A stretch of 64,000 nt of DNA from Longimonas halophila (GTDB lineage Bacteria > Bacteroidota > Rhodothermia > Rhodothermales > Salinibacteraceae), in the NCBI RefSeq assembly GCF_002554705.1, contig NZ_PDEP01000001.1, positions 310,001-374,000 of the forward strand. The letters are read 5' to 3'. Position numbers and translations under genes: made by a program. Of the stretch, positions 1-64,000 are shown one piece after another. Positions within the stretch are counted from its first letter, which is position 1, and each line of letters starts with the position of its first letter. The notes under the pieces were generated by a model. The model saw nothing but the letters and a program-made list of their open reading frames with translations. It was not told the DNA's origin and did no database searches.

Positions 1-53
1 CCTACGGAAACGTCACCAAGAAGCTGGTGGACTGGCTGCTGCCGTGGGCCTGA
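1..53 (+). CDS. 3' end of an unidentified gene
   Basis: Reading from base 3, the frame encodes YGNVTKKLVDWLLPWA and stops with TGA at 51-53. Only 16 residues are inside the window, too few to assign a family. The strand and stop are visible; that it is a real gene is inferred from an open frame ending in an aromatic, helical-looking tail. The 268 bases that follow, up to the next start, hold no gene or clear signal that I can see. Confidence 0.4.
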   Translation, partial: YGNVTKKLVDWLLPWA

Positions 54-321
54 TAAAGGACAGCACGGTTGAGATCTATTGCTCTGTCAACCCTCATTTT
101 GATGGCTCCACTGCAATCAGCCCCCACGAAGCCTGTCATGGTGAGCGCAGTCGAAACATCTCCCTGGCGTTTAGCTGGAACTTGTCGGCACGGCACGGCA
201 CGCGTACCTATCTCGGTTCGACCCAAACAATCACGCGTCACACAGCACTATTGAGCAGCAGAGCCGTGCATTTGGGGATGCGCAGGCGCTGTTGTATATT
301 GGACACCGTCTCGCATCCCCT

Positions 322-1149
322 ATGAACAACCCTGATTCTATGCCACTTATCGAAGAAAAGACGGAGGCCCGCGTCCGCACTATCACGCTGAATCGGCCCG
401 AGAAGCGCAACGCCCTGAACGGTCCGCTGGTGGAGGCACTGCACGACGCCCTGCGCGCCGATGCCGACGACCCCGAGCACCGTGTGGTCGTGCTTACCGG
501 AGCCGGATCGGCCTTCTCCTCGGGGGCCGATCTGGAAGCGCTTCGAGCAATGCGCACGGCGGGTCCGATGCAGAACCGGGCGGACTCAAAGCGCCTGGCT
601 GCGCTCTTCGATGCAATCTACACCCACCCGAAACCCGTTATTGCAAAAATAAACGGCCATGCTATTGCGGGCGGCTGCGGGCTGGCATCGGTATGCGATT
701 TTGCGGTAGCTGTCGAATCCGCCAAGCTGGGCTTTACCGAGGTGCGCATCGGGTTTGTACCGGCCATTGTAGCGGTGTACGTGTGCCGCAAACTGGGCGA
801 GGCCGCCCTGCGCGACCTTATGCTGCGCGGACGACTCATTGATGCAGCGGAGGCCGCCGAACTCGGGCTCATCCACCGGGCGGTGCCCGCGTCGGAGTTG
901 GGCGACGCGGTGCAGTCCATTGCAGCAGGCATCAGCCGCGACACGAGTGCGTCAGCGGTGGCCCTCACGAAGCAGCTCCTGGCCGATGTACCGGGCATGG
1001 GCTACCGCGAGGCGCTCGACCACGCGGTGCAACTCAACGCCTTTGCCCGCGGCACCGACGACTGCCAGGCCGGCATCCAGGCGTTCCTCAACAAAACCGA
1101 GATGCCGTGGACAAAGGCGTTTGATGCGGATGAGGGCGGCGAGAACTAA
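322..1149 (+). CDS. Enoyl-CoA hydratase/isomerase (crotonase) family, LiuC-like
   Basis: This 275-residue protein has a crotonase fold and probably hydrates an enoyl-CoA in the cytoplasm. It shows the oxyanion-hole segments FSSGADL and AIAGGCGLASVCDFAVA, followed by FTEVRIGFVPAIVAVYV. The last segment resembles methylglutaconyl-CoA hydratases (LiuC, leucine degradation) more than short-chain fatty-acid enoyl-CoA hydratases. The position of the second catalytic Glu appears to be Asp (LRDLMLRG), which may narrow the reaction. ATG at 322 was chosen; an in-frame ATG at 340 (MPLIEEK) is equally plausible because family homology starts there. The gene stands alone, 165 bases before the aconitase gene. 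The family is secure and the substrate is inferred. Confidence 0.85.
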   Translation: MNNPDSMPLIEEKTEARVRTITLNRPEKRNALNGPLVEALHDALRADADDPEHRVVVLTGAGSAFSSGADLEALRAMRTAGPMQNRADSKRLAALFDAIYTHPKPVIAKINGHAIAGGCGLASVCDFAVAVESAKLGFTEVRIGFVPAIVAVYVCRKLGEAALRDLMLRGRLIDAAEAAELGLIHRAVPASELGDAVQSIAAGISRDTSASAVALTKQLLADVPGMGYREALDHAVQLNAFARGTDDCQAGIQAFLNKTEMPWTKAFDADEGGEN

Positions 1150-1314
1150 TGGGGCGCCGCACGAGATTGAAATCCCGTGTATCCCTTGTAACTCTACACC
1201 CTACTGTTTTGTAACACTTGTGCAACAGCATCGATTCTTTCCACCTTTCGGCGGAAAACGCTGTTGTATGGCATACCTCGTCATCCATCCCGATCACCAA
1301 CACCACCACACATC

Positions 1315-3276
1315 ATGGGCAAGAACGTTGCAGAAAAGCTCATCGACAGCCACCTCGAAGGGGGCACGATGCAGCCTGGCGAAGAAATTGAACTCAAAAT
1401 GGACCAGACGCTGACCCAGGATGCCACCGGCACCATGGTCATGCTGGAGTTTGAGGCGATGGGCATCCCTCGCGTGCAAACCGAAGTCTCGGCGCAGTAC
1501 GTTGACCACAACCTGATTCAGTCGGATTACAAAAACCCCGACGACCACCTGTTCTTGCGTAGCGCCTGCAAGAAGTTTGGCGTGCACTACAGCCGCCCCG
1601 GCAATGGCGTGAGCCACCCGGTACACCAGGAGCGCTTCGGCAAGCCCGGCAAAACGCTCATTGGATCCGATAGCCACACGCCGGCCGCCGGTGCTATCGG
1701 CATGCTTGCCATTGGCGCAGGTGGACTCGACGTGGCCATGGCCATGGCCGGAAAGCCGTACACGATCAACATGCCTGAAGTATGGGGCGTGGAGCTGACC
1801 GGCGAGCTGCCCGACTGGGTGAGCGCCAAGGACGTGATTCTGGAGATGCTGCGTCGCCACGATGTGGACGGCGGCGTGAACCGCATCATCGAATACTATG
1901 GGCCGGGGCTCGACAACCTCAGTTGCATGGATCGCCATGTCATCGCCAACATGGGCACCGAACTGGGCGCCACCAGCACGGTCTTCCCCTCAGATGACGA
2001 GGTGAAGCGCTTCCTGCGCTCGCAGAACCGCGAAGACGACTGGAGCGAGCTGAAGGCCGATCCCGACGCGACGTACGATGTCCACGAGGAGATCGATCTG
2101 TCGACGCTGCAGCCGATGATCGCAAAGCCGAGCAGTCCGGGCAACGTGGTGCCGGTGCGCGAGGTCGAAGGGAAAGAAATCTATCAGTCGTACGTCGGCT
2201 CCTCCGCCAACCCCGGCTTCCGCGACTTTGCTTCCGCCGCTGAAATCGTGGACGGCAAGCAGGTGCATGACCGCGTCTCGTTCGACGTGAATCCCACGTC
2301 GCGCCAGATTCTGGAGAACCTGATGAACAGCGGCCACCTGCAGATGCTGACCCGCGCAGGCGGACGCATCCACCAGGCTGGCTGCAACGGCTGCATCGGC
2401 ATGGGGCAGGCGCCCGCCACGGGGCAGATTGCACTGCGCACGGTGCCACGCAACTTCCCAGGCCGTTCCGGCACGAAGGAAGACGCCGTGTATCTTGTGA
2501 GCCCCGAAACCGCCGCCGCCTCCGCGCTCACGGGCAAGATTACCGACCCGCGCGATCTGGAGGACATCTACGGCATGAGCTACCCGAATGCCAAAGAGCC
2601 CGAAGACATCATCGTAAACACCGACCAGCTCGTGGCGCCACCCTCCGAAGAGGAGGCCAAGCACCTGGAGCTGGAGAAAGGGCCCAACGTGGTGTCGCTC
2701 CCTGAATTCGAGCCGCTGCCCGACGCCATGGAGGTGCCGGTGCTGTTGAAGATGGGCGACGACATCTCAACCGATGAGATTATGCCCGCCGGCTCGCGCA
2801 TTCTGCCGTTCCGCTCGAATATCCCGAAGATCTCGGAGTTCGTGTTTGAGCAGGTCGACGAAGAGTTCTTCGAGCGCAGTCAAGCGGTGAAGGACACCGG
2901 CCACGCCATTGTGGCGGGTACCAACTACGGGCAAGGCTCCAGCCGCGAGCACGCAGCCATTGCCCCCCGCTGGCTCGGTACGCGCGTTAAGATCGTGAAG
3001 AGCTTTGCGCGCATCCACCGCCAGAACCTGGCCAACTTCGGCATCCTGCCGCTCCTGTTCCAAGACGATGCAGCCTATGAGAGCATCGACCAGGGCGACA
3101 CGCTGAAGCTGACCGGCCTGCGCGATGCCATCCAAAACGGCAACGAGGTGGAGGTCGAGAACGTGACGAAGGGCGAAACCTACGTCGCCGAGCACGACCT
3201 CTCATCGCGCGAGATCGATATGGTGCTCGAAGGCAGCCAGATCGGAGTCGTCAAGAAAGAGTTTGCGGCGGCCTAA
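1315..3276 (+). CDS. acn: Aconitate hydratase, Aquifex-type (about 650 residues)
   Basis: This 653-residue enzyme interconverts citrate and isocitrate in the TCA cycle. The order of domains is the aconitase one: an N-terminal catalytic part with SDSHTPAAGAIG, a cluster region with GCNGCIGMG (Cys357 and Cys360), then NFPGRSG and a C-terminal swivel domain with NYGQGSSREHAA. The length fits the shorter Aquifex-type family, not the ~890-residue AcnA. The start is ATG 1315 (MGKNVAEKL); an upstream TTG-containing extension looks unrelated. Oddity: where mitochondrial-type enzymes have S-C-T-N, supplying the first cluster cysteine, this protein reads VGSSAN (294-299). Only two of the usual three cysteines are therefore at conserved places. 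I do not know whether that is usual for this subfamily. Confidence 0.93.
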   Translation: MGKNVAEKLIDSHLEGGTMQPGEEIELKMDQTLTQDATGTMVMLEFEAMGIPRVQTEVSAQYVDHNLIQSDYKNPDDHLFLRSACKKFGVHYSRPGNGVSHPVHQERFGKPGKTLIGSDSHTPAAGAIGMLAIGAGGLDVAMAMAGKPYTINMPEVWGVELTGELPDWVSAKDVILEMLRRHDVDGGVNRIIEYYGPGLDNLSCMDRHVIANMGTELGATSTVFPSDDEVKRFLRSQNREDDWSELKADPDATYDVHEEIDLSTLQPMIAKPSSPGNVVPVREVEGKEIYQSYVGSSANPGFRDFASAAEIVDGKQVHDRVSFDVNPTSRQILENLMNSGHLQMLTRAGGRIHQAGCNGCIGMGQAPATGQIALRTVPRNFPGRSGTKEDAVYLVSPETAAASALTGKITDPRDLEDIYGMSYPNAKEPEDIIVNTDQLVAPPSEEEAKHLELEKGPNVVSLPEFEPLPDAMEVPVLLKMGDDISTDEIMPAGSRILPFRSNIPKISEFVFEQVDEEFFERSQAVKDTGHAIVAGTNYGQGSSREHAAIAPRWLGTRVKIVKSFARIHRQNLANFGILPLLFQDDAAYESIDQGDTLKLTGLRDAIQNGNEVEVENVTKGETYVAEHDLSSREIDMVLEGSQIGVVKKEFAAA

Positions 3277-3303
3277 CATTCCCCGACGCATCCAACAACA
3301 CCC

Positions 3304-3340
3304 ACCCCGCCCTGGGACCGATCCCGAGGCGGGGTTTGCT
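3304..3340 (+). terminator. Likely intrinsic terminator after the aconitase gene
   Basis: ACCCCGCC (3304-3311) pairs with GGCGGGGT (3329-3336), and an inner GGGA/TCCC pair extends the hairpin. It lies 27 bases after the aconitase stop codon. The T run after the stem is short, so termination may be partial. Confidence 0.65.
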
Positions 3341-3447
3341 ATGGGCGCTTCCGGCGCCACCAGACGGCTGCTGCAACGATGCCCCGAAGCCACGGTACAC
3401 AGCGATGCCCACGCTGCCTCCCACAACCGAACGTCCGGCTCCGCTTC

Positions 3448-6400
3448 ATGATGCGCCTGCTGCTCTGGATTGGTCTGGTGCTCATATGCAGCGGACTCAT
3501 GCAGCCGATTGGAGCGCAGGACCAGCCGCCTGTGTCCGATTCGACCCTCGTCTTTGGCGATCTGACCACGCAGCGCGACACCATCGACGCGTTTCAGCCG
3601 TCGCCTTACCCCATTCCGCGCTACATTCGGCCCAGCAGCGCCACCGTCTACGTAAACGGCACGCCCGCCGACCCCGCCCGCTACACCCTCGACCTGCGCG
3701 CCGCCACCCTCGCATTCGATCCGCCGCTCGCCTCCGATGACACCCTCGTCATCGCCTACCGCCGCTGGCCGCTAAGCGCCACCGCACGTAGTCAGGAGGA
3801 AACCGAAGGCCAGCGCCCGCCCGCCGATCAGATCGCAGACCCCGACACGTCGGCGCCGGCCCCAGGGGCCTACGACCCGTTCGAAGGCGTGCGCCTGCAG
3901 CGCAGCGGATCCATCTCGCGGGGCATTGTTGGCGGCACGCAACGCGACGCCCGCCTCGAATCGGGGCTGCGCCTGGACCTCGAAGGCGACCTCACCGACG
4001 AGGTGTCCGTCCGCGCCACCCTCACCGACGAGGACACGCCCATCCAGCCCGACGGCACCACGCAGCGCCTCAGCGAGTTCGACCGCGTCTTCATCGAGAT
4101 CGATGCGCCGCCCGGCACCGCCCAGCTCGGTGATGTGGAGGCCTCGTTTCAGCAAAGTCCGTTCGCCTCCTACGACCGCCTCTTGCAGGGCGGGCAGCTT
4201 CGCAGCAGCACCTTTAGCGCAGGCCCAGCACAGGTGCAGGCGCAGGCCGTGGGAGCAGTTGCGCGCGGACTCTTTCGCCGCCAGGAGATCGACGCCGAGG
4301 ATGGCGTGCAGGGCCCCTACCGGCTGCGCGGACGCGAGGGCGAGCCGTTCATTGTGATTACGGCAGGCTCGGAGCGCGTCTTTCTGGATGGCGAGCGCCT
4401 GGAGCGTGGCGAGAGCAACGACTACGTGATCGACTATGCACGTAGCGAGATTACCTTTACCGCCGATCGGCTCATCACCTCCGATCGGCGCATCACTGTC
4501 GAGTTTCAGTACACCGCCACGCCGTTTACGCGCTCGCTCCTGGGCACCGAGGCCGACGCCGCCCTCTGGCGCCGCAGCGATGGCAGCGCCCGCCTCGAAG
4601 TGGGTGCCACCGTTTTGCGCGAAGCCGACGGCGGCGACTTTGCCGCGGCGCTCGGCCTCTCGCCCGAAGACTCCACCGCCCTCGCCAACGCAGGCACCAG
4701 CACCGTCACGCGCAGCGGGGCCACCCGCGTGGAGTTCGACCCCGAAGCGCCCTTCGTGCAGTACCGCCGCGACACGGTCGCGGGGCCCGACGGCACGCCC
4801 GACACCATCTTCGTGGCTCTTACGGAGCGTCCCGATGAAGATGAGCCGGTCTTTCGGGTCCAGTTTACCCGCGTGGGGCCGGGGCAGGGCAGCTACCAGC
4901 GGGGCGGAGCGCAGCAGAACGGCATCGCCTACACGTACGTGGGCCCCGGACAGGGCCGCTACACACCCGAGCGTCCGCTACCGCGCCCGCAGGCACAGCG
5001 CGTGGTGGACCTGCGCGCTGCCACGGAGCCGTGGGCAGGGTGGCGGCTTGCGGGGAATTGGGCGCAGTCGCGGGTCGACGCCAACCGCTTTGCCTCCGGA
5101 CAAGACACGCAGACGCAAGCGCATGCCTATCGCATCCGCCTGAATACAGACCCGCAGCCGCTCTCGGTAGGCGGATACGACGCGGGCACGCTCCAGGCCC
5201 AGGCCACCCGCGCGGTGCGGCAGGCCCAGTTTGAGCCCTTCGAGCGCGGTCGATCGGTCGAGTTCAACCGCCGCTGGAACGTAGAGCGCACGGGCGCGGA
5301 GCTGCCCGACACGCTGCAGGCGCAGGGCCGCGAGTCCATCAGCGAGATCACTACCACCTGGGCCCCGACCGATGCGGCGGCGCTTTCGGGTGAGTGGGGG
5401 CGGCTTTCGGTGGGGCAGGCGTTCCGCAGTACGCGGTGGCAGGGGCGTGCGCAGTACGCGCCGCAAACCGGGCTACGCGGCGAATACACCGGCACATGGA
5501 TCGAGAGTGCACGTTCAGAAGAGCAGGGCCGGTGGATCCGCCAGACCGCCCGCCTGGCCCGCGCCGGGGCCGAGACCTGGCGGCCCGCGCTGGATGGTCG
5601 GTTCGAGCGTCGCATGCAGCGAGCCGGTGCCGGGGCTCTGCAGCGCAACTCGTTTCAACTGTGGGAGGTCGAGCCCCGCCTCACGTTCGACCCGGCGCAG
5701 TGGACCCTCACGGCGCAGGGCGGGCTACGGGCCGAGCAAGAGGAGGCCGAGGGGCAGTTGCAACCCGCCGCGCAGGCGTGGCAGGCCGGGCTTAGCGCCG
5801 ACTACGCCGGCTCCGGTGCCACGCGCTTTCAGGTAGAAGGCCGCTACCGCACCCGCAGCGTGCGCGAGTTCTTCCGCCTGAACCGGCAGGCCCGCGACAG
5901 CGAGACGCTGCTCGTACGCGCCGAACTGGCTACCGCTGCCGCCCAGCGCGCGGTGGACCTGGACGTGTCGTATCAGGGGCAGACCGAGCGCACGCCCACC
6001 GTGCAGGAAACGTTCATCCGCGTAGGCCCCGAGTTGGGGCAGTTCGTGTGGACCGATGCCAACGACGACGGCATCCCGCAGATCGATGAGTTCATCCCCG
6101 AGACCACGCCGGGCGAGGGCGAATACATCCAGTCGTTTGTCCCGTCGGATTCGCTGGTGCCGGTGGCCAATGTGCAGGCGCAGATGCAACTTCGACTGGA
6201 TCCGGGCCGCGTGTGGGACGATGCGTCGTCGCCTGTGGCACGCGCCCTCTCGGTGGTGCAGAGCCGGAGCGAAGCGCGCATCCAGGAGCAGACCGAGTCG
6301 CCCAACCTGTGGGGCGTCTACCTGCTCGATCCGCGCGAGTACCGCCAGCCGGGGCAGACCGTGAACGGACAGCTGGACCTGCGCCAGACGCTGGATCTGT

Positions 6401-7008
6401 TTCCGCGCCGCAGCCGCGCCGGCGGCACGCTGGAATGGACGCAGCGCCGCCGCCTCGACGACCGCTCGGCCGGACTGCAAGAGGCGTTTCAGCAGGCGTG
6501 GAGCGCCACCACGCGCTGGCGTCCGGTGCGCCCGTGGCAGGTGCAGCTACAGGCCGAAACCGAGCGCGACCGCTCCACCAGCGAGGCGTTCGAGTCGCGC
6601 AGCTACGACATTCGCACATGGCGCCTGCAGCCCGAATCCGAAATCGACCTTACCCCCGCGTGGCAGCTGCAGGTGCGTCCGTCGTGGGCCCAGAAGACCG
6701 ATCGCCGGGGCACGCGCCGGGCTACCGTGTGGCGCGCCCCGGTCGAGGCCACCTGGCGTCGCGCACGCCAGGCCCGGCTGAGCGCTCAGGCCGAAGTCGC
6801 CCACATCGCGCTGCAGGGCGATGCCCAGGGCCGTGCCCTCTTCGAACTCACCGACGGACGCGGTGCGGGCACCTCGTACCTGTGGGGCCTGCGCGGACGC
6901 TACGTATTCTCGGATCTGCTGCAAGGCTCGCTTCGCTACAACGGACGCGCCCCCGCCGCGGCCGATGTCATCCACACCTTCGAGGTCGAACTCACCGCCA
7001 CATTCTGA
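3448..7008 (+). CDS. Large outer-membrane beta-barrel-like protein
   Basis: The ATG at 3448 gives 1186 residues starting with a clear signal peptide (MMRLLLWIGLVLICSGLMQP, cleaved near IGA-QDQ). A short N-terminal domain around residues 25-115 has an Ig-like strand pattern (SSATVYVNGTPAD, TLVIAYRRWPL). It is followed by RGIVGGTQRDARLESGLRL, a motif I associate with large Bacteroidota/Chlorobi surface proteins. Most of the rest alternates polar and aromatic residues as in long barrel strands, and the protein ends in Phe (VELTATF), typical of outer-membrane insertion. An EF-hand-like Ca site (DANDDGIPQIDEF) lies in an extracellular-type loop near residue 870. It appears to be a single-gene unit after the aconitase terminator. 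The function is unknown; transport or surface assembly is possible. Confidence 0.7.
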   Translation: MMRLLLWIGLVLICSGLMQPIGAQDQPPVSDSTLVFGDLTTQRDTIDAFQPSPYPIPRYIRPSSATVYVNGTPADPARYTLDLRAATLAFDPPLASDDTLVIAYRRWPLSATARSQEETEGQRPPADQIADPDTSAPAPGAYDPFEGVRLQRSGSISRGIVGGTQRDARLESGLRLDLEGDLTDEVSVRATLTDEDTPIQPDGTTQRLSEFDRVFIEIDAPPGTAQLGDVEASFQQSPFASYDRLLQGGQLRSSTFSAGPAQVQAQAVGAVARGLFRRQEIDAEDGVQGPYRLRGREGEPFIVITAGSERVFLDGERLERGESNDYVIDYARSEITFTADRLITSDRRITVEFQYTATPFTRSLLGTEADAALWRRSDGSARLEVGATVLREADGGDFAAALGLSPEDSTALANAGTSTVTRSGATRVEFDPEAPFVQYRRDTVAGPDGTPDTIFVALTERPDEDEPVFRVQFTRVGPGQGSYQRGGAQQNGIAYTYVGPGQGRYTPERPLPRPQAQRVVDLRAATEPWAGWRLAGNWAQSRVDANRFASGQDTQTQAHAYRIRLNTDPQPLSVGGYDAGTLQAQATRAVRQAQFEPFERGRSVEFNRRWNVERTGAELPDTLQAQGRESISEITTTWAPTDAAALSGEWGRLSVGQAFRSTRWQGRAQYAPQTGLRGEYTGTWIESARSEEQGRWIRQTARLARAGAETWRPALDGRFERRMQRAGAGALQRNSFQLWEVEPRLTFDPAQWTLTAQGGLRAEQEEAEGQLQPAAQAWQAGLSADYAGSGATRFQVEGRYRTRSVREFFRLNRQARDSETLLVRAELATAAAQRAVDLDVSYQGQTERTPTVQETFIRVGPELGQFVWTDANDDGIPQIDEFIPETTPGEGEYIQSFVPSDSLVPVANVQAQMQLRLDPGRVWDDASSPVARALSVVQSRSEARIQEQTESPNLWGVYLLDPREYRQPGQTVNGQLDLRQTLDLFPRRSRAGGTLEWTQRRRLDDRSAGLQEAFQQAWSATTRWRPVRPWQVQLQAETERDRSTSEAFESRSYDIRTWRLQPESEIDLTPAWQLQVRPSWAQKTDRRGTRRATVWRAPVEATWRRARQARLSAQAEVAHIALQGDAQGRALFELTDGRGAGTSYLWGLRGRYVFSDLLQGSLRYNGRAPAAADVIHTFEVELTATF

Positions 7009-7099
7009 CCGCAGCACCCCGAACGATTCGCCGTGCACACGCGTATGCCTTCATAAAAAAACTCAAGTTGCAGGGTATGATACAACACCAACACATGTT

Positions 7100-7207
7100 G
7101 TCATTCTGAGGAGCGAAGCGACGAAGAATCTCTCCCAATGAGAGCAAAGCAGGTGCGATGAGGAGATTCTTCGACTCCCCCGATGGCTGGAATACGCTCA
7201 AAATGAC
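7100..7207. repeat. REP-like imperfect long inverted repeat
   Basis: GTCATTCTGAG at 7100-7110 is mirrored by CTCAAAATGAC at 7197-7207. An inner pair, GAAGAATCTC and GAGATTCTTC, makes a long imperfect stem. This type of dispersed palindrome is common in bacterial intergenic DNA. A relative lies at 31769-31899. It sits between the outer-membrane gene and the CRISPR leader. Confidence 0.7.
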
Positions 7208-7222
7208 AGCCTTGTAGGTGAC

Positions 7223-7237
7223 CACTTGAATCAAGTG
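7223..7237. promoter_or_regulatory. Short palindrome upstream of CRISPR leader 1
   Basis: CACTTGA and TCAAGTG flank a single central A, giving a perfect 15-base dyad 44 bases before the leader shared by the two arrays. It could be a protein-binding site, but nothing else supports that, and it is absent from the second leader. Confidence 0.25.
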
Positions 7238-7280
7238 CTAAATGCAGAGGACCCGACGCACACGCCACGAAAACGAGTGC

Positions 7281-7529
7281 GCCTGCAGCGCCGCTGAAGG
7301 CCGATCTGTCGTCGGCCTCCGCCCATTTTCGGGAAAACGCCTGCCGCAACCACTGTGCCACATCCTAATTTTTATGGATACGCAGCGTAGGATCAAGGAG
7401 TTAGCGAATGTCGTCGGACCCCCGGGGGTTTACACGCTACCGGAGGGTGACGACATCGGGCGCGCTCAATCATCGCCAAATCGCCGCTTATTTGCATCTA
7501 AGTGGGCTGAATTGCATATTCCATCAGGC
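7281..7529 (+). promoter_or_regulatory. CRISPR leader of array 1
   Basis: About 248 bases directly before the first repeat are nearly identical to those before array 2 (20409-20656). This marks them as leaders, which hold the array promoter and the spacer-integration signals. Two features are conserved in both. One is a hairpin with stems GGCCGA and TCGGCC near the 5' end. The other is a longer inverted repeat at 7408-7456, whose outer arms are ATGTCGTC and GACGACAT. The differences between the two copies are scattered substitutions, so the leader duplication is not brand new. Confidence 0.8.
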
Positions 7530-8621
7530 CCTTTAATCGCACCTTTGAGGCATTGAAATCCCCCTAAGACGACGTTCGCGGATAAAATCCTCCCCCCTTT
7601 AATCGCACCTTTGAGGCATTGAAATTCGGATCGTTTCGGGTCCCATCCCAGCCGTGCGCGGCCTTTAATCGCACCTTTGAGGCATTGAAATGAAACGAGA
7701 AGTCGTCCCCGATCGCGTCGTTGCGTGGCCTTTAATCGCACCTTTGAGGCATTGAAATCTCGGCACCTCAATGAGCGCCAGCCCTTCCTCGCCACCTTTA
7801 ATCGCACCTTTGAGGCATTGAAATTTGAGCGGCTTGTCTTGTCGGCCGCCGGGGCCACCTCCTTTAATCGCACCTTTGAGGCATTGAAATTTGAGCTGCA
7901 CTGCGCCTTGCGTGGGGCCCGGATTGGCCTTTAATCGCACCTTTGAGGCATTGAAATGAAACGCATCGGGCAAGGCCGCCTCGTTGACTACAGACCTTTA
8001 ATCGCACCTTTGAGGCATTGAAATTGTTTGCTGTATGTGTGGATGCGATCAGAGGATACATCCTTTAATCGCACCTTTGAGGCATTGAAATCAAAAGAGG
8101 ATGCGGAGGTCAACGACCACGCCAAAGCCTTTAATCGCACCTTTGAGGCATTGAAATCGCCTCCACCACCCACCCATGCAGGTCCACCAGGCGCCTTTAA
8201 TCGCACCTTTGAGGCATTGAAATCGCCTCCACCACCCACCCATGCAGGTCCACCAGGCGCCTTTAATCGCACCTTTGAGGCATTGAAATCCTCCGCTGTC
8301 TTCGTCGCCGAGCAGGTCCGCGATCTGCCTTTAATCGCACCTTTGAGGCATTGAAATTCGCCATCGAGGTCGAGGAAGCCCCCGCCCCCGGCATCCTTTA
8401 ATCGCACCTTTGAGGCATTGAAATTGCACGGTGCATGTGATCTGCTTCGTGTCGCTCATCTTTTAATCGTACCTTTGAGGTATTGAAATTGTCCTGCTTC
8501 ATCGCCCACGCACGGAGGTTGATGTCTTTTAATCGCACCTTCGAGGTATTGAAATTGGTGCGTGCGTACTTCAATGCGCTCGCCAATATCGCTTTTAATC
8601 GCACCTTTGAGGTATAGTAAC
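7530..8621 (+). CRISPR. CRISPR array 1, I-B-type repeats (17 repeats, 16 spacers)
   Basis: The 30-base repeat begins CCTTTAATCGCACC and ends GGCATTGAAAT, which matches type I-B repeats ending in ATTGAAA plus a pyrimidine. The period is about 66, so spacers are about 35-38 bases. The first 14 repeats are identical. The last three carry changes (for example GTACC and GGTATT), and the final one (8592-8621) loses its 3' end to TATAGTAAC. This fits decay at the end distal to the leader. The spacers at 8158-8193 and 8224-8259 are identical 36-mers, an internal duplication. Orientation is given by the leader at 7281-7529 and the decayed repeats at the right end. Confidence 0.98.
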
Positions 8622-8837
8622 GTCCCAGGGCACTGGGACGCCGTCATGGAGCTCTCTTCGCATGCAGACAAGGAGCATAAGGTTGAGATCGCGCTACTTT
8701 TGCATGGCAGATGCCGCTCCGCAAGGGCAACGCATTGCTCCGGGCGACGCAGAGCCCTGCGTCGTTACGGCAGGTTGGGGGGGCGCATCTGGGTCGCCCG
8801 CGGCTCCGCTCAGGACAGGCGCACCTTTGAGGCATAC
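8617..8837 (+). repeat. ~220 bp CRISPR-bounded repeat element, copy A
   Basis: The unit starts GTAACGTCCCAGGG, right after the core of the last array-1 repeat, and ends in GGCGCACCTTTGAGGCATA, which again contains the middle of the CRISPR repeat. Inside are two perfect hairpins: CGTCCCAG with CTGGGACG at the left end, and a GACGCAG/CTGCGTC stem in the right half. Related copies follow at once (B, C), inside the cas locus (D), and behind array 2 (E, F and partial G). No convincing coding capacity was seen on either strand. Confidence 0.75.
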
Positions 8838-9056
8838 GTAACGTCCCAGGGCACTGGGACGCCGTCATGGGGCTCTCTTCGCATGCAGAGACGGGGAGCA
8901 TGAGGTTGAGATCGCGCTGCTTTGCATGGCAGATGCCGCTCTGCATGGCAACGCATTGCTCTGGGCGACGCAGGCCCTGCGTCGTTACGGCTGGTTGGAG
9001 GGGTGCTTCTGGGTCGCCTGCGGCTTTGCTCGGGACAGGCGCACCGTTGAGGCATA
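8838..9056 (+). repeat. ~220 bp CRISPR-bounded repeat element, copy B
   Basis: This second tandem unit has the same start (GTAACGTCCCAGGG) 221 bases after copy A. It ends with GCACCGTTGAGGCATA, a version of the CRISPR repeat core with one change. The internal text is recognisably the same as copy A with many substitutions, so the copies have diverged since duplication. Confidence 0.75.
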
Positions 9057-9281
9057 GTACCGTCCCCAGGGCCCCGAGACGCCGTCGTAGATCCGCCTTC
9101 GCATGCAGACGGGAGCATGAGGTTGAGGTCGCGCTACTTTGCATGAGCAGATGCCAGACCGTATGGTAACGGATTGCTCCGGGCGACGCAGGCCCTGCGT
9201 CGTTACGGTCGGTTGGGGGCGCTTCTGGGGCGTCCGCGGCTCCGCTCGGGACAGGCGCACTGTTGGGGTATTGAGATGCGG
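9057..9281 (+). repeat. ~220 bp CRISPR-bounded repeat element, copy C
   Basis: The third tandem unit starts 219 bases after copy B with GTACCGTCCCCAGGG. It ends with a more decayed boundary (GCACTGTTGGGGTATTGAG). It is the most diverged copy here, consistent with decay increasing away from the array. The DNA beyond it to 9341 holds no gene that I can see. Confidence 0.7.
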
Positions 9282-9341
9282 ACATCTCGCCGACACGGCC
9301 CCCCATCCGTCAGCGCTTGGACGCGCAGCCCCCGGAGACCG

Positions 9342-9369
9342 TTAACGTCGACCGGCCGGTCGACGTTAA
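9342..9369. promoter_or_regulatory. 28-bp perfect palindrome upstream of the WYL regulator
   Basis: The half-site TTAACGTCGACCGG is followed by its exact reverse complement. It ends 62 bases before the WYL-regulator ATG, where an operator would be expected. The same pattern, with two symmetric base changes per half, recurs inside the RAYT coding sequence (12403-12430). The right arm runs directly into TTAATCGCACC, the first part of the CRISPR repeat. An operator for the WYL protein and a REP-type transposase site are both possible. Confidence 0.6.
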
Positions 9370-9431
9370 TCGCACCAAGGCAACGTGGCACCATCTCTAA
9401 AACACGCTATCTAACTCTACATCCACACGCC

Positions 9432-10421
9432 ATGCCCACAAGCAAACCCGCTCACGAGCAGTTGGAGCACCTGCTGCGCACCGGCCATGTGCTCACCACC
9501 CGCGAGGCCGCCGACCGGCTCAACGTGTCCACGCGCACCATTTTGCGTGCGGCTAAGAAACTGGAAGGTAGGGGACTTCCGGTCGAGACCACACACGTTG
9601 GCAACATGAACCAGTACGCGCTGTCCGAGGCCGAGCGCTACCCCGAGAGCGGAGATCGCTACACTGAAAACCAGCTCCTGGCGCTGATCGTGGCCATTGA
9701 AGCCGGGCGCTCACTGCTGCGTCCCACGCCGCTGACCGCCCCCTTAAAGGCGGTCTACGACGACCTGATGACCCGCATTCCCGAGCAGAACGTGTTTACG
9801 CTGGACCCCAACGAGGAATCGTCGCGCTGGTACTTCCAAGAAGCGCGATCCGTCCCCATCGACCCCGACATCTTTGAGACAGTGCGTCAGGCCATCCACG
9901 AGCAGCGCACCATCAGCATCGACTACATGAACGCCAGCCGGCAAACCCGAAACAAAGGGCGCGTGATTGATCCACTCGTCATCGGCACCCAGAACGGCGC
10001 CTGGCTCTGCGTGGCCTACTGCCACATGCGCGAGGACATCCGCGACTTCAACCTGGTGGATATCCAGTCCATTGAGGTGCACGACACCCATTTTGAGCCG
10101 CCCGAAGACTTCGATCCGATCCTGCATTTCGACAAGCGCTTTGGCGCCACCACGGGCGAAAGTTATCTCGTACGCATCCGCGTTGCGCCGGAGGTGGCGG
10201 GCTACTTTCGGCGCAAAAAATACCACCCCACGCAGCAGGTCGATCATGAAGGCAGCGACGGCCACCTCATCGTCTCGTACGATGTGGAGGGGCTCAAAGA
10301 TATGCATTCGTGGATTCGCTCGTGGGGCCCCGCGGTCACGGTGTTGGAGCCCGAGAAGCTCGCCCAGCAGATTCAGGAGGATGCAGAGGCCGTGGCCGCC
10401 CAGTATGCGTCGCAAGCGTGA
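9432..10421 (+). CDS. WYL-domain transcriptional regulator of the CRISPR island
   Basis: This 329-residue protein starts at ATG 9432 (MPTSKPAHEQ). Residues about 10-60 form a DeoR-type winged helix (TREAADRLNVSTRTILRAAKKLEG). The middle holds a WYL sensor domain (RTISIDYMNASRQTRNKGRVIDPLVI, with AWLCVAYCHMREDIRDFNL). The C-terminal WCX part reaches IRSWGPAVTVLEPEKLAQQI. WYL proteins bind nucleic acids or nucleotides and often control CRISPR-Cas, BREX and other defence loci. It lies between array 1 with its elements and the cas operon, with a palindrome 62 bases upstream. Control of the cas genes is inferred from position. Confidence 0.88.
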   Translation: MPTSKPAHEQLEHLLRTGHVLTTREAADRLNVSTRTILRAAKKLEGRGLPVETTHVGNMNQYALSEAERYPESGDRYTENQLLALIVAIEAGRSLLRPTPLTAPLKAVYDDLMTRIPEQNVFTLDPNEESSRWYFQEARSVPIDPDIFETVRQAIHEQRTISIDYMNASRQTRNKGRVIDPLVIGTQNGAWLCVAYCHMREDIRDFNLVDIQSIEVHDTHFEPPEDFDPILHFDKRFGATTGESYLVRIRVAPEVAGYFRRKKYHPTQQVDHEGSDGHLIVSYDVEGLKDMHSWIRSWGPAVTVLEPEKLAQQIQEDAEAVAAQYASQA

Positions 10422-10535
10422 CAGATCGCGGCAGAGCGGTGGACGCATTGTTCCGGACGCGAAATGTCGCGGATCGAACGAGCGGTTTATACCTTCGCGA
10501 TGCGTTCATGCCTGTTCGCTTCGCCCCGCATCACC

Positions 10536-10868
10536 ATGCCAAATCCGTCGTCGTGTCGCTCCGCCCACGCCATCCACCTGCGCCTGCGCACCGCTGTAGG
10601 GGCCCCCGCTGTGCCATGGATTGAGCCGCCGCTCTGCCTGCGCCGCCCCGACGGCACCCTCGAACTGCTGGGCCAGAGTGCAGCCCTGCTTCCCACCGTC
10701 CGCTTCGTGCTCAGCTACGGACGCTATGCCACGCTGCTTGGCTCGCCCGTCCTGCAGCGTGCGGTTGTGGAGGAGGCGCGGCGTATACTAAAACAGCATG
10801 ATCAGGGCACAAACAAAAATGCCCGCTGCAACTGCTGCGGGCATGCGATACCTATGAGGTCCGATTAA
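10536..10868 (+). pseudogene. Remnant of a second WYL protein (C-terminal WCX part)
   Basis: The frame from ATG 10536 encodes IHLRLRTAVGAPAVPWIEPP and LLPTVRFVLSYGRYATLLGS, followed by LQRAVVEEARRILKQHDQ. This resembles the C-terminal WCX domain of WYL regulators, without the HTH or WYL core. The last ~20 codons (KNARCNCCGHAIPMRSD) run through a transcription terminator and part of a degenerate CRISPR repeat on the other strand, so that tail is probably not real protein. It is best read as a fragment of a lost paralogue of the intact regulator just upstream. A short functional WCX-only protein cannot be excluded. Confidence 0.5.
10811..10844 (-). terminator. Intrinsic terminator of the mini-CRISPR RNA
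   Basis: On the minus strand, ATGCCCGC (10844-10837) pairs with GCGGGCAT (10826-10819) and is followed by TTTTTGTTT. This is a textbook intrinsic terminator for leftward transcription, placed directly after the second degenerate repeat. Confidence 0.75.
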
Positions 10869-10930
10869 GCGTCAGGATTCCTATTGGCCTGCAGAACCAT
10901 ATTTCAATGCCTTGAGCGGTCCGATTAATA
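10819..10930 (-). ncRNA. CreR/CreA-like mini-CRISPR guide RNA
   Basis: On the minus strand, a degenerate repeat (10930-10901) keeps TTAATCG, ACC and the exact 3' end GGCATTGAAAT of the array repeat. It therefore retains a full I-B crRNA 5' handle (ATTGAAAT). It is followed by a 29-nt spacer (10900-10872) and a second, more decayed repeat (10871-10842, about 19 of 30 bases like the array repeat). A terminator follows at once. The 18 spacer bases nearest the handle match the site at 11064-11081 with one mismatch, at position 12. Type I effectors leave every sixth guide base unpaired, so the pairing is functionally near-perfect but short. Known guides of this kind (CreR, CreA) direct Cascade to repress a cas or toxin promoter without cleavage. 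The structure is seen; the regulatory role is inferred. Confidence 0.75.
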
Positions 10931-11063
10931 GATCCCGACGTTACAACGTAGGTCTAAAACTGTCATACTGTTCCCCGTTGGACTTTTCTTTCAGACTCGA
11001 TCTTGTGTTCTTCGGAACACCTTTAAGCTTCGCCGGTGGCTGAAACCAGGATATTCCAAAAGC
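10931..11063. promoter_or_regulatory. Divergent promoter region of guide RNA and cas operon
   Basis: This AT-richer stretch lies between the leftward mini-CRISPR RNA and the rightward cas operon, so both promoters should be in it. A small inverted repeat (ACGTT-AC-AACGT, 10938-10949) lies close to the expected start of the guide RNA. I do not assign -33/-7 boxes, because no match to the Bacteroidota consensus is convincing. Confidence 0.45.
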
Positions 11064-11081
11064 ATTGGCATGCAGAACCAT
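11064..11081. promoter_or_regulatory. Predicted target site of the mini-CRISPR guide
   Basis: ATTGGCATGCAGAACCAT here equals the plus-strand sequence at 10883-10900 except for one base (A here, C there). The mismatch is guide position 12. Read on the minus strand, the protospacer is preceded by CCG where the PAM should be, not by the repeat end. It ends 7 bases before the ATG of the first gene of the operon, a place where a bound Cascade would block transcription or its initiation. Binding is inferred. Confidence 0.7.
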
Positions 11082-11088
11082 CGGTGTT

Positions 11089-11370
11089 ATGAGAGAAAAT
11101 AATCGCTATCGTAGAATCGTGAGCCTTATCATGACCGGAGAAGGAGAAAGGCTACGTGCGCTTGCATCCGATCAAAGCGGCTGTGCTATCAGCCACGTTC
11201 TTTGCCATTTAAAACGGAGAAGCCATGTCGCATTTGTGGACTCTGGGGATGTAAAGAATGTCGTGCTCACGGACAAAGGCTGGACGTACTGGAAGGCCAG
11301 TTCTGATACTGACCTACCCCCTAATCAACATACGCTCACAAAAAAAACATCCCTATGCGTCTCAATCTGA
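11089..11370 (+). CDS. Small winged-helix-like protein, first gene of cas operon
   Basis: The 93-residue frame from ATG 11089 (MRENNRYRRIVSLIMTGEGE) has a helix pattern followed by FVDSGDVKNVVLTDKGWTYW, which looks like the wing and last helix of a small winged-helix protein. I do not recognise a family. It overlaps the start of cas6 by 16 bases, which suggests translational coupling. The predicted guide-RNA target lies 7 bases upstream of its start. Codon use differs from its neighbours: AGA is the second codon, and further AGA and AGG codons occur early, in an otherwise GC-rich genome. It may be a regulator of the operon, or a translated part of a CreT-like toxin element. Both are speculative. 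Confidence 0.55.
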   Translation: MRENNRYRRIVSLIMTGEGERLRALASDQSGCAISHVLCHLKRRSHVAFVDSGDVKNVVLTDKGWTYWKASSDTDLPPNQHTLTKKTSLCVSI

Positions 11371-12023
11371 CACTCACCCCGTCCACCGAACCTGTCCCTT
11401 ACGACCATCTGCACCAGCTCACCGGGGCGCTCCACAAGTGGATCGGCCCCGACAACAACCTGCACGACGGCCTGAGTCTCTACAGCTTCGGCTGGCTCAA
11501 GCGGAGCACGGGCACGAAAGACGGCCTGCTCTTTCCAAAAGGAGCCGACTGGCGCGTCAGTTTCTACCAGTCCGAAGCCGCCAAAGCCTGCATGGATGGG
11601 ATGCTCACCGATCCGACGGTGGCCTATGGGATGCGCGTAGCCGAAGCCAAAGAGCAGCGCGCGCCGTCGTTTTCCGCACCCCACACGTTTAAGGTGGACA
11701 GTCCCGTGCTGGCGCGCCAGACCCGCGAGGACGGCAGCCGCGCCCACCTCACGTGGGACGACCCGGACGCCGACGCCGCCCTCACGCGCACGCTGCGCAC
11801 CAAGCTCTCCGCTTCGGGTATCGACGTGGACCCGAGCGCGGTGCACGTGCAGTTCGACCGCAGCTACGCGCATCCAAAGACGAAGCTCGTGCGCATCAAA
11901 CAGACCCAGCACCGCGCCAGCATGTGTCCGGTCATCATCGACGGCCCGCCCGAGGCCCTTCGGTTCGCCTGGCTCGTGGGCATCGGCGACCTGACGGGGA
12001 GCGGGTTTGGGGCGCTGCAATGA
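11355..12023 (+). CDS. cas6: Cas6 pre-crRNA endoribonuclease
   Basis: This 222-residue Cas6 cleaves the repeat in array transcripts, leaving an 8-nt 5' handle, and usually stays in the effector complex. The N-terminus shows the ferredoxin-like start MRLNLTLTPSTE and YDHLHQLTGALHKWIG, where the catalytic histidine usually lies. The C-terminus has the glycine-rich loop GIGDLTGSGFGALQ that defines the family. The start is ATG 11355, inside the end of the small upstream gene. A RAYT gene follows 25 bases later. The only other repeat-processing candidates are absent, so it should also process the degenerate mini-CRISPR at 10819-10930. Confidence 0.93.
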   Translation: MRLNLTLTPSTEPVPYDHLHQLTGALHKWIGPDNNLHDGLSLYSFGWLKRSTGTKDGLLFPKGADWRVSFYQSEAAKACMDGMLTDPTVAYGMRVAEAKEQRAPSFSAPHTFKVDSPVLARQTREDGSRAHLTWDDPDADAALTRTLRTKLSASGIDVDPSAVHVQFDRSYAHPKTKLVRIKQTQHRASMCPVIIDGPPEALRFAWLVGIGDLTGSGFGALQ

Positions 12024-12048
12024 AACACACAGTATAACCTCAGGGACC

Positions 12049-12657
12049 ATGCCGCCCGATTACGACCGATACCAAACGCATCACCGGTCGCGCCGCCATC
12101 CCGACTGGGATTACACGCAGCCCGCCGCGTACTTCGTGACGATCTGCGCCCATGACCGGATGCATCTGTTCGGGCGTGTTGTCGACGGCCAGATGCGCTG
12201 CAACGCCTTCGGGCGCGTGGCCGCCGAAGAGTGGCACCGCTCCGAAGCAATCCGCGACGAGGTCCACCTGGACGCCTTCGTGGTGATGCCCAACCACATC
12301 CACGGCATTGTGGTGATCGCCCCGCCGGATGCCGACGCACCGACCGACCCTCAGGGGTATGCGGTGCCCCCCGTAGACGCCCCGACGCCCCCCGATCCAG
12401 ACGTAACGTCGTCCGGCCGGACGACGTTACCCTGCGGCCCGCAACGCCGCTCCCTCGGGTCATGCATCGCCGGGTACAAGGCCGCCGTCACCCGCCGCAT
12501 CAACCAGATGCGCGAGACGCCGGGCGCGCCGGTCTGGCAGCGCAACTACCACGACCACATCATCCGCACCGCAGGCGCCTGGCACCGCATCCGCCGGTAC
12601 ATCCAGACCAACCCCACACGGTGGGACGACGACACGTTTTATTCAACAGACACATAA
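12049..12657 (+). CDS. REP-associated tyrosine transposase (RAYT), Y1/HUH family
   Basis: This 202-residue member of the IS200/IS605-like RAYT family is thought to nick and mobilise REP hairpins in single-stranded DNA. The metal-binding HUH motif is in VMPNHIHGIVVI and the catalytic tyrosine in RIRRYIQTNP. The start HRSRRHPDWDYTQPAAYFVT and RNYHDHIIR are also typical. Translation begins at ATG 12049, and its stop is 4 bases before cas5, so it is embedded in the cas operon and must be co-transcribed. The variable linker between the HUH part and the C-terminal helices (about residues 85-145) contains a 28-bp perfect DNA palindrome (12403-12430). It is either a passenger that landed in the operon or a domesticated gene. 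It looks intact. Confidence 0.88.
   Translation: MPPDYDRYQTHHRSRRHPDWDYTQPAAYFVTICAHDRMHLFGRVVDGQMRCNAFGRVAAEEWHRSEAIRDEVHLDAFVVMPNHIHGIVVIAPPDADAPTDPQGYAVPPVDAPTPPDPDVTSSGRTTLPCGPQRRSLGSCIAGYKAAVTRRINQMRETPGAPVWQRNYHDHIIRTAGAWHRIRRYIQTNPTRWDDDTFYSTDT
12403..12430. repeat. 28-bp perfect palindrome inside the RAYT gene
   Basis: The half-site GTAACGTCGTCCGG is followed by its exact reverse complement. It encodes part of VTSSGRTTLPCG in the disordered linker. It shares the pattern TAACGTCG-n-CCGG with the palindrome at 9342-9369. GTAACGTC also begins the ~220 bp elements. It is a plausible recognition site of the RAYT itself. Confidence 0.65.
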
Positions 12658-12661
12658 ACAG

Positions 12662-13240
12662 ATGGATAACCAGATGCACATTGTCACCTACACCGGTCCA
12701 TTTGGATTCATCAAACCATGGACGGCTGTTCGCGATGAGCAGACGTACAGCCAGCAGTTCCTCACGCCGAGCATCGTAGAAGGCATGCGTCAGAAGCTGG
12801 AGGTAAGCGCCATTCTGCGCCATTGTCTCACACACAAGGGATTCAGCATCCAGCAGGAAACCACACAATCGCGTGGCTACAAGCAGAAGACGGTTAAGAA
12901 GTACAATACCGTCGAGTACCAGCGGGATACATCGATTATTGAGCGGGGCGTCATGCTTTCGCCTCGTCTCCATCTTGCATTCCCAACAGTGGAGGATGCC
13001 CAGAAAGCACACAGCGAGCATCTCTGTCTGTGCCGAAATGAGGATGTGGTGTACCCGTCGGGTGCGATTCAAGCGCTATCAGAAGATCAATTTGATGCGC
13101 TCACTGGGTTTGAGTTGCTGTTTGAGGACAGCGATGATGCCTTTCTTGTCGGCTACAACCGCTTTGAAGATGGGGCTCCTATGTACGGACGGCTCAGTGT
13201 GACGGGCAATCCAGTCGAGCAGTCGCCCGTGGCGGCGTGA
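12662..13240 (+). CDS. cas5: Cas5-like effector subunit (divergent)
   Basis: The protein has 192 residues (188 from an in-frame ATG at 12674, MHIVTYTGP). Its start, TYTGPFGFIKPWTAVRDEQT followed by YSQQFLTPSIVEGM, fits the Cas5 pattern: a strand, GP, aromatic/basic residues, then a proline-containing turn before a helix. The middle part VMLSPRLHLAFPTVEDAQKA can be the second strand-helix unit. Cas5 caps the crRNA 5' handle in type I complexes. The assignment rests on this pattern, on its size, on its place between cas6 and cas3, and on the lack of another cas5 candidate. Similarity is weak, so another cas accessory role is possible. Confidence 0.62.
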   Translation: MDNQMHIVTYTGPFGFIKPWTAVRDEQTYSQQFLTPSIVEGMRQKLEVSAILRHCLTHKGFSIQQETTQSRGYKQKTVKKYNTVEYQRDTSIIERGVMLSPRLHLAFPTVEDAQKAHSEHLCLCRNEDVVYPSGAIQALSEDQFDALTGFELLFEDSDDAFLVGYNRFEDGAPMYGRLSVTGNPVEQSPVAA

Positions 13241-13289
13241 CATTATCCAGTTCATCCCCTATCTCAAACACCTGAAATTAGCTGCTATC

Positions 13290-15443
13290 ATGACGCTACT
13301 TGCAAAAAGCGAAGACCAGGGTGGCCTCACGATTAAGGAGCACACACAGCATGTTGTCACGGCTGTCGTGCATGCAGCAGAGCAGTTGGGCATGGACGTA
13401 GACCAGGCCCGCCGGGCAGCCGTGTTACACGACCTGGGTAAAGGCCATCCGTTTTTTCAGCAGATGGTTAGGAATGAGCTATCCGAAGAAGACTGGATTC
13501 GGGAAGAGCCACACCGTCACGAAATCTCATCGCTTCTCTTCTTGCCGTTGCGTCCGAAGCATGAGTGGCCTGCGCTTATCGACTTTGTGGCCGCTCACCA
13601 CAAATCTATCAAGAAAGACCGAAGCAGTCGCGGTCTAATCGACTTATGCCGCGAGTTTGGCTCGGATGCTGTCTTTGCACGCCACAACGAGGAGTGGTCC
13701 ACCTGGGGGCCTGCAGCTATGCAGGTGGCGGCCTCGTTTGGGTGGGAGGTGCAGCCCATCTCCGAGGCAGAGCGCCGCACGGCCTTCGATGCAGCATTGC
13801 ACCACTGCCGCCAAAATCCTGACGGCTGGTCGCGATTTCGGGGGCTCTTGATGACTGCCGACCACTTCGCATCTAATTACACCCACGCGACCCAAGATAA
13901 AGCAGAACAGCTCTATCAGGCGCCCAACCTGGAGGGCTACCGGCATGGCCATGCGCCGTACACCGCTTCCGATCTGTATCCGCTCTCACAGATCGACACG
14001 GACGACCCGCGTCCGCATACGCTTGTCGTTGCTCCTACCGGTGCAGGAAAGACCAACTTTCTGCTTGCACGCTGCCAGGGACGTGTGTTCTACACGCTCC
14101 CCTTTCAGGCCTCAATCAACGCCATGTATGAGCGTATCCACACCGATCTCCATGAGCACTTCGACGTGCCTGCCGATGTGCGGCGTCTGCACGCTACCTC
14201 ACGTATCGAAATGGACAACGAGTGGACTGAGGATGCCGACTTGCAGCGTCACCCTGGAGCCAGCGTCAAGGTCATGACGCCGTATCAACTGGCCTCGATT
14301 GTGTTTGGCACAGCAGGATACGAGGCGATGGCGCTGGACCTGCGGGGCAATGACGTAATTCTCGACGAGGTGCACACCTACGACGGCGTAGCCCGCTCGA
14401 TGGTGCTGCAAATTGTTCGCATGCTTGTTGAACTGGGATGCCGGGTACATATCGGAACAGCAACAATCCCAACCGCTCTGGCTGATGCTTTAGTGGAGGT
14501 GTTGGGCGGCGCTGAACAGGTTGACGAAGTGCGGCTGCCACACAAAACCCTTGACACGTTCAACCGGCATCGCATCCACAAAATACAGGGTCAAGATGCC
14601 ATGTGGGATACGTTGCATCAGTTGCTTTCTGATGGGCAACGCGTTCTCATGGTGAGCAACCAGGTGCAGACAGCGCAAGACCGATACAAGCAGGTGGAAG
14701 CGATGGATGTGCCGTCGATGCTCATTCACAGCCGGTACAAACGGAAAGAACGGGCCGAACTGGAGTCGCAGATTAAGCGCTTCGAAGAAATGGGTGGCCC
14801 GTGTGTCGTGTCAGCCACGCAGGTTGTGGAAGTGAGTCTGGACATCTCGTTCGATGCGATGATTACCGACGCTGCCCCGCTGGATGCGCTCGTACAACGC
14901 TTCGGACGCGTCAACCGTCGGCGCTCTGCCGAGACGATTGGCACCTACAAGCCCATTTACATCGTGGCTCCGCCCAATGATGACAATGCTGTGCTGCCCT
15001 ACGACGCAGACGTTGTACGGCAGAGCTTTAGCGTGCTTCCTGATGGAAATGTACTTCCAGAAGCTGAAGTGCAAACGCTCATCGATGCGGTGTACCCTGA
15101 AATCGAGGTCCCTGAGCTTGCGACGCACTTTATCTGGAACGGCGATTCGTACCGCATCCAGAAACTTCAACACCGTCCGAAGTCTGTGCTGCTGGATGCG
15201 CTAAACATCAATTCAGCCGTGTGCATCCTCCGGTCTGAAGTCGAGACCTACGCCAATGCACGCTGGGCTGAGCGTCAGCTTATGCACATTCCCGTGCCTG
15301 TAAGTTTCAAGCGATTCGACTGGCCTACGCTTAAATTTGGAAGTTACCCGATGTGCGCGCTAGATTCCTGGTACAACCCGGGGGGGCGCCCGGTTGGCCT
15401 GACGACGAGTGCTGAAGACAATGCCACGTCTAACTTTATCTAA
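13290..15443 (+). CDS. cas3: Cas3 nuclease-helicase
   Basis: Cas3 is recruited by target-bound Cascade and unwinds and degrades the DNA. At 717 residues it has both parts in the usual order. The N-terminal HD nuclease has VLHDLGKGHPFF (His47-Asp48) and DFVAAHHKS. The superfamily 2 helicase has PTGAGKTNF (near 251), LDEVHTYD (near 359), GTATIP and QRFGRVNRR. All key motifs are intact, so it should be active. The start is ATG 13290, 49 bases after cas5. Its place in the middle of the operon, between cas5-like and cas8-like genes, is unusual for I-B loci, where cas3 normally follows cas5. Confidence 0.95.
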   Translation: MTLLAKSEDQGGLTIKEHTQHVVTAVVHAAEQLGMDVDQARRAAVLHDLGKGHPFFQQMVRNELSEEDWIREEPHRHEISSLLFLPLRPKHEWPALIDFVAAHHKSIKKDRSSRGLIDLCREFGSDAVFARHNEEWSTWGPAAMQVAASFGWEVQPISEAERRTAFDAALHHCRQNPDGWSRFRGLLMTADHFASNYTHATQDKAEQLYQAPNLEGYRHGHAPYTASDLYPLSQIDTDDPRPHTLVVAPTGAGKTNFLLARCQGRVFYTLPFQASINAMYERIHTDLHEHFDVPADVRRLHATSRIEMDNEWTEDADLQRHPGASVKVMTPYQLASIVFGTAGYEAMALDLRGNDVILDEVHTYDGVARSMVLQIVRMLVELGCRVHIGTATIPTALADALVEVLGGAEQVDEVRLPHKTLDTFNRHRIHKIQGQDAMWDTLHQLLSDGQRVLMVSNQVQTAQDRYKQVEAMDVPSMLIHSRYKRKERAELESQIKRFEEMGGPCVVSATQVVEVSLDISFDAMITDAAPLDALVQRFGRVNRRRSAETIGTYKPIYIVAPPNDDNAVLPYDADVVRQSFSVLPDGNVLPEAEVQTLIDAVYPEIEVPELATHFIWNGDSYRIQKLQHRPKSVLLDALNINSAVCILRSEVETYANARWAERQLMHIPVPVSFKRFDWPTLKFGSYPMCALDSWYNPGGRPVGLTTSAEDNATSNFI

Positions 15444-15489
15444 ATCAACTGCTTGCGAGTCAACTACCTTACTCTAACAGCTTCTTTTT

Positions 15490-16788
15490 ATGTACACCGC
15501 CTACATCGGACGCCGCATCATTGACCTGTATAACGAGCACCGCCGCGACGGGCCGGCGCTCTCGCCGCACGACTTCTTCGACGAAGTAGTCTTTCCCGTA
15601 GCATTTGACGACGAACGCTACCTGTTCTGGCCAAATAACTCGCCCTTTGCCCAGCCTACGTATTCTGGCAAGCGTGATGATCCCGACGTTCGTCAACGGG
15701 CCCTTGCCGATACCTATGAGAAGGTTGCAGCTATTGACGAGCCCCTTGGACATCTATTTATGGGCGGAATGGCCAGCGGTGTGCTGGAAACGACGTCTGG
15801 ACAAGTGAGCACGGTGGGCGCGTCGGCAAACCCCGATGAAGCATACTGCTCGTGGGTGGGTGCTATGGCGGGCATCGGGCTGAAAGGCGGGCTTTCGATG
15901 CTCGTTGATCACGACGACGTATTGCTGGCACTGCTTGACGGGTGGTTTGCCTATCGCTCGTATCTGGACCAAACGCCTGGCCTGAAGGGCAACCAGGTGG
16001 AGACCTGGAACGGACACTGGATCTGTCACCGATTTGGGTACGACTATCGCGAAAACGATCCGTTGCGTGATCTTAAGCCCCGCACAACCAAGTCAACGGG
16101 AATCAAGACGCAGAAGTGGGCCAGCGTGCTTTTTAACTTAGCGCGGGCGTTGCCTGGTGAAACGCCAACGGTGTATCTCTACTCGCTTGGTCAGATGAAT
16201 ACCACAGTGGGATTTCGGCAGCTTCATCTTCCAGATGTACAACGTCTTGCACAGCTTCACGAAAAGCTGTTTGGCGACGTGGAGGGCGTCAGTTCGCGGA
16301 GTCTGGCCGACATGTACGATACGCAGTACAGCATCTACGCGGCGTGTCAGCAAGGCACCATTGGCATGCGGGCACTGCAACCCGACAAACTGCGCGACTA
16401 CATGCCCGGTGGCAGGAAAGACAAGATGCCCACGCCTACACGCAGCCCTAACAAGCAAAATCGCTATCGTATCTTTCAAACATGGATTGTTGCCATGCTC
16501 AACAATGAAGAACTGATCGACCTTACAGAATCCACAGCCCAGGCGCTCAAGGCGCACGCAGAATCGGGGGAGGATACATACACCACTGAAAAGCGTCGCG
16601 CTGAGGAAGTCCTAAAAGCAGGGCACCGACGCGAGTTTCTCGATGCTTTGACAGCGGTGCTAAAGGAAGACGACTCGCATGCCGAGCATTTCAACAAGCT
16701 GGCAGATACCATTGTCAAAATGCCCGCTTCCGACTTTCCTCTGTTTGCAACACTGCTTCGGCTCAAGTACACCGTGTTCAGCAAGTAG
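15490..16788 (+). CDS. Probable Cas8-type large subunit (divergent, 432 residues)
   Basis: It starts MYTAYIGRRIIDLYNEHRRD; a segment near residues 100-160 has LGHLFMGGMASGVLETTSGQ and SWVGAMAGIGLKGG. The C-terminal third is strongly helical and charged (ESTAQALKAHAESGEDTYTT through AEHFNKLADTIVKMP), which could be the Cas11-like helical bundle fused to many Cas8 proteins. I do not recognise a described Cas8 subfamily. The call comes from context: cas6, cas5, cas3 and cas7 are accounted for, and a type I complex needs a large subunit for PAM recognition. It is shorter than many Cas8b proteins and shows no clear zinc-finger cysteines. It lies 46 bases after cas3 and 54 bases before cas7. Confidence 0.55.
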   Translation: MYTAYIGRRIIDLYNEHRRDGPALSPHDFFDEVVFPVAFDDERYLFWPNNSPFAQPTYSGKRDDPDVRQRALADTYEKVAAIDEPLGHLFMGGMASGVLETTSGQVSTVGASANPDEAYCSWVGAMAGIGLKGGLSMLVDHDDVLLALLDGWFAYRSYLDQTPGLKGNQVETWNGHWICHRFGYDYRENDPLRDLKPRTTKSTGIKTQKWASVLFNLARALPGETPTVYLYSLGQMNTTVGFRQLHLPDVQRLAQLHEKLFGDVEGVSSRSLADMYDTQYSIYAACQQGTIGMRALQPDKLRDYMPGGRKDKMPTPTRSPNKQNRYRIFQTWIVAMLNNEELIDLTESTAQALKAHAESGEDTYTTEKRRAEEVLKAGHRREFLDALTAVLKEDDSHAEHFNKLADTIVKMPASDFPLFATLLRLKYTVFSK

Positions 16789-16842
16789 TTAAGCATGGTT
16801 TTACACTCATCGATACACGCACACGCAAATAAACAGACACCC

Positions 16843-17901
16843 ATGGCTACCAGCAAATACCTTTTCATTCGCGGACTGCGCGAGGCAACGCACACCGTAT
16901 TCTCTGTACAAGATGGCCAGAAAACCTATTACGATCCCGAGTTCGGACGCAAGGTTGCGTATTCCAGTGGCCAGCAGGTGAAGCGCTCGCTGCTCGATGC
17001 GGTATCGGAAGCACTGGATGAGCGCCGGGCGCCGATCACCTTCAACCGTAAGATCACTAAAGACAACGCGATTGAGGACAAAGAACCCTGGTCCCCATGC
17101 GATCCACAGTACGCCGACCAGCTTTTAGGGGGCTGGATGCGAGCAAAATCGAATGGCGGTACCGTAAAGCGTCGCAGCCCACTTTCGATCTCTGCGATGC
17201 GGCCTCTGCACCCACTGCTTGCCGGGTTGGCTCGCGAGTCGGCGTCGTTCGATAGGAGCGATGATCCGGAGCATCATCCCGTACGTGTCGTGAATGCAAA
17301 GGGGGAGGAGATGTCAGAGGAAGACATTCAGAACTTCCTGACATCGAATGATCGCACCCTGCCGCGTCGCAACTGGATTCCCGAAGACCAGGTCGGGCCG
17401 CGTGCACATGGGCTGTACGTGTTCGACGTGGCCATTGACCTTACGCGGCTGTTTACCGTCTCGACCAACCAGCACGAACCCGAACTCAGCAAGGAGAAAA
17501 TCGAGGAGCTCAAAGAAGCAGGTTGGACGCTTTCCGAAAGCGGAGAAGACTTAATTTGTCCTGAAGAGCGGCGAACCGAGCTGACGGAAGCCCTGGCTGC
17601 TGGACTGATTAACTGGCGCGTCACCAGTAACCAGAGCCGTACGTACAGCCCACAGGCTACGCTGGCCCTCGCGATGAGCGACGATGCCAATCGCGTCACT
17701 GGATCCATTCGGGCTGACCTTGCCGAAGAGGAGGACAACAAGGCCGTGCCCGTCATTGAGACCGTGGATGGCGTTCGTACCTACGTAATGCCCGCGTGCA
17801 AAAGCCACGTTGCAGGAGTCACAGCGTCGTTTGATGCGCTCGACGCAGCGCAACGCGACATTGCTGCACACATCCAATCCTTCACGGCGGACCTTGGATA
17901 A
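16843..17901 (+). CDS. cas7: Cas7 backbone subunit (Cst2/DevR-like)
   Basis: This 352-residue protein forms the helical backbone that holds the crRNA in the Cascade complex. It has the Cas7 start MATSKYLFIRGLREATHTVF, PLSISAMRPLHPLLAG in the first half, and GLYVFDVAIDLTRLFTVSTN, typical of the second core strand of Cst2/DevR-type Cas7. A late segment, TYSPQATLALAMSDDANRVT, precedes a helical C-terminus. ATG 16843 is preferred to the TTG 48 bases upstream, because the family match begins there. It is the last gene of the effector block. A degenerate CRISPR repeat begins 3 bases after its stop. Confidence 0.82.
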   Translation: MATSKYLFIRGLREATHTVFSVQDGQKTYYDPEFGRKVAYSSGQQVKRSLLDAVSEALDERRAPITFNRKITKDNAIEDKEPWSPCDPQYADQLLGGWMRAKSNGGTVKRRSPLSISAMRPLHPLLAGLARESASFDRSDDPEHHPVRVVNAKGEEMSEEDIQNFLTSNDRTLPRRNWIPEDQVGPRAHGLYVFDVAIDLTRLFTVSTNQHEPELSKEKIEELKEAGWTLSESGEDLICPEERRTELTEALAAGLINWRVTSNQSRTYSPQATLALAMSDDANRVTGSIRADLAEEEDNKAVPVIETVDGVRTYVMPACKSHVAGVTASFDALDAAQRDIAAHIQSFTADLG

Positions 17902-17904
17902 ACA

Positions 17905-18149
17905 CCCTTACTCGCACCTTTGAGGTATGGTAACGTCCCAGGGCACTGGGACGCTGTTGTCGGTCCTCCTTCGCATACGGACGGGGAGCATGAGGTTGGG
18001 ATCGCACTGCTTTGCACGGCAGATGCCGCTACGCATGGCAACGCATTGCTCCGGGCGACGCAGGGCCCTGCGTCGTTACGGCAGGTTGGAGGGCCGCCTC
18101 TGACTCGCCCTCGGCTCCGCTCGGGACAGGCGCACCTTCAAGGCGTACT
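17905..18149 (+). repeat. Degenerate CRISPR repeat plus ~220 bp element, copy D
   Basis: Bases 17905-17934 match 24 of the 30 bases of the array repeat. They are followed by the same unit as copies A-C (GTAACGTCCCAGGGCACTGG from 17930) and end in GGCGCACCTTCAAGGCGTA. This fills most of the 337-base gap between cas7 and cas4. It could be the trailer of a lost array, meaning cas4-cas1-cas2 once joined the locus through array DNA, or an independent insertion. The rest of the gap (18150-18238) shows nothing else. Confidence 0.72.
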
Positions 18150-18238
18150 ACACAAAGTTCCCGACACCAAACGTCGCGCAATCCAGCGGGGGCTATTATC
18201 ATGATGGGGCGTTGTCCGTGCCCTACATCGTGTGTGTC

Positions 18239-18790
18239 ATGAACGCTCCGTCGCAGCTCCGCATTGGTGGGATGCTCATTGGCTACTACTGCATCTGCCC
18301 GCGCAAGGCGTGGCTGTCGATGCGGGGGCTGTGGATGGAGCAGGAGAGCCAGGCCGTGGCGCTGGGGCGGCTGGTGGATCAGTCGAGCTACCCGCGCAAC
18401 AAGAAGGCGCTGATGCTGCATGCCGAAGCGCCCTGCGGCACGCCGCTTGTGGGCAAGATCGACTGGGCGCAGCTCGACCACGGTGTGCTCCACGAAACCA
18501 AGAAAGGCCGCTCGTGCGAGGACGCCCACATCTGGCAGCTTCGCTTCTACCTGTGGCTCTTGCGCCTGAACGACGTCACCCGGGCCGACGGCGCGCCGTT
18601 TCGGGGTGAACTCAACTACCCGAAGCTACGCCGCACCGAATCGGTCGAACTGGAGCCCGCACACGAAACCCGTCTGGCCGACATGGTGGCCGCCCTGCGT
18701 CGCCTGGCAGGTCAAGATACCCCGCCGTCCCGCATCGATACGCGGTCGTTCTGCCGTCGCTGTGCCTACGAGGAACTGTGCTACGGGTAA
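18239..18790 (+). CDS. cas4: Cas4 exonuclease, adaptation
   Basis: This 183-residue RecB-like nuclease with an iron-sulfur cluster selects PAM-containing prespacers and trims them with Cas1-Cas2. Visible are the first cluster cysteine in YYCICPRKAWL, the nuclease core GKIDWAQL and HETKKGRSCEDAHIWQLRFY, and the C-terminal cysteines CRRCAYEELCYG. ATG 18239 (MNAPSQLRIGG) is preferred to the TTG 27 bases upstream, because the family begins there. A MITE-like element begins directly after its stop, and cas1 comes after that. Adaptation genes are thus separated from the effector genes by element D. Confidence 0.93.
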   Translation: MNAPSQLRIGGMLIGYYCICPRKAWLSMRGLWMEQESQAVALGRLVDQSSYPRNKKALMLHAEAPCGTPLVGKIDWAQLDHGVLHETKKGRSCEDAHIWQLRFYLWLLRLNDVTRADGAPFRGELNYPKLRRTESVELEPAHETRLADMVAALRRLAGQDTPPSRIDTRSFCRRCAYEELCYG

Positions 18791-18952
18791 GCGCCTGTTT
18801 TGATTTCTTATTTTGGGCTGCGAGCGGCTCCACTGGGCTGCAACGAGCCCCCGATCTCGGCCCGTAGCCCCGGCTACGAACCTCCATCGTGGTTCTCGTT
18901 TCGCTCCAGCGGCGCTCGCTCTCGCCTTCAAACCGAAACCTAAACAGGCTCT
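18791..18952. repeat. MITE-like element with terminal inverted repeats, copy 1
   Basis: This ~162-base unit begins gcGCCTGTTTTGATTTC and ends AAACAGGCTC, so its ends are inverted repeats. A nearly identical copy lies at 36412-36572. There is no coding capacity. It abuts the cas4 stop codon and fills the gap before cas1. Size and ends suggest a non-autonomous mobile element; no matching transposase is visible in the window. Confidence 0.75.
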
Positions 18953-19014
18953 AAGCGCCAACGCGTCGCGCTGCATCTGCCTGCTCGTATCCTATCCTGA
19001 GCTTTCGCATCCCC

Positions 19015-20094
19015 ATGAAACGCCCGTACTACCTCTTCTCGAACGGACGCCTGGCGCGTCATCAGAACTCGCTTCGGCTGGAGCGTGCCACCGACGCCCG
19101 CACGCCGGGACGGTTGCCCGACGACACCGGCACACCCAGTGGAGAGATGACCGGGCAGAAGGTGCCGTTCCCCGTTGAAAGCGTTGAGTCGCTCTACTGC
19201 TTTGGGGAGATCGACATCAACGCCAAGCTGATCACGTTTCTGGCGCAGCACCATGTGCCCGCCTTCTTTTTCGACTATTTTGGCAACTACACCGCCAGCC
19301 TCTACCCGCGCGAGCACCTGCTGTCGGGACGGCTGAAGGTGGCACAGGTGACGCATCACACCGATCCCGACGACCGTCTTGCGCTGGCACGGGCGTTCGT
19401 GCGGGCTGGACTGCACAACATCCGGCGCGTGCTCAAATACTACGCCGCGCGCCTGAACGGGGCCTCCGACGAGGTGGCCGATGCCGAGTCTGACATTGAC
19501 GATCTGCAACAGCAGGCCCGCACCGCTGCCGACATCCCAACGCTCATGGGATGCGAGGGGCAGGCGCGCAATACGTATTACAGCACCTGGCCCACGCTGC
19601 TGGGCACGGCGGGCGAGGCATTTCCGTATGGGCAGCGCTCGCGGCAGCCGCCCTCCAACGAACTCAACGCGCTCATCAGCTTCGGCAACAGCCTCTGTTA
19701 CACCGCATGCCTGCGCCAGCTCTACCACACGGCACTCGACCCCACCGTGAGCTACCTGCACGAGCCCGGCGACCGCCGCTTCTCGCTCGCGCTGGATCTG
19801 GCCGAGGTGTTCAAGCCGGTGCTGGTAGACCGGGCGATCTTTCGGCTCATCAAAACGCGCCAGATTCAGCCAAAGCACTTCGAAGACCGCCTCGGCGGCA
19901 CCTACCTGAGCGAGTCCGGGCGCAAGATTTTCGTGGAGCACTGGGATGACCGCCTGCGCCAGACCATCAAGCACCGCAGCCTGGGCCGCAATGTGAGCTA
20001 CGGACGCCTCATCCGCCTCGATGCCTACGGGCTGGTGCGGCACCTCTGCGATCCGGTCGCCGACTCCTACGAAGGCTTCACAATGGATTGGTAA
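19015..20094 (+). CDS. cas1: Cas1 integrase, adaptation
   Basis: This 359-residue Cas1 inserts new spacers at the leader end of arrays, in complex with Cas2. The three metal ligands are visible: Glu in LMGCEGQARNTYYSTW, His in VSYLHEPGDRRFSL and Asp in LALDLAEVFKP. The N-terminal beta domain begins MKRPYYLFSNGRLARHQNSL, and the I-B-style motif FGEIDINAKLITFLAQHHVP follows. The start is ATG 19015. cas2 follows 46 bases later, and array 2 starts directly behind cas2, the usual place for the most active array. Confidence 0.96.
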   Translation: MKRPYYLFSNGRLARHQNSLRLERATDARTPGRLPDDTGTPSGEMTGQKVPFPVESVESLYCFGEIDINAKLITFLAQHHVPAFFFDYFGNYTASLYPREHLLSGRLKVAQVTHHTDPDDRLALARAFVRAGLHNIRRVLKYYAARLNGASDEVADAESDIDDLQQQARTAADIPTLMGCEGQARNTYYSTWPTLLGTAGEAFPYGQRSRQPPSNELNALISFGNSLCYTACLRQLYHTALDPTVSYLHEPGDRRFSLALDLAEVFKPVLVDRAIFRLIKTRQIQPKHFEDRLGGTYLSESGRKIFVEHWDDRLRQTIKHRSLGRNVSYGRLIRLDAYGLVRHLCDPVADSYEGFTMDW

Positions 20095-20113
20095 ATCGAC
20101 GGGAGCATCCTAA

Positions 20114-20140
20114 TCCAAAATCCCAAATCTAAAATCCAAA
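20114..20140 (+). repeat. Short tandem AAAATCC-type repeat before cas2
   Basis: Four units resembling the heptamer AAAATCC (with variants CAAATCT and AAAATCC) directly precede the cas2 ATG. No Shine-Dalgarno is seen, as is common in Bacteroidota. The same repeat type occurs inside the icmF and pglX coding sequences. Confidence 0.6.
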
Positions 20141-20404
20141 ATGTACATCATCGCCGTGTACGACGTGAACGTAGACCGCGTCGCCAAGATGCTGAAGCTG
20201 TTTCGGCGCTACCTAACCTGGGTGCAGAACTCGGTGTTCGAGGGCGAGCTCACGAAGGCGCAGTACGCCCAACTTAAGCAGGAGGCCGAGGCGCTCATGG
20301 ACCCCGCCGAAGATTCAGTCATCGTCTGGCACGTACGGGCCGAGTCGTACTTCGAGCGCGAAACGCTGGGCGAGGAGCCGGGCGAAACGGGACGCTTTCT
20401 GTGA
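20141..20404 (+). CDS. cas2: Cas2, adaptation complex subunit
   Basis: This 87-residue Cas2 forms the dimer that bridges two Cas1 dimers and sets spacer length. MYIIAVYDVNVDRVAKMLKL is the typical first strand with its conserved Asp; RRYLTWVQNSVFEGELTKAQ is the signature of I-B-type Cas2. The start codon follows a short AAAATCC-type tandem repeat. The stop at 20402-20404 is only 4 bases before leader 2. Confidence 0.96.
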   Translation: MYIIAVYDVNVDRVAKMLKLFRRYLTWVQNSVFEGELTKAQYAQLKQEAEALMDPAEDSVIVWHVRAESYFERETLGEEPGETGRFL

Positions 20405-20408
20405 CCCC

Positions 20409-20656
20409 GCCTGCAGCGCCGCTGAAGGCCGATCTGTCGTCGGCCTCCGCCCATTTTCGGCAAAACGCCTGGTGCAACCACTGTGCCACATCCTAATTTT
20501 TATGGATACAAAGCGTAAGATCAAGGAGTTAGAAGATGTCGTCGGACCCCCGGGGGGTTGCACGCTACCGGAGGGTGACGACATCGGGCGCGCCCAATCA
20601 TCGCCAAATCGCGGCTCATTTGCATCTAAGCGGGCTGAATTGCATATTCCAACAGG
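20409..20656 (+). promoter_or_regulatory. CRISPR leader of array 2
   Basis: These ~248 bases between cas2 and array 2 are nearly identical to leader 1. The conserved inverted repeat lies at 20535-20585 (arms GATGTCGTC and GACGACATC). Its arms are kept, and lengthened by one pair relative to leader 1, which supports a function such as binding of an integration protein or an RNA structure. Confidence 0.8.
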
Positions 20657-21220
20657 CCTTTAATCGCACCTTTGAGGCATTGAAATTATCCCTCTGGGGC
20701 CTCCGGCGCATCAAAGCGCAACCCTTTAATCGCACCTTTGAGGCATTGAAATCATCGACCGTCAGGCGCGTTTCGAGGGCGTTGTTGACCTTTAATCGCA
20801 CCTTTGAGGCATTGAAATAGCCGCCTGAAGACGACGAAGCCGACAGCTTCAACGACCTTTAATCGCACCTTTGAGGCATTGAAATCAGGTGGTCGATGCG
20901 ATGATCTGCGCTTGGTCGTGTACCTTTAATCGCACCTTTGAGGCATTGAAATGATACTACGCCAAGCCTTCCAGCGAGCCGAATCCGCCGCCTTTAATCG
21001 CACCTTTGAGGCATTGAAATCCGGTACCGTGACCGTTTGGCGGACGGGCTCAGTGCCCCTTTAATCGCACCTTTGAGGCATTGAAATCCGGATCGCCCCT
21101 TCCCAGGCCGTGCCGGAGAGATCGCCTTTAATCGCACCTTTGAGGCATTGAAATCTGTCTCCAGATCTATGGTTAGCAATGATCTGGCAACCTTTAATCG
21201 CACCTTTGAGGCATAGTAAC
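20657..21220 (+). CRISPR. CRISPR array 2 (9 repeats, 8 spacers)
   Basis: It has the same 30-base repeat as array 1 (CCTTTAATCGCACC to GGCATTGAAAT), with a period of about 67 bases. Eight repeats are perfect. The ninth (21191-21220) keeps the first 23 bases and then reads TAGTAAC, where element E begins, exactly as at the end of array 1. No spacer is shared with array 1 on inspection. It lies directly behind cas2 and leader 2. Confidence 0.98.
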
Positions 21221-21434
21221 GTCCCAGGGCACTGGGACGCCGTTGGGGGGCCGCCTTCGCATGCGTGACGGGATCATGAGGGTGAGATCGCGCTCCTTCG
21301 CATGGCAGGCCGCTCCGCACAGCAACGCATTGCTCCGGGCGACGCAGAGCCCTGCGTCGTTACGGCAGGTTGGGAGGGCGCGCTCTTTGGAGGGGGCTCG
21401 GCTCCGCTCGGGACAGGCGCACCGTTAAGGCATA
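21216..21434 (+). repeat. ~220 bp CRISPR-bounded repeat element, copy E
   Basis: The unit starts GTAACGTCCCAGGGCACTGG, fused to the last array-2 repeat, and ends GCACCGTTAAGGCATA. Its period to the next copy is 219 bases, as behind array 1. The same hairpins are present. Its place shows the arrangement array end plus element is shared by both arrays. Confidence 0.75.
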
Positions 21435-21650
21435 GTAACGTCCCAGGGTACTGGGACGCCGTCATGGGGCTCTCTTCGCATGCAGACGGGGAGCATGAGG
21501 TTGGGGTCGCGCTACTTTGCATGGTAGATGCCGCTCGGCATGGCAACGTATCGCTCTCCGCGACGCAGGCCCTGCGTCGTTACAGTAGGTTGGAGGGACG
21601 CATCTCGGTCAGCCTTGGCATCGCTCGGGACGGGTGCACCGTTGGTATAC
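21435..21650 (+). repeat. ~220 bp CRISPR-bounded repeat element, copy F
   Basis: It starts GTAACGTCCCAGGGTACTGG, follows copy E directly, and ends in a decayed boundary GCACCGTTGGTATAC. The internal sequence is recognisably the same family. Confidence 0.72.
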
Positions 21651-21850
21651 GTACCATCCCAGCGCGGTGGGGCGCTGTTGCAGCATGTCGTGTCCTAATC
21701 AACGATAGTCGGGGCGGAGCCCCTAACCGACTTGCGTCGCACGGCGGAGCCATGCGACGAGTGGTGGAAGTACCTTTTATCGCACCTGAGGTATACGTAA
21801 CGTTCCAGCGCGATGGGGCGCTGTTGCGGATGCCTGCTCATACGATCTAT
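21651..21850 (+). repeat. Decayed element copies G and H with a degenerate CRISPR repeat
   Basis: GTACCATCCCAGCGCGG begins a shortened unit of 146 bases whose interior was replaced by a GGCGGAGCC-type hairpin repeat (21711-21760). It ends at TTTTATCGCACCTGAGGTAT, another degenerate CRISPR repeat. A further start, GTAACGTTCCAGCGCG, follows at 21797 and fades out. The DNA from 21221 to the end of murA at 21888 thus holds only such repeats. Confidence 0.6.
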
Positions 21851-21887
21851 GGGCATCGCCCGCCTCTGCATGGTTGCCCCAAACACA

Positions 21888-23207
21888 CTACGCCGTGCGC
21901 TCGGCGACCTCTTCCGGTTCAGCGAACTCATCATACTGCTCGCGGCGGATGTCAATGCCTGCGTTCTGCAGCTTCTGCTCCAGCGCTTCGTAGCCGCGGT
22001 CCAGGTGATAGACGCGCAGCACCTCCGTCGTCCCCTCGGCAATCATACCGGCCAGCACCAGCGACACGCTGGCCCGCAGGTCGGTGCTCATCACCGTGGC
22101 CGCCTGAAAGTCCGTAGGTCCGTGAATGGTGGCGGTGGCGCCGCTTACCTGTGCATCCAGCCCCATGCGCTGCAGTTCGGGGATGTGCTTGAAGCGGTCG
22201 TCGTAGATGGTATCCGTAATGCGTGCCGTGCCGTCGGCAGTGGCCATGAGCACGCCCCACTGCGCCTGCAGGTCGGTGGGAAAGCCGGGATACGTGGCGG
22301 TGGCAATGGATACGGGGCGAATCTGCTCGGGCGGGGTGAGGGTTACGACGTCGTCGTTGTAGGCAATCTCCGCTCCGGTGTCGGCCAGATGCTTTTTGAA
22401 GGCGGCGCCCAGATGCGGGTGGTGGCCGTTCTTCACCTGAAACGGCACGCCCGGCTCGCCCGCCAGCAGGGCCGCCACCATGAACGTTCCCATCTCGATG
22501 CGGTCGGGCGTGTTACGGACCGTAATCGGCTCCAACGCCTCTACGCCCTGAATTTCAATGGTACGCGTGCCCAGCCCGTCGATCTGCGCGCCCATCTGCC
22601 GCAGGGCCTCGCCAAAGGCCACCACATCGGGCTCCTGCGCGGCATTTTCGATGCGCGAGCCGCCACGCGCCGTCACCGCACCCAGCAGCAGATTGATCGT
22701 CGCACCCACGCTGGAGGGCTCCATCCGGAACGTTCCGCCGTCCAGGCGTCCGCCCGGCGCGTCGGCCACCACGTAGCCCTGATCCAGTTCAATCGACGCC
22801 CCGAACGCCTTCATCCCCTCAAGGTGCAGGTCCACCGGACGCGGCCCCCAGGCGCAGCCGCCCGGAAGCGACACGCGGGCCTCGCCGCAGCGCCCAATGA
22901 GGGCACCCAGCATATAGAACGACGCACGCATCTTCTTGACGAGGTCGTAAGGCGCTTCGGGATGGTCAATGCGTCCGGCATCTACCGTAAGCTGGTGGGC
23001 CGACTCGTCGAACGAGACCGACGCGCCCGACACGCGCAGCACGTTCGAGAACGTGTACACGTCGCGCAACGCCGGAATATTGGTGAGGGTGGTGGTACCA
23101 TCGGCCAGGAGCGAGGCGGCCATGAGCGGCAGCGCCGTGTTTTTGGATCCGCCAACCGTGAGCGATCCGGTGAGCGGCTGTCCGCCTGTTACAACGAGTT
23201 TGTCCAT
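21888..23207 (-). CDS. murA: UDP-N-acetylglucosamine 1-carboxyvinyltransferase
   Basis: MurA adds enolpyruvate to UDP-GlcNAc, the first committed step of peptidoglycan synthesis in the cytoplasm. The 439-residue protein has the start MDKLVVTGGQPLTGSLTVGG with SKNTALP (Lys22, Asn23) and the active-site loop PGGCAWGPRPVD, with the catalytic cysteine at 118 that fosfomycin would modify. Later motifs are EPSSVGATINLLLGA, YPGFPTDLQAQ and DLRASVSLVLAGM. ATG 23207 is preferred to a start 9 codons upstream. It is divergent from the cysteine desulfurase gene with 141 bases between them, which must hold both promoters. Confidence 0.97.
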   Translation of the reverse strand: MDKLVVTGGQPLTGSLTVGGSKNTALPLMAASLLADGTTTLTNIPALRDVYTFSNVLRVSGASVSFDESAHQLTVDAGRIDHPEAPYDLVKKMRASFYMLGALIGRCGEARVSLPGGCAWGPRPVDLHLEGMKAFGASIELDQGYVVADAPGGRLDGGTFRMEPSSVGATINLLLGAVTARGGSRIENAAQEPDVVAFGEALRQMGAQIDGLGTRTIEIQGVEALEPITVRNTPDRIEMGTFMVAALLAGEPGVPFQVKNGHHPHLGAAFKKHLADTGAEIAYNDDVVTLTPPEQIRPVSIATATYPGFPTDLQAQWGVLMATADGTARITDTIYDDRFKHIPELQRMGLDAQVSGATATIHGPTDFQAATVMSTDLRASVSLVLAGMIAEGTTEVLRVYHLDRGYEALEQKLQNAGIDIRREQYDEFAEPEEVAERTA

Positions 23208-23348
23208 GAGGGTTTGGGGACTACATTTTCGCACAACAACGAGAGGGCAACGGTCGTCTTAAAACACGCGCATGGGCACTTGTTCGCCTGCAGCGCTTGC
23301 TGCCGAGCACAGCCCCGTTCTGTTTGTTGGATTCGACGTGTTTTCGCT

Positions 23349-24515
23349 ATGCCCACCGACGCGATCTACCTGGACCACGCGGCCAGCACGCCGCTTGATG
23401 AGGCGGTCTTGGAGGCCATGATGCCGTACCTTACGGAGCATCACGGCAACCCGTCGTCGGTGCACCGGTGGGGGCGGCAGGCCCGCGTAGCGGTCGAAGA
23501 GGCCCGCGAGCGCGTAGCTCGCTGCATTGGCGCGGAGCCGAGCGAGGTCGTGTTCACCAGCGGCGCCACCGAAGCCAACAACTGGGTGCTGCGTAAGCGA
23601 CTGGCGGATGCGGAGGCCGGAGCGCACCTCATCACGTCTACGGTGGAGCACGAGGCCGTGCTCGAACCGGCATCCGACCTCGAACGCGCAGGCTACCGCG
23701 TCACCCGGCTGCAGCCCGACCGCTACGGATGCGTCACTCCAGATCAGGTCGAGGCGGCCCTCACTGACGACACGGCGCTTGTCTCCCTTATGCATGTGAA
23801 CAACGAGACAGGAGCACGCACCGACATTGCTTCAATCGCTGAGCTCTGCCGTGACCATGGCGTCGCGCTGCACAGCGACACCGTGCAGTCCATGGGCCTG
23901 CTCCAGAATGATATGCGCGAGTTGGGTGTGGACTACGCCACGATCTCGGCGCACAAGCTCTACGGTCCCAAGGGCGTCGGTGCGCTCTACGTGCGGGGCG
24001 GAGCGGCACTGCCTCCCCTCATCGAAGGCGGAAGCCAGGAGCGCGATCAGCGCGGAGGCACTGAAAACGTGGCGGGTATGGTCGGACTTTCTGTAGCGCT
24101 GGAGCGGGCGTACAGCCGGGCCCCCGACGAGGCACCGCGCCTGGCTGCGCTGCAAGCCGACCTCATGCAGCAGCTCGATGATACGCTTGGCGACGCCATT
24201 GTGTGTAACACGCCTCCCGAGCCGGATCACCGCGCGCCGCACATCGTGAACGTAGCCGTGCCGCCGCAAAACGATGCGCAGATCGACGGTGAGATGCTCA
24301 TCTTGAATCTGGATATGAAAGGCATCTTGGCCTCGGCGGGCTCGGCCTGCACCAGCGGCACGCTCACGCCCAGCCATGTGCTCTCGGGCATCGGTCTCGA
24401 CGATGCCACAGCCGCTGCCGCCGTGCGGTTCTCACTTGGACAATCCACCACGCCCGCTCACCTGAGCCGCGCGGTGGAGGTCCTCCACGACACCATCAGC
24501 CGAATGCGTCGGTAG
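23349..24515 (+). CDS. Cysteine desulfurase (NifS/IscS type)
   Basis: This 388-residue PLP enzyme takes sulfur from cysteine for iron-sulfur clusters or tRNA thiolation. It has IYLDHAASTPLDEAVLEAM, the substrate-side FTSGATEANNWVLR, His101 in TVEHEAVL, the PLP-lysine in ISAHKLYGPKG (Lys203), and the catalytic cysteine loop GSACTSG. The short cysteine loop followed by TPSHVL puts it in the group I (IscS/NifS) class. No iscU or regulator lies next to it. The start ATG 23349 follows the shared murA promoter region. Confidence 0.93.
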   Translation: MPTDAIYLDHAASTPLDEAVLEAMMPYLTEHHGNPSSVHRWGRQARVAVEEARERVARCIGAEPSEVVFTSGATEANNWVLRKRLADAEAGAHLITSTVEHEAVLEPASDLERAGYRVTRLQPDRYGCVTPDQVEAALTDDTALVSLMHVNNETGARTDIASIAELCRDHGVALHSDTVQSMGLLQNDMRELGVDYATISAHKLYGPKGVGALYVRGGAALPPLIEGGSQERDQRGGTENVAGMVGLSVALERAYSRAPDEAPRLAALQADLMQQLDDTLGDAIVCNTPPEPDHRAPHIVNVAVPPQNDAQIDGEMLILNLDMKGILASAGSACTSGTLTPSHVLSGIGLDDATAAAAVRFSLGQSTTPAHLSRAVEVLHDTISRMRR

Positions 24516-24590
24516 CACGCTCAATCTGGTCGAGCTTACATCAGCTTTCTGTATCCCCCTGTATTTTAGTAGCTAACCGTCCCCTGCTTC

Positions 24591-25259
24591 ATGCGTAGCG
24601 CTCTGCTCGTCTTTGCCAAATGGCCTGCCCCCGGACGCGTCAAGACGCGTCTGACGCCGGTGCTTACGGATGAGGAGGCCGCGCAGCTCTACCGGGCGTT
24701 TTTGCTCGACCTGTTGGAGCAGACGCAGACGTTGGAGGCCGACGTCATTCTGCACTGGGCCGAGCAGCTGCCCAACGGACGCGGCACGCCGTTTGCCAAG
24801 CGCGTGGATGCAATGGCGGTGCAGCGAGGGGCGTCGTTGGGCGCGCGCATGGCTCATGCCATCGACACCACGCTTGCCAATGGCTATGAGCGCGTGGCCG
24901 TGGTGGGGAGCGACCACCCCACGCTGCCTACCGCCTTCTTGCGTGAAGCCTTCGCCGCGCTGAAGCGTCCCAAGAGCATTGCGCTGGGACCGAGCTACGA
25001 CGGCGGCTTCTACCTGATTGGCATGAACGCGCGCTACCCGCAGGTCTTTGACGGCATGCGCTACAGCCATCCGCAGGTGCTCAACCAGACACTCACGCGC
25101 ATCGGGCGCACCAGCGCGAACCTGACGGTGCTGCCACGCTGGTACGATGTGGATACGCCTGCCGCACTCCGCCTGATGCTGGCCGACATGGATGAGGGGC
25201 CGCCCACGCCTCACACCGAGGCCGCGGTGCAGACGCTGAAGCTGCGCTCGCTGGTGTAG
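24591..25259 (+). CDS. DUF2064/TIGR04282-type glycosyltransferase-like protein
   Basis: This 222-residue protein has a GT-A-like fold of the DUF2064 family. It starts with LLVFAKWPAPGRVKTRLTP, a nucleotide-sugar-type loop resembling that of MobA and other nucleotidyltransferases. It carries VAVVGSDHPTLP, and then ALGPSYDGGFYLIGM. Members are often linked to glycan or cofactor-sugar genes, but the substrate is not known. The start ATG 24591 is 75 bases after the cysteine desulfurase stop on the same strand; co-transcription is possible. Confidence 0.85.
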   Translation: MRSALLVFAKWPAPGRVKTRLTPVLTDEEAAQLYRAFLLDLLEQTQTLEADVILHWAEQLPNGRGTPFAKRVDAMAVQRGASLGARMAHAIDTTLANGYERVAVVGSDHPTLPTAFLREAFAALKRPKSIALGPSYDGGFYLIGMNARYPQVFDGMRYSHPQVLNQTLTRIGRTSANLTVLPRWYDVDTPAALRLMLADMDEGPPTPHTEAAVQTLKLRSLV

Positions 25260-25435
25260 CGTCGTGCGGGTCTGCCACCCAGCATTAGCGCATTTCTTCA
25301 GGATAGTCAAGCTGGCGCAGCAGCGCCCATGGGGAGGCGGCACAATGGCGCATCTTCATCATACAATCTTTGTCTGGTATCCTTTTGCTGCCTCGGATGC
25401 CTACCGTGTTTACGTCCACTGATGCACGTATCCCC

Positions 25436-25939
25436 ATGGAAACCACATCCTCTCCGCAGACCGTTTCCGACTATGAGCGGGAACGAGGGAAGCCTATGCC
25501 CAGCAAAGCTCACGGATATACGCAAGCCAACCTCATTCTCGCTCTGTCGGACCACCGAGACCGGTTCACGATCTTCTCAGAACTGACGCTCGACCTGGAT
25601 GGACGCGAGTTGACGCCAGATCTTTCGCTCTACGCCGTCGCGGACGTCGATCTGCTGCACGATGACGTGCGCGTACAGGAGCCGCCGCTGCTGGCCGTCG
25701 AGATCCAGAGCCCGACGCAAAGCATGCAGGCGATCCTCGAAAAAATCGAGTTCCTGCTCGGCGCAGGTGTGCAGTCGTGCTGGCTCGTACAGCCACCACT
25801 CCGTACGGTGACAGTCTTTCCTGGCACGCTGGATGGCACAACGGTCTCCAGCGGAACGGTCGTTGACCCGGTGCTGGACATCGAGATCGACGTGGAGGCG
25901 GTGTTCAATCAGGGGGCGACGGGCAATCCGCACTCGTAA
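25436..25939 (+). CDS. Uma2 family (DUF820) PD-(D/E)XK nuclease-like protein
   Basis: The 167-residue frame from ATG 25436 (METTSSPQTVSDYERERGKP) shows the Uma2 layout: PSKAHGYTQANLILALSDHR, then FSELTLDLDGRELTPDLSLY with the catalytic Asp, then PPLLAVEIQSPTQSMQAILE with the E-x-x motif, and finally GVQSCWLVQPPLRTVTVFPG. An upstream ATG at 25397 is also in frame. Uma2 proteins are expanded in some phyla; their biological role is uncertain. The gene is convergent with the downstream membrane protein and stands alone. Confidence 0.85.
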   Translation: METTSSPQTVSDYERERGKPMPSKAHGYTQANLILALSDHRDRFTIFSELTLDLDGRELTPDLSLYAVADVDLLHDDVRVQEPPLLAVEIQSPTQSMQAILEKIEFLLGAGVQSCWLVQPPLRTVTVFPGTLDGTTVSSGTVVDPVLDIEIDVEAVFNQGATGNPHS

Positions 25940-25949
25940 ACGCCTACCG

Positions 25950-26609
25950 TCATCCACCGATCGCATCGCCACGCTTCGCAATTCCCGTCTCATCGTTCTG
26001 CGTGTCGGCAGACGAATCGACCTGATTCAGCAACTGGGTGAGCGTTTCGCGGCGCGGACGCAGGTCGCGTTCAACGGCGCGCTGGTTCATCACGTAGATC
26101 GCAGCAGCGCCTGCAATGACCACGGTACCGTAGACAACCGTGAACACCGACCATCCATTATCGCCCACTGTCATAAGCAAGAGTCCTGCAAGTAGTGGAG
26201 CGATGTACCACCAGAGCACTGACGACAGCAAGCGAATCTGCGCATCCACCTTGGCGCGCTCGCGCTGCAATCGCTGCCTAACAGGCTCGTTGACAGGCGG
26301 GGCCGCGAACCGAGTGCGGGCGTAGCGCAGGCGACCGAAAATGAGCGCGCTTCCCGCTACCACGAGCAGGGCCCCCGCCGTTACAAGCGTTGAGGGGTCG
26401 TGCCAGGCCAGCCAGCCGAAGAACACCGAGACGGCAGCCGCGACAACGGACTCGGTCCAGTCGCGCTGGCGAATCGTGCGGTCGAATGCGGCAGACTGTG
26501 CTTTCACCTGTTGGAGAAGCTCGGACTGAGAAAGCGATTGGGTAGACATATCAGGGTCAGTGGGTTCGTTATCAGAAGACCAGAGTGCTTTTGCGTCATC
26601 GAGGTTCAT
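25950..26609 (-). CDS. Membrane protein cotranscribed with ECF sigma factor (likely regulator)
   Basis: This 219-residue protein has a soluble N-terminus (MNLDDAKALWSSDNEPTDPD), then two pairs of hydrophobic segments: around residues 54-90 (VVAAAVSVFFGWLAW, VTAGALLVVAGSALIFG) and around 130-170 (WWYIAPLLAGLLLMTVG, VYGTVVIAGAAAIYVM). It overlaps the sigma-factor stop by 4 bases (ATGA), a sign of translational coupling. An anti-sigma or modulator role is inferred from this coupling; no zinc-binding anti-sigma motif is visible. Confidence 0.7.
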   Translation of the reverse strand: MNLDDAKALWSSDNEPTDPDMSTQSLSQSELLQQVKAQSAAFDRTIRQRDWTESVVAAAVSVFFGWLAWHDPSTLVTAGALLVVAGSALIFGRLRYARTRFAAPPVNEPVRQRLQRERAKVDAQIRLLSSVLWWYIAPLLAGLLLMTVGDNGWSVFTVVYGTVVIAGAAAIYVMNQRAVERDLRPRRETLTQLLNQVDSSADTQNDETGIAKRGDAIGG

Positions 26610-27115
26610 GTTAGGGTGTCCTCCAGCCAGGTGGCCAGTTGCTTCTTGATGCGGTGCAGTTTTACGCCTACGTAGTTTTCGCTAATGCCAAGCACGTCGG
26701 CCATGACGGCATAGCTGGCATCGTCCAAGTACATCATAACAAGTGTTTTATCCATCGTATCGAGCCGGTCGATGGCTGCATAGAGCCGATCGAGTCGCTC
26801 CTTCTGCTCCAGGCCAGCGCCTGGCGTAGGCAGTCCGTCCATCCACAGCGGATGGTCGTCGCTAAGGGTGGCCTTGCTACGCACAGCGCGCTTGCGCTCG
26901 TGGCTTAGCGCGGTGTTCAGAGCCACACGATAAAGCCAGGTGCTGCGCTGCGCCTCGCCATTGAACGACGGCAGCGCGCGCCAGAGTGCGACCAAGATGT
27001 CCTGATACAAATCACGTTGGCCCTCGGCGCTTTCGGTATACACGCGAGCAATTTTCCGAAGGCGTGCCGCGTTTTCATGAACCAGGTCCAAGAACTCGGC
27101 TTCTGGGGCGGGCAT
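26606..27115 (-). CDS. ECF-type RNA polymerase sigma factor
   Basis: This 169-residue sigma-70 family member of the extracytoplasmic-function class would direct polymerase to stress or envelope genes. Region 2 is visible in DLYQDILVALWRALPSFNGE plus STWLYRVALNTALSHERKR. Region 4 is YAVMADVLGISENYVGVKLH with the following basic helix. The start is ATG 27115. The coupled downstream membrane protein is its likely partner. It is divergent from icmF, with a 233-base gap that should include promoters for both. Confidence 0.9.
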   Translation of the reverse strand: MPAPEAEFLDLVHENAARLRKIARVYTESAEGQRDLYQDILVALWRALPSFNGEAQRSTWLYRVALNTALSHERKRAVRSKATLSDDHPLWMDGLPTPGAGLEQKERLDRLYAAIDRLDTMDKTLVMMYLDDASYAVMADVLGISENYVGVKLHRIKKQLATWLEDTLT

Positions 27116-27348
27116 AGCGTGTGCTAAAGACTCTGAAACGATCTCATGTTAATTAGTCGGATGAGAAAATCCCATCTTACAACAGATGGGCTGCCCCTGC
27201 GTCAATTCATTGTATGTTGACAGTAAGGTTGCACATGGGGGCAGCTGGAACGCTCCACCAAAAAGCCAACAAACAAAACAAGCAGTCGGACGTTTTTCGA
27301 AGCGCTTCCAGTATTCACACACCGCCCTCATCCACCCCGGATCAATCC

Positions 27349-30300
27349 ATGTCCGACGAGCGCTATTCGCCTGAGCATCCCGTTCGCTTCGTCACCGCCA
27401 CGAGCCTGTTCGACGGCCACGACGCCGCCATCAACATCATGCGGCGCATTCTGCAGGGCACCGGCGTGGAGGTCATCCACCTGGGCCACAATCGCTCGGT
27501 GCAAGAGATTGTAGACACTGCGATCCAGGAGGATGCGCAGGGCATTGCCGTCTCCAGCTATCAGGGCGGACACATGGAGTACTTCAAGTACATGCACGAC
27601 CTGCTGGAGGAGCGGGGCGCGGGCCATATCAAGATTTACGGCGGGGGCGGGGGCGTCATCGTCGAAGATGAGATCGAGGAGCTGGAAGCCTACGGCATCG
27701 CGAAGATCTTTTCGCCGGAAGACGGCATGCGCCTCGGCCTACAGGGCATGATCAATCAGATGGTGGAAGCGTGCGACGTTTCCATTTTGGAGTTGGGAGT
27801 TGGGATTTCGGATTCGCCCTCGCCGAAAGATGCTCGCGTTATTGCGCGCAGCCTCTCGAAAACCGAGATGGGCGAGCCTGCGACCCTCAAGCTGCCCGCG
27901 ACAGCTCGTGCAGGTGCTGAATCCACAGACGTGCAAGAAGTCCAGATCGGCGGCGAGCAGCCCGCAAGCGGCGACGGCGCGCCGCACACCACAGAACAGC
28001 AAGCCTCCAAAATCCAAAATCTAAAATCGAAGGCTCCAGCCCTGGGCATCACCGGCACAGGCGGTGCGGGGAAATCCACCCTCACTGACGAGCTGATCCG
28101 CCGCTTCCTGAACGACTTCGACGACGTGTCGATCGCGGTGCTTTCCGTCGACCCGACCCGCCGCCGCACCGGGGGCGCACTGCTGGGCGACCGCATCCGC
28201 ATGAACGCCATCTACGGCGACGGAGCGTCCGAGCGGGTCTACATGCGCTCCTTTGCCACACGCCAGGCCAACCGCTCCACGAGCCAGGCGCTGCAGGATG
28301 CGATGGACGTCTGCCGCGCCGCCGGATACGACCTCATCATCCTGGAAACTGCGGGGATCGGCCAGAGCGATACAGAGATCGTCGACCTCACGGATCTCTC
28401 GCTCTACGTGATGACCCACGACTTCGGCGCACCCACCCAGCTCGAAAAGATCGGGATGCTCGATCTGGCGGATATGGTGGCGCTCAACAAATACGAGAAG
28501 CGCGGCAGCCGAGACGCCCTGCGCGACGTGCGCAAGCAGGTGCAGCGCAACCACATGCGTTTCGACGAATCGCCCGATGAGATGCCGGTCTACCCGACCA
28601 TGGCCTCGCACTTTGGGGATCCGGGCGTAACGCGCCTCTACCTGGCTCTGCTCGACCGCCTGAACGACGACTTCGACTTTGAGCGGCGCTCCACCCTCCA
28701 TAGTTGGGACGACACCCCCGAACCCGAGCCCGCCGACGTTGCCATCATTCCGCCGAACCGCCAGCGCTACCTGGGCGAGATTGCGGAGACGTGCCAGGAC
28801 TATCGAAGCTGGGCCGAACAGCAAGTCACCTACGCCCGCAAGTGGGGCGAGGCCAAAGGGGCCCGCGAACAGGTGGACGACTGGGCGCCCGAAGATCAGG
28901 AGCAACTGGCCGGTCGGCTGGATGCGATGGTGGAGCACTGGTGGGCTAAGCTCGATGCGCGCTGTAAGGACATCCTCGACCAGTGGGATGACCTGAAAGA
29001 AGCGTATCAGCAAGACGAGTTTACGTACACCGTGCGCGGACGCGACATCACGGTGCCGCTCTATCGTGAGAGCCTCTCGGGCACCAAAATCCCGCGCGTG
29101 GCGCTCCCCAAAACCGATGCGCCGGGCGAGCAGTTGCGTTTTGCGCTCCTCGAAAATCTGCCCGGCTACTTTCCGTTTACCGCTGGTGTGTACCCGTTCA
29201 AGCGCGAAGGCGAAGACCCCACGCGCATGTTCGCAGGCGAGGGAAGCCCCGAGCGCACGAACCGGCGATTCCATTTGGTATCGTCGGATTCGCCAGCGAA
29301 TCGCCTCTCCACCGCGTTTGACAGCGTCACGCTCTACGGCTTCGACCCGGCCAAGCGGCCCGATATCTACGGGAAAGTCGGCAACGCGGGCGTCTCCATC
29401 TGCACGCTCGACGACATGAAGAAGCTCTATTCGGGCTTCGACCTGGCGGACCGCAAGACCTCGGTCTCCATGACCATCAACGGTCCCGCGCCGATGCTCA
29501 TGGCCATGTTCTTGAACACGGCGATTGACCAGCAGGTCGAGAAGCACTTGCGCGAGGAAGGGCGCTGGGACGAAGTGGACGCCCTCATCGACGAAAAGCT
29601 GGACGATGAGCGTCCCGAGTACGTGCCCTACGGCCCCGACGGACGCGAAGACGATCTACCCGAAACCCACGATGGAAGCGGACTGGGACTGCTCGGCTGC
29701 ACAGGCTCGGATCTGGTGGAATGGGGTGCGCTGGATGCTGAGACCTACGCCTCCATTAAAGCCGATACGCTGAACGTAGTGCGCGGCACCGTGCAGGCCG
29801 ACATCCTGAAGGAAGACCAGGCGCAGAACACCTGCATCTTCTCGACCGACTTTGCCCTGCGGCTGATGGGCGACATCCAGCAGTACTTTATTGATGAGAA
29901 GGTGCGCAATTTCTACTCGGTGTCGATTTCGGGCTACCACATTGCCGAGGCCGGGGCCAACCCGATTACGCAGCTGGCCTTTACGCTGGCTAACGGCTTC
30001 ACGTACGTGGAGTACTACCTGAGCCGGGGCATGGACATCGACGAGTTTGCGCACAACCTGTCGTTCTTCTTCTCGAACGGCATGGATCCAGAGTACAGCG
30101 TCATCGGGCGCGTGGCGCGGCGCATCTGGAGTGTGGCCATGCGTGAGTTGTATGATGCGAACGAGCGGAGTCAGAAGCTGAAGTATCACATCCAGACCTC
30201 CGGGCGCAGCCTGCACGCGCAGGAGATCCAGTTCAACGACATCCGCACCACCTTGCAGGCGCTGATGGCGATCTACGATAACTGCAATTCGCTGCACACC

Positions 30301-30891
30301 AACGCCTACGACGAAGCGATCACCACACCGACGGAAGAGAGCGTGCGGCGGGCGATTGCCATTCAGATGATCATCAACAAAGAGCTGGGCACCGCCAAGA
30401 ACGAAAACCCGATTCAGGGCAGCCACTTCATCGAAGAGCTCACGGATCTGGTGGAAGAAGCGGTGTTGCACGAGTTTCAGCGGATCAACGACCGGGGCGG
30501 CGTGCTGGGCGCGATGGAGTCGATGTACCAGCGCGGCAAGATCCAGCAGGAGTCGATGCTCTACGAGGAGAAGAAGCACTCCGGCGAGCAGCCGATCATC
30601 GGCGTGAACACGTTCTTGAAGGATGAAGACGACGCGGGCGCTATCGACAACGAGGAGGTGGAGCTCATGCGGTCCTCAACGGATGAGAAAGAGCATCAGC
30701 TACGCAGCCTGCATGGCTTCCAGCACCGCAATGACGACCGCGCCGACGAGGCGCTGGCGACCTTGAAAGAAGCCGCCCGCACGGGCGGTAACACCTTCGC
30801 TGCACTCATGGAGGCCGTGAAAGTCTGCTCGCTGGGCGAAATCACGCACGCGTTCTTCGAGGTCGGCGGACGGTATCGCCGGAATATGTAG
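27349..30891 (+). CDS. icmF: Fused isobutyryl-CoA mutase (B12-dependent) with G-protein chaperone
   Basis: This 1180-residue IcmF interconverts isobutyryl-CoA and butyryl-CoA (or a related branched acyl-CoA) with adenosylcobalamin. The order is an N-terminal B12-binding domain ([13 protein letters not shown], His24 as base-off ligand), a linker, a MeaI-type GTPase (GTGGAGKST near 236, [26 protein letters not shown]), and the mutase barrel ([39 protein letters not shown]). ATG 27349 is preferred to earlier codons. The linker (about residues 145-232) is longer than I expect. It is bordered by short repeats: a GAGTTGG-type repeat near 27790 and AAAATCC-type units near 28010-28030 that encode SKIQNLKSK. 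These look like tolerated repeat insertions. Confidence 0.95.
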
Positions 30892-30946
30892 GAGGGTCAG
30901 GAGCTACGCACTTGCCAAAAAATATCGTTAGGGCTTGCATTAGGAC

Positions 30947-31160
30947 GGGGCAGAGCCCCTAAACGGGGGCGTCACGAGGCGGAGCCTCGCGACGAGATAA
31001 CATTATGTGTGCCGCAACTGTGTATCTCCCTAAAGCAATGCGATAGCAGGTCGCCTTCTCTCAAGGCCAACCCCAAACCACGTAGGGACACGGCGCGCCG
31101 TGTCCCTACACGCATGCTGGCCCGGTTGCTGTCGACCCGGTTGCGCAGCACTGCAAGGGC
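30947..31160 (+). repeat. Dispersed repeat block with hairpins, copy 1
   Basis: It contains paired small hairpins (GGGGC-aga-GCCCC and GAGGC-gga-GCCTC, 30947-30998). It ends in a 28-bp perfect palindrome at 31082-31109 whose foot is GTAG (GTAGGGACACGG and its complement). A diverged copy of the right part lies at 32978-33150. GTAG-footed hairpins are typical REP elements. Together with its flanks it fills the 302-base gap between icmF and the next gene. Confidence 0.7.
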
Positions 31161-31193
31161 TACAAGACAGTACATTGCGGGCGGTGATGCAGG

Positions 31194-31607
31194 TCAGCCA
31201 TCAGACGTGGGTTGCAGTTCTGCGGTAAGCCGGGCCGTTTGTACGTTGCATTCACCTTCAGCAACCTCGATACCAGACCGCACCCACGGCTCGAATCCGT
31301 CTTTGGTAATAGTTACCTCGTACGTGCCTGGACGTCCTAACGCTCCTTGCAGTGAGATGGTCTCTCCTTCGCCATTTGCCTCGGCCACTATCATGGTGTC
31401 TCGAACCGCCCCATCAGTGAGAGTACCTGTTACACCGTCGGCCTCAAGACCTCCACTTACAGCGTTACGCACTTCAACGACAACAGCTGGCTCTATCACA
31501 GCCGGGCAGAGTGGGTTGTCTGTCAAATCACAGCCCGTGGTGAGCACCAGAACTCCAAAAAGGATAGACCAGATGCCAGGTGTAGCAGAGGAGATGGAAT
31601 CGAACAT
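31194..31607 (-). CDS. Small lipoprotein with carboxypeptidase-regulatory-like domain
   Basis: This 137-residue protein starts with a lipoprotein signal (FGVLVLTTGC, Cys at about 26), so it is probably anchored to a membrane. The mature part has VVVEVRNAVSGGLEADGVTG, then GRPGTYEVTITKDGFEPW, a pattern of the beta-sandwich carboxypeptidase-regulatory-like fold, and a C-terminal ECNVQTARLTAEL strand. Its function is unknown. It lies alone in a repeat-rich accessory stretch with lower GC than the neighbourhood. Confidence 0.7.
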   Translation of the reverse strand: MFDSISSATPGIWSILFGVLVLTTGCDLTDNPLCPAVIEPAVVVEVRNAVSGGLEADGVTGTLTDGAVRDTMIVAEANGEGETISLQGALGRPGTYEVTITKDGFEPWVRSGIEVAEGECNVQTARLTAELQPTSDG

Positions 31608-31768
31608 AGTAATATGTGGTAATGAATAGCAGACATTTCAACTAAAAAATACAGACCATCAAGCTGAAACACAAGACAGCAAGAATCCGAACCGGAAGTT
31701 GCAATCCACAGTGCACGACCAAGCCTGAGCGAGCCTCCACAGCATCGGTATTCCCAGTTCCCCGGCAC

Positions 31769-31899
31769 GTCATTCCGAGCGCATGCGAGAGGGTCTTATG
31801 GGTCATCCCCCGGAAATTGCTCCGGAATCGGCGGAATCAGACCGGGGGGCACGGCGATCCCCCTTCGCTACGGGCCTTCGCTACGCTCCTCAGAATGAC
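31769..31899. repeat. REP-like long inverted repeat
   Basis: GTCATTCCGAG at 31769 is mirrored by CTCAGAATGAC ending at 31899, with inner GC-rich imperfect arms. It is a relative of the repeat at 7100-7207. It fills much of the gap between two lipoprotein genes (31608-32005), where I see no gene. Confidence 0.65.
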
Positions 31900-32005
31900 G
31901 AACATCCGGATGCCAGACAGATGCGCAGTCGAAGGGTCTCCTTCAATGACAGGCAGGATACACCTGCGAGGCGTTCGCTGGACCTCAACGAAGGTTCGAT
32001 ATGCC

Positions 32006-32656
32006 CTATCTTGATACTGATAGAGCTGTAAATGTCCCGTCCAGAGTGAGAGGCGTATCCAACGTATCTATTGGCGTATCGGCGGGAATGCGCGACGGCA
32101 GGATTGGAAACAATGGCGAAAGTCCAGGGGGGAGATCATCGAGTCGCATGACACTGCGCGCCTCCAGTACAATCCGTGCCTGTACCTCACGCTCGTCTAC
32201 GTATTCGGTAAACATCTCGCCCTCGTCAATCAGGTACAGGTTAACCCCCTCCGACGTTGACTGTCTGTAGATGACCGAGACCCCATCGATACTGTCTGGG
32301 GATGCAACCGGTTGATTGGGAGTCTGCGCCGCCACCAGATACTCGGTGTCGGTCGCCAAATCGTTGTCCGATATATAGCCGAAGTCGAGCGTATGGGCAA
32401 CGCCCTCATGAGAGGCAGACGCCCGGATTTCGGCGATGGCTTTACCATCAAAAAGATCAATCAGGTCGTTGGGGAGATCGTCTACTTCGTTGGTGGTACG
32501 CTGGTTGAGAAGCAGAGCGCTTCCACTCAAAGTGAACGAACCCTCGGGGCCTTCAATGGTCGCGTTAAATGCAGACGTCGATCGGTCTGGAGTTGTTGTG
32601 TCGCATCCTGCAAGACCAATCAGCAGGATCAGCACACAGCTTAGATGCCGAATCAT
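32006..32656 (-). CDS. Lipoprotein of unknown function
   Basis: This 216-residue protein has a clear lipoprotein signal (CVLILLIGLAGC, Cys at 18) followed by a polar spacer DTTTPDRSTSAFNATIEGPE. The rest is beta-rich (FTLSGSALLLNQRT, LDFGYISDNDLATDTEYLVA, EGVNLYLIDEGEMFTEYV) and ends TLDGTFTALSVSR. I do not recognise a family. It probably faces the periplasm or surface. Confidence 0.7.
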   Translation of the reverse strand: MIRHLSCVLILLIGLAGCDTTTPDRSTSAFNATIEGPEGSFTLSGSALLLNQRTTNEVDDLPNDLIDLFDGKAIAEIRASASHEGVAHTLDFGYISDNDLATDTEYLVAAQTPNQPVASPDSIDGVSVIYRQSTSEGVNLYLIDEGEMFTEYVDEREVQARIVLEARSVMRLDDLPPGLSPLFPILPSRIPADTPIDTLDTPLTLDGTFTALSVSR

Positions 32657-32721
32657 GATATTGCAATCTATTTGTGTTTTAGAGTCGGATTGAATCAGTC
32701 AAAACGTAGATGAGCACTACT

Positions 32722-32784
32722 GCTTGACATTTAACGATATAGGTTTTTGCAATAAGAAGCAAAAATCTTCGGTAGCAGTCAAGC
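32722..32784. other. Nested inverted repeats in intergenic DNA
   Basis: GCTTGAC (32722-32728) and GTCAAGC (32778-32784) enclose TTTTTGC and GCAAAAA (32744-32750 and 32759-32765). This AT-rich structure lies in the 633-base gap 32657-33289, otherwise filled by the repeat block at 32978-33150. It could be a hairpin of a small RNA or a regulatory site; no gene is seen. Confidence 0.35.
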
Positions 32785-32977
32785 GTTACGTGATACCATG
32801 CATACGAGATGGGCCCGTGTAGCCGCTATCGTCATGGGGAACGCAGTGAAGCATCGCAGGTCACGCGGACGGAGCACGATTTCAAGCGTGAACAGGGGGC
32901 GTTGAGATCCTTCCCTCCGATGGTAGTCGGGGTCAGGATGCCTGCTGAGCATACTGCGTCCAATTTCACAAGCTTAC

Positions 32978-33150
32978 AGAGCCTCGCGACGAGATAACAC
33001 TATGTGCGTTGCAACTGCGCAAGTCTCCTGGAGAGAAGCAATGGAACGTCTACCTGTCACGACCAACCCCAAACCACGTAGGGAGACGGCGTGCCGTGTC
33101 CCTACACGCGTGTTGACCCGGTTGCACAGCAACTGCTATGCGCAGGAGGG
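32978..33150 (+). repeat. Dispersed repeat block with hairpins, copy 2
   Basis: It is similar to the right part of the block at 30947-31160: it begins GAGCCTCGCGACGAGATAAC, continues with CCAACCCCAAACCACGTAGG, and has an imperfect GTAG-footed palindrome at 33078-33105. The two blocks flank the pair of lipoprotein genes in direct orientation, so recombination between them could delete that segment. Confidence 0.65.
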
Positions 33151-33289
33151 ATCATATCCGGGCCCTCGGCTCGTACAGAACGAATGCCCGCTGTGCCCGC
33201 GTTCGTTATGATGTACGCCGTGCAGTCGTTCGCCCGCACAGCCGCATCGGGGCGCAGGGTCCGCTGTCTTGCTCCAACGGTCGCTTCCA

Positions 33290-36200
33290 ATGCCTCAGGT
33301 CGCCCTTTCATCGCATCTCGTTGAGACGCTCCGCAATCTGCCCGAGCGTCCCCGCCAGCAGGTGCTGGATGCGCTGGAGAAGATCCACCACGGCCAGTTC
33401 GACGGGGGATTGCGCGTCAAGAAGCTGCAGTCGCGGCCCAGCGTAGCGGTGTGGGAGGCCCGCGTCAACCAGGCTGCCCGCCTGCTTTTTACCTACGGGC
33501 GCCACGCCGACCGCCACTCGCAGAAGCCCGTGCTTACCGCGCACTGCTGGACAGTCGTGTTCGACCACGACGATGTGCCCCGCGTGCTGCAGCGCAAAGC
33601 CTTCGATGTGCCCGATGCGATGCAGTGGATCGTGGCCGACGAGATTGATGCATGCGAGTGGGCCCAGCCGCCCCCCGACAACCCTGCCGCCGACCTCGAC
33701 GCCATTGAGCGCGACTTTCCGGAAACCGACCGCTGGGACGCCTACGCCGCGCTCTCGGCCGAGTACCAGGGCACGCTCAGCGCGCCGCCCGAGAACCTGC
33801 CGTGGTACCTGGAGAGTCCGGTCGCCTTTGCCGAGTGGGCCGAAGCGGAAGAGGTGCCTGCTGAGCTAATCTTGTCGGATGAGCAGGTGCATCTGCTGCA
33901 AGAGCCGCTTCCTACGTTCCTGAATGGACCGGCGGGGAGCGGAAAGACGACGCTTGCCCTGTATCGGCTGCTCGTCATCCAGGAAAACGACCCGGAGGCC
34001 GACATCGCGTTTGTGACGCACAACCCGCGGCTGGTGGCCCATGCCCGCGATCTATACGCGGCGCTGCCGCTCCGTCCCGAGGAGGCGGCCCCAGTCGATT
34101 TTAAGACCTACCGCGAGCTGGCTGCCGAAACCATGGGCATGGGCGTGTCGGATCTGCAGCACTACCAGGTGCCCACCGACCGGCTGCGCGACTTTCTGGG
34201 GCGCCATCCACTGAACAGCGCCGAGCAGCAGCTTTTTGCAACCGACATCCGCGCGGTGGTGAAGGGCATGCTGCCGCTGCAAAAAACCCCGGCGCTCGAC
34301 ACCGACGTGTGCAATCTGCTGCCGCGGACCATCTACTGCAATGAGATGCCGGGTACGTGGTCCGCGGTGCCGCGCCATAAGCGGAGCGCGGTGTACCGCC
34401 TGGCCGAGCAGTATCAGGATGCGCTGCGCAGCGACAACCGCCTGGACGACCAGGATATTGCCACGCAGGCGCTCCGGCGGCTGCTAAGCGGATCCAAGCC
34501 GCGCCGCTATGACGCGCTGGTGCTCGACGAGGTGCAAGACCTCACCGAAAAGCAGCTGCGTGTGGCGCTGGCTACGCTGCGCGAGGGCGCTCGCACCCAG
34601 ATGCTTCTGGCGGGCGACCCGACGCAGGTGCTGGGTGGGTCTGGATTTGGCTGGCGGATGCCACGGGCCATCTTTCACGAGCGCGGATGGGATCCGCCCA
34701 AGCCGTACACGCTCACCCGCTCGTATCGCGCCAGCGCCCCCACGCTGCGTCTGCCCGAAGCGCTGGCCGAACTTCTGAAGGCCGAAGAAGCCGATGTCGT
34801 CTCCCTTAACCCCGACGAAGCGCGCGCTACCGGACCGCCGCCAGTGCGTACGGCGCCCAGCGACGCAGTCGAAACCACGCTGGCCGAGGCCCATCCCGAT
34901 GTACTTATCCTGACCAACAGCGAGGAGCAGGCGTCGCGCTTGCGGGAGGCGTGGGGCCACCCGCTGGTGTGGACGGTCCCCGATGCCAAAGGCCTCGAAG
35001 CGGATCACGTGGTGCTCTACCAGCTACCCGACCGCCTCATCGATCGTCCGGGGGCGGCCCCGGCAGAGCGCGAAGCGGTGCGCCAGACGAATCGACAGAC
35101 GCTGCGCATGCACTACGTGGCCGCCACCCGAGCGCGCAAGAGCGTGTCGGTAGTGGCCGAGCCGCACCCGGCCGGGTCGATCTGGACGCAGGAGGCAGTG
35201 GCGCGCACCGTGAACACCATGGAGCAGTTTCGAGCGCCGTGGGCGGGCGATCCCTCGCAAGAAGAGTGGCGCACGCGTGCCGACTACTACCGCGACCGCG
35301 AGCACTGGGCTCCGGCGGCGGAGTGCTATCGTAAGGCAGGCAACGAGGCGTGGGCCGTGCTGTGCGAGTGGCTGGATGCCGTGCTTACCGCTCGTGCCAA
35401 CGGCGATTCGATTACGCCCCCCACCGATGCTCCTGCGCCCTGGCACAACGACGATGCGCTAACCGATACGCAGGCCGCGCTCTTGCTGGATTATGGCATT
35501 GGGCAGCGCGACACGCCGCTCCGCATCCGTCTGCTGCGCCAGGTGGGGCGTACCGATGAGGCCGAGGCGCTTGCTGCCGAGCATGCGGCGCAGACGGGAC
35601 GGTGGCGCGAGGCGGCGGCATACTATCGCTCGCACGACCGGCTGGCCGAGGCCGCCCGGCTCTACTATCAGGGCGAGGCGTGGGAGGATGCGGCGGCCTG
35701 CTACCGGGCGTGCCAGCGGTGGGCCCGCGCCGCTCAGTGCTATCGCCGCACCAACGCCTGGCTCGATGCGGCGGAGTGCCATCGGCAAAACAAGGATTGG
35801 GAAGAGGCGGCTGCGTGCTATGCCAAGGCCGACGCCTGGACCGAAGCCGCGACCTGCCACCGCACCATTGGCGCGTGGGCGAATGCGGCACAGTGCTACC
35901 GCGAGGCGGGCGACGACCGCGCGGCGGCGCAGTGCTACCGTCGTATTGATGCGTGGAACCGGGCCGCGACTTGCTACGAGGCGGCAGGGGATTCGACCTG
36001 GGCGTTTGTCTGCACCACGCTAGCCACCCACGACACGCCCGATGCCGTGCTGAGCACGCTCCGACACCGGTACGATCCGATTCCCGCGCCCGTCGCCACG
36101 TTTTTGGTGAAGCGGGCACTCCACGAAGAGGCCGACACGGCGCTGCTTGCTGCCTGGCTCCTACGTTGCGCCGAGCGCGATCCGGAGGCGATGCTGCGTC

Positions 36201-36412
36201 CACCGGTTCTCCAAACGAACGGCACCGATTATGCCATCACGTACAACGGCGGCGGCTGGTACGAAGTGGCGACATGGAGTGCCGAGGCCGGGGTGCAGCA
36301 CGAAAAAGTACAGGGTACCGCGCGCCTCCCCGATGCCCTGCAGCCGCACGCCGAATCGGCCCGTATGCAGCACGAAAACGAGCAGGCCGCCAAGAATAGC
36401 CTCTCGTTTTAG
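33290..36412 (+). CDS. RelE-like / UvrD-like helicase / TPR-like repeat fusion
   Basis: The protein has 1040 residues from ATG 33290 (MPQVALSSHL). Residues 1-90 resemble RelE-type toxins (LPERPRQQVLDALEKIHHGQ, then AVWEARVNQAARLLFTYGRH). A superfamily 1A helicase follows, with the Walker A GPAGSGKTT near 213, VLDEVQDLT near 413, LAGDPTQVL, LTRSYRASAPTLRLP and MHYVAATRARKSV. From about residue 660 to 905 there are at least seven short repeats of the form A-A-x-C-Y-R-x-x-x-x-W, a helical TPR-like stack. UvrD-like proteins with such tails are reported in defence contexts, and the setting here (repeats, CRISPR and BREX on either side) fits. No partner gene is visible. The activity is inferred. 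Confidence 0.75.
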   Translation: MPQVALSSHLVETLRNLPERPRQQVLDALEKIHHGQFDGGLRVKKLQSRPSVAVWEARVNQAARLLFTYGRHADRHSQKPVLTAHCWTVVFDHDDVPRVLQRKAFDVPDAMQWIVADEIDACEWAQPPPDNPAADLDAIERDFPETDRWDAYAALSAEYQGTLSAPPENLPWYLESPVAFAEWAEAEEVPAELILSDEQVHLLQEPLPTFLNGPAGSGKTTLALYRLLVIQENDPEADIAFVTHNPRLVAHARDLYAALPLRPEEAAPVDFKTYRELAAETMGMGVSDLQHYQVPTDRLRDFLGRHPLNSAEQQLFATDIRAVVKGMLPLQKTPALDTDVCNLLPRTIYCNEMPGTWSAVPRHKRSAVYRLAEQYQDALRSDNRLDDQDIATQALRRLLSGSKPRRYDALVLDEVQDLTEKQLRVALATLREGARTQMLLAGDPTQVLGGSGFGWRMPRAIFHERGWDPPKPYTLTRSYRASAPTLRLPEALAELLKAEEADVVSLNPDEARATGPPPVRTAPSDAVETTLAEAHPDVLILTNSEEQASRLREAWGHPLVWTVPDAKGLEADHVVLYQLPDRLIDRPGAAPAEREAVRQTNRQTLRMHYVAATRARKSVSVVAEPHPAGSIWTQEAVARTVNTMEQFRAPWAGDPSQEEWRTRADYYRDREHWAPAAECYRKAGNEAWAVLCEWLDAVLTARANGDSITPPTDAPAPWHNDDALTDTQAALLLDYGIGQRDTPLRIRLLRQVGRTDEAEALAAEHAAQTGRWREAAAYYRSHDRLAEAARLYYQGEAWEDAAACYRACQRWARAAQCYRRTNAWLDAAECHRQNKDWEEAAACYAKADAWTEAATCHRTIGAWANAAQCYREAGDDRAAAQCYRRIDAWNRAATCYEAAGDSTWAFVCTTLATHDTPDAVLSTLRHRYDPIPAPVATFLVKRALHEEADTALLAAWLLRCAERDPEAMLRPPVLQTNGTDYAITYNGGGWYEVATWSAEAGVQHEKVQGTARLPDALQPHAESARMQHENEQAAKNSLSF

Positions 36413-36572
36413 AGCCTGTTTTGATTTCTTATTTTGGGCTACGAGCGGCTCCGCTGGGCTGCAACGAGCCCCCGATTTCGGCCCGTAGCCCCGGCTACGA
36501 ACCTCTATCGTGGTCCTCGTTTCGCTCCAGCGGCGCTCGCTCTCGCCGTCAAACCAAAACCCAAACAGGCTC
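36412..36572. repeat. MITE-like element with terminal inverted repeats, copy 2
   Basis: This ~161-base unit begins GAGCCTGTTTTGATTTC and ends AAACAGGCTC, nearly identical to 18791-18952. Its first base is the last base of the helicase-fusion stop codon. Both copies abut a stop codon, which suggests insertion near gene ends. Confidence 0.75.
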
Positions 36573-36594
36573 TTAGGCCCGTTGGTAAAGCCCG

Positions 36595-37860
36595 CTACCA
36601 CCGGTCGCGGTGATGCGCGGGGCGCAGGCGATGAAACGTGGGCGTAAAGGCGAGACGCACGCCCGTCACGCCATCGGGGCCCAGGCCCACAGCCACATCG
36701 ATCCACGTCGTATCCCGAAACCGCGGGGCGATTCGCAGGCCCACATGCGCGCTCAGCAGTGGTGGCACGACAGCAGTACGGGGCGGCGTGCGCTCGGTCG
36801 TCGCGTCCCACGTAAACTGCTCAAACACATCGGTGTAGACGGCGCCCGCATGCCCGCCGATGTAGGGCTCTACATCCAGCAAATTGCCAATGGTGCGAGT
36901 GATACGATAGCGCGCACCCACCAGCAGACGGTCGCGGTCGGCAAAGCGCCCGCGGGCCACGCCGGGCATACGAAAGGCCTCCAGCTGCGACAGATACATC
37001 GGCGGAATGGGACGGTTGTTGACGCTGCGGGATATGCGGGCATGAGCCGTTAGGTCGAGTGTGTGCCGAGGCAAAACGGGCACGTGCCCGGCCAGGTCAA
37101 CCTCATGCGTCCAGAACGACGCGCCGCCCTCAATATCGAGGTAGCGCCCCGTCTGCCCATGGATCAGCAGCCCCTGGTGCGGCCCGTGCTCCTGGTCGCG
37201 CGTGTCGTACGAGAGGCCCAACTGCGGACGCACACCGGTCAGGCTGCGGGTGGATACGGAGCCGGTGCGGGTGCGCCCGAATGCTTGCAGGTAGAGTTGC
37301 GACCGCGCATCCAGCCGCCGAAAGGCGGCGTCGTCATCGTTGCGCTGATCGTAGAGGCGGTCGTGCACCACATGGAGTTGGACGTGCAACCGGAGCCGGT
37401 CGGATCCGAAGGGCAGATATCGTCCGCGCACACCGCCGCGCAGCTGGGTGCGATGCAGCTCCAGGCGCGTGTCGTCCTCCGGAAACGGGCCCACGCCGTA
37501 GAACCAGTCGCGGGTCGTGTGAAAGGCGCGGCCCTCCAGCACCGTGAAGCCCAACTGGTCATGGCTCCACTGCGGTGCCCATGCCACGGTGCCCACCTGC
37601 TGATAGCGTCCCACCAGCGCGGTAACAAGCCCCTGACTGTTGGCGCGGCCCAGGTTGTGGACAGACAGCCCGGCGCCGAGTCCGATGCCGGTACGCGGGC
37701 CCCAAAAATTAGCCGGGTACGGGCGCGGGTTGACCCAGACCGAGGCCTCCCGCTCCCCCGCATCCGGCTCAGTAGACTGCGCATACACCGGCGGGTGAAC
37801 GCCGCTGCTGCATATCCACCCGATAAGAAGTACAACAATCACGTAAGTACGCACAGGCAC
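36595..37860 (-). CDS. BamA/TamA-like outer-membrane barrel (surface antigen) protein
   Basis: This 421-residue protein has a signal peptide (TYVIVVLLIGWICSSG, cleaved near VYA-QST). It is followed directly by barrel-type strands (NFWGPRTGIGLGAGLSVHNL, LGLSYDTRDQEHGPHQG) and a late GGHAGAVYTDVFEQFTW. The pattern DTRD...P..G with an end-of-barrel strand resembles the Omp85-type barrel domain without POTRA domains. It may be a porin-like or patatin-associated barrel. It lies alone between the helicase fusion and purD, divergent from purD. Confidence 0.65.
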   Translation of the reverse strand: MPVRTYVIVVLLIGWICSSGVHPPVYAQSTEPDAGEREASVWVNPRPYPANFWGPRTGIGLGAGLSVHNLGRANSQGLVTALVGRYQQVGTVAWAPQWSHDQLGFTVLEGRAFHTTRDWFYGVGPFPEDDTRLELHRTQLRGGVRGRYLPFGSDRLRLHVQLHVVHDRLYDQRNDDDAAFRRLDARSQLYLQAFGRTRTGSVSTRSLTGVRPQLGLSYDTRDQEHGPHQGLLIHGQTGRYLDIEGGASFWTHEVDLAGHVPVLPRHTLDLTAHARISRSVNNRPIPPMYLSQLEAFRMPGVARGRFADRDRLLVGARYRITRTIGNLLDVEPYIGGHAGAVYTDVFEQFTWDATTERTPPRTAVVPPLLSAHVGLRIAPRFRDTTWIDVAVGLGPDGVTGVRLAFTPTFHRLRPAHHRDRW

Positions 37861-37985
37861 ATCAGCACATATTCAGAGAACTTCAACCGCGTGCGGGGTA
37901 GCGTCCCTGCACAAATGCACGCGCAATCCTATATTAGCAAATTGAACGCACCGCATTGTGTTACTTTCATCAAAAGCCCCGTTCC

Positions 37986-39269
37986 ATGCGTGTTCTTGTC
38001 ATCGGAAGCGGCGGACGCGAACATGCGCTCTGTCGTGCACTGGCTGATAGCCCTTCGTGCGACGGCGTTATGGCCGCGCCCGGCAATCCGGGTACCGAAC
38101 AGGTCGGCACCAACCTTACCCTCGACCCTGCCGACGCTGATGCGGTTCAGGCTGCCGTCAACGAGCACGACATTGACTACACCATCATCGGGCCCGAAGC
38201 GCCGCTCGTAAACGGGCTGGCCGACCACCTGCGCGCTGCCGGGCACCCGGTCATGGGCCCGAGCGCTGCCGCCGCCCGCCTTGAAGGCAGCAAAGCCTTC
38301 GCCAAGGCGTTCATGGCGGAGCACGACATCCCCACCGCCACGTTTCGCACGTTCGCCGCCAATGAGGCCGACGAGGCCCACGCCTACATCACCGACCGGC
38401 CCGTGCCGGTAGTCGTCAAAGCCAGCGGACTGGCGGGCGGCAAAGGCGCGCTTGTGTGCACCACTCGCGAGGAGGCGCACGACGCCCTCGACCGCATCGT
38501 CGATGACCGCGACTTTGGCGAAGCAGGCGATCAGGTCGTCATTGAAGCGTTTATGGAGGGCGACGAAGCCAGCGTGTTCGTCCTTACCGATGGCGAGAAG
38601 TACGTCGTCTGCCCGCCCTCGCAAGATCACAAAGCGATCGGCGAAGGCGGCACCGGGCCCAACACCGGCGGCATGGGCGCCTACGCCCCTACGCCGCTCG
38701 TTGATGGGAGTACCCTCACCGCCGTCTGCCGCACGATCGTCGAGCCCACACTCAAAGGCATGAGCGAGGCCGACACGCCCTATCAAGGCGTACTGTACGT
38801 CGGACTCATGCTCACCAGCGACGGCCCCAAAGTCGTCGAATACAACTGCCGCTGGGGCGATCCCGAAGCGCAGGTGGTACTGCCGCTGCTCGACAACGAC
38901 CTTGCCACGCTCTTCCAATCGGTCGCCGAACAGACGCTCTCGGGCGTGCACGTCCGCGCCAGCGCACAATCCTGCGTCGGCGTCGTGCTGGCCTCGCAGG
39001 GCTACCCGCACAGCTACGACACCGGCGTGCCCATCGACGGCATCGACCAAGCCGAGCGGATGCCGGGCGTCCACGTCATTCACGCAGGCACGCGCCGCAC
39101 CGACGACGGCACGCTCGTCACCGATGGCGGACGCGTCCTCTGCGTCGTAGCCACCGCCCCCGACCTCGAAACCGCCGTCGAGCGCGCCTACGACGGGGCC
39201 GATGCCATCCAGTTCGACGGCAAAACCCTGCGCCGCGACATCGCCCACAGTGGCCTCATGGCCGCCTGA
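37986..39269 (+). CDS. purD: Phosphoribosylamine-glycine ligase
   Basis: PurD joins glycine to phosphoribosylamine, the second step of purine synthesis. The 427 residues start MRVLVIGSGGREHALCRAL and show DYTIIGPEAPLVNGLADHLR, GPSAAAARLEGSKAFAKAFM, the ATP-grasp core VVVKASGLAGGKGALV, and TGPNTGGMGAYAP with EYNCRWGDPEAQVVLPLL. ATG 37986 was chosen; the earlier in-frame codon gives an unconserved leader. The gene stands alone, followed by a hairpin repeat. Confidence 0.97.
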   Translation: MRVLVIGSGGREHALCRALADSPSCDGVMAAPGNPGTEQVGTNLTLDPADADAVQAAVNEHDIDYTIIGPEAPLVNGLADHLRAAGHPVMGPSAAAARLEGSKAFAKAFMAEHDIPTATFRTFAANEADEAHAYITDRPVPVVVKASGLAGGKGALVCTTREEAHDALDRIVDDRDFGEAGDQVVIEAFMEGDEASVFVLTDGEKYVVCPPSQDHKAIGEGGTGPNTGGMGAYAPTPLVDGSTLTAVCRTIVEPTLKGMSEADTPYQGVLYVGLMLTSDGPKVVEYNCRWGDPEAQVVLPLLDNDLATLFQSVAEQTLSGVHVRASAQSCVGVVLASQGYPHSYDTGVPIDGIDQAERMPGVHVIHAGTRRTDDGTLVTDGGRVLCVVATAPDLETAVERAYDGADAIQFDGKTLRRDIAHSGLMAA

Positions 39270-39291
39270 TTTCGAATCCTCATGCTTTGCC

Positions 39292-39346
39292 ATCTCGTCG
39301 CGAGGCTCCGCCTCGTGACGTGGCCGTTTAAGGGCTCCGCCCTCTC
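39292..39346. repeat. GGCTCCGCC-type double hairpin repeat
   Basis: CGAGGC-tcc-GCCTCG and GGGC-tcc-GCCC hairpins lie in tandem. It is the reverse complement of the pattern at 30947-30998 and 21711-21760. It may act as a weak terminator after purD. Confidence 0.6.
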
Positions 39347-39360
39347 AATCTCCTACCCGC

Positions 39361-40371
39361 ATGCCTTGCTCATACACACTGTTTTTTAGAGGGATACGCA
39401 GCAGCTTCGCCGGGTTAGGGGCGGTGGTCATTTTCATGGGCGCGCTGCTCGCTGCAGCGTTGATGTGGCCCGCCGCCCACGCTTCCAGCACGCCCCCCAA
39501 GCCGGTGCCGCGCGGGGTCGACACGCTGCACATCCGCCTTGCGGCCGTCGACACGCTCTCCACTTTCGAGGCTCCCACTGCCGTACGCCGTGACGCCCGC
39601 GGACGCCTCTACGTGCTCGAACCGTCGCGTCACCGTCTGCACGTGCTGAGCGCCAACCGCGCGGAGCAGCACACCATAGGTGGAGCGGGTGCCAACGCCG
39701 GACAGCTGCGCCGCCCCGCCGGATTCGATCCGACCAACGGGCAAGCGCTCCTCCTTGCCGACACCGGCAACGGACGCATCCAGCGCCTGGACGCGTCGGG
39801 GCGAGCGCTGGAGGTGCTTCCCATTCCGTACCGCGAGGAAACGCTCACTCCCGTGTACCCGCCGAGCAGCTCCGACGACGCCCCCACAGGCAGCGGACGA
39901 CCCCGCGCTGTGCAGTCTACCGCTGGCAGCGGGCTTGTCGTCCTCGAATCCGACGCGCCCGCCGTATGGTACCTCGACCGTGATCGCGCGGTTGTGCGTC
40001 GCCTCGACGCCTTCGATACCCGCTTCCGCGACTGGCGTCCACAGACGCTGGTGCGCAGTGGGCTGGGTGCACTGTGGGTGCTGGAGGCCGAGCAGCCCCG
40101 CGTGCTCATCACCGATGCGCTGGGCAGCATCATTGCGCACCGCAAACTGCAGGCCCCCGCCGAGGGCGGCTTCGTGGATGGCTTTGCTTCGGGAGCCGCC
40201 GTTGGACTGGTGCAGCCGCATGCCATTGCGCTGGTAGACGCCGAAACGCAGCAGCCGCGTCGCCATTGGCGCTGGCCCACAGCCGCGGCTCCTCTGCAAT
40301 CAGCGACCGCCTCTCGCGATTCCCTCTACCTGCTGGCCGGTCCGCACCTGCTGGCTATGCCGCGCCAGTAG
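39361..40371 (+). CDS. Secreted beta-propeller (NHL-like) protein
   Basis: This 336-residue protein has an N-terminal hydrophobic segment (FAGLGAVVIFMGALLAAALM, likely cleaved after AHA-SST). It then carries repeats of the form RRDARGRLYVLEPSRHRLHV, LLLADTGNGRIQRLDASGRA and DAPAVWYLDRDRAVVRRLDA, which are NHL/SMP-30-like propeller blades. This suggests an extracytoplasmic binding protein; the ligand is unknown. The start ATG 39361 follows a hairpin repeat. An alternative start lies further inside, before the hydrophobic segment (39436). Confidence 0.7.
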   Translation: MPCSYTLFFRGIRSSFAGLGAVVIFMGALLAAALMWPAAHASSTPPKPVPRGVDTLHIRLAAVDTLSTFEAPTAVRRDARGRLYVLEPSRHRLHVLSANRAEQHTIGGAGANAGQLRRPAGFDPTNGQALLLADTGNGRIQRLDASGRALEVLPIPYREETLTPVYPPSSSDDAPTGSGRPRAVQSTAGSGLVVLESDAPAVWYLDRDRAVVRRLDAFDTRFRDWRPQTLVRSGLGALWVLEAEQPRVLITDALGSIIAHRKLQAPAEGGFVDGFASGAAVGLVQPHAIALVDAETQQPRRHWRWPTAAAPLQSATASRDSLYLLAGPHLLAMPRQ

Positions 40372-40444
40372 CAACGGCGTAATGCGTTACATCGCGCTCC
40401 AGGTGCAACGCTCCAACAGCGCAGTACCTCGGAGTGCAGAGCAA

Positions 40445-41131
40445 TCAGTACGGTGGGGTGGCCGGGCCGTCGTATCCACACATCCCTACACGTGGAGAGT
40501 TGACCAGCGGGGTAAGCCCTCCATAATCATCGTGCGGATGGGCATCGGCATGCTCATCACACAGCGTTCCGGGCGCATCCATTTCATACATACACTCCAT
40601 GCACAGCCACGAGGCTGATTGCTCACACTCCATGCACTCCGTTTCAGGCGAATTATTCCGCGCCATCAGAAAAATGGGATGTGGGCTCAGCGCATACCCT
40701 TCGCGCACATCATAGACCTTGATGTTCGTCTCCGACGACGTGCCGAAGTCATAGATGTGGGTGAGCTCGACTCCAGGTTCAAAGACCTGACCGGCCCGCT
40801 TGCTCTCCGAGATCTCCGCACTTCCCCAACCGCCTCTCGAAAACCGGCTTAGATGCCCACAGCATTCCAGCCAGATGGACCGCAGGTAGGCATCCAGATG
40901 TTGCAGTTTTGCGGATCCTCTCATCTCCAGATGAAGCCAGAAGTCCGTGCTCCGAGCAGCGTAGACCTGCAGGTGATACAGGTCTTGCTTGGTCTCCTCC
41001 TGTTTTTGAGCCGCTTCCTCGATCGCGTCTTGCCGCGCTGTGCAGGAAGGCAGATGCCTCGTTAGTCCACCCTTTGTCATTTCTCGCTCACAAAAGGTGC
41101 ATTTTCCCTTCGTCTGTTTTCTTTGAGCCAT
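40445..41131 (-). CDS. Zinc-finger protein with a pRiA4b ORF-3-like domain
   Basis: The 228 residues begin with a zinc-finger pattern (KCTFCEREMTKGGLTRHLPS, with C..C...H....C). The centre, LHLEMRGSAKLQHLDAYLRS followed by IWLECCGHLSRF, matches the pRiA4b ORF-3/IS1096 TnpR-like domain often found in accessory genes. The C-terminus has further cysteine/histidine pairs (TECMECEQSASWLCMECMYE, LCDEHADAHPHDDYG). The role is unknown and nucleic acid binding is possible. It is 22 bases after the KTSC-domain gene on the same strand, so the two may be one unit. Confidence 0.75.
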   Translation of the reverse strand: MAQRKQTKGKCTFCEREMTKGGLTRHLPSCTARQDAIEEAAQKQEETKQDLYHLQVYAARSTDFWLHLEMRGSAKLQHLDAYLRSIWLECCGHLSRFSRGGWGSAEISESKRAGQVFEPGVELTHIYDFGTSSETNIKVYDVREGYALSPHPIFLMARNNSPETECMECEQSASWLCMECMYEMDAPGTLCDEHADAHPHDDYGGLTPLVNSPRVGMCGYDGPATPPY

Positions 41132-41153
41132 AACATGTTATCTTTTTGCGTCT

Positions 41154-41369
41154 CTACGAACTCACTTTATAATATGGGTACATGTCGATCACGCGTGCAC
41201 GCATGTACTGCCCTTTCGACTCAGCATCGAGCAATTCCTCATACGTTGCTTTGTCAACTTCTTGATAGCGATAAACCCCTCCGCTGTTGAATACTACCTC
41301 CAACTCACTGGCATCGTCATCGTATCCAACAGCGTGGATCATACTTGACTCAACGGTAGTCAATTGCAT
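41154..41369 (-). CDS. KTSC-domain protein
   Basis: This 71-residue single-domain protein (MQLTTVESSMIHAVGYDDDA, then VVFNSGGVYRYQEVDKATYE) matches the KTSC domain, a small fold found alone or fused to nucleases and other enzymes. The role is unknown. ATG 41369 was chosen because the domain starts there; another ATG lies 4 codons upstream. It precedes the zinc-finger gene on the same strand. Confidence 0.8.
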   Translation of the reverse strand: MQLTTVESSMIHAVGYDDDASELEVVFNSGGVYRYQEVDKATYEELLDAESKGQYMRARVIDMYPYYKVSS

Positions 41370-41531
41370 GAAAACCCTCAATCTGTTCAGAGTTAGGCAC
41401 TTTTCCCATTCATCATATTACAGTCGGCTGAAGACGTTCTCTGAGCTTGTCGTGATAGCGTTGCCGGGGATGTCAGGGGGACCACCAGCAGCATTTGGCC
41501 CAAGACCCCTGGCTATGAGCACGATGTGGCC

Positions 41532-42080
41532 CTATGCGCCTGCCACCGGAAGCACCGTATGCACCGGCGCATCTGCAGGGAGCGCATCGCGTCCGTTCAG
41601 GTCGGTAAGCGCAATCAGGAACGAAAACCCGGCGAGTGCGGCATCCGTCTGTGCCACCAGGTGGGCGGTGGCGGCTGCTGTGCCGCCCGTGGCGATCACG
41701 TCGTCGTGGATCAGGACGCAGTCATCGGCATCCAGTGCGTCGGCGTGCACTTCAACAGTGTCGGTGCCGTATTCCAGTTCATAGGAGGTCGCAATGGTAT
41801 CGTGAGGCAGCTTGCCTTCCTTGCGCACCGGCACAAATCCAGCATCAAGCTGCCGGGCGATAAGCGGCGCCAGGATGAACCCGCGTGACTCGATGCCCAC
41901 CACCTGCGTAATGCCGGAATCAGCAAACGGCGCTGCCAGCACATCCGCAGCACGCGCAAGCAGGTTGGGATCAGCCAGCAGCGGGGTGATGTCTTGAAAC
42001 TGAATGCCCGGCTTCGGAAAGTCGGGAATGGTGCGCAGGGCACGGCGCAGCGCATCTGCAGAATGATCTACGGAAGCCAT
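41532..42080 (-). CDS. apt: Adenine phosphoribosyltransferase
   Basis: Apt makes AMP from adenine and PRPP (purine salvage, cytoplasm). The 182 residues have ALRTIPDFPKPGIQFQDITP, VVGIESRGFILAPLIARQL, FVPVRKEGKLPHDT and the PRPP loop VLIHDDVIATGGTAAAT. The PRPP loop has His-Asp-Asp where Val-Asp-Asp is usual. ATG 42080 begins MASVDHSADALRR; longer reading would add an unconserved tail. It is divergent from lolA, with about 200 bases between them. Confidence 0.95.
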   Translation of the reverse strand: MASVDHSADALRRALRTIPDFPKPGIQFQDITPLLADPNLLARAADVLAAPFADSGITQVVGIESRGFILAPLIARQLDAGFVPVRKEGKLPHDTIATSYELEYGTDTVEVHADALDADDCVLIHDDVIATGGTAAATAHLVAQTDAALAGFSFLIALTDLNGRDALPADAPVHTVLPVAGA

Positions 42081-42280
42081 AAGAACCGCGTTATCAAGGC
42101 GAAAGGGAGCGAGTACGGCAGGGCCTGTGCGAACCATCGGCGAACCGTGGGGCAGGAGGCAACTGCACACGCCTCCGCCAATATATAAGGCGAGCGTGCG
42201 TTCCCGGTCCCATACGAGATGCATGCCGAGCTGCGTTTTGTGCATCCCTGTTTCCTCTTTATTTTTTTGGTGTTGCCTGT

Positions 42281-42922
42281 ATGATGCGCCGATCTATCCC
42301 TCTGTTTGTACTGGCTTTGATGCTTGGCCTCCCGTCTGTCCTACATGCGCAGTCAGAGACCGACTGGCTGACCCGCGTGCAAGATCGCTACGATACGTTA
42401 GACGGGTTGCGTGCGGAGTACGAGCAAACGGTGACCTCGCCTCTTGACGACGGCACCACCGAGCGCACCGGCATGCTCTACGCCACCCCTGAGTCGTTTC
42501 GCGTAGAAGGCGACGGCCAGACCATTGTATCGAATCCGACCACCACGTACGTGTACAACCGGATGAGGGGGCAAGTCATCGTATCGGATGCCGAGGCCAA
42601 CGACAGCGACTGGGCGCGTCCCACCACCCTGTTTGCGCAGTTTAGCGACGCGTTTACCCTCGAATCCAGCGAATCGGCGAGCAACGGCACACACCGCCTC
42701 ACCTTGCAGGCGGCCGATGACCAGGCCGACTACGAAACGCTTGTGCTGTGGGTGCGCGAGCGCGACACCGTCATTACGCAGCTGGAGCTGACCGACTTCA
42801 GCGGGACGCATATCCGCATCCGCCTGAATGCGATTGCGCTGAACCCCGACTTTGCAGACGATCTGTTCACGTTCGAGCCGCCTGCTGAGGCCGAAGTGGT
42901 CGACCTGCGCGAGGATGCGTAG
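42281..42922 (+). CDS. lolA: LolA-like outer-membrane lipoprotein carrier protein
   Basis: LolA carries lipoproteins across the periplasm to the outer membrane. The 213 residues start with a signal peptide (MMRRSIPLFVLALMLGLPSV, cleaved at LHA-QSE). They show TLDGLRAEYEQTVTSPLDDG, GMLYATPESFRVEGDGQTIV, and LVLWVRERDTVITQLELTDF, ending DDLFTFEPPAEAEVV. This is the usual LolA length and pattern. The flippase-like gene starts 44 bases after its stop, so co-transcription is likely. Confidence 0.9.
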   Translation: MMRRSIPLFVLALMLGLPSVLHAQSETDWLTRVQDRYDTLDGLRAEYEQTVTSPLDDGTTERTGMLYATPESFRVEGDGQTIVSNPTTTYVYNRMRGQVIVSDAEANDSDWARPTTLFAQFSDAFTLESSESASNGTHRLTLQAADDQADYETLVLWVRERDTVITQLELTDFSGTHIRIRLNAIALNPDFADDLFTFEPPAEAEVVDLREDA

Positions 42923-42965
42923 CCTGCTCCGTCTGTCTGCTCCTTGCATCCTTCCTGTGTTGCCC

Positions 42966-44039
42966 ATGAACGCACAACGCATCCGCACGTGGCTCTTCAA
43001 TGGCGGCAGTCTGGCGTTAGCTGCTGCGCTGTTGTACCTGGCGTTTCGTGGGATTCCGATGCAGGAGCTTGCTACCGCCTTTCAAGAGGCGAACTACTGG
43101 TGGCTCATCCCGCTTGTGGTGCTGGTCATCTTGAGCAACGTGATGCGCGTGATTCGGTGGCAACTGCTATTGCAGACCTTGCCCGACCGCGCCTATCGCG
43201 AGGGGGCTACGCCGGGGCCTGTTGGATTCATGACCGCATTTGCCTCCACCATGATCGGCTACATGGCCAACTACATTGCCCCCCGTGCCGGGGAGTTTGC
43301 GCGCACCGGGCACCTCGCGCTCAAACAGCAGCTTCGTTTCAGCAGCGTGCTGGGCACGGTCGTCGTAGAGCGCATCCTGGATACGGCGGTGCTGCTGCTG
43401 GCACTGGGCAGCGGGCTCTGGTACGTGCGCGATCGACTGGGCACGCTGGCTGAGGAGGCCGCGTTTCGGGTGCCCCCGTGGACAGAAGACGTAGCCTTCT
43501 GGAGCGCAGTTGTTGTTGGCATTGCCGCGCTTGGGGCAATGCTGGGCGCATGGTTTTTTCCGCATGTGGCGCGCAGACTGCGGGCGTGGTACCGGCTGGT
43601 GGTGCGTCCGGTGCTGCGCCACTTTTGGGACGGGCTCGACACCGTGCGTACCACTGCACATCCGTGGGCAGTGATTGCCACCACCGTGGGCATGTGGGGC
43701 GGCTACCTGCTCATGGCGTACATCCCGTTCCGGATGCTGCATATTGCCGTACCCTACGGCATTGGGCTGGCAGACGCGTGGGCGCTCATGGCCATTGGGG
43801 CGCTGGGGCTGCTCGTGCCTGCTCCGGGCGGACTCGGATCGTTTCACTACATTACAATTGTGGCGCTGGCCACGCTGTACCAGATGCCCGAGGCCCCTGC
43901 GGCGTCGTACGCGGTGCTCACACATGCGTCGCAACTCATATTCTACACCGGAGCCGGGGCGCTCTGTCTGGCATTTTATGGCACCGGACTCCGCGAACTG
44001 CGCGAGGCGTCTGCTCAAGCGGCAGAGGCTGCTGAGTAG
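42966..44039 (+). CDS. Flippase-like membrane protein (LPG synthase TM family)
   Basis: This 357-residue protein has about eight membrane segments, starting RTWLFNGGSLALAAALLYLA and YWWLIPLVVLVILSNVMRVI. It carries the family mark YMANYIAPRAGEFARTGHLA and VLGTVVVERILDTAVLLLAL; near the end it has GALGLLVPAPGGLGSFHYIT. This is the lysylphosphatidylglycerol-synthase transmembrane family (UPF0104), without the synthase domain. Members flip or move lipids. It follows lolA closely, which suits an envelope role. ATG 42966 (MNAQRIRTW) is preferred over upstream in-frame codons that overlap lolA. Confidence 0.9.
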   Translation: MNAQRIRTWLFNGGSLALAAALLYLAFRGIPMQELATAFQEANYWWLIPLVVLVILSNVMRVIRWQLLLQTLPDRAYREGATPGPVGFMTAFASTMIGYMANYIAPRAGEFARTGHLALKQQLRFSSVLGTVVVERILDTAVLLLALGSGLWYVRDRLGTLAEEAAFRVPPWTEDVAFWSAVVVGIAALGAMLGAWFFPHVARRLRAWYRLVVRPVLRHFWDGLDTVRTTAHPWAVIATTVGMWGGYLLMAYIPFRMLHIAVPYGIGLADAWALMAIGALGLLVPAPGGLGSFHYITIVALATLYQMPEAPAASYAVLTHASQLIFYTGAGALCLAFYGTGLRELREASAQAAEAAE

Positions 44040-44228
44040 CAAGAACCAACACGTGTGGTGTGACACATAACGTCTATTATTGTGAAGAAACAACTAACAA
44101 ATAATATGTAAGCGCTTCCTATTCATAGAAAGCAGATGCAGCGGTTGCGTGTTATCGATCTGTTACACAGATTTCGAGGTGTATTTGCGTATTCACGCAT
44201 TGCTTTCTATGACTTAGACCCTCGCGCT

Positions 44229-47117
44229 ATGAACTCGTATTGGTATCTGATCGGTCTGCTGGCGCTGCTCTGCAGCGTGGTAGGAACCGAAGCTCAGGCC
44301 CAGAGCGGAACGGGCACCCTCGTCGGAGAAGTGGTTTCCAGCAGCGGAGATGTGCTGCCGGGCGTCAACGTACTCATCCCTGCCGAAAACCAGGGCGCAG
44401 CCACCGATGCGGAGGGCCGATACCGAATTGAGGGACTCTCTCCAGGGTCCTACGAGGTGCAAGCGCAGTTTGTCGGGTTTCGGACAGAAACCACCACCGT
44501 CACCATCGAAGCCGGGCAAGAAACCGTTCAGGACTTCACGATGCGCGAAGACCTCGTACAGATGGACGAGGTCGTGGTAACCGGGCTGGGCCAGAGCGTA
44601 GAGCGGCGCAAGCTCTCTGCGGATGTCGGCGTGATTTCGGCGAATGACATCGAAGAAGCGCCAGTCTCCTCAATCGACCAGCTGCTACAAGGCCGCGTAC
44701 CGGGCTCCTCGATTCGGGCACAGTCGGCCCAGCCGGGGCAGGGTGCGCTCATCAACTTCCGGGGCATTACCAGCGTATTTGGCAGCCAAACGCCTGTCAT
44801 CTACATTGATGGTGTGCGTGTGGACAACAATTCGGGCACCAGCCTCAGCTTCGGCGGCGAATCGACCTCGGCGCTCTCCGACCTGCTCACGAACGACATT
44901 GAGCGCATCGAGATCACCAAAGGCGGTGCCGCCAGCACGCTCTACGGATCCGACGCCGCTAACGGCGTCATCCAGATCTTTACGCGGCGTGGCCAGGAAG
45001 GGGAACCGCGCGTCACGTTCCGGACGGAGCAGGGTGCGGATTTCCCGGTCACGAAGTTCTTTCGCGACACCGGATTCTCGTTTGCCAGTGCGGTCGAAGA
45101 TCCTGATAGCCCCGACTTTGGGCGCGATAGCTTCATTGCCGATGAGATTCTGGACACCGGTTACACGCAGAACTACTACGTCGGCGTATCAGGTGGAAGC
45201 GAATCCGTCACATACAATGTGAGCGGGCGCGCGCAGAATGGGACGGGTGTGCAGCCGAACAACGAGAACACGCTCTACGCGCTGCGTGGCAATGTGCAGA
45301 CTGAGGTAGCCAGTGACTTAAATGTCAGTTTTTCGGGTGCCTACACGCGCTCAAACTTCTCGCGAGTGAATAACGGCACGGCTATCGCCGATCCACTTAC
45401 AGCCTTCGAAGTGGGCGATGCAAAGTTCTTCTCGGGCCAGGGCACGCTCGACGAAGCGCTGGAGCTGTTCCTGCTGCCCACAATTAAAGAAGGCGTAGAC
45501 CGCTTTACGCTTTCGGCGTCGGGCACGTATGCGCCCTCGGACCTCTTTAGTTCGAAGCTGACGGCGGGCATCGACAGCCGCGTGAATGAGCAGCGCCGCC
45601 GCAACCCGTCGGCTGCTGACCCGCTAACTGGAAATGAGGATGGTTTGCTTACACGCTTCGACCGTAACTACAAATCGGTCACGCTCGAATATGTAGGCAC
45701 AGTAAGCTACCCCCGTGAGGGGCGCATTATCTCTGACTTTACGTTCGGTGTGCAGGGTTTCCGGGAAGATATCAGTACTATTCTCGGAGAGGGCGAGACG
45801 CTCATTCCTGGTTCAGAAAACTTCGGCGAAGCGGGAAGTGTCATCGCACAAGAAACGCAAAGTGAGATCTTCAACGGCGGGGTGTTCGTCCGCGAGCAGA
45901 TCGGCATTGATGACCGTGTATTCATCAACGCGGGCCTGCGACTCGACGGCAATAGCTCCTTCGGGGCCAATATTGGCCTGCAAGCGTATCCGAGTTTGGG
46001 CGTAGCCTACACGATCTCTGATGAGCCCTTCTGGGGAGACATGTTTGGGTCAGTCATCACCGAACTGAAGTTGCGCACTGCTTATGGCGAAACGGGTAAG
46101 TTTCCCGAGCCGTTTGCACGCGACTTCTCGTTTCAATCCACAGCCTTCCGAGGTAACGCTGCGCCGCGATTTTTCAACCCGGGCAACGAAGATCTAAGCC
46201 CGGAGCGTACGGCTACGCTCGAAGGGGGATTCGAAGGCGCGTTCTTCGATGATCGCTTTGCCTTGAACCTGACGGTGTATGCCTCACGAACCAGCGCTGC
46301 TCTTTTCGACGTTCCCGAGCCGCCTACCAGTGGGCTGGGCACACAGCTTCGGAATATCGGCGAGATCCAAAACCGCGGCATCGAGATTGATACCGATGCC
46401 ACAATCCTCGCCCGCGATAACGTGCGGTGGGCACTCGGCGCTTCGTACGGCTACGTGAAGAACGAAATCACTGACATGGGCGGCGTGCCCGACTTCAACC
46501 TGAGTACCACCGTAAGTGCGCAGCAGCGCATCAGCGAGGGGGAGCCTGTCGGCGCCTGGCGCGCCGCTACGCCCTTCGATAGCAACGGCGACGGTCTGCC
46601 CGATGCATCGGAGCGGCGCTTCACCGGTTCTACGCCGTACCCGAACCACACTGGCGCATTCACATCGCGCCTCACCATCAACGAAAACATCAGCATCTTT
46701 GCGCTGGCCGACTGGGCTACCGGGGCCGAAGTCTTTGATTGGGGGAGCCACTGGGCCCAGTTCAACGGCCTCGTACGGGCCGAGCGCACCACACAGTACG
46801 ACGAAGACGGCAACGAACTTGGGCTCTTTAGCACCGAAGAAGACGGCGTCTCGCTGCTGCAAAACGGCGATTACCTGAAGATCCGCGAGGTCTCAGTTAG
46901 CTACCGCCTGCCCGACGCGTTCCTCGAACCGCTTAGGCTGTCTTCAGCCTCCGTGTCGCTGGCTGGGCGTAATCTGTTCACGTTTTCACGCCAGGATTTG
47001 GTGGATCCGGAGCTGGCTGGCATTACGAGCGGTGGTGGCCTGCAACTGGGTGGAGCCCAGAGCATCACGCTCTCGCCTCCCCGCCAGGTGCGACTAAGCC
47101 TCGAAGTGACGCTCTAA
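44229..47117 (+). CDS. SusC/RagA-type TonB-dependent outer-membrane transporter
   Basis: This 962-residue transporter starts with a signal peptide (MNSYWYLIGLLALLCSVVGT, cleaved at AQA-QSG). It is followed by a carboxypeptidase-like beta domain (GTLVGEVVSSSGDVLPGVNV), a plug (SIDQLLQGRVPGSSIRAQSA, GGAASTLYGSDAANGVIQIF) and a 22-strand-type barrel ending RQVRLSLEVTL. SusC works with a SusD lipoprotein lid to import glycans or peptides. The paired SusD gene follows 89 bases later. The substrate cannot be read from sequence; no glycoside hydrolase or sensor is adjacent, so it is not a full polysaccharide utilisation locus. Confidence 0.95.
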   Translation: MNSYWYLIGLLALLCSVVGTEAQAQSGTGTLVGEVVSSSGDVLPGVNVLIPAENQGAATDAEGRYRIEGLSPGSYEVQAQFVGFRTETTTVTIEAGQETVQDFTMREDLVQMDEVVVTGLGQSVERRKLSADVGVISANDIEEAPVSSIDQLLQGRVPGSSIRAQSAQPGQGALINFRGITSVFGSQTPVIYIDGVRVDNNSGTSLSFGGESTSALSDLLTNDIERIEITKGGAASTLYGSDAANGVIQIFTRRGQEGEPRVTFRTEQGADFPVTKFFRDTGFSFASAVEDPDSPDFGRDSFIADEILDTGYTQNYYVGVSGGSESVTYNVSGRAQNGTGVQPNNENTLYALRGNVQTEVASDLNVSFSGAYTRSNFSRVNNGTAIADPLTAFEVGDAKFFSGQGTLDEALELFLLPTIKEGVDRFTLSASGTYAPSDLFSSKLTAGIDSRVNEQRRRNPSAADPLTGNEDGLLTRFDRNYKSVTLEYVGTVSYPREGRIISDFTFGVQGFREDISTILGEGETLIPGSENFGEAGSVIAQETQSEIFNGGVFVREQIGIDDRVFINAGLRLDGNSSFGANIGLQAYPSLGVAYTISDEPFWGDMFGSVITELKLRTAYGETGKFPEPFARDFSFQSTAFRGNAAPRFFNPGNEDLSPERTATLEGGFEGAFFDDRFALNLTVYASRTSAALFDVPEPPTSGLGTQLRNIGEIQNRGIEIDTDATILARDNVRWALGASYGYVKNEITDMGGVPDFNLSTTVSAQQRISEGEPVGAWRAATPFDSNGDGLPDASERRFTGSTPYPNHTGAFTSRLTINENISIFALADWATGAEVFDWGSHWAQFNGLVRAERTTQYDEDGNELGLFSTEEDGVSLLQNGDYLKIREVSVSYRLPDAFLEPLRLSSASVSLAGRNLFTFSRQDLVDPELAGITSGGGLQLGGAQSITLSPPRQVRLSLEVTL

Positions 47118-47206
47118 TCGCGTGCGGTTTCGTCTGATGTGCGCCGGGTCTACGGCGGCCCGGCGCATTGGTGCTCTCTTGCTTATGCAATCCCCTCGTA
47201 CTGCTT

Positions 47207-48727
47207 ATGTTGACCTCGAACCACTCACTCGCATCCCTGGCTCTGATTATGCTCCTTGTAGGGTTTGGCCTGACCGCTGCCGGATGCGATTTCCTTGACC
47301 CGACCGAAGTCGAAAACCCACAGGCCACCGAAGACGACCTCGAAGGCACGCCCGAACTGGTGCGCGTCTTCCTGCCCGGGCTTGAAGCCCAGTTCGCCCG
47401 TGCCTTGGGTAGCACCGTCGTGACCATCGAAATTGCCTCCGACAACTACTCCATCAATGGCACCGGGCTGGGCGGCACCGCGATGGACTTCCCCGAGCGC
47501 ATTACGCCCACTACTTTTGTCATCAACAACCGCAACGCTGACACCGGCAGCTACTGGAACCTGCAAGAGCTGCGGGCACTGGCCGACTATGTGCTCGAAG
47601 AGGTACGTCCAACAGATGAAGACGCCACTGACGCCGACATTGCTGCGGTTCATTATTACCGAGGTATGGCTTTGCTAATGCAGGCAGAAAATTATTCTGC
47701 CGTACCGCTTGTTGAGGAGGCTACTCCAAGTCCTTCGGGTACGCTTTATGAAGAAGCCGAAGCCGATTTCCAAGAGGCCCTTGCTCTAAGTAGCAGCGGC
47801 GTGTTCGCGCTTCGCGTCGAAGCTGCCCTCGCACGCCTTTATCGGGGACAAGGCAACGCTTCTGAGGCTGCTGCACGCGCTCGGGTGGTGCTCAACAGCG
47901 ATCCGGCGTTCCTCTTTGCCCAGAGCTTCGACGATCAGAATCTGGTGAATGCGCCGCACACGTACCTGGTTACACGTGCGCTAAAAGAGATGCAGCCGCT
48001 CCCGCGCCTCGACTTCTTGGATCCGAAGTATACCACAAGAGGCGATGGCATTGTGGTAGCCAAAGCGGAAGAGATGCATCTGATCTTGGCCGAAGCCGCA
48101 CTCGTTCAGGGAAGCCCCGAAACGGCCCGCAACCACCTGCGCGACGTGCTCACACTCATCGAAGAAAACGAAAACCGCGAGCTGACCATCTTTGAGGATG
48201 AGGATCCTCGCTTTGATAATAATCTGAATCCACGCCCTCGGACGTCCGACATCAAGATTGCGTTTGAGCCTGGTGCACCATTTGTAGAGGGCCTCGTGCT
48301 TGATCGCCCTGGCACCGTCGAAACGCCGTCCGTGTCGGCAACCTCGATCACTGAAGACGATATCGACGCAGCCAGTGGCGATGAACTGGTGCGCCTGCTC
48401 TATCAGATGCGCCAGGAGGTGCTTTTTCTGGAGGGCCGTCGCCTGCACGACCTGGGTCTGCGCCTGCCTATGATGCTGCCCGAGCTGGAGCAGAACTCGA
48501 ATATTTCGCGGGGTGACCTGGGTACGGAAACCATCATCCCATCCTACATCCCGCCCGCCAACGAGATGGATCTCTACACGCCTGTCGAGATCTACGAGGA
48601 GCAGGAAGATGAAGACGGAAATACGATCTTTGTCACCATCGAGGACGAGATCACGATGCTGCACGACATGAACCGCATTCTGGCCGAGGAGCGCGGCCTC
48701 GTCATGCAGAACCCGCGCCTGCCGTGA
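47207..48727 (+). CDS. SusD/RagB-type nutrient-binding lipoprotein
   Basis: This 506-residue surface lipoprotein, with lipobox LTAAGC (LIMLLVGFGLTAAGCDFLDP), forms the lid of the SusC transporter. Helical TPR-like repeats are visible in VHYYRGMALLMQAENYSAVP, EEAEADFQEALALSSSGVFA, and EEMHLILAEAALVQGSPETA. The C-terminus has LLYQMRQEVLFLEGRRLHDL, a usual SusD segment. A strong terminator follows. It pairs with the upstream SusC. Confidence 0.93.
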   Translation: MLTSNHSLASLALIMLLVGFGLTAAGCDFLDPTEVENPQATEDDLEGTPELVRVFLPGLEAQFARALGSTVVTIEIASDNYSINGTGLGGTAMDFPERITPTTFVINNRNADTGSYWNLQELRALADYVLEEVRPTDEDATDADIAAVHYYRGMALLMQAENYSAVPLVEEATPSPSGTLYEEAEADFQEALALSSSGVFALRVEAALARLYRGQGNASEAAARARVVLNSDPAFLFAQSFDDQNLVNAPHTYLVTRALKEMQPLPRLDFLDPKYTTRGDGIVVAKAEEMHLILAEAALVQGSPETARNHLRDVLTLIEENENRELTIFEDEDPRFDNNLNPRPRTSDIKIAFEPGAPFVEGLVLDRPGTVETPSVSATSITEDDIDAASGDELVRLLYQMRQEVLFLEGRRLHDLGLRLPMMLPELEQNSNISRGDLGTETIIPSYIPPANEMDLYTPVEIYEEQEDEDGNTIFVTIEDEITMLHDMNRILAEERGLVMQNPRLP

Positions 48728-48760
48728 TGAACCCCGGTGCGGCCTCATCGCTCAACCTTC

Positions 48761-48796
48761 AGCGCCCGTTTCTATCACCGAAGCGGGCGCTTTTTT
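48761..48796 (+). terminator. Strong intrinsic terminator after the SusC/SusD pair
   Basis: AGCGCCCG (48761-48768) pairs with CGGGCGCT (48784-48791), followed by a run of six T. It closes the SusC-SusD unit. Confidence 0.88.
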
Positions 48797-48949
48797 GTGA
48801 CGCAGTCATCCCGAGCGTAGCCGAGGGATCTCTTTTTTTCTTGGATAGATACGCAGGAGCGGCGTCCTCCCCTACGCATCCCCCTACCCCCGCTGTGCGT
48901 AGCCAAAAGCACATGCTGCGTCGTTCCGTGATAGTTGCTGCACGTGCCT

Positions 48950-49549
48950 ATGCTACGTCGCACCCCCGACACGCTGCACCCCGTCATCTACTTCCCAGAG
49001 GAGACCCCGTCGCCTGTCGTGGACCTCACCGAAACGTACGACCGTGAGCAACTGCGGGCCATGACGTGGGCCATTGGACGCTACAACGAGGTGCGCACGC
49101 AGGCCATGTACAGCACTCCGCAATACGATGCCGCGCGCCGCGTGCACATGGGCATCGACATCTGGGCGCCCGCGGGCACACCGGTACATGCCTGTGCCAA
49201 GGGTGTGATTGCCGACTGCGCGTATCACGACGAGCCCGGCAACTACGGCGGCACGGTCATCACCCGCCACGACACCCTGGCCGATGCACCGCTCTGGATC
49301 TTGCACGGTCACCTTGCGCGCCAGAGTGCAATGCAGCACACGCCCGGTGATGCGATTGACGCAGGCGCAATCATCGGCGCGCTTGGCGATGCGCATGAAA
49401 ACGGCGGGTGGGTGCCGCACCTGCATATCCAACTGGCATGGCACGCCCCCAAGCAGGCCGACTACCCCGGTGTGGTGCGCCTTGATGAGCGCGCCGCGGC
49501 GGTACAGCGCTACCCCGATCCACGCTGGGTGCTGGGCCCGGTGTACTGA
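48950..49549 (+). CDS. M23-family metallopeptidase (LytM-like)
   Basis: The protein has 199 residues. Zinc ligands lie in VHMGIDIWAPAGTPVHA (H-x3-D) and PHLHIQLAWH (H-x-H); ILHGHLAR also belongs to the domain. M23 enzymes cut peptidoglycan cross-links. No signal peptide is visible from ATG 48950, which is odd for a cell-wall enzyme. It may act in the cytoplasm on other peptides, or the true start may differ. The C-terminal YPGVVRLDERAAAVQRYPDP is an extension I do not recognise. Confidence 0.82.
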   Translation: MLRRTPDTLHPVIYFPEETPSPVVDLTETYDREQLRAMTWAIGRYNEVRTQAMYSTPQYDAARRVHMGIDIWAPAGTPVHACAKGVIADCAYHDEPGNYGGTVITRHDTLADAPLWILHGHLARQSAMQHTPGDAIDAGAIIGALGDAHENGGWVPHLHIQLAWHAPKQADYPGVVRLDERAAAVQRYPDPRWVLGPVY

Positions 49550-49674
49550 CGGAAAAAACTCCGCATCCTCCCGAAATTACCCGGCTTCGGGAAAACCTTC
49601 CTGAAATCTGCACGTTTACGAAACCAACTTTCTTCACGTAACCTCACGCCTGCTTTCGGCAACGCAATGCACCC

Positions 49675-50004
49675 ATGATTCAATTGGATGACGACGGAAC
49701 CACAGTAACCCTTGATCTGCACGGGCTTACCGTTGACGAGGCCCTGGCCGTCACGCGGCGCACCCTCGATCTGGCCGAAGCGCGCGGTCGGGTTACGCTG
49801 AAAGTGATTCATGGGCATTCGACCTCGGGCACACCGGGGCAGCGGACCATCAAAACCGCGCTGTATAATGCGCTCGAACAAGGGTTTTTGCAGCGTTACC
49901 AGTCGAATCATCACCGGCAACAGGGGGCGCTCATTCTGTCGCTGGGCGTGGCGCAGACGAATACCGCCGAGCGGATTCGTTCTACTGAGGTCTGGCCGCC
50001 CTGA
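49675..50004 (+). CDS. Smr-domain protein
   Basis: This 109-residue stand-alone Smr domain starts TVTLDLHGLTVDEALAVTRR and carries VIHGHSTSGTPGQRTIKTAL, where the HGxG-type loop is found. Smr domains nick or bind branched DNA or cleave RNA at stalled ribosomes. Here it is not fused to MutS2. It lies between an M23 peptidase and a transglycosylase gene with no clear link to either. Confidence 0.85.
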   Translation: MIQLDDDGTTVTLDLHGLTVDEALAVTRRTLDLAEARGRVTLKVIHGHSTSGTPGQRTIKTALYNALEQGFLQRYQSNHHRQQGALILSLGVAQTNTAERIRSTEVWPP

Positions 50005-50169
50005 GGCGGACCGCTTTTTGCAGTAGTGTACCATGCCTTACGGCTGTCCGCTGATCGATTCTCTTACACAAAACGTCTGTTTGCACAGAATAGCATTGCA
50101 GTCGTGCGTTCCCGTTTGTTACGTTGTAAGTGGCGCACGGTCTTTCCATGTAGTTTAGCCAGTCGTCCT

Positions 50170-51993
50170 ATGTTTGCTCGATTTCGCACGTCACACCGGT
50201 CTGATTCGTCCATCTCACATCGCCAGCGCTGGGGGAGCGTGCTTGTCGTGCTGTTTTTGGTTGGGCTGGTGGGCATGGGGCAGTGGACGGCCCTGGGGCA
50301 TCAGGTGTTGAGTCGCGTACCGCTGTTGCGCAGCGTAACCGCCGCGCCCGACACGACCACGCAGGTCATGAATCCAGCCGCCTTCACCGTGGGGAACCAT
50401 CCCAATCACCCCGATGCGCGCTACCCGTCGTACCTGCTACCCAGCGTGTTCGCGGGCGAGCAGGAGAGCACCCTGAGTGAGTTCCATCGCATTCTGGATC
50501 TGTACACGAAGCGTCAGGGCGTTGACGATAACTTTACCATCCGCGTGTTCGACAGCGAGACGTATGAGGTGCTTGGCGTGTACAGCGTAGATCACCTGCG
50601 CGAGCAGTGGCAGGCGGGTGCGGAGATGGACTGGGCACAGGTCGATAGCGAACGCCGCCGCCTCACACGCCGCATGGTCGACTACCATGAGGACCAGGGC
50701 CACCCGCGTGAGGACATTGCCGTGCGGTGGGGACGCGCCAATCAGTTGCAGGAAGCGTACGAGCGCGACCGTCCGTTTGCTGAATACGAGATCCGCCTTG
50801 CGCAGTATCTCGACATGAGCCTGCTGCCGACTATGCTGGGCGTGGTGGAAACCTTCAACCAGGACGACCTGGTGTCCACCGCAGGCGCACGCAGCCGCTA
50901 CCAGATGATGCCGTATGTCTTAGAGCGCTTTGGGGTGAACACGTATGCCCTGCGTACCGAGAACGGCCCCACGGTGCAGGTGCGCGAGGAGCAGCACCCG
51001 CTCATGGCCATGGAACCGGCCTTCACGCTCATGCGAGGCTACATCAACGCGGTCGGGCACGAGCTGCCGGGTCTTTCGGCGTACCACACGGGGCCGCGCA
51101 ACATCTTTCATGTCTACCGTACGTTTCTGATGAACGAAAGCCGCAGCCTTACGCGCTCCACCAGTGTGGTGGATGCGTTTGTCTGGGGCCTCACCGATGG
51201 GTTCGACGCCGTGAGCGAGGAATCGACCTTCAAAACGCGATCGCGTGGCTACATTCCCGCCGTCATGGGCGCCATGCGTGCGTATAACCCCAACATCATC
51301 GACCCGTCACAGACCCAGCGAGCTGCACGTGTCGAACTGGCGGCTGGCACACGCACCACGCTCGCCGACCTGCTGGGGGCGCTGGCCGACGAACGTCTAA
51401 ACTGGGGCCCTAACACGTACTCGATGTCGATGTACGAGCGGTTTCGGCACCTGAATCCGCACATCGATCTGCCCGCTGCCGACGGTGATGGCATCCCGCA
51501 GGGCGGCAACATCGTGCTTACCTCCGCTTCCGGGGGCGATCCGGTGCGCTTCTTCGTCCCGTTGGGCGGGCCCGAACTGCTTGAAACCAGCCGTCGCGTT
51601 CAGTTGGATGCAGAAGCTACGTTCATCTTCGATGAGAACACCTACACGCGCCCCCGCAACGGCACCCGCACCGCAGCCGATGAGGCCTACGCTCAACTCG
51701 TTGATCGTATCGGACAGTTTGGGTTTACCGATCAAAACCGCGAGCAACTGATTACCCTTCGTGACCGGTTTCGGACGCTGGCAGAAGAGAATCCGTCGCA
51801 CTACCGAACGATGCAGCTGCGTATCATCGAGACGCACTGGCGCGTGTGGGGCGCGTCGTACTGGCACGAGATGGAGCGGACAGCCACCGCCGCTACGGAG
51901 CTCACGCGAATTACGCCACAGGCGCTGCATCCATTCGATATTGAAGATCGACCGCCCACGACGCTTCCAGCAGGCCCAGCCCCTGAGAACTGA
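50170..51993 (+). CDS. Lytic transglycosylase-like (SLT) protein
   Basis: The protein has 607 residues. A single N-terminal membrane segment (SVLVVLFLVGLVGMGQWTAL) anchors it to the inner membrane or is a signal. The SLT-type domain near residues 220-320 has LLPTMLGVVETFNQDDLVST with the probable catalytic Glu, then AGARSRYQMMPYVLERFGV, and later LSAYHTGPRNI, equivalent to the usual A-Y-N-x-G-P. The remaining ~280 residues are of unknown type, helical near the C-terminus. It would cut glycan strands in the periplasm. ATG 50170 was chosen; the upstream in-frame extension is unlike protein. Confidence 0.78.
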   Translation: MFARFRTSHRSDSSISHRQRWGSVLVVLFLVGLVGMGQWTALGHQVLSRVPLLRSVTAAPDTTTQVMNPAAFTVGNHPNHPDARYPSYLLPSVFAGEQESTLSEFHRILDLYTKRQGVDDNFTIRVFDSETYEVLGVYSVDHLREQWQAGAEMDWAQVDSERRRLTRRMVDYHEDQGHPREDIAVRWGRANQLQEAYERDRPFAEYEIRLAQYLDMSLLPTMLGVVETFNQDDLVSTAGARSRYQMMPYVLERFGVNTYALRTENGPTVQVREEQHPLMAMEPAFTLMRGYINAVGHELPGLSAYHTGPRNIFHVYRTFLMNESRSLTRSTSVVDAFVWGLTDGFDAVSEESTFKTRSRGYIPAVMGAMRAYNPNIIDPSQTQRAARVELAAGTRTTLADLLGALADERLNWGPNTYSMSMYERFRHLNPHIDLPAADGDGIPQGGNIVLTSASGGDPVRFFVPLGGPELLETSRRVQLDAEATFIFDENTYTRPRNGTRTAADEAYAQLVDRIGQFGFTDQNREQLITLRDRFRTLAEENPSHYRTMQLRIIETHWRVWGASYWHEMERTATAATELTRITPQALHPFDIEDRPPTTLPAGPAPEN

Positions 51994-52100
51994 GCTGTGC
52001 CAGGACACGAGCCGAGGTTGTCGCATATTGCATAAAACGTGCGCCGTATACGGTTGTAGAGACCACACACCGTTTCTCTACTAACCTGCATGCACGCCTT

Positions 52101-52901
52101 ATGCCTACCACGCCGTATGCGCGGCCTTACGAAACCGGCTGGTCATCGCCCCAGCGTCCGGCAGCCCAGGCATTTTGGAACTGGCACGACGCGCTGGCTG
52201 CAGCGCCCGAGTTTCCCGACGCGCAGATTCAGGCAGCGTACGAGCAGGCACAAGCTGGGGAGCCGCTTCGAATGGTCCCGCACGAGGTGAGCACCGCCGC
52301 GTACGACGCCTGCGCCCGTCACAACCTGAACCGCGACTACCTGGCGGCACAGGTACGCGCCCTTCCCCAGCACCAGCCGCCGGTCCGATTCGACACCGGC
52401 GCTGATCTGGAGCGCTTCGTAGACCGCTGGGTCGTATCGCATGGACGCCTGCTGGCGGGGCTGGTGCCAGGCATGAAGCGGCTCAAGCGCGCAACCGATC
52501 ATCTGAGCCGCGGCTTCTTCTACACAGCGACCGTAGTCCATCTCCCCGCGCACCTGGAGGCGAACCGCCTCTACCTGCCGCACGACGACCTGCGCCACGA
52601 AGACCTGTCGCTGCATGCGCTCCGCCAGGGCACGGCTACCGAGCCGGCGCGCAAGGTGCTGTGGAAGCAGATGATCCGCGCCCGCGATGCCTTAGCCCGA
52701 GGCCACACCGCCCTCACCCGACTGACGTGGCGGGCCAAGTGGCGCCTCAAGTTCTGGTGGATTGGTGCGCTGGAGCTACTCAACGAGGTGGAGCGCCGCG
52801 ACTTCGACGTGTGGAGTGCGCCCATCACCCTCAACCGCTGGCGCACCGCCCAGGTGTATCTGCAAACATACATCGGACGCGCAACGGCCCGGATGTCGTG
52901 A
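52101..52901 (+). CDS. Divergent squalene/phytoene-synthase-like protein, probably non-catalytic
   Basis: This 266-residue protein has the second half of a squalene/phytoene-synthase pattern: LSRGFFYTATVVHLPAHLEA, then NRLYLPHDDLRHEDLSLHAL, the usual N-x-x-x-D-x-x-E-D-x-x-x-G-R-x-Y-L-P site. Here the Asp residues that bind Mg-diphosphate are replaced by other residues (VVHLPAHLEAN). The first Asp-rich motif is also not evident. The C-terminus (WWIGALELLNEVERRDFDVW) keeps the usual helical end. It seems to be a pseudoenzyme or an enzyme with a changed reaction. It is 210 bases upstream of brxA on the same strand; linkage to BREX is uncertain. Confidence 0.65.
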   Translation: MPTTPYARPYETGWSSPQRPAAQAFWNWHDALAAAPEFPDAQIQAAYEQAQAGEPLRMVPHEVSTAAYDACARHNLNRDYLAAQVRALPQHQPPVRFDTGADLERFVDRWVVSHGRLLAGLVPGMKRLKRATDHLSRGFFYTATVVHLPAHLEANRLYLPHDDLRHEDLSLHALRQGTATEPARKVLWKQMIRARDALARGHTALTRLTWRAKWRLKFWWIGALELLNEVERRDFDVWSAPITLNRWRTAQVYLQTYIGRATARMS

Positions 52902-53111
52902 CGTGTTCTGGGGAGTCTTCCGAGGTGGCCCGGACACACATTGTCCGGCGCTCTGAAGGGGCTGTTTACAGATCGGCACCCACGGGATATACCAGGTGTA
53001 GAGAGAATCCCGATCAAACTGGTATGTGAATTTAGCGGATGCCAGAATCCTGCAAGGTCAGCCGTGTAAAAGTACTTCCTATCGTACCTCCTACGAGCGT
53101 ATCGCTGTGCC

Positions 53112-53735
53112 ATGCCGTATCGTACGACGTTTGCCGCTGGAACGCTTCTCCACGACGAGGTGCGTTGCGTACTCCGCGCGGCAGGATCAGATGGGTCGCT
53201 TGACGACGTGTCGCCCGAGGTGCTGGATATCAACTCGGCAGCCGGGCGCGAACGGCGCTTTCTGGAAGTGAAACGTCGGCTCCAGAACGTAGAGCAGCGC
53301 ATCTGGGCCGACCTGCTTACGCTGTCTCCGGCCGAGCAGCGTGTTGTGCTCTACTACGTGTGCATGAAGACCTACGCATTGGTGCGCGACATCCACATGA
53401 ATGCAGTGCTTCCGGCGTGGCGGTCCATCGCGCAATCGCTTGGCGCCGTTGACATCCAGCGCGTGTTGGATACGCAAGCCGACAACCATCCGGAAATCGA
53501 CGACTGGAGCCCCGAGACGCACGACAAAATTCAGCAAGTTGTGCGGCGCATGTTGAGCGACGTGGGGCTGCTTCAGGGGGGGCAGCTTCAGCGCATCCGA
53601 CTTCCGTACGCGTTCTGGGCACGGTTCGCCCGTGTGGGAGATGTCTGGTTTCTGGAGGCGATGTTGTTAAATAAAGAGGAGCGTGCTGCTGCGATCAACG
53701 CTGCGCGGATGTCGGGGAACGCTTCCGTCGGCTAA
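53112..53735 (+). CDS. brxA: BrxA (BREX, DUF1819)
   Basis: This 207-residue protein is the first gene of a type 1 BREX cluster. BREX blocks phage replication and marks self DNA by methylation; BrxA is a small, helical, DNA-binding-type protein of unclear job. The sequence YRTTFAAGTLLHDEVRCVLR, then RRFLEVKRRLQNVEQRIWAD and YYVCMKTYALVRDIHMNAVL, matches the family. The start is ATG 53112. brxB follows 80 bases later. No BrxR-type WYL regulator lies directly upstream, only a squalene-synthase-like gene. Confidence 0.9.
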   Translation: MPYRTTFAAGTLLHDEVRCVLRAAGSDGSLDDVSPEVLDINSAAGRERRFLEVKRRLQNVEQRIWADLLTLSPAEQRVVLYYVCMKTYALVRDIHMNAVLPAWRSIAQSLGAVDIQRVLDTQADNHPEIDDWSPETHDKIQQVVRRMLSDVGLLQGGQLQRIRLPYAFWARFARVGDVWFLEAMLLNKEERAAAINAARMSGNASVG

Positions 53736-53815
53736 GCGCCTGAACAGCACGATCGCTACAACCCCATACGAAATCGCACCACCCGGTCTGTTTTCTGTCT
53801 CGCTCGATATCTTAC

Positions 53816-54448
53816 ATGCTTGACGAGCTCTTCCGCTTCTTGAAAGACGAGGACTTCCAAAACCCTGCGTCGGGACACATGAACTTCCCGGCATATCTGT
53901 ACGCCTACCCGGCAGAAAACGAGTACGCCTTTCGAGAGGCGCTCCCCCGGCTCAAGGAGCAACTGGCGCGCCCGCCCGTGCATCAGGTGCCCTACATCCT
54001 CAATGTGTTCGATCATTTTGTTGAGGCTCTCCGCACAACAACCTACGGCGACACGCCCTACCTGGACACGATTCTGGAGCATGAGCAAGACACGCCCAAG
54101 CGAACCCGTCGCCTGATTAACCAAGTGCTCGGCAGCGAAAGCGGGTTCTATGCGTCGATTCACGAAGCGATGCGTGCGCACCAGAAGAAGGCCACCGGCA
54201 AGGAAAAACGAACGTATGCATTCGTGCATGGGTGGGGAAGTATCCATCCGTACTTGACCGCGCACCAGTTTATGGGATGTATGGAGCCACTCGTAAATGA
54301 CTACAAGCTGATTCTTTTCTATCCGGGCACCTACCACAACGACCGCCTTCAATTTCTGGGGCGTGTAGACGGGCGCGGGCCATACCGGGCGCAATCCCTC
54401 AACGCACAGATCGAATCGGATGTATCACGGGCGACAATGACCACGTAG
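53816..54448 (+). CDS. brxB: BrxB (BREX, DUF1788)
   Basis: This 210-residue BREX core protein of the DUF1788 family starts MLDELFRFLKDEDFQNPASG. It carries VPYILNVFDHFVEALRTTTY and AFVHGWGSIHPYLTAHQFMG, then LVNDYKLILFYPGTYHN, typical of BrxB. It is thought to join a complex with BrxC, PglX and PglZ. It lies between brxA and brxC in the standard order. Confidence 0.92.
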   Translation: MLDELFRFLKDEDFQNPASGHMNFPAYLYAYPAENEYAFREALPRLKEQLARPPVHQVPYILNVFDHFVEALRTTTYGDTPYLDTILEHEQDTPKRTRRLINQVLGSESGFYASIHEAMRAHQKKATGKEKRTYAFVHGWGSIHPYLTAHQFMGCMEPLVNDYKLILFYPGTYHNDRLQFLGRVDGRGPYRAQSLNAQIESDVSRATMTT

Positions 54449-54523
54449 CTTCATACGCCCCCGGCTGTATAACGCGCTGCTTCCCGCATCCCTCTTTTCT
54501 TCTGCACCAGCATACCACTGTCT

Positions 54524-57500
54524 ATGCCTACTCCGCTTCATACGCTGTACGAGCGCGATATTGAGCGCAATGTCGAATCGGTCGCGGTTGTGGATAACCG
54601 GGATGAAAAGCTCATCGAGCAAGAGATCGATGAGTACTTCTTCACCGATCCGCTGCTGAGTCATGTGACGACATTTCTGGAGACGCTCACCGGCGCGCCC
54701 ACGCAAACAACGGGGTTCTGGATCAACGGCTTCTACGGTTCGGGAAAGTCGCACTTCCTGAAGTTTCTGTACTACCTCATGGCCCCGGCCCACCAACAGG
54801 CCGCGTTTGATCACTTCATCGGGAGCATCCGCGATTACGAGGGCGATCCCTTCGATCAGCCCATTCGGGATGCAGAGGCCGTGCAGTTGCGGAAAGCGAC
54901 CGAGGCGCTCGACATTGCGCCGATCATGTTCAACATCAGCGCATTTGCGCAGCAAGACGAGACCAACACGCACACGGTTACGCAGACGTTCTACAACCGC
55001 TTCAACCAGTTTCGGGGCTACCATAAGTCCGATCTCCGCATTGCCCGCTTCGAGCAGCAGCTCGATGAACGCGGCAAGCTGGAGGCGTTCAAGCAAGCTT
55101 ATGCCGATCAGAAAGGGGAAGACTGGGAGGCAAGTGCGCTCATGGCGGTCGACTTTCACCTTTCGGATGTCATTGAGGCGGTGAAAACCGTCTCTGATCT
55201 CGACCCGGCCTCCACCCGCAAGGCGCTGGAGCGAGAGGTCACGCCCTCTACCGATGCGTTTATCGACGAACTCAATCGGTTCTTGAGCGACAAGCCCGAC
55301 AATTACCGGCTCGTGTTTCTCGTCGATGAAGTCAGCCAGTTCATGGCGGGCAATGAGAACATGCTTGTGGATCTGCAGACGATTGTGGAATCCATCGGGA
55401 GCCGGTGTGGCAACAAAGTATGGGTGGCGGGTACCGCACAGCAGGAACTCAAGGAACTGCTCGATACAGCCGATGTCGATGACATCAAGGACGCGTTCGG
55501 AAAGATCATTGCGCGCTTTACGCCGCTTCCGCTGGAGGCGCAGCAGGCCGACCGCATCGCCAAAAAGCGCATCCTCGAAAAGAATGACGATAGCGAACGC
55601 ACCCTAAAAAACTTCTACGCCGAAAACGAGCGGGTGCTGCGCAACCAGTTTGCACGCGACAACGACGTGTATCGGGGCATCAACACCAAAGAGGAGTTTG
55701 TCGAAAGCTATCCGTTTGTCCCGTATCAGTTTACGCTCATTGAGAACATCATCTACTCGTTCGTGCAAGAGGATTTCCTCATGCCGGGGGTGAGCGGGAC
55801 CGAGCGGTCGCTCATTGGCATCACGCACGAAACAGCCAAAAACTGTAAGGACGAAGCGCTCGGGTACATCGTCCCGCTTGATGCCTTCTATAACAAGCAG
55901 ATTCGCGACAGCCTGAAGCACTATGCGCGCAAGCTCATCACCGACGCGCTCGACCTTCCAGACGTGCAGGCGCATCCGTTCTGGCAGCGCGTGGTGAAGG
56001 CGCTGTTTCTGCTCTCGCACCTGGTCGAGTCGAAGCAGATCAACTTCCCGGCCACGGTCGAAAACATCTCGTTTGTGCTGATGGATGAGGTCGATCAGGA
56101 CAAGGCGAGGCTGCAGCGCTCGGTGCAAGAGGCACTCGACTATCTGGTGAATCAGAACGTGGTGAGCAAGTCGGATGGGCAGTACCGCTTCCTGCAGGAA
56201 GAGGAGATGCAGATCAAGAAGCGCATCGACAACACGAAGGTGCGCCCTGGCAGTCAGCTCGACTTCCTGGAGAAGAACGTCGTAACGCCAGGACTGCAGT
56301 GGGAGCGCACTGCTCAGCTCGATGGGGCCAAGATCAAACTCAAGCGCAAAGTCGATGGCAAAGAAATCGGCTCCAGCGGCACGATTCCGGTTCAGGTGCT
56401 CATCACCAATAACCGCGATCCGAACCAGCTCGCCTTCGACCGGGGGCGCAATAACCTGGTGCTCTGCGTAAGTGAGGCGTTTGGGCCGGAGCAGCAGGCC
56501 ACGCTGCGCGAGGTCATTAAGGTGGATCTCTTCAAGCAGGCCAACTACGACAGCGCCTCGGGCAAGCGCCGCAAGGCCATCGATACCTTCGCCAAGCAGA
56601 GCAAGGCGAAGCTCAAGGCGCTGCAGAACTGGTTTGAGGAGGCGCTGCTCTCGTGCACCTACATCTCCGCGCAGCAGGTGCAGCAGGCATCCGACCATAC
56701 CGGCAGCACCGCCGAGGCACGCTACAACGACATCTTGGACGCGCACCTGCGTCGCATCTACAAGAAACGCGACATGGCTTACGGCTATGCCGACAGCCGC
56801 CGGGCACTGAAAAAGAAAGTGGCCGAGCCGGGCGATCTCAACGACTCGCTGACGACGCCCGAGCAGGAGGTGCACAGCCACCTGATGCGGCAGGCTATCC
56901 CGAACGTGCGCGACGTGATCAATCACTTTTCGGGCGTACCCTACGGATGGCAAGACACCGAAACGTTGCATCTGCTTCTAAACCTGCGCAAGAAGAACAA
57001 GTGGCGCTTTAAGTGGAACAGCGAAGAGATCAACACAGACACGTTTGCCGAGCAGGCCGTGAACCGAAGCGAGCAGGCGTCTATCACGCTGCACGAGCAA
57101 GAGTCGATCGACCCGGCGCTGCTCCACAACGTGCACGAGGCCATCAACCGCACGATCTTCAACAAGGCGCTGATTCCACAAGAAACCGATCCGCGAGCGC
57201 TCAACCAGGCCATCGAGTCGCAACTTACGGAGCAGCGGCAGACGTACGACCAGCTCGCAACCGAGTATCGCGATGCGCCCTTCGCGCACCACTTTGCGGC
57301 CATTCGCGACGCGTTCGACGACGTGCTCGATGTGCGCGGCACGGAAGCGCGCTTCCAGCAGATCATCCAGCAGGCCGATGCGCTTGGCGAGCAGCTCGAC
57401 ACCGCCGTGCAGCTGGAGCAGTTCGTGAAGACCAATGGCGAACCCTACATGGAAATGCGCGCCTTCGTATCCCGCAAAAAAGGGGAGTTCGAGGCGCTGC

Positions 57501-58144
57501 AGGAGAGCGACCGCGCCTACGCCGAGAAGCTCGTTCACCACGTAGAGCAGAACGACCGCCCCGACACCGACTTCCGCACGATGAAGCAGTTCTACGAATC
57601 GGTGCAAGAGGCGCTTAGCAAGCAGATCGACACGCTGCGCAACGAGGTGCAGTCGACCTACGCCGAGGCGCTCGATGCCCTTGAATCCTACCGCGACGAG
57701 CATGATGTGGACAACATCCTGCCCGAGCGCGAGCAGGTGCTGCAAGCAATCGAGCAGTACGATAGCGTGCAGCAACTCGAACTGGAGAAACGCTCCGTAA
57801 GCGACTTCCAGACCCGCTACCGCACACAGATCCGGCAGGCTGCCGAAGAGCGGCGCGCCCGGCAGCAACGCGCCAAACAGCAGCAGGACGCCCAGCAACG
57901 CGCCGACAGTGCAGACAGCGACGCGACAGATGATGCACCTGCAGGCGATGAACCCGCGCCCGACCTCGAACCTGCGCCCAACGAAGGGCCTGCTCCGCGC
58001 CAGACCGTCACGTTCTCGGTGGCCGACGCCGTGGGGACGCCCGATCTCGAAAACGAGGACGATGTCGACGCTTTCGTGCAATCGCTTCGTGACAAGCTCA
58101 TGCAAGAGGTGAGCGACGACACCGTCATCATGATCGTGCGGTAG
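54524..58144 (+). CDS. brxC: BrxC, BREX P-loop ATPase
   Basis: This 1206-residue AAA-type ATPase is the largest of the BREX core. The Walker A is in NGFYGSGKSHFLKFLYYLM (Lys near 75), and the Walker B-like YRLVFLVDEVSQFM lies near 265. Further features are HVTTFLETLTGA near the start and a long charged, helical C-terminal half (QRQTYDQLATEYRDAPFAHH, EERRARQQRAKQQQDAQQRA) with coiled-coil character. An acidic tail (DSDATDDAPAGDEPAPDLEP) precedes the end. It is probably the motor or a platform of the complex. The frame is complete and follows brxB by 75 bases. Confidence 0.95.
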   Translation: MPTPLHTLYERDIERNVESVAVVDNRDEKLIEQEIDEYFFTDPLLSHVTTFLETLTGAPTQTTGFWINGFYGSGKSHFLKFLYYLMAPAHQQAAFDHFIGSIRDYEGDPFDQPIRDAEAVQLRKATEALDIAPIMFNISAFAQQDETNTHTVTQTFYNRFNQFRGYHKSDLRIARFEQQLDERGKLEAFKQAYADQKGEDWEASALMAVDFHLSDVIEAVKTVSDLDPASTRKALEREVTPSTDAFIDELNRFLSDKPDNYRLVFLVDEVSQFMAGNENMLVDLQTIVESIGSRCGNKVWVAGTAQQELKELLDTADVDDIKDAFGKIIARFTPLPLEAQQADRIAKKRILEKNDDSERTLKNFYAENERVLRNQFARDNDVYRGINTKEEFVESYPFVPYQFTLIENIIYSFVQEDFLMPGVSGTERSLIGITHETAKNCKDEALGYIVPLDAFYNKQIRDSLKHYARKLITDALDLPDVQAHPFWQRVVKALFLLSHLVESKQINFPATVENISFVLMDEVDQDKARLQRSVQEALDYLVNQNVVSKSDGQYRFLQEEEMQIKKRIDNTKVRPGSQLDFLEKNVVTPGLQWERTAQLDGAKIKLKRKVDGKEIGSSGTIPVQVLITNNRDPNQLAFDRGRNNLVLCVSEAFGPEQQATLREVIKVDLFKQANYDSASGKRRKAIDTFAKQSKAKLKALQNWFEEALLSCTYISAQQVQQASDHTGSTAEARYNDILDAHLRRIYKKRDMAYGYADSRRALKKKVAEPGDLNDSLTTPEQEVHSHLMRQAIPNVRDVINHFSGVPYGWQDTETLHLLLNLRKKNKWRFKWNSEEINTDTFAEQAVNRSEQASITLHEQESIDPALLHNVHEAINRTIFNKALIPQETDPRALNQAIESQLTEQRQTYDQLATEYRDAPFAHHFAAIRDAFDDVLDVRGTEARFQQIIQQADALGEQLDTAVQLEQFVKTNGEPYMEMRAFVSRKKGEFEALQESDRAYAEKLVHHVEQNDRPDTDFRTMKQFYESVQEALSKQIDTLRNEVQSTYAEALDALESYRDEHDVDNILPEREQVLQAIEQYDSVQQLELEKRSVSDFQTRYRTQIRQAAEERRARQQRAKQQQDAQQRADSADSDATDDAPAGDEPAPDLEPAPNEGPAPRQTVTFSVADAVGTPDLENEDDVDAFVQSLRDKLMQEVSDDTVIMIVR

Positions 58145-58209
58145 TCAGGCGCATCCCGCACGTGCCGCCATCTTCAACCCCTTCTCACGCATCCACCCCC
58201 CATCGCTCT

Positions 58210-61200
58210 ATGGACACCTCTGCTCTCAAACCGTTCGCCCAGCGCATGCGCACCACGCTTATGGACGGCGTGGCCAACCGCCTTCGGTACTGGGGCTTTG
58301 CCGACGGGGCCGAGCCTACGCACACCGTAGAGCCCATTGAGGGCGGCTACCTCTTCCGCAACACCCCCGGCAACGACCCCACCGTGCCCAAAAAGTGGCG
58401 GGCGCTCAAAAAAGCGGTGCGCAACCACGGGGTAGACGCGGTGCAAGAGGCCGCTGCCGCCACCTGGTTCAACCGGCTGATGGCCCTGCGCATCCTGGAG
58501 ATGAACAGCTACGAAAGCACGGTGCTCGGCTACGCCCCCGACACCCAAGAGCCGCGCCTGCTCTACAACGCGCGCCAGGGCATCGTGCCCTACGGCACCG
58601 ACCGCCAGAAAAAGCAGGTAGAAGCCGCTCTGCAAGAACCCGACGACAACGCTGCCTTCCGCACCCTGCTGCTGGCCTACTACGCCGAGCACACCCTGCT
58701 CAACGATGTGTTTGGCCGCGTGAGCGACTACACCGAACTGCTGCTGCCCGCCAACCTGCTCGACCAGGACGGCCCCATCGACCAGCTTGTAACCACCGAG
58801 GCCATTGCCGACGACGACTACGCGCAGGTCGAGCTCATCGGATGGCTCTACCAGTTCTACATCTCGGAGAAAAAAGACGCCGTCTACGACAAAAGCGGCA
58901 AGTTCGAACCCGAAGACATCCCCGCCGCCACGCAGATCTTTACCCCCAACTGGATTGTGCGCTACCTGGTGGAAAACACCATCGGGAAACAATGGCTGCA
59001 GGCCGAGCCCGATAGCCCCCTTCGCGATGATATGGCATATCTGGTTCAGGGGGATACGCAGGCCGCGCCCAGCAGCAATGGCGCCAGCAGCCCCCAGAGC
59101 GAGATGTTCACAACCAAAGCATCGGACGCACCCCCAAAATCCAAAATCCAAAATCTACAATCGCTCCAGCTATTCGACCCGGCGGCAGGCAGCGGACACA
59201 TCCTGGTGGAGGGGTTTGACCTGCTCATGGCCATGTACCGCGAGCGCGGCTATACCGATCGCCAGGCGGTGGCGCACATCTTGACCGAGAATCTGAAGGG
59301 CCTCGATATTGACCGCCGCGCCGCGCAACTGGCCCGCTTTGCGCTGCTCATGAAAGCCGCCGAGTACGACCCGCGCGTGCTACAGCGCGACGTGCGCCCG
59401 CAGGTTTACCCCATGCCCGAACCGCGCTCGTTCTCGGATCCGGACCTGCGCACTTACTTCGACGATGCGGTGTTTGAGGCCCACGGCGAGAGCATTAAGA
59501 ATGCGCTCACCCTGCTGGCCGAGCACGGACAAAACGTAGGCTCCGCGCTCCAATTCGATCTCCCCGACGAGGCCCGCACCGCCATTGCCCAGGAAGTTGC
59601 TCACTGGGATACCAAGACCGATGGCGAAGCCATCACCAAGCTGACGGATCAGGAACTGGTGCATGAGCTAAACGCCTACCTGAAGCCCATCCTGCTGATG
59701 ACCGGCACCTACCCGGCGGTGGCCACGAACCCGCCGTATGCCAGCAGCCGCAATATCAATAAGCCGCTCAAGAACTATCTGAAGGAGCACTACCCGCGTG
59801 CAAAGAAAGATCTGTTTGCGACATTCATGCAGGTGCTGCCAGACCGTACGGTGCCGGGGGGGCGCTTTGCGTTCATTACGCCGCCCTCGTGGATGTTCTT
59901 AAGCTCGTACGAGGACCTGCGCACGCACTACATTGACGATTACTTCTTTGACAGCCTGCTGCATCTCAGCCGGGGCATCTTCGGGGCAGACTTTGGTTCG
60001 GTGGCGACGGCGGTGCAGAAAGCCGGACAGCAGGGCCGCACGGGCACGTACTTCCGACTCATTGAGCGCACCTTCCAAGAGTTCCACGCGCGTCATCTCC
60101 ACGACCTGTTCCGCCGCGTGATGGACAACCCGGACTTTCGCTACGACTTTTCGACGTACAATAAGGACGGCTCGATTCCTGAAACCTCCGATCCTGACGG
60201 CCAGCAACTCTATTACCCCGACGTCGATCAGCGGGACTTTGAGAAGATTCCGGGGGCGCCGATTGCATATTGGGTGCCTGCCCAAATAGTATCGGTTTTT
60301 GAAGAATCTGAGCGTGTTGGAAGTGTCTATGATGTTGTGCATGGTATGACGACAGGAAAGAATAGGCAATTTCTGCGCGCTTGGCATGAGCCATCACGTA
60401 GTAACATAGTTCTTAACAGCTCCTCACTGAAAGAATTTGAAAGTAGTGGATCAAAATGGGCACCCTACGACAAGGGAGGTGAGTTTAGAAAATGGTATGG
60501 CAACTGGAGATTTGTCGCAGCTTATGATTCTGATTCTCGTAAGTCAATGAAAAGCCTTTCAGGCCACAGGCACGATGGTGCCGATTACTTCTTTTATCGG
60601 AGCCTTACTTGGTCAGATATATCATCAGGAAACTTTGGAGTTAGGTTTTCACCTGAAGGATCACTGTTTGACGCGACAGGCCATTCAATATTCGAGAACA
60701 AGAAGAGCTTGTGGGTTCTACTTGCATTTTTGAACTCCCCAGTTGTTGAATATATTCTTCACGCAATGAATCCGACAATGCACTACCAAGTCGGAAATAT
60801 TAGAAGTTTGCCAGTCAAGGAAGCAGGCTCTGAAGACAGAGAGCATATCGAAACACTTGCAACAGATTGTATCTCGAAATCTAAACATGACTGGGACTCC
60901 CGCGAAACCTCCTGGGACTTCACCCAGCACCCGCTCATCCAGCAGAACGCGCCTACGCTCCGCGCCGCCTACACCGCCTGGCAGGAGCAGGCTACCGACG
61001 ACTTCCTGCAGCTTCACGCCAACGAAGAAGAACTGAACGAGATATTTATCGACCTCTACGGGCTGCAGGACGAACTGAGTCCCCGCGTCGCCCTCGATGA
61101 CATCACCATCCTGGACGACGAACTCGATTGGGACGCCGTAGACGCGCTGGATGCCGAGCGCGACCGCCTGACCGACAATGAACTGCGCGCCCGCTTCCTC

Positions 61201-62016
61201 GAAGACGACCCCGATGAGGCGCTCTTCAAGATGGAAGTGCCCATCCGGCAGCTCCTCAGCTACAGCATCGGCGTCATGCTGGGCCGCTACCGCCTGGGGC
61301 ACGACGGATTGCACATCGCCCACCCCAACCCGTCTGGCGACGAAGTCGCCCCGTACGAGGTGCCCACACCGCTCTGCGGGTCCGAACCCGAGGGCACGAC
61401 CCGGTTCGAGATCGACGACGACGGCATCGTCCCGCTTATGGGCCCCGACAGCCCCTTCAGCGACGACGCCACCTACCGCATGCGCGAGATTTTGCGTCTC
61501 CTCTGGGGCGAAGACGAAGAAACCCACAGCATGAACGTCATCAACCGGGCGCTCTCCATCGGGCGCAGCCGCGGGCTGAAGCGCGACTACGAGAAAACGA
61601 TGGACGAGTGGCTGGTGAACGACTTCTACGACGACTACCACAAGAAGCAGTACAGCGTCCCGTACTACGGCAAAAAGCCCATCTACTGGCTGTTTCAGAG
61701 TCCGAAAGGGCACTTTCAGGTGCTGGCCTACATGCACCGCATGACCAAATTCACCGCTCAGGAAGTGCGGCGGCAGTACCTGCACACGTATCAGGACCAC
61801 CTGGGCAGCGCCATCGACGCGCTGGAGGCGATCCCCGAAAGCGAGCGCACCGCCGCCGACGTGAAGCAGCTCGACCGCCTCCACGAAAAAGCCGCCGACG
61901 CCACCGCCTACGACGAGATCCTGAAAGACGTGGCCAACCAGCAGATCGAGATCGACCTTGACGACGGCGTGCAGCATAACTACCCCAAGTTCGGCAAGGC
62001 CCTGGCCGACCTGTAG
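58210..62016 (+). CDS. pglX: PglX, BREX adenine-specific DNA methyltransferase
   Basis: This 1268-residue methyltransferase marks host DNA on one strand of a short site and is needed for BREX immunity. Motif I is FDPAAGSGHI (Asp near 323) and motif IV VATNPPYASSRN (near 507). Between them lie DIDRRAAQLARFALLMKAAE and other N6-adenine methylase parts. The target-recognition part begins near residue 680. Base composition is clearly AT-richer at 60264-60895 than in the rest of the gene, so that segment looks imported. An in-frame AAAATCC-type repeat (PPKSKIQNLQS, near 59136-59160) lies just before motif I. Despite these the frame is intact. It is 65 bases after brxC. Confidence 0.95.
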   Translation: MDTSALKPFAQRMRTTLMDGVANRLRYWGFADGAEPTHTVEPIEGGYLFRNTPGNDPTVPKKWRALKKAVRNHGVDAVQEAAAATWFNRLMALRILEMNSYESTVLGYAPDTQEPRLLYNARQGIVPYGTDRQKKQVEAALQEPDDNAAFRTLLLAYYAEHTLLNDVFGRVSDYTELLLPANLLDQDGPIDQLVTTEAIADDDYAQVELIGWLYQFYISEKKDAVYDKSGKFEPEDIPAATQIFTPNWIVRYLVENTIGKQWLQAEPDSPLRDDMAYLVQGDTQAAPSSNGASSPQSEMFTTKASDAPPKSKIQNLQSLQLFDPAAGSGHILVEGFDLLMAMYRERGYTDRQAVAHILTENLKGLDIDRRAAQLARFALLMKAAEYDPRVLQRDVRPQVYPMPEPRSFSDPDLRTYFDDAVFEAHGESIKNALTLLAEHGQNVGSALQFDLPDEARTAIAQEVAHWDTKTDGEAITKLTDQELVHELNAYLKPILLMTGTYPAVATNPPYASSRNINKPLKNYLKEHYPRAKKDLFATFMQVLPDRTVPGGRFAFITPPSWMFLSSYEDLRTHYIDDYFFDSLLHLSRGIFGADFGSVATAVQKAGQQGRTGTYFRLIERTFQEFHARHLHDLFRRVMDNPDFRYDFSTYNKDGSIPETSDPDGQQLYYPDVDQRDFEKIPGAPIAYWVPAQIVSVFEESERVGSVYDVVHGMTTGKNRQFLRAWHEPSRSNIVLNSSSLKEFESSGSKWAPYDKGGEFRKWYGNWRFVAAYDSDSRKSMKSLSGHRHDGADYFFYRSLTWSDISSGNFGVRFSPEGSLFDATGHSIFENKKSLWVLLAFLNSPVVEYILHAMNPTMHYQVGNIRSLPVKEAGSEDREHIETLATDCISKSKHDWDSRETSWDFTQHPLIQQNAPTLRAAYTAWQEQATDDFLQLHANEEELNEIFIDLYGLQDELSPRVALDDITILDDELDWDAVDALDAERDRLTDNELRARFLEDDPDEALFKMEVPIRQLLSYSIGVMLGRYRLGHDGLHIAHPNPSGDEVAPYEVPTPLCGSEPEGTTRFEIDDDGIVPLMGPDSPFSDDATYRMREILRLLWGEDEETHSMNVINRALSIGRSRGLKRDYEKTMDEWLVNDFYDDYHKKQYSVPYYGKKPIYWLFQSPKGHFQVLAYMHRMTKFTAQEVRRQYLHTYQDHLGSAIDALEAIPESERTAADVKQLDRLHEKAADATAYDEILKDVANQQIEIDLDDGVQHNYPKFGKALADL
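60264..60895 (+). other. AT-rich, probably exchanged target-recognition segment of pglX
   Basis: Within pglX, about 630 bases (residues ~685-895) have far more A/T and different codon choice (AGA, AAA, TTA-type) than both sides. The edges are sharp: GC-rich DNA returns at CCGCGAAACCTCCTGGG. The position matches the target-recognition region of PglX, as expected for a specificity swap by recombination. Confidence 0.7.
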
Positions 62017-62038
62017 CGCCCGCGTAACGCAAAAGAAA

Positions 62039-62071
62039 AGACCTGACAGGTTTTGGAAACCTGTCAGGTCT
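62039..62071. repeat. 33-bp perfect hairpin between pglX and pglZ
   Basis: AGACCTGACAGGTTT (62039-62053), a 3-base loop, and its exact complement to 62071. It lies 23 bases after the pglX stop, inside the BREX operon. No T run follows, so it is not a standard terminator. Similar ACCTGACAGGT palindromes are dispersed in many Bacteroidota. Confidence 0.7.
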
Positions 62072-62137
62072 ACACCAGCATTGACAGCGACAAAACAGCG
62101 CACGCCCTTGCATCCCTAATAACACCGTTCGCATTCC

Positions 62138-64000
62138 ATGCCCAAGACCCTCGAAACGCGCGCCGAAGAGCACTTTGAACGCCGCAGTGCCCTGCGGGTG
62201 CTCTTCCTGTTTGATCCGGACGAAGACCATCGCGAGGCGATCCGCACGTGGGATCATCCCGAAATTGAGTGCATCGAGGCCACGCAGCCGGGACTCAGCA
62301 CCATCTACCACATCGAAAAGCAAGGGGCCGATGCCAATGTGCTGTTGTATACCCCCCGTCGGCGTCCGACAACCGCCGACCTGAGCAGCTACCCGCTGGC
62401 CGACCTGCTCATCGCCAATGCCGAGCTTACCGTCGACGAAGCCGCCGAGCTGGCTGACGAACGCGACCTGCGTCCTGAGCAGCGTCGCCTCGTGCAGCAG
62501 TACTACGACAGCGACCTGCGCTACAAGAACCGACGCCGGTTCCTGGGCAGCACGCTCAGCCGCGAGCGCCTCACCGAAGACCGACTGAAGCGCGGGCTGG
62601 CCGCATACTACCTCGACCTGTTCGGTGCAGCCGCGCCTTCGTCCACCAATCACGTGATTGCCGGCGTGTTTATCCGCGCCCGTGATGAAGAGGGCTTCGC
62701 CGACTACCAGGAAGCCTGCGCCGCCCGCGACCTCGACGACTGGCTGGGCCAGCAGATGGCGCAGCGGTTTGCGCTCGACCGGGTTGCGTTCTCGCACGAG
62801 ATGGTGAAGACCGCGGCGAAGCGCCTCAAGTACAATCTGCTCACGCAGCCACTCGACACCGTCTCTGCCGACGATCCGTACCGCACCACCTTGCGCGTTG
62901 AGCAGACAAGTGTGCTCACCCGCATGCGCGACCTGGTCAACGAATGGGACGCTCACAACCGGCTGTCGCCCTCGTACCAGCAGGTGCTCGATACACTGGC
63001 TCCGGAAGTCGACGAAGCCCGGCTCATGCAAGCCTACGGTTCCGAAGCCTCGTTCGGCTACCTGACACCCGCACTGCGCCGTGAGCGTCTGCGCCAGGCC
63101 GTCGCACTGTTGCCCGAGCAGCCCGAAACGAGCCAGCAAACCGTGCAGTCGCTCCGTAGCAGCGACGACCAGGCCGCTGCCGAAGCCGCACACGTGGTGT
63201 GGCATATGGCTGCGTTCTACCGCCATGTTAACGCCCACGCCACCCTCGACGTCGGTGCCCTCGACGCCTTCGTCGACACCTACACCACCGACCTGTACCG
63301 CTGCGACACGCACTACCGCGAGGCCGTGCGCATCATGCAGACAATTCGGCGCGAGCAGTCCACCTACCGCAGCGTCATCGACGATGCTTACGAATCCTTC
63401 CTGCATGCCTATGCCGACCAGTTCGTGCAGGCGATGAACATTCCCTGGCAGCAGAAGCTGGAGGCCGAGGCGGCGTCCCAGCCCATCCGCGACGCCTTAC
63501 GCATCCCGCCGCTCGACCAGTTCTATACGCGATATGTGGCGTCTGTTGAGAAAAAGACCGCCGTCATCATCTCCGACGGACTACGCTACGAAGTGGCCGC
63601 GGCCCTCGACAATGCATTGCAGAGCACGCGCCGCAAGCACACCACGCTGGACGCAACGCTCGCTCCCATCCCGTCGATTACCTCGCTGGGCAAAGCCTGC
63701 CTGCTGCCCCACCACACCCTTGCGCTGGATGCCGACGCCGCTGGCATCCAGGTGGATGGGACGACCGCCAACAGCACCCGCCAACGCAGTAAACTGCTTA
63801 AAGCCGGTCGGTCGGATGCGGAGGTCTTTCGCTTCGACGATCTGAATGGCCTGACGACCGATGAGGGACGCGCTCGCATGAAAGAGCACTCGCTCGTGTA
63901 CATCTACCACGATCGCATCGACCGATACGGCGACAAAGCCGACACAGAGACCGACACCCCGACAGCCGCCTATGAGACCGTCAGCGAGCTACAGGGCTTC
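62138..64000 (+). CDS. pglZ: PglZ, BREX alkaline-phosphatase-like protein (5' part)
   Basis: It runs from ATG 62138 to the window end without a stop (621 codons), so the gene is cut by the window. PglZ is the BREX core protein with an alkaline-phosphatase-like domain. The N-terminal part has LRVLFLFDPDEDHREAIRTW and is followed by helical stretches. The phosphatase domain starts at AVIISDGLRYEVA (around residues 475-487), where the family has I-S-D-A-L-R-Y-E. The usual next gene, brxL, would lie beyond the window. Confidence 0.92.
   Translation, partial: MPKTLETRAEEHFERRSALRVLFLFDPDEDHREAIRTWDHPEIECIEATQPGLSTIYHIEKQGADANVLLYTPRRRPTTADLSSYPLADLLIANAELTVDEAAELADERDLRPEQRRLVQQYYDSDLRYKNRRRFLGSTLSRERLTEDRLKRGLAAYYLDLFGAAAPSSTNHVIAGVFIRARDEEGFADYQEACAARDLDDWLGQQMAQRFALDRVAFSHEMVKTAAKRLKYNLLTQPLDTVSADDPYRTTLRVEQTSVLTRMRDLVNEWDAHNRLSPSYQQVLDTLAPEVDEARLMQAYGSEASFGYLTPALRRERLRQAVALLPEQPETSQQTVQSLRSSDDQAAAEAAHVVWHMAAFYRHVNAHATLDVGALDAFVDTYTTDLYRCDTHYREAVRIMQTIRREQSTYRSVIDDAYESFLHAYADQFVQAMNIPWQQKLEAEAASQPIRDALRIPPLDQFYTRYVASVEKKTAVIISDGLRYEVAAALDNALQSTRRKHTTLDATLAPIPSITSLGKACLLPHHTLALDADAAGIQVDGTTANSTRQRSKLLKAGRSDAEVFRFDDLNGLTTDEGRARMKEHSLVYIYHDRIDRYGDKADTETDTPTAAYETVSELQGF

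Follow-up and report, generated by a model that had tools for sequence, protein, structure and literature searches.

The window, by which we mean the whole stretch of 64,000 nucleotides analyzed here, carries a type I-B cas operon on its plus strand, with a complete effector identified by profile (cas6b, cas5b, cas8b, cas7b, and cas3). One CRISPR array lies on either side of these genes and two further arrays are present elsewhere in the genome; the array repeat reads CCTTTAATCGCACCTTTGAGGCATTGAAAT. A gene for a WYL-domain regulator precedes the operon and is kept in all five relatives compared, at 37–41% identity. In longer regions from two clear family relatives (L009 and L010), cas5, cas3, cas8, and cas7 are 65–74% identical to those of the window. 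Between the WYL gene and cas6b lies a gap that contains a small repeat-derived element on the minus strand and, at some distance from it, a short match to the spacer of this element. The features discussed below are as follows.

7530..8621, plus: CRISPR array 1, source of the reference repeat
9174..10421, plus: gene for a WYL-domain regulator that family relatives also have near cas6
10811..10844, minus: intrinsic-terminator-like hairpin with a T-run
10843..10871, minus: psiR2, second and more degenerate repeat, weak on sequence alone
10872..10900, minus: psiS, spacer-like guide of 29 nt
10901..10931, minus: psiR1, first degenerate CRISPR repeat (read directly, aligned with the array repeat, compared with shuffles)
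10908-10901, minus: handle ATTGAAAT, the exact array handle, within psiR1
10938..10966, minus: predicted promoter-like site for the guide, ATGACA-17-TAACGT (P 0.08)
11064..11081, minus: target, matching guide positions 1–18 except 12
11065-11093, plus: weaker predicted promoter-like site, overlapping the target
11082..11084, minus: CCG flank at the PAM position (CCA in three further genomes, G298, G466, and G049)
11089..11117, plus: best predicted promoter-like site of the gap, ATGAGA-17-TAGAAT (P 0.03), starting just past the PAM side of the target
11089..11370, plus: orphan 93-codon frame overlapping the cas6 start, probably not coding
11355..12023, plus: cas6b, first cas gene of the operon (profile search)
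12662..20404, plus: cas5b, cas3, cas8b, cas7b, cas4, cas1, and cas2, the rest of the type I-B operon
20657..21220, plus: CRISPR array 2

A guide element and its match upstream of cas6b

The initial annotation, made from the letters of the DNA, had described two degenerate minus-strand repeats around a 29-nt spacer followed by a terminator. This anatomy can be read directly, with psiR2 being weak when taken alone. The first repeat, psiR1, reads CTATTAATCGGACCGCTCAAGGCATTGAAAT and has one extra base when aligned with the array repeat; its alignment score of 36 exceeds 26, the highest value among 150 shuffled versions of the surrounding 800 bp, and the exact handle that had been noted in it is intact. 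The second repeat, psiR2, scores 22; 14 of 150 shuffled regions contained a hit this good, compared with 1 of 1850 when a single site is considered. Its position and the AATCGGACC core that it has in common with psiR1 support it. A guide gene outside the arrays with a repeat-derived handle, which is a feature of CreR, is present here, psiR2 being its weak part. The terminator hairpin has a predicted energy of −17.5 kcal/mol, which 7 of 200 shuffles reached, and is followed by TTTTTG; a terminator scan limited to loops of 3–8 did not report it. Neither psiR1 (131 of 200 shuffles as good) nor the 132-nt RNA (74 of 200) folds better than shuffled sequence, and an Rfam search gave no match.

Spacer and target are identical at 17 of 18 positions counted from the handle, with a single mismatch at position 12, whereas from position 19 on only 1 of 11 positions agrees. 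The match, including its abrupt end, is exactly as initially described, and it exceeds what shuffled or resampled sequence provides. If the 11 mismatches were spread evenly, a boundary at position 18 would have a probability of about 6e-6. The best anchored match in 2000 dinucleotide shuffles of the gap spanned 12 positions, compared with 18 in the real sequence, and when a CC flank was required, none of 4000 first-order Markov resamples equalled the match of the window. Within the window, the guide 18-mer occurs with up to three mismatches at these two sites only (chance mean 0.05), and the seed with a CCN flank occurs a single time in the 3.73-Mb assembly (completeness 92%). Scored in the same way over 464 kb, the best of 39 ordinary spacers taken as controls matched at 14 positions and the guide at 17. 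In CreA of Halobacterium hubeiense, ten of the first 12 positions proved necessary, and only at positions 6 and 12 did a single change do no harm (PMC8501985). The lone mismatch at position 12 is therefore compatible with a working guide.

The relation of the target to the operon is less direct than it had appeared. The target was said to lie 7 bases before the first ATG of the cas operon, and there is indeed an ATG on the plus strand at 11089; this ATG opens the orphan frame, which has no coding signal, and not the first cas gene. Searches with the 93-codon frame gave no homologue at E <= 0.01 and nothing related among phage or viral collections, and no Pfam or NCBIfam family, KilA-N included, passed its cut-off. 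Its codon signal is like that of intergenic DNA: a score at least this high is reached by 51% of 74 intergenic pieces, and one at least this low by 2.6% of 228 gene pieces. Its AlphaFold model is of unusably low confidence (pLDDT 46), a Foldseek search returned nothing at E <= 0.001, and a winged helix judged by eye was dropped. From these comparisons, the frame is probably non-coding, although it may be a recent or foreign gene, since a frame of this length arises in only 1.1% of 5000 Markov resamples. We take the first cas gene to be cas6 at 11355, 273 nt past the target. Because the supposed first gene is probably no gene, the link between the target and a cas promoter in the window depends on a promoter-like site that is itself weak (P about 0.03).

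Promoter-like sites were scored with a sigma-70 matrix; a consensus built from tRNA genes was dropped, as only four tRNAs are present in 464 kb. From the target toward the guide, there is no supported promoter-like site (P 0.46). On these scores, the promoter evidence in the window leans, on a thin basis, toward a promoter directed at the cas genes. None of the 26 other family genomes contains a counterpart of 10790-11370; the best match in another genome had E 0.011 over 30 nt. The gap has a GC content of 47.5%; low GC was considered as a mark of a foreign insert and dropped, since about 15% of the 59 intergenic gaps of at least 200 nt lie below 50%, and composition is therefore no proof of recent arrival.

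Modules upstream of cas6 in other genomes

The cas6 gene was sought in several overlapping genome sets: 27 genomes of the family (7 with a match), 114 of the order (22), 244 of the class of the window (36), 391 of the class of G049 (26), and 395 of the phylum (40). A cas6 scan of genome contigs gave one distant locus only. In total, 69 upstream regions including that of the window (105,672 bases) were scanned with one repeat model. Seven regions are cut by contig ends (L036, L115, L123, L160, L162, L164, and L178), and L139 and L140 are partial genes. The scan left out G011 (a distant cas6), G024 (a 28-residue fragment), the second locus of G836, and the partial G801 and G712.

A two-repeat mini-CRISPR outside an array was found in four of the 69 regions, namely the window, G298 (L098), G466 (L109), and G049 (L099). 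The initial annotation had suggested a search of related genomes for a repeat–spacer–repeat upstream of cas6, and this search produced three further genomes that have both the module and a target. The other 65 regions contain no such module, and these include four family relatives of the window. Some cas6 match is present in six of 26 family relatives, and the four clear ones (L003–L006) have no ectopic repeat upstream. The module is equally absent from G464, G467, and G470, which belong to the family of G298, and from the 447-nt region of G474, a congener of G049. Several other scan hits were rejected. By their spacing, L048, L173, L097, and L178 are stretches or tails of arrays; L164 has a lone remnant in a 139-nt region, and L045 a single chance-like hit. 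Handle-only matches of 10–15 positions (L039–L042, L046, L051, L052, and L104) have no preceding repeat and were not counted; they sit in hairpins or in AT-rich or ribosome-site-like sequence.

Each of the four modules is accompanied by a target within its own gap, and in every case CC occupies the PAM position. In G298, the target ACCA/CATAAATTAAAATTTG faces the guide CATAATTTAAACTTTG, with mismatches at positions 6 and 12; in G049, ACCA/ATATATAATAAGTTTTT faces ATATAAAATAATTTTTT, again with mismatches at 6 and 12; and in G466, TCCA/ATAGATATAGGAATTA faces ATCGAGATAGGCAGTA, with mismatches at 3, 6, 12, and 14. Seed mismatches are accordingly confined to positions 6 or 12 in the window, G298, and G049, while G466 has an additional one at position 3. 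When CC was required, none of 4000 resamples equalled the match in any of these three genomes, and the targets of G298 and G049 had been found without a PAM condition. Ordinary spacers gave no independent PAM: neither the spacers of three arrays compared with phages nor three leader-proximal spacers compared with viral contigs produced a match. The modules themselves predict a CCN PAM for these type I-B systems.

All three additional loci have a cas5b relative after cas6, and in all three the predicted guide runs in line with the operon, whereas that of the window is divergent. G298 and G466 belong to one genus, and their Cas6 proteins are 88% identical. Their gaps share a promoter-like element before cas6, TTGACTTT...TATTTTG or TATGTTTG, presumably a Bacteroidota-type promoter. 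The target lies 22 nt upstream of the shared TTGACTTT element in G298 and 31 nt upstream in G466, with no gene between target and cas6. The targets of this pair stand in this way beside a promoter-like element in front of cas6; in the window, the target has the weak promoter-like site beside it. Both guide and target differ between the two congeners, and each guide fits its own target. The covariation that had been named initially as a test in relatives is observed here; guide and target covary in this one pair, of which G466 has the extra seed mismatch. G049 has a different order, with the target followed by a 62-aa ORF (L099 2201-2389), the guide, and cas6. The ORF has two clusters of homologues of equal length, at 95% and 69% identity. 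By its gene order, the G049 module is a hybrid layout, and a CrePA-like role is possible in this genome because the target precedes a conserved small ORF that is followed by the guide and then cas6. In the psiR1 of G466 (L109, ending at 1296 of the reverse strand), about 15 inserted nt separate the repeat halves, and the GGAATTGAAAT end is kept.

Candidate autorepression and alternative readings

The sequences show the layout of the element, a match to the target that is broken once, at a multiple of six, a flanking CC, and recurrence with covariation in other genomes. We consider it likely that the element of the window is a CreR-type guide, through which Cascade loaded with a mini-CRISPR crRNA would repress its own type I-B cas operon. 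Such autorepression had been proposed initially, and the reading gains support from a dedicated, seed-only, CC-flanked guide placed before a complete type I-B operon and from the recurrence of this arrangement. The minus-strand RNA would start near 10935 and end at the terminator, and Cas6b would cut psiR1 and probably psiR2, leaving an RNA that resembles a crRNA and has the ATTGAAAT handle. Cascade with this guide would recognize CCG and pair through positions 1–11 and 13–18, a pairing that would be too short for cutting by Cas3. Bound Cascade would then block the adjacent promoter for cas6 and the genes that follow, and repression would be lifted once Cascade is occupied by ordinary crRNAs or by an anti-CRISPR.

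The same arrangement could instead be an addiction module related to CreTA or CrePA, in which Cascade and the guide would repress a small toxin, either an RNA or a short protein, encoded in the gap, and loss or inhibition of Cascade would free it. We regard this as unlikely, but it deserves to be taken seriously. In H. hubeiense, the target, creT, and a creA with two repeats follow one another directly before a cas operon (PMC8501985). Guide, target, and orphan frame of the window all fall in the stretch without a counterpart in 26 family genomes, and the conserved ORF behind the G049 target fits such a module. The orphan frame itself looks non-coding, however, and no supported promoter-like site leads from the target toward the guide. 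The CreTA toxin RNA is marked by a strong SD, rare codons after the start, a stem–loop, and a place behind the targeted promoter. Downstream of the target, we found no tandem rare codons adjacent to a start; a frame at 11131 has AGG-CTA as its codons 7–8. The targets of G298 and G466 stand before cas6 itself, with no intervening gene. A minus-strand mini-ORF at 11106-11132 (ATG ATA AGG) has two rare codons after its start, a CreT-like form, but lies past the target as seen from the guide.

Two readings without a regulatory role carry much less weight. The element might be an old array end with a self-targeting spacer taken from neighboring DNA, now drifting without function; in favor of this, both repeats have degenerated, and few relatives have the module. 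Drift would scatter the mismatches, whereas 10 of the 11 lie beyond position 18 (the even-spread probability given above), and in all four modules the match is confined to the seed side, where position 6 or 12 is mismatched, with covariation in the congeners, so that we consider a decayed leftover very improbable. It is harder still to credit an ordinary defensive mini-array aimed at a virus, to which the neighboring match would be secondary. The 18-mer, allowing any base at position 12, does occur in five viral contigs, but CC is missing from the PAM position in all five, and past the 18-mer they do not track the guide (18–21 of 29 positions identical); the sole CCN-flanked seed in the genome is the adjacent site.

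Autorepression by a dedicated guide has parallels in other systems. Cas9 reportedly represses its own cas promoter with a long form of the tracrRNA as dedicated guide. That system is of type II, with a one-protein effector and no mini-CRISPR, whereas the window has a type I effector and a mini-CRISPR. Closer to the window is CreR, which, according to two reviews, represses cas promoters in I-B, I-E, and V-A systems (PMC12737573, PMC13131331). In the scheme given there and in a third source, guide-loaded Cascade holds down the cas operon and eases when crRNAs or anti-CRISPRs draw Cascade away (PMC12737573, PMC13131331, PMC12948488). CreR and the window share a crRNA-like guide from a mini-CRISPR, the lack of an evident toxin, partial complementarity upstream of the cas operon, and a type I-B effector (PMC12737573, PMC13131331, PMC12948488). 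Unlike CreR, the window comes from another phylum branch, its guide is divergent from the operon, and its target lies 273 nt before cas6 next to a promoter that is only predicted.

The H. hubeiense CreTA with its two-repeat creA resembles the window in the order psiR1–psiS–psiR2, the diverged repeats, the kept 8-nt handle, the seed pairing with position 12 free, and the site upstream of the cas operon (PMC8501985). It differs in that the window has no recognizable CreT, a longer match (to position 18), and a CC flank instead of TTC (PMC8501985). CrePA likewise employs a guide resembling a crRNA, which shuts down the promoter of a neighboring protein gene (PMC12737573), as proposed for the guide of the window. 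CreP is typically a KilA-N protein, whereas the window has no KilA-N toxin and its frame no coding signal; a conserved small ORF behind the target is found in G049 only.

The kind of guide is already known. In the literature searched, we found neither such guides described for this lineage nor the divergent layout nor a congener pair that covaries, which agrees with the initial annotation as to the lineage; the primary CreR survey lay outside this search and may list some of the genomes. The analysis yields four sequence-defined candidate autoregulatory guides, which make it possible to test in new hosts whether Cascade controls its own abundance. More tentatively, the self-regulating guides of type I-B systems in this phylum may have arisen repeatedly from stray repeats upstream of cas6 and been re-aimed by joint change of guide and target, which would give each lineage a private off-switch, coupled in G049 to a new small protein; we consider this scenario slightly less likely than not.

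Other repeat-related elements at the cas loci

Two family relatives (L004 and L005) have a half-repeat, TTCAATCACACCCTCTGGGACAA and TTTAAATCGCACCCTTTGGGACAA, respectively, on the cas6 strand, 15–40 nt before the cas6 ATG, which might be a binding site for Cas6 in its own mRNA. In the window, a gene resembling REP-associated tyrosine transposases (12007-12657; NCBIfam 64 bits, cut-off 80) follows directly 3′ of cas6, and a similar gene stands behind cas6 in three of four family relatives (L009, L010, and L012), as if it were a member of the operon. Finally, units of about 220 nt that combine a piece of the CRISPR repeat (GCACCTTTGAGGCAT) with a GTCCCAGGGCACTGGGAC palindrome occur at 8591-9300, 17889-18150, and 21190-21830, that is, after both arrays and again between cas7 and cas4; they are possibly REP-like elements grown on array ends.
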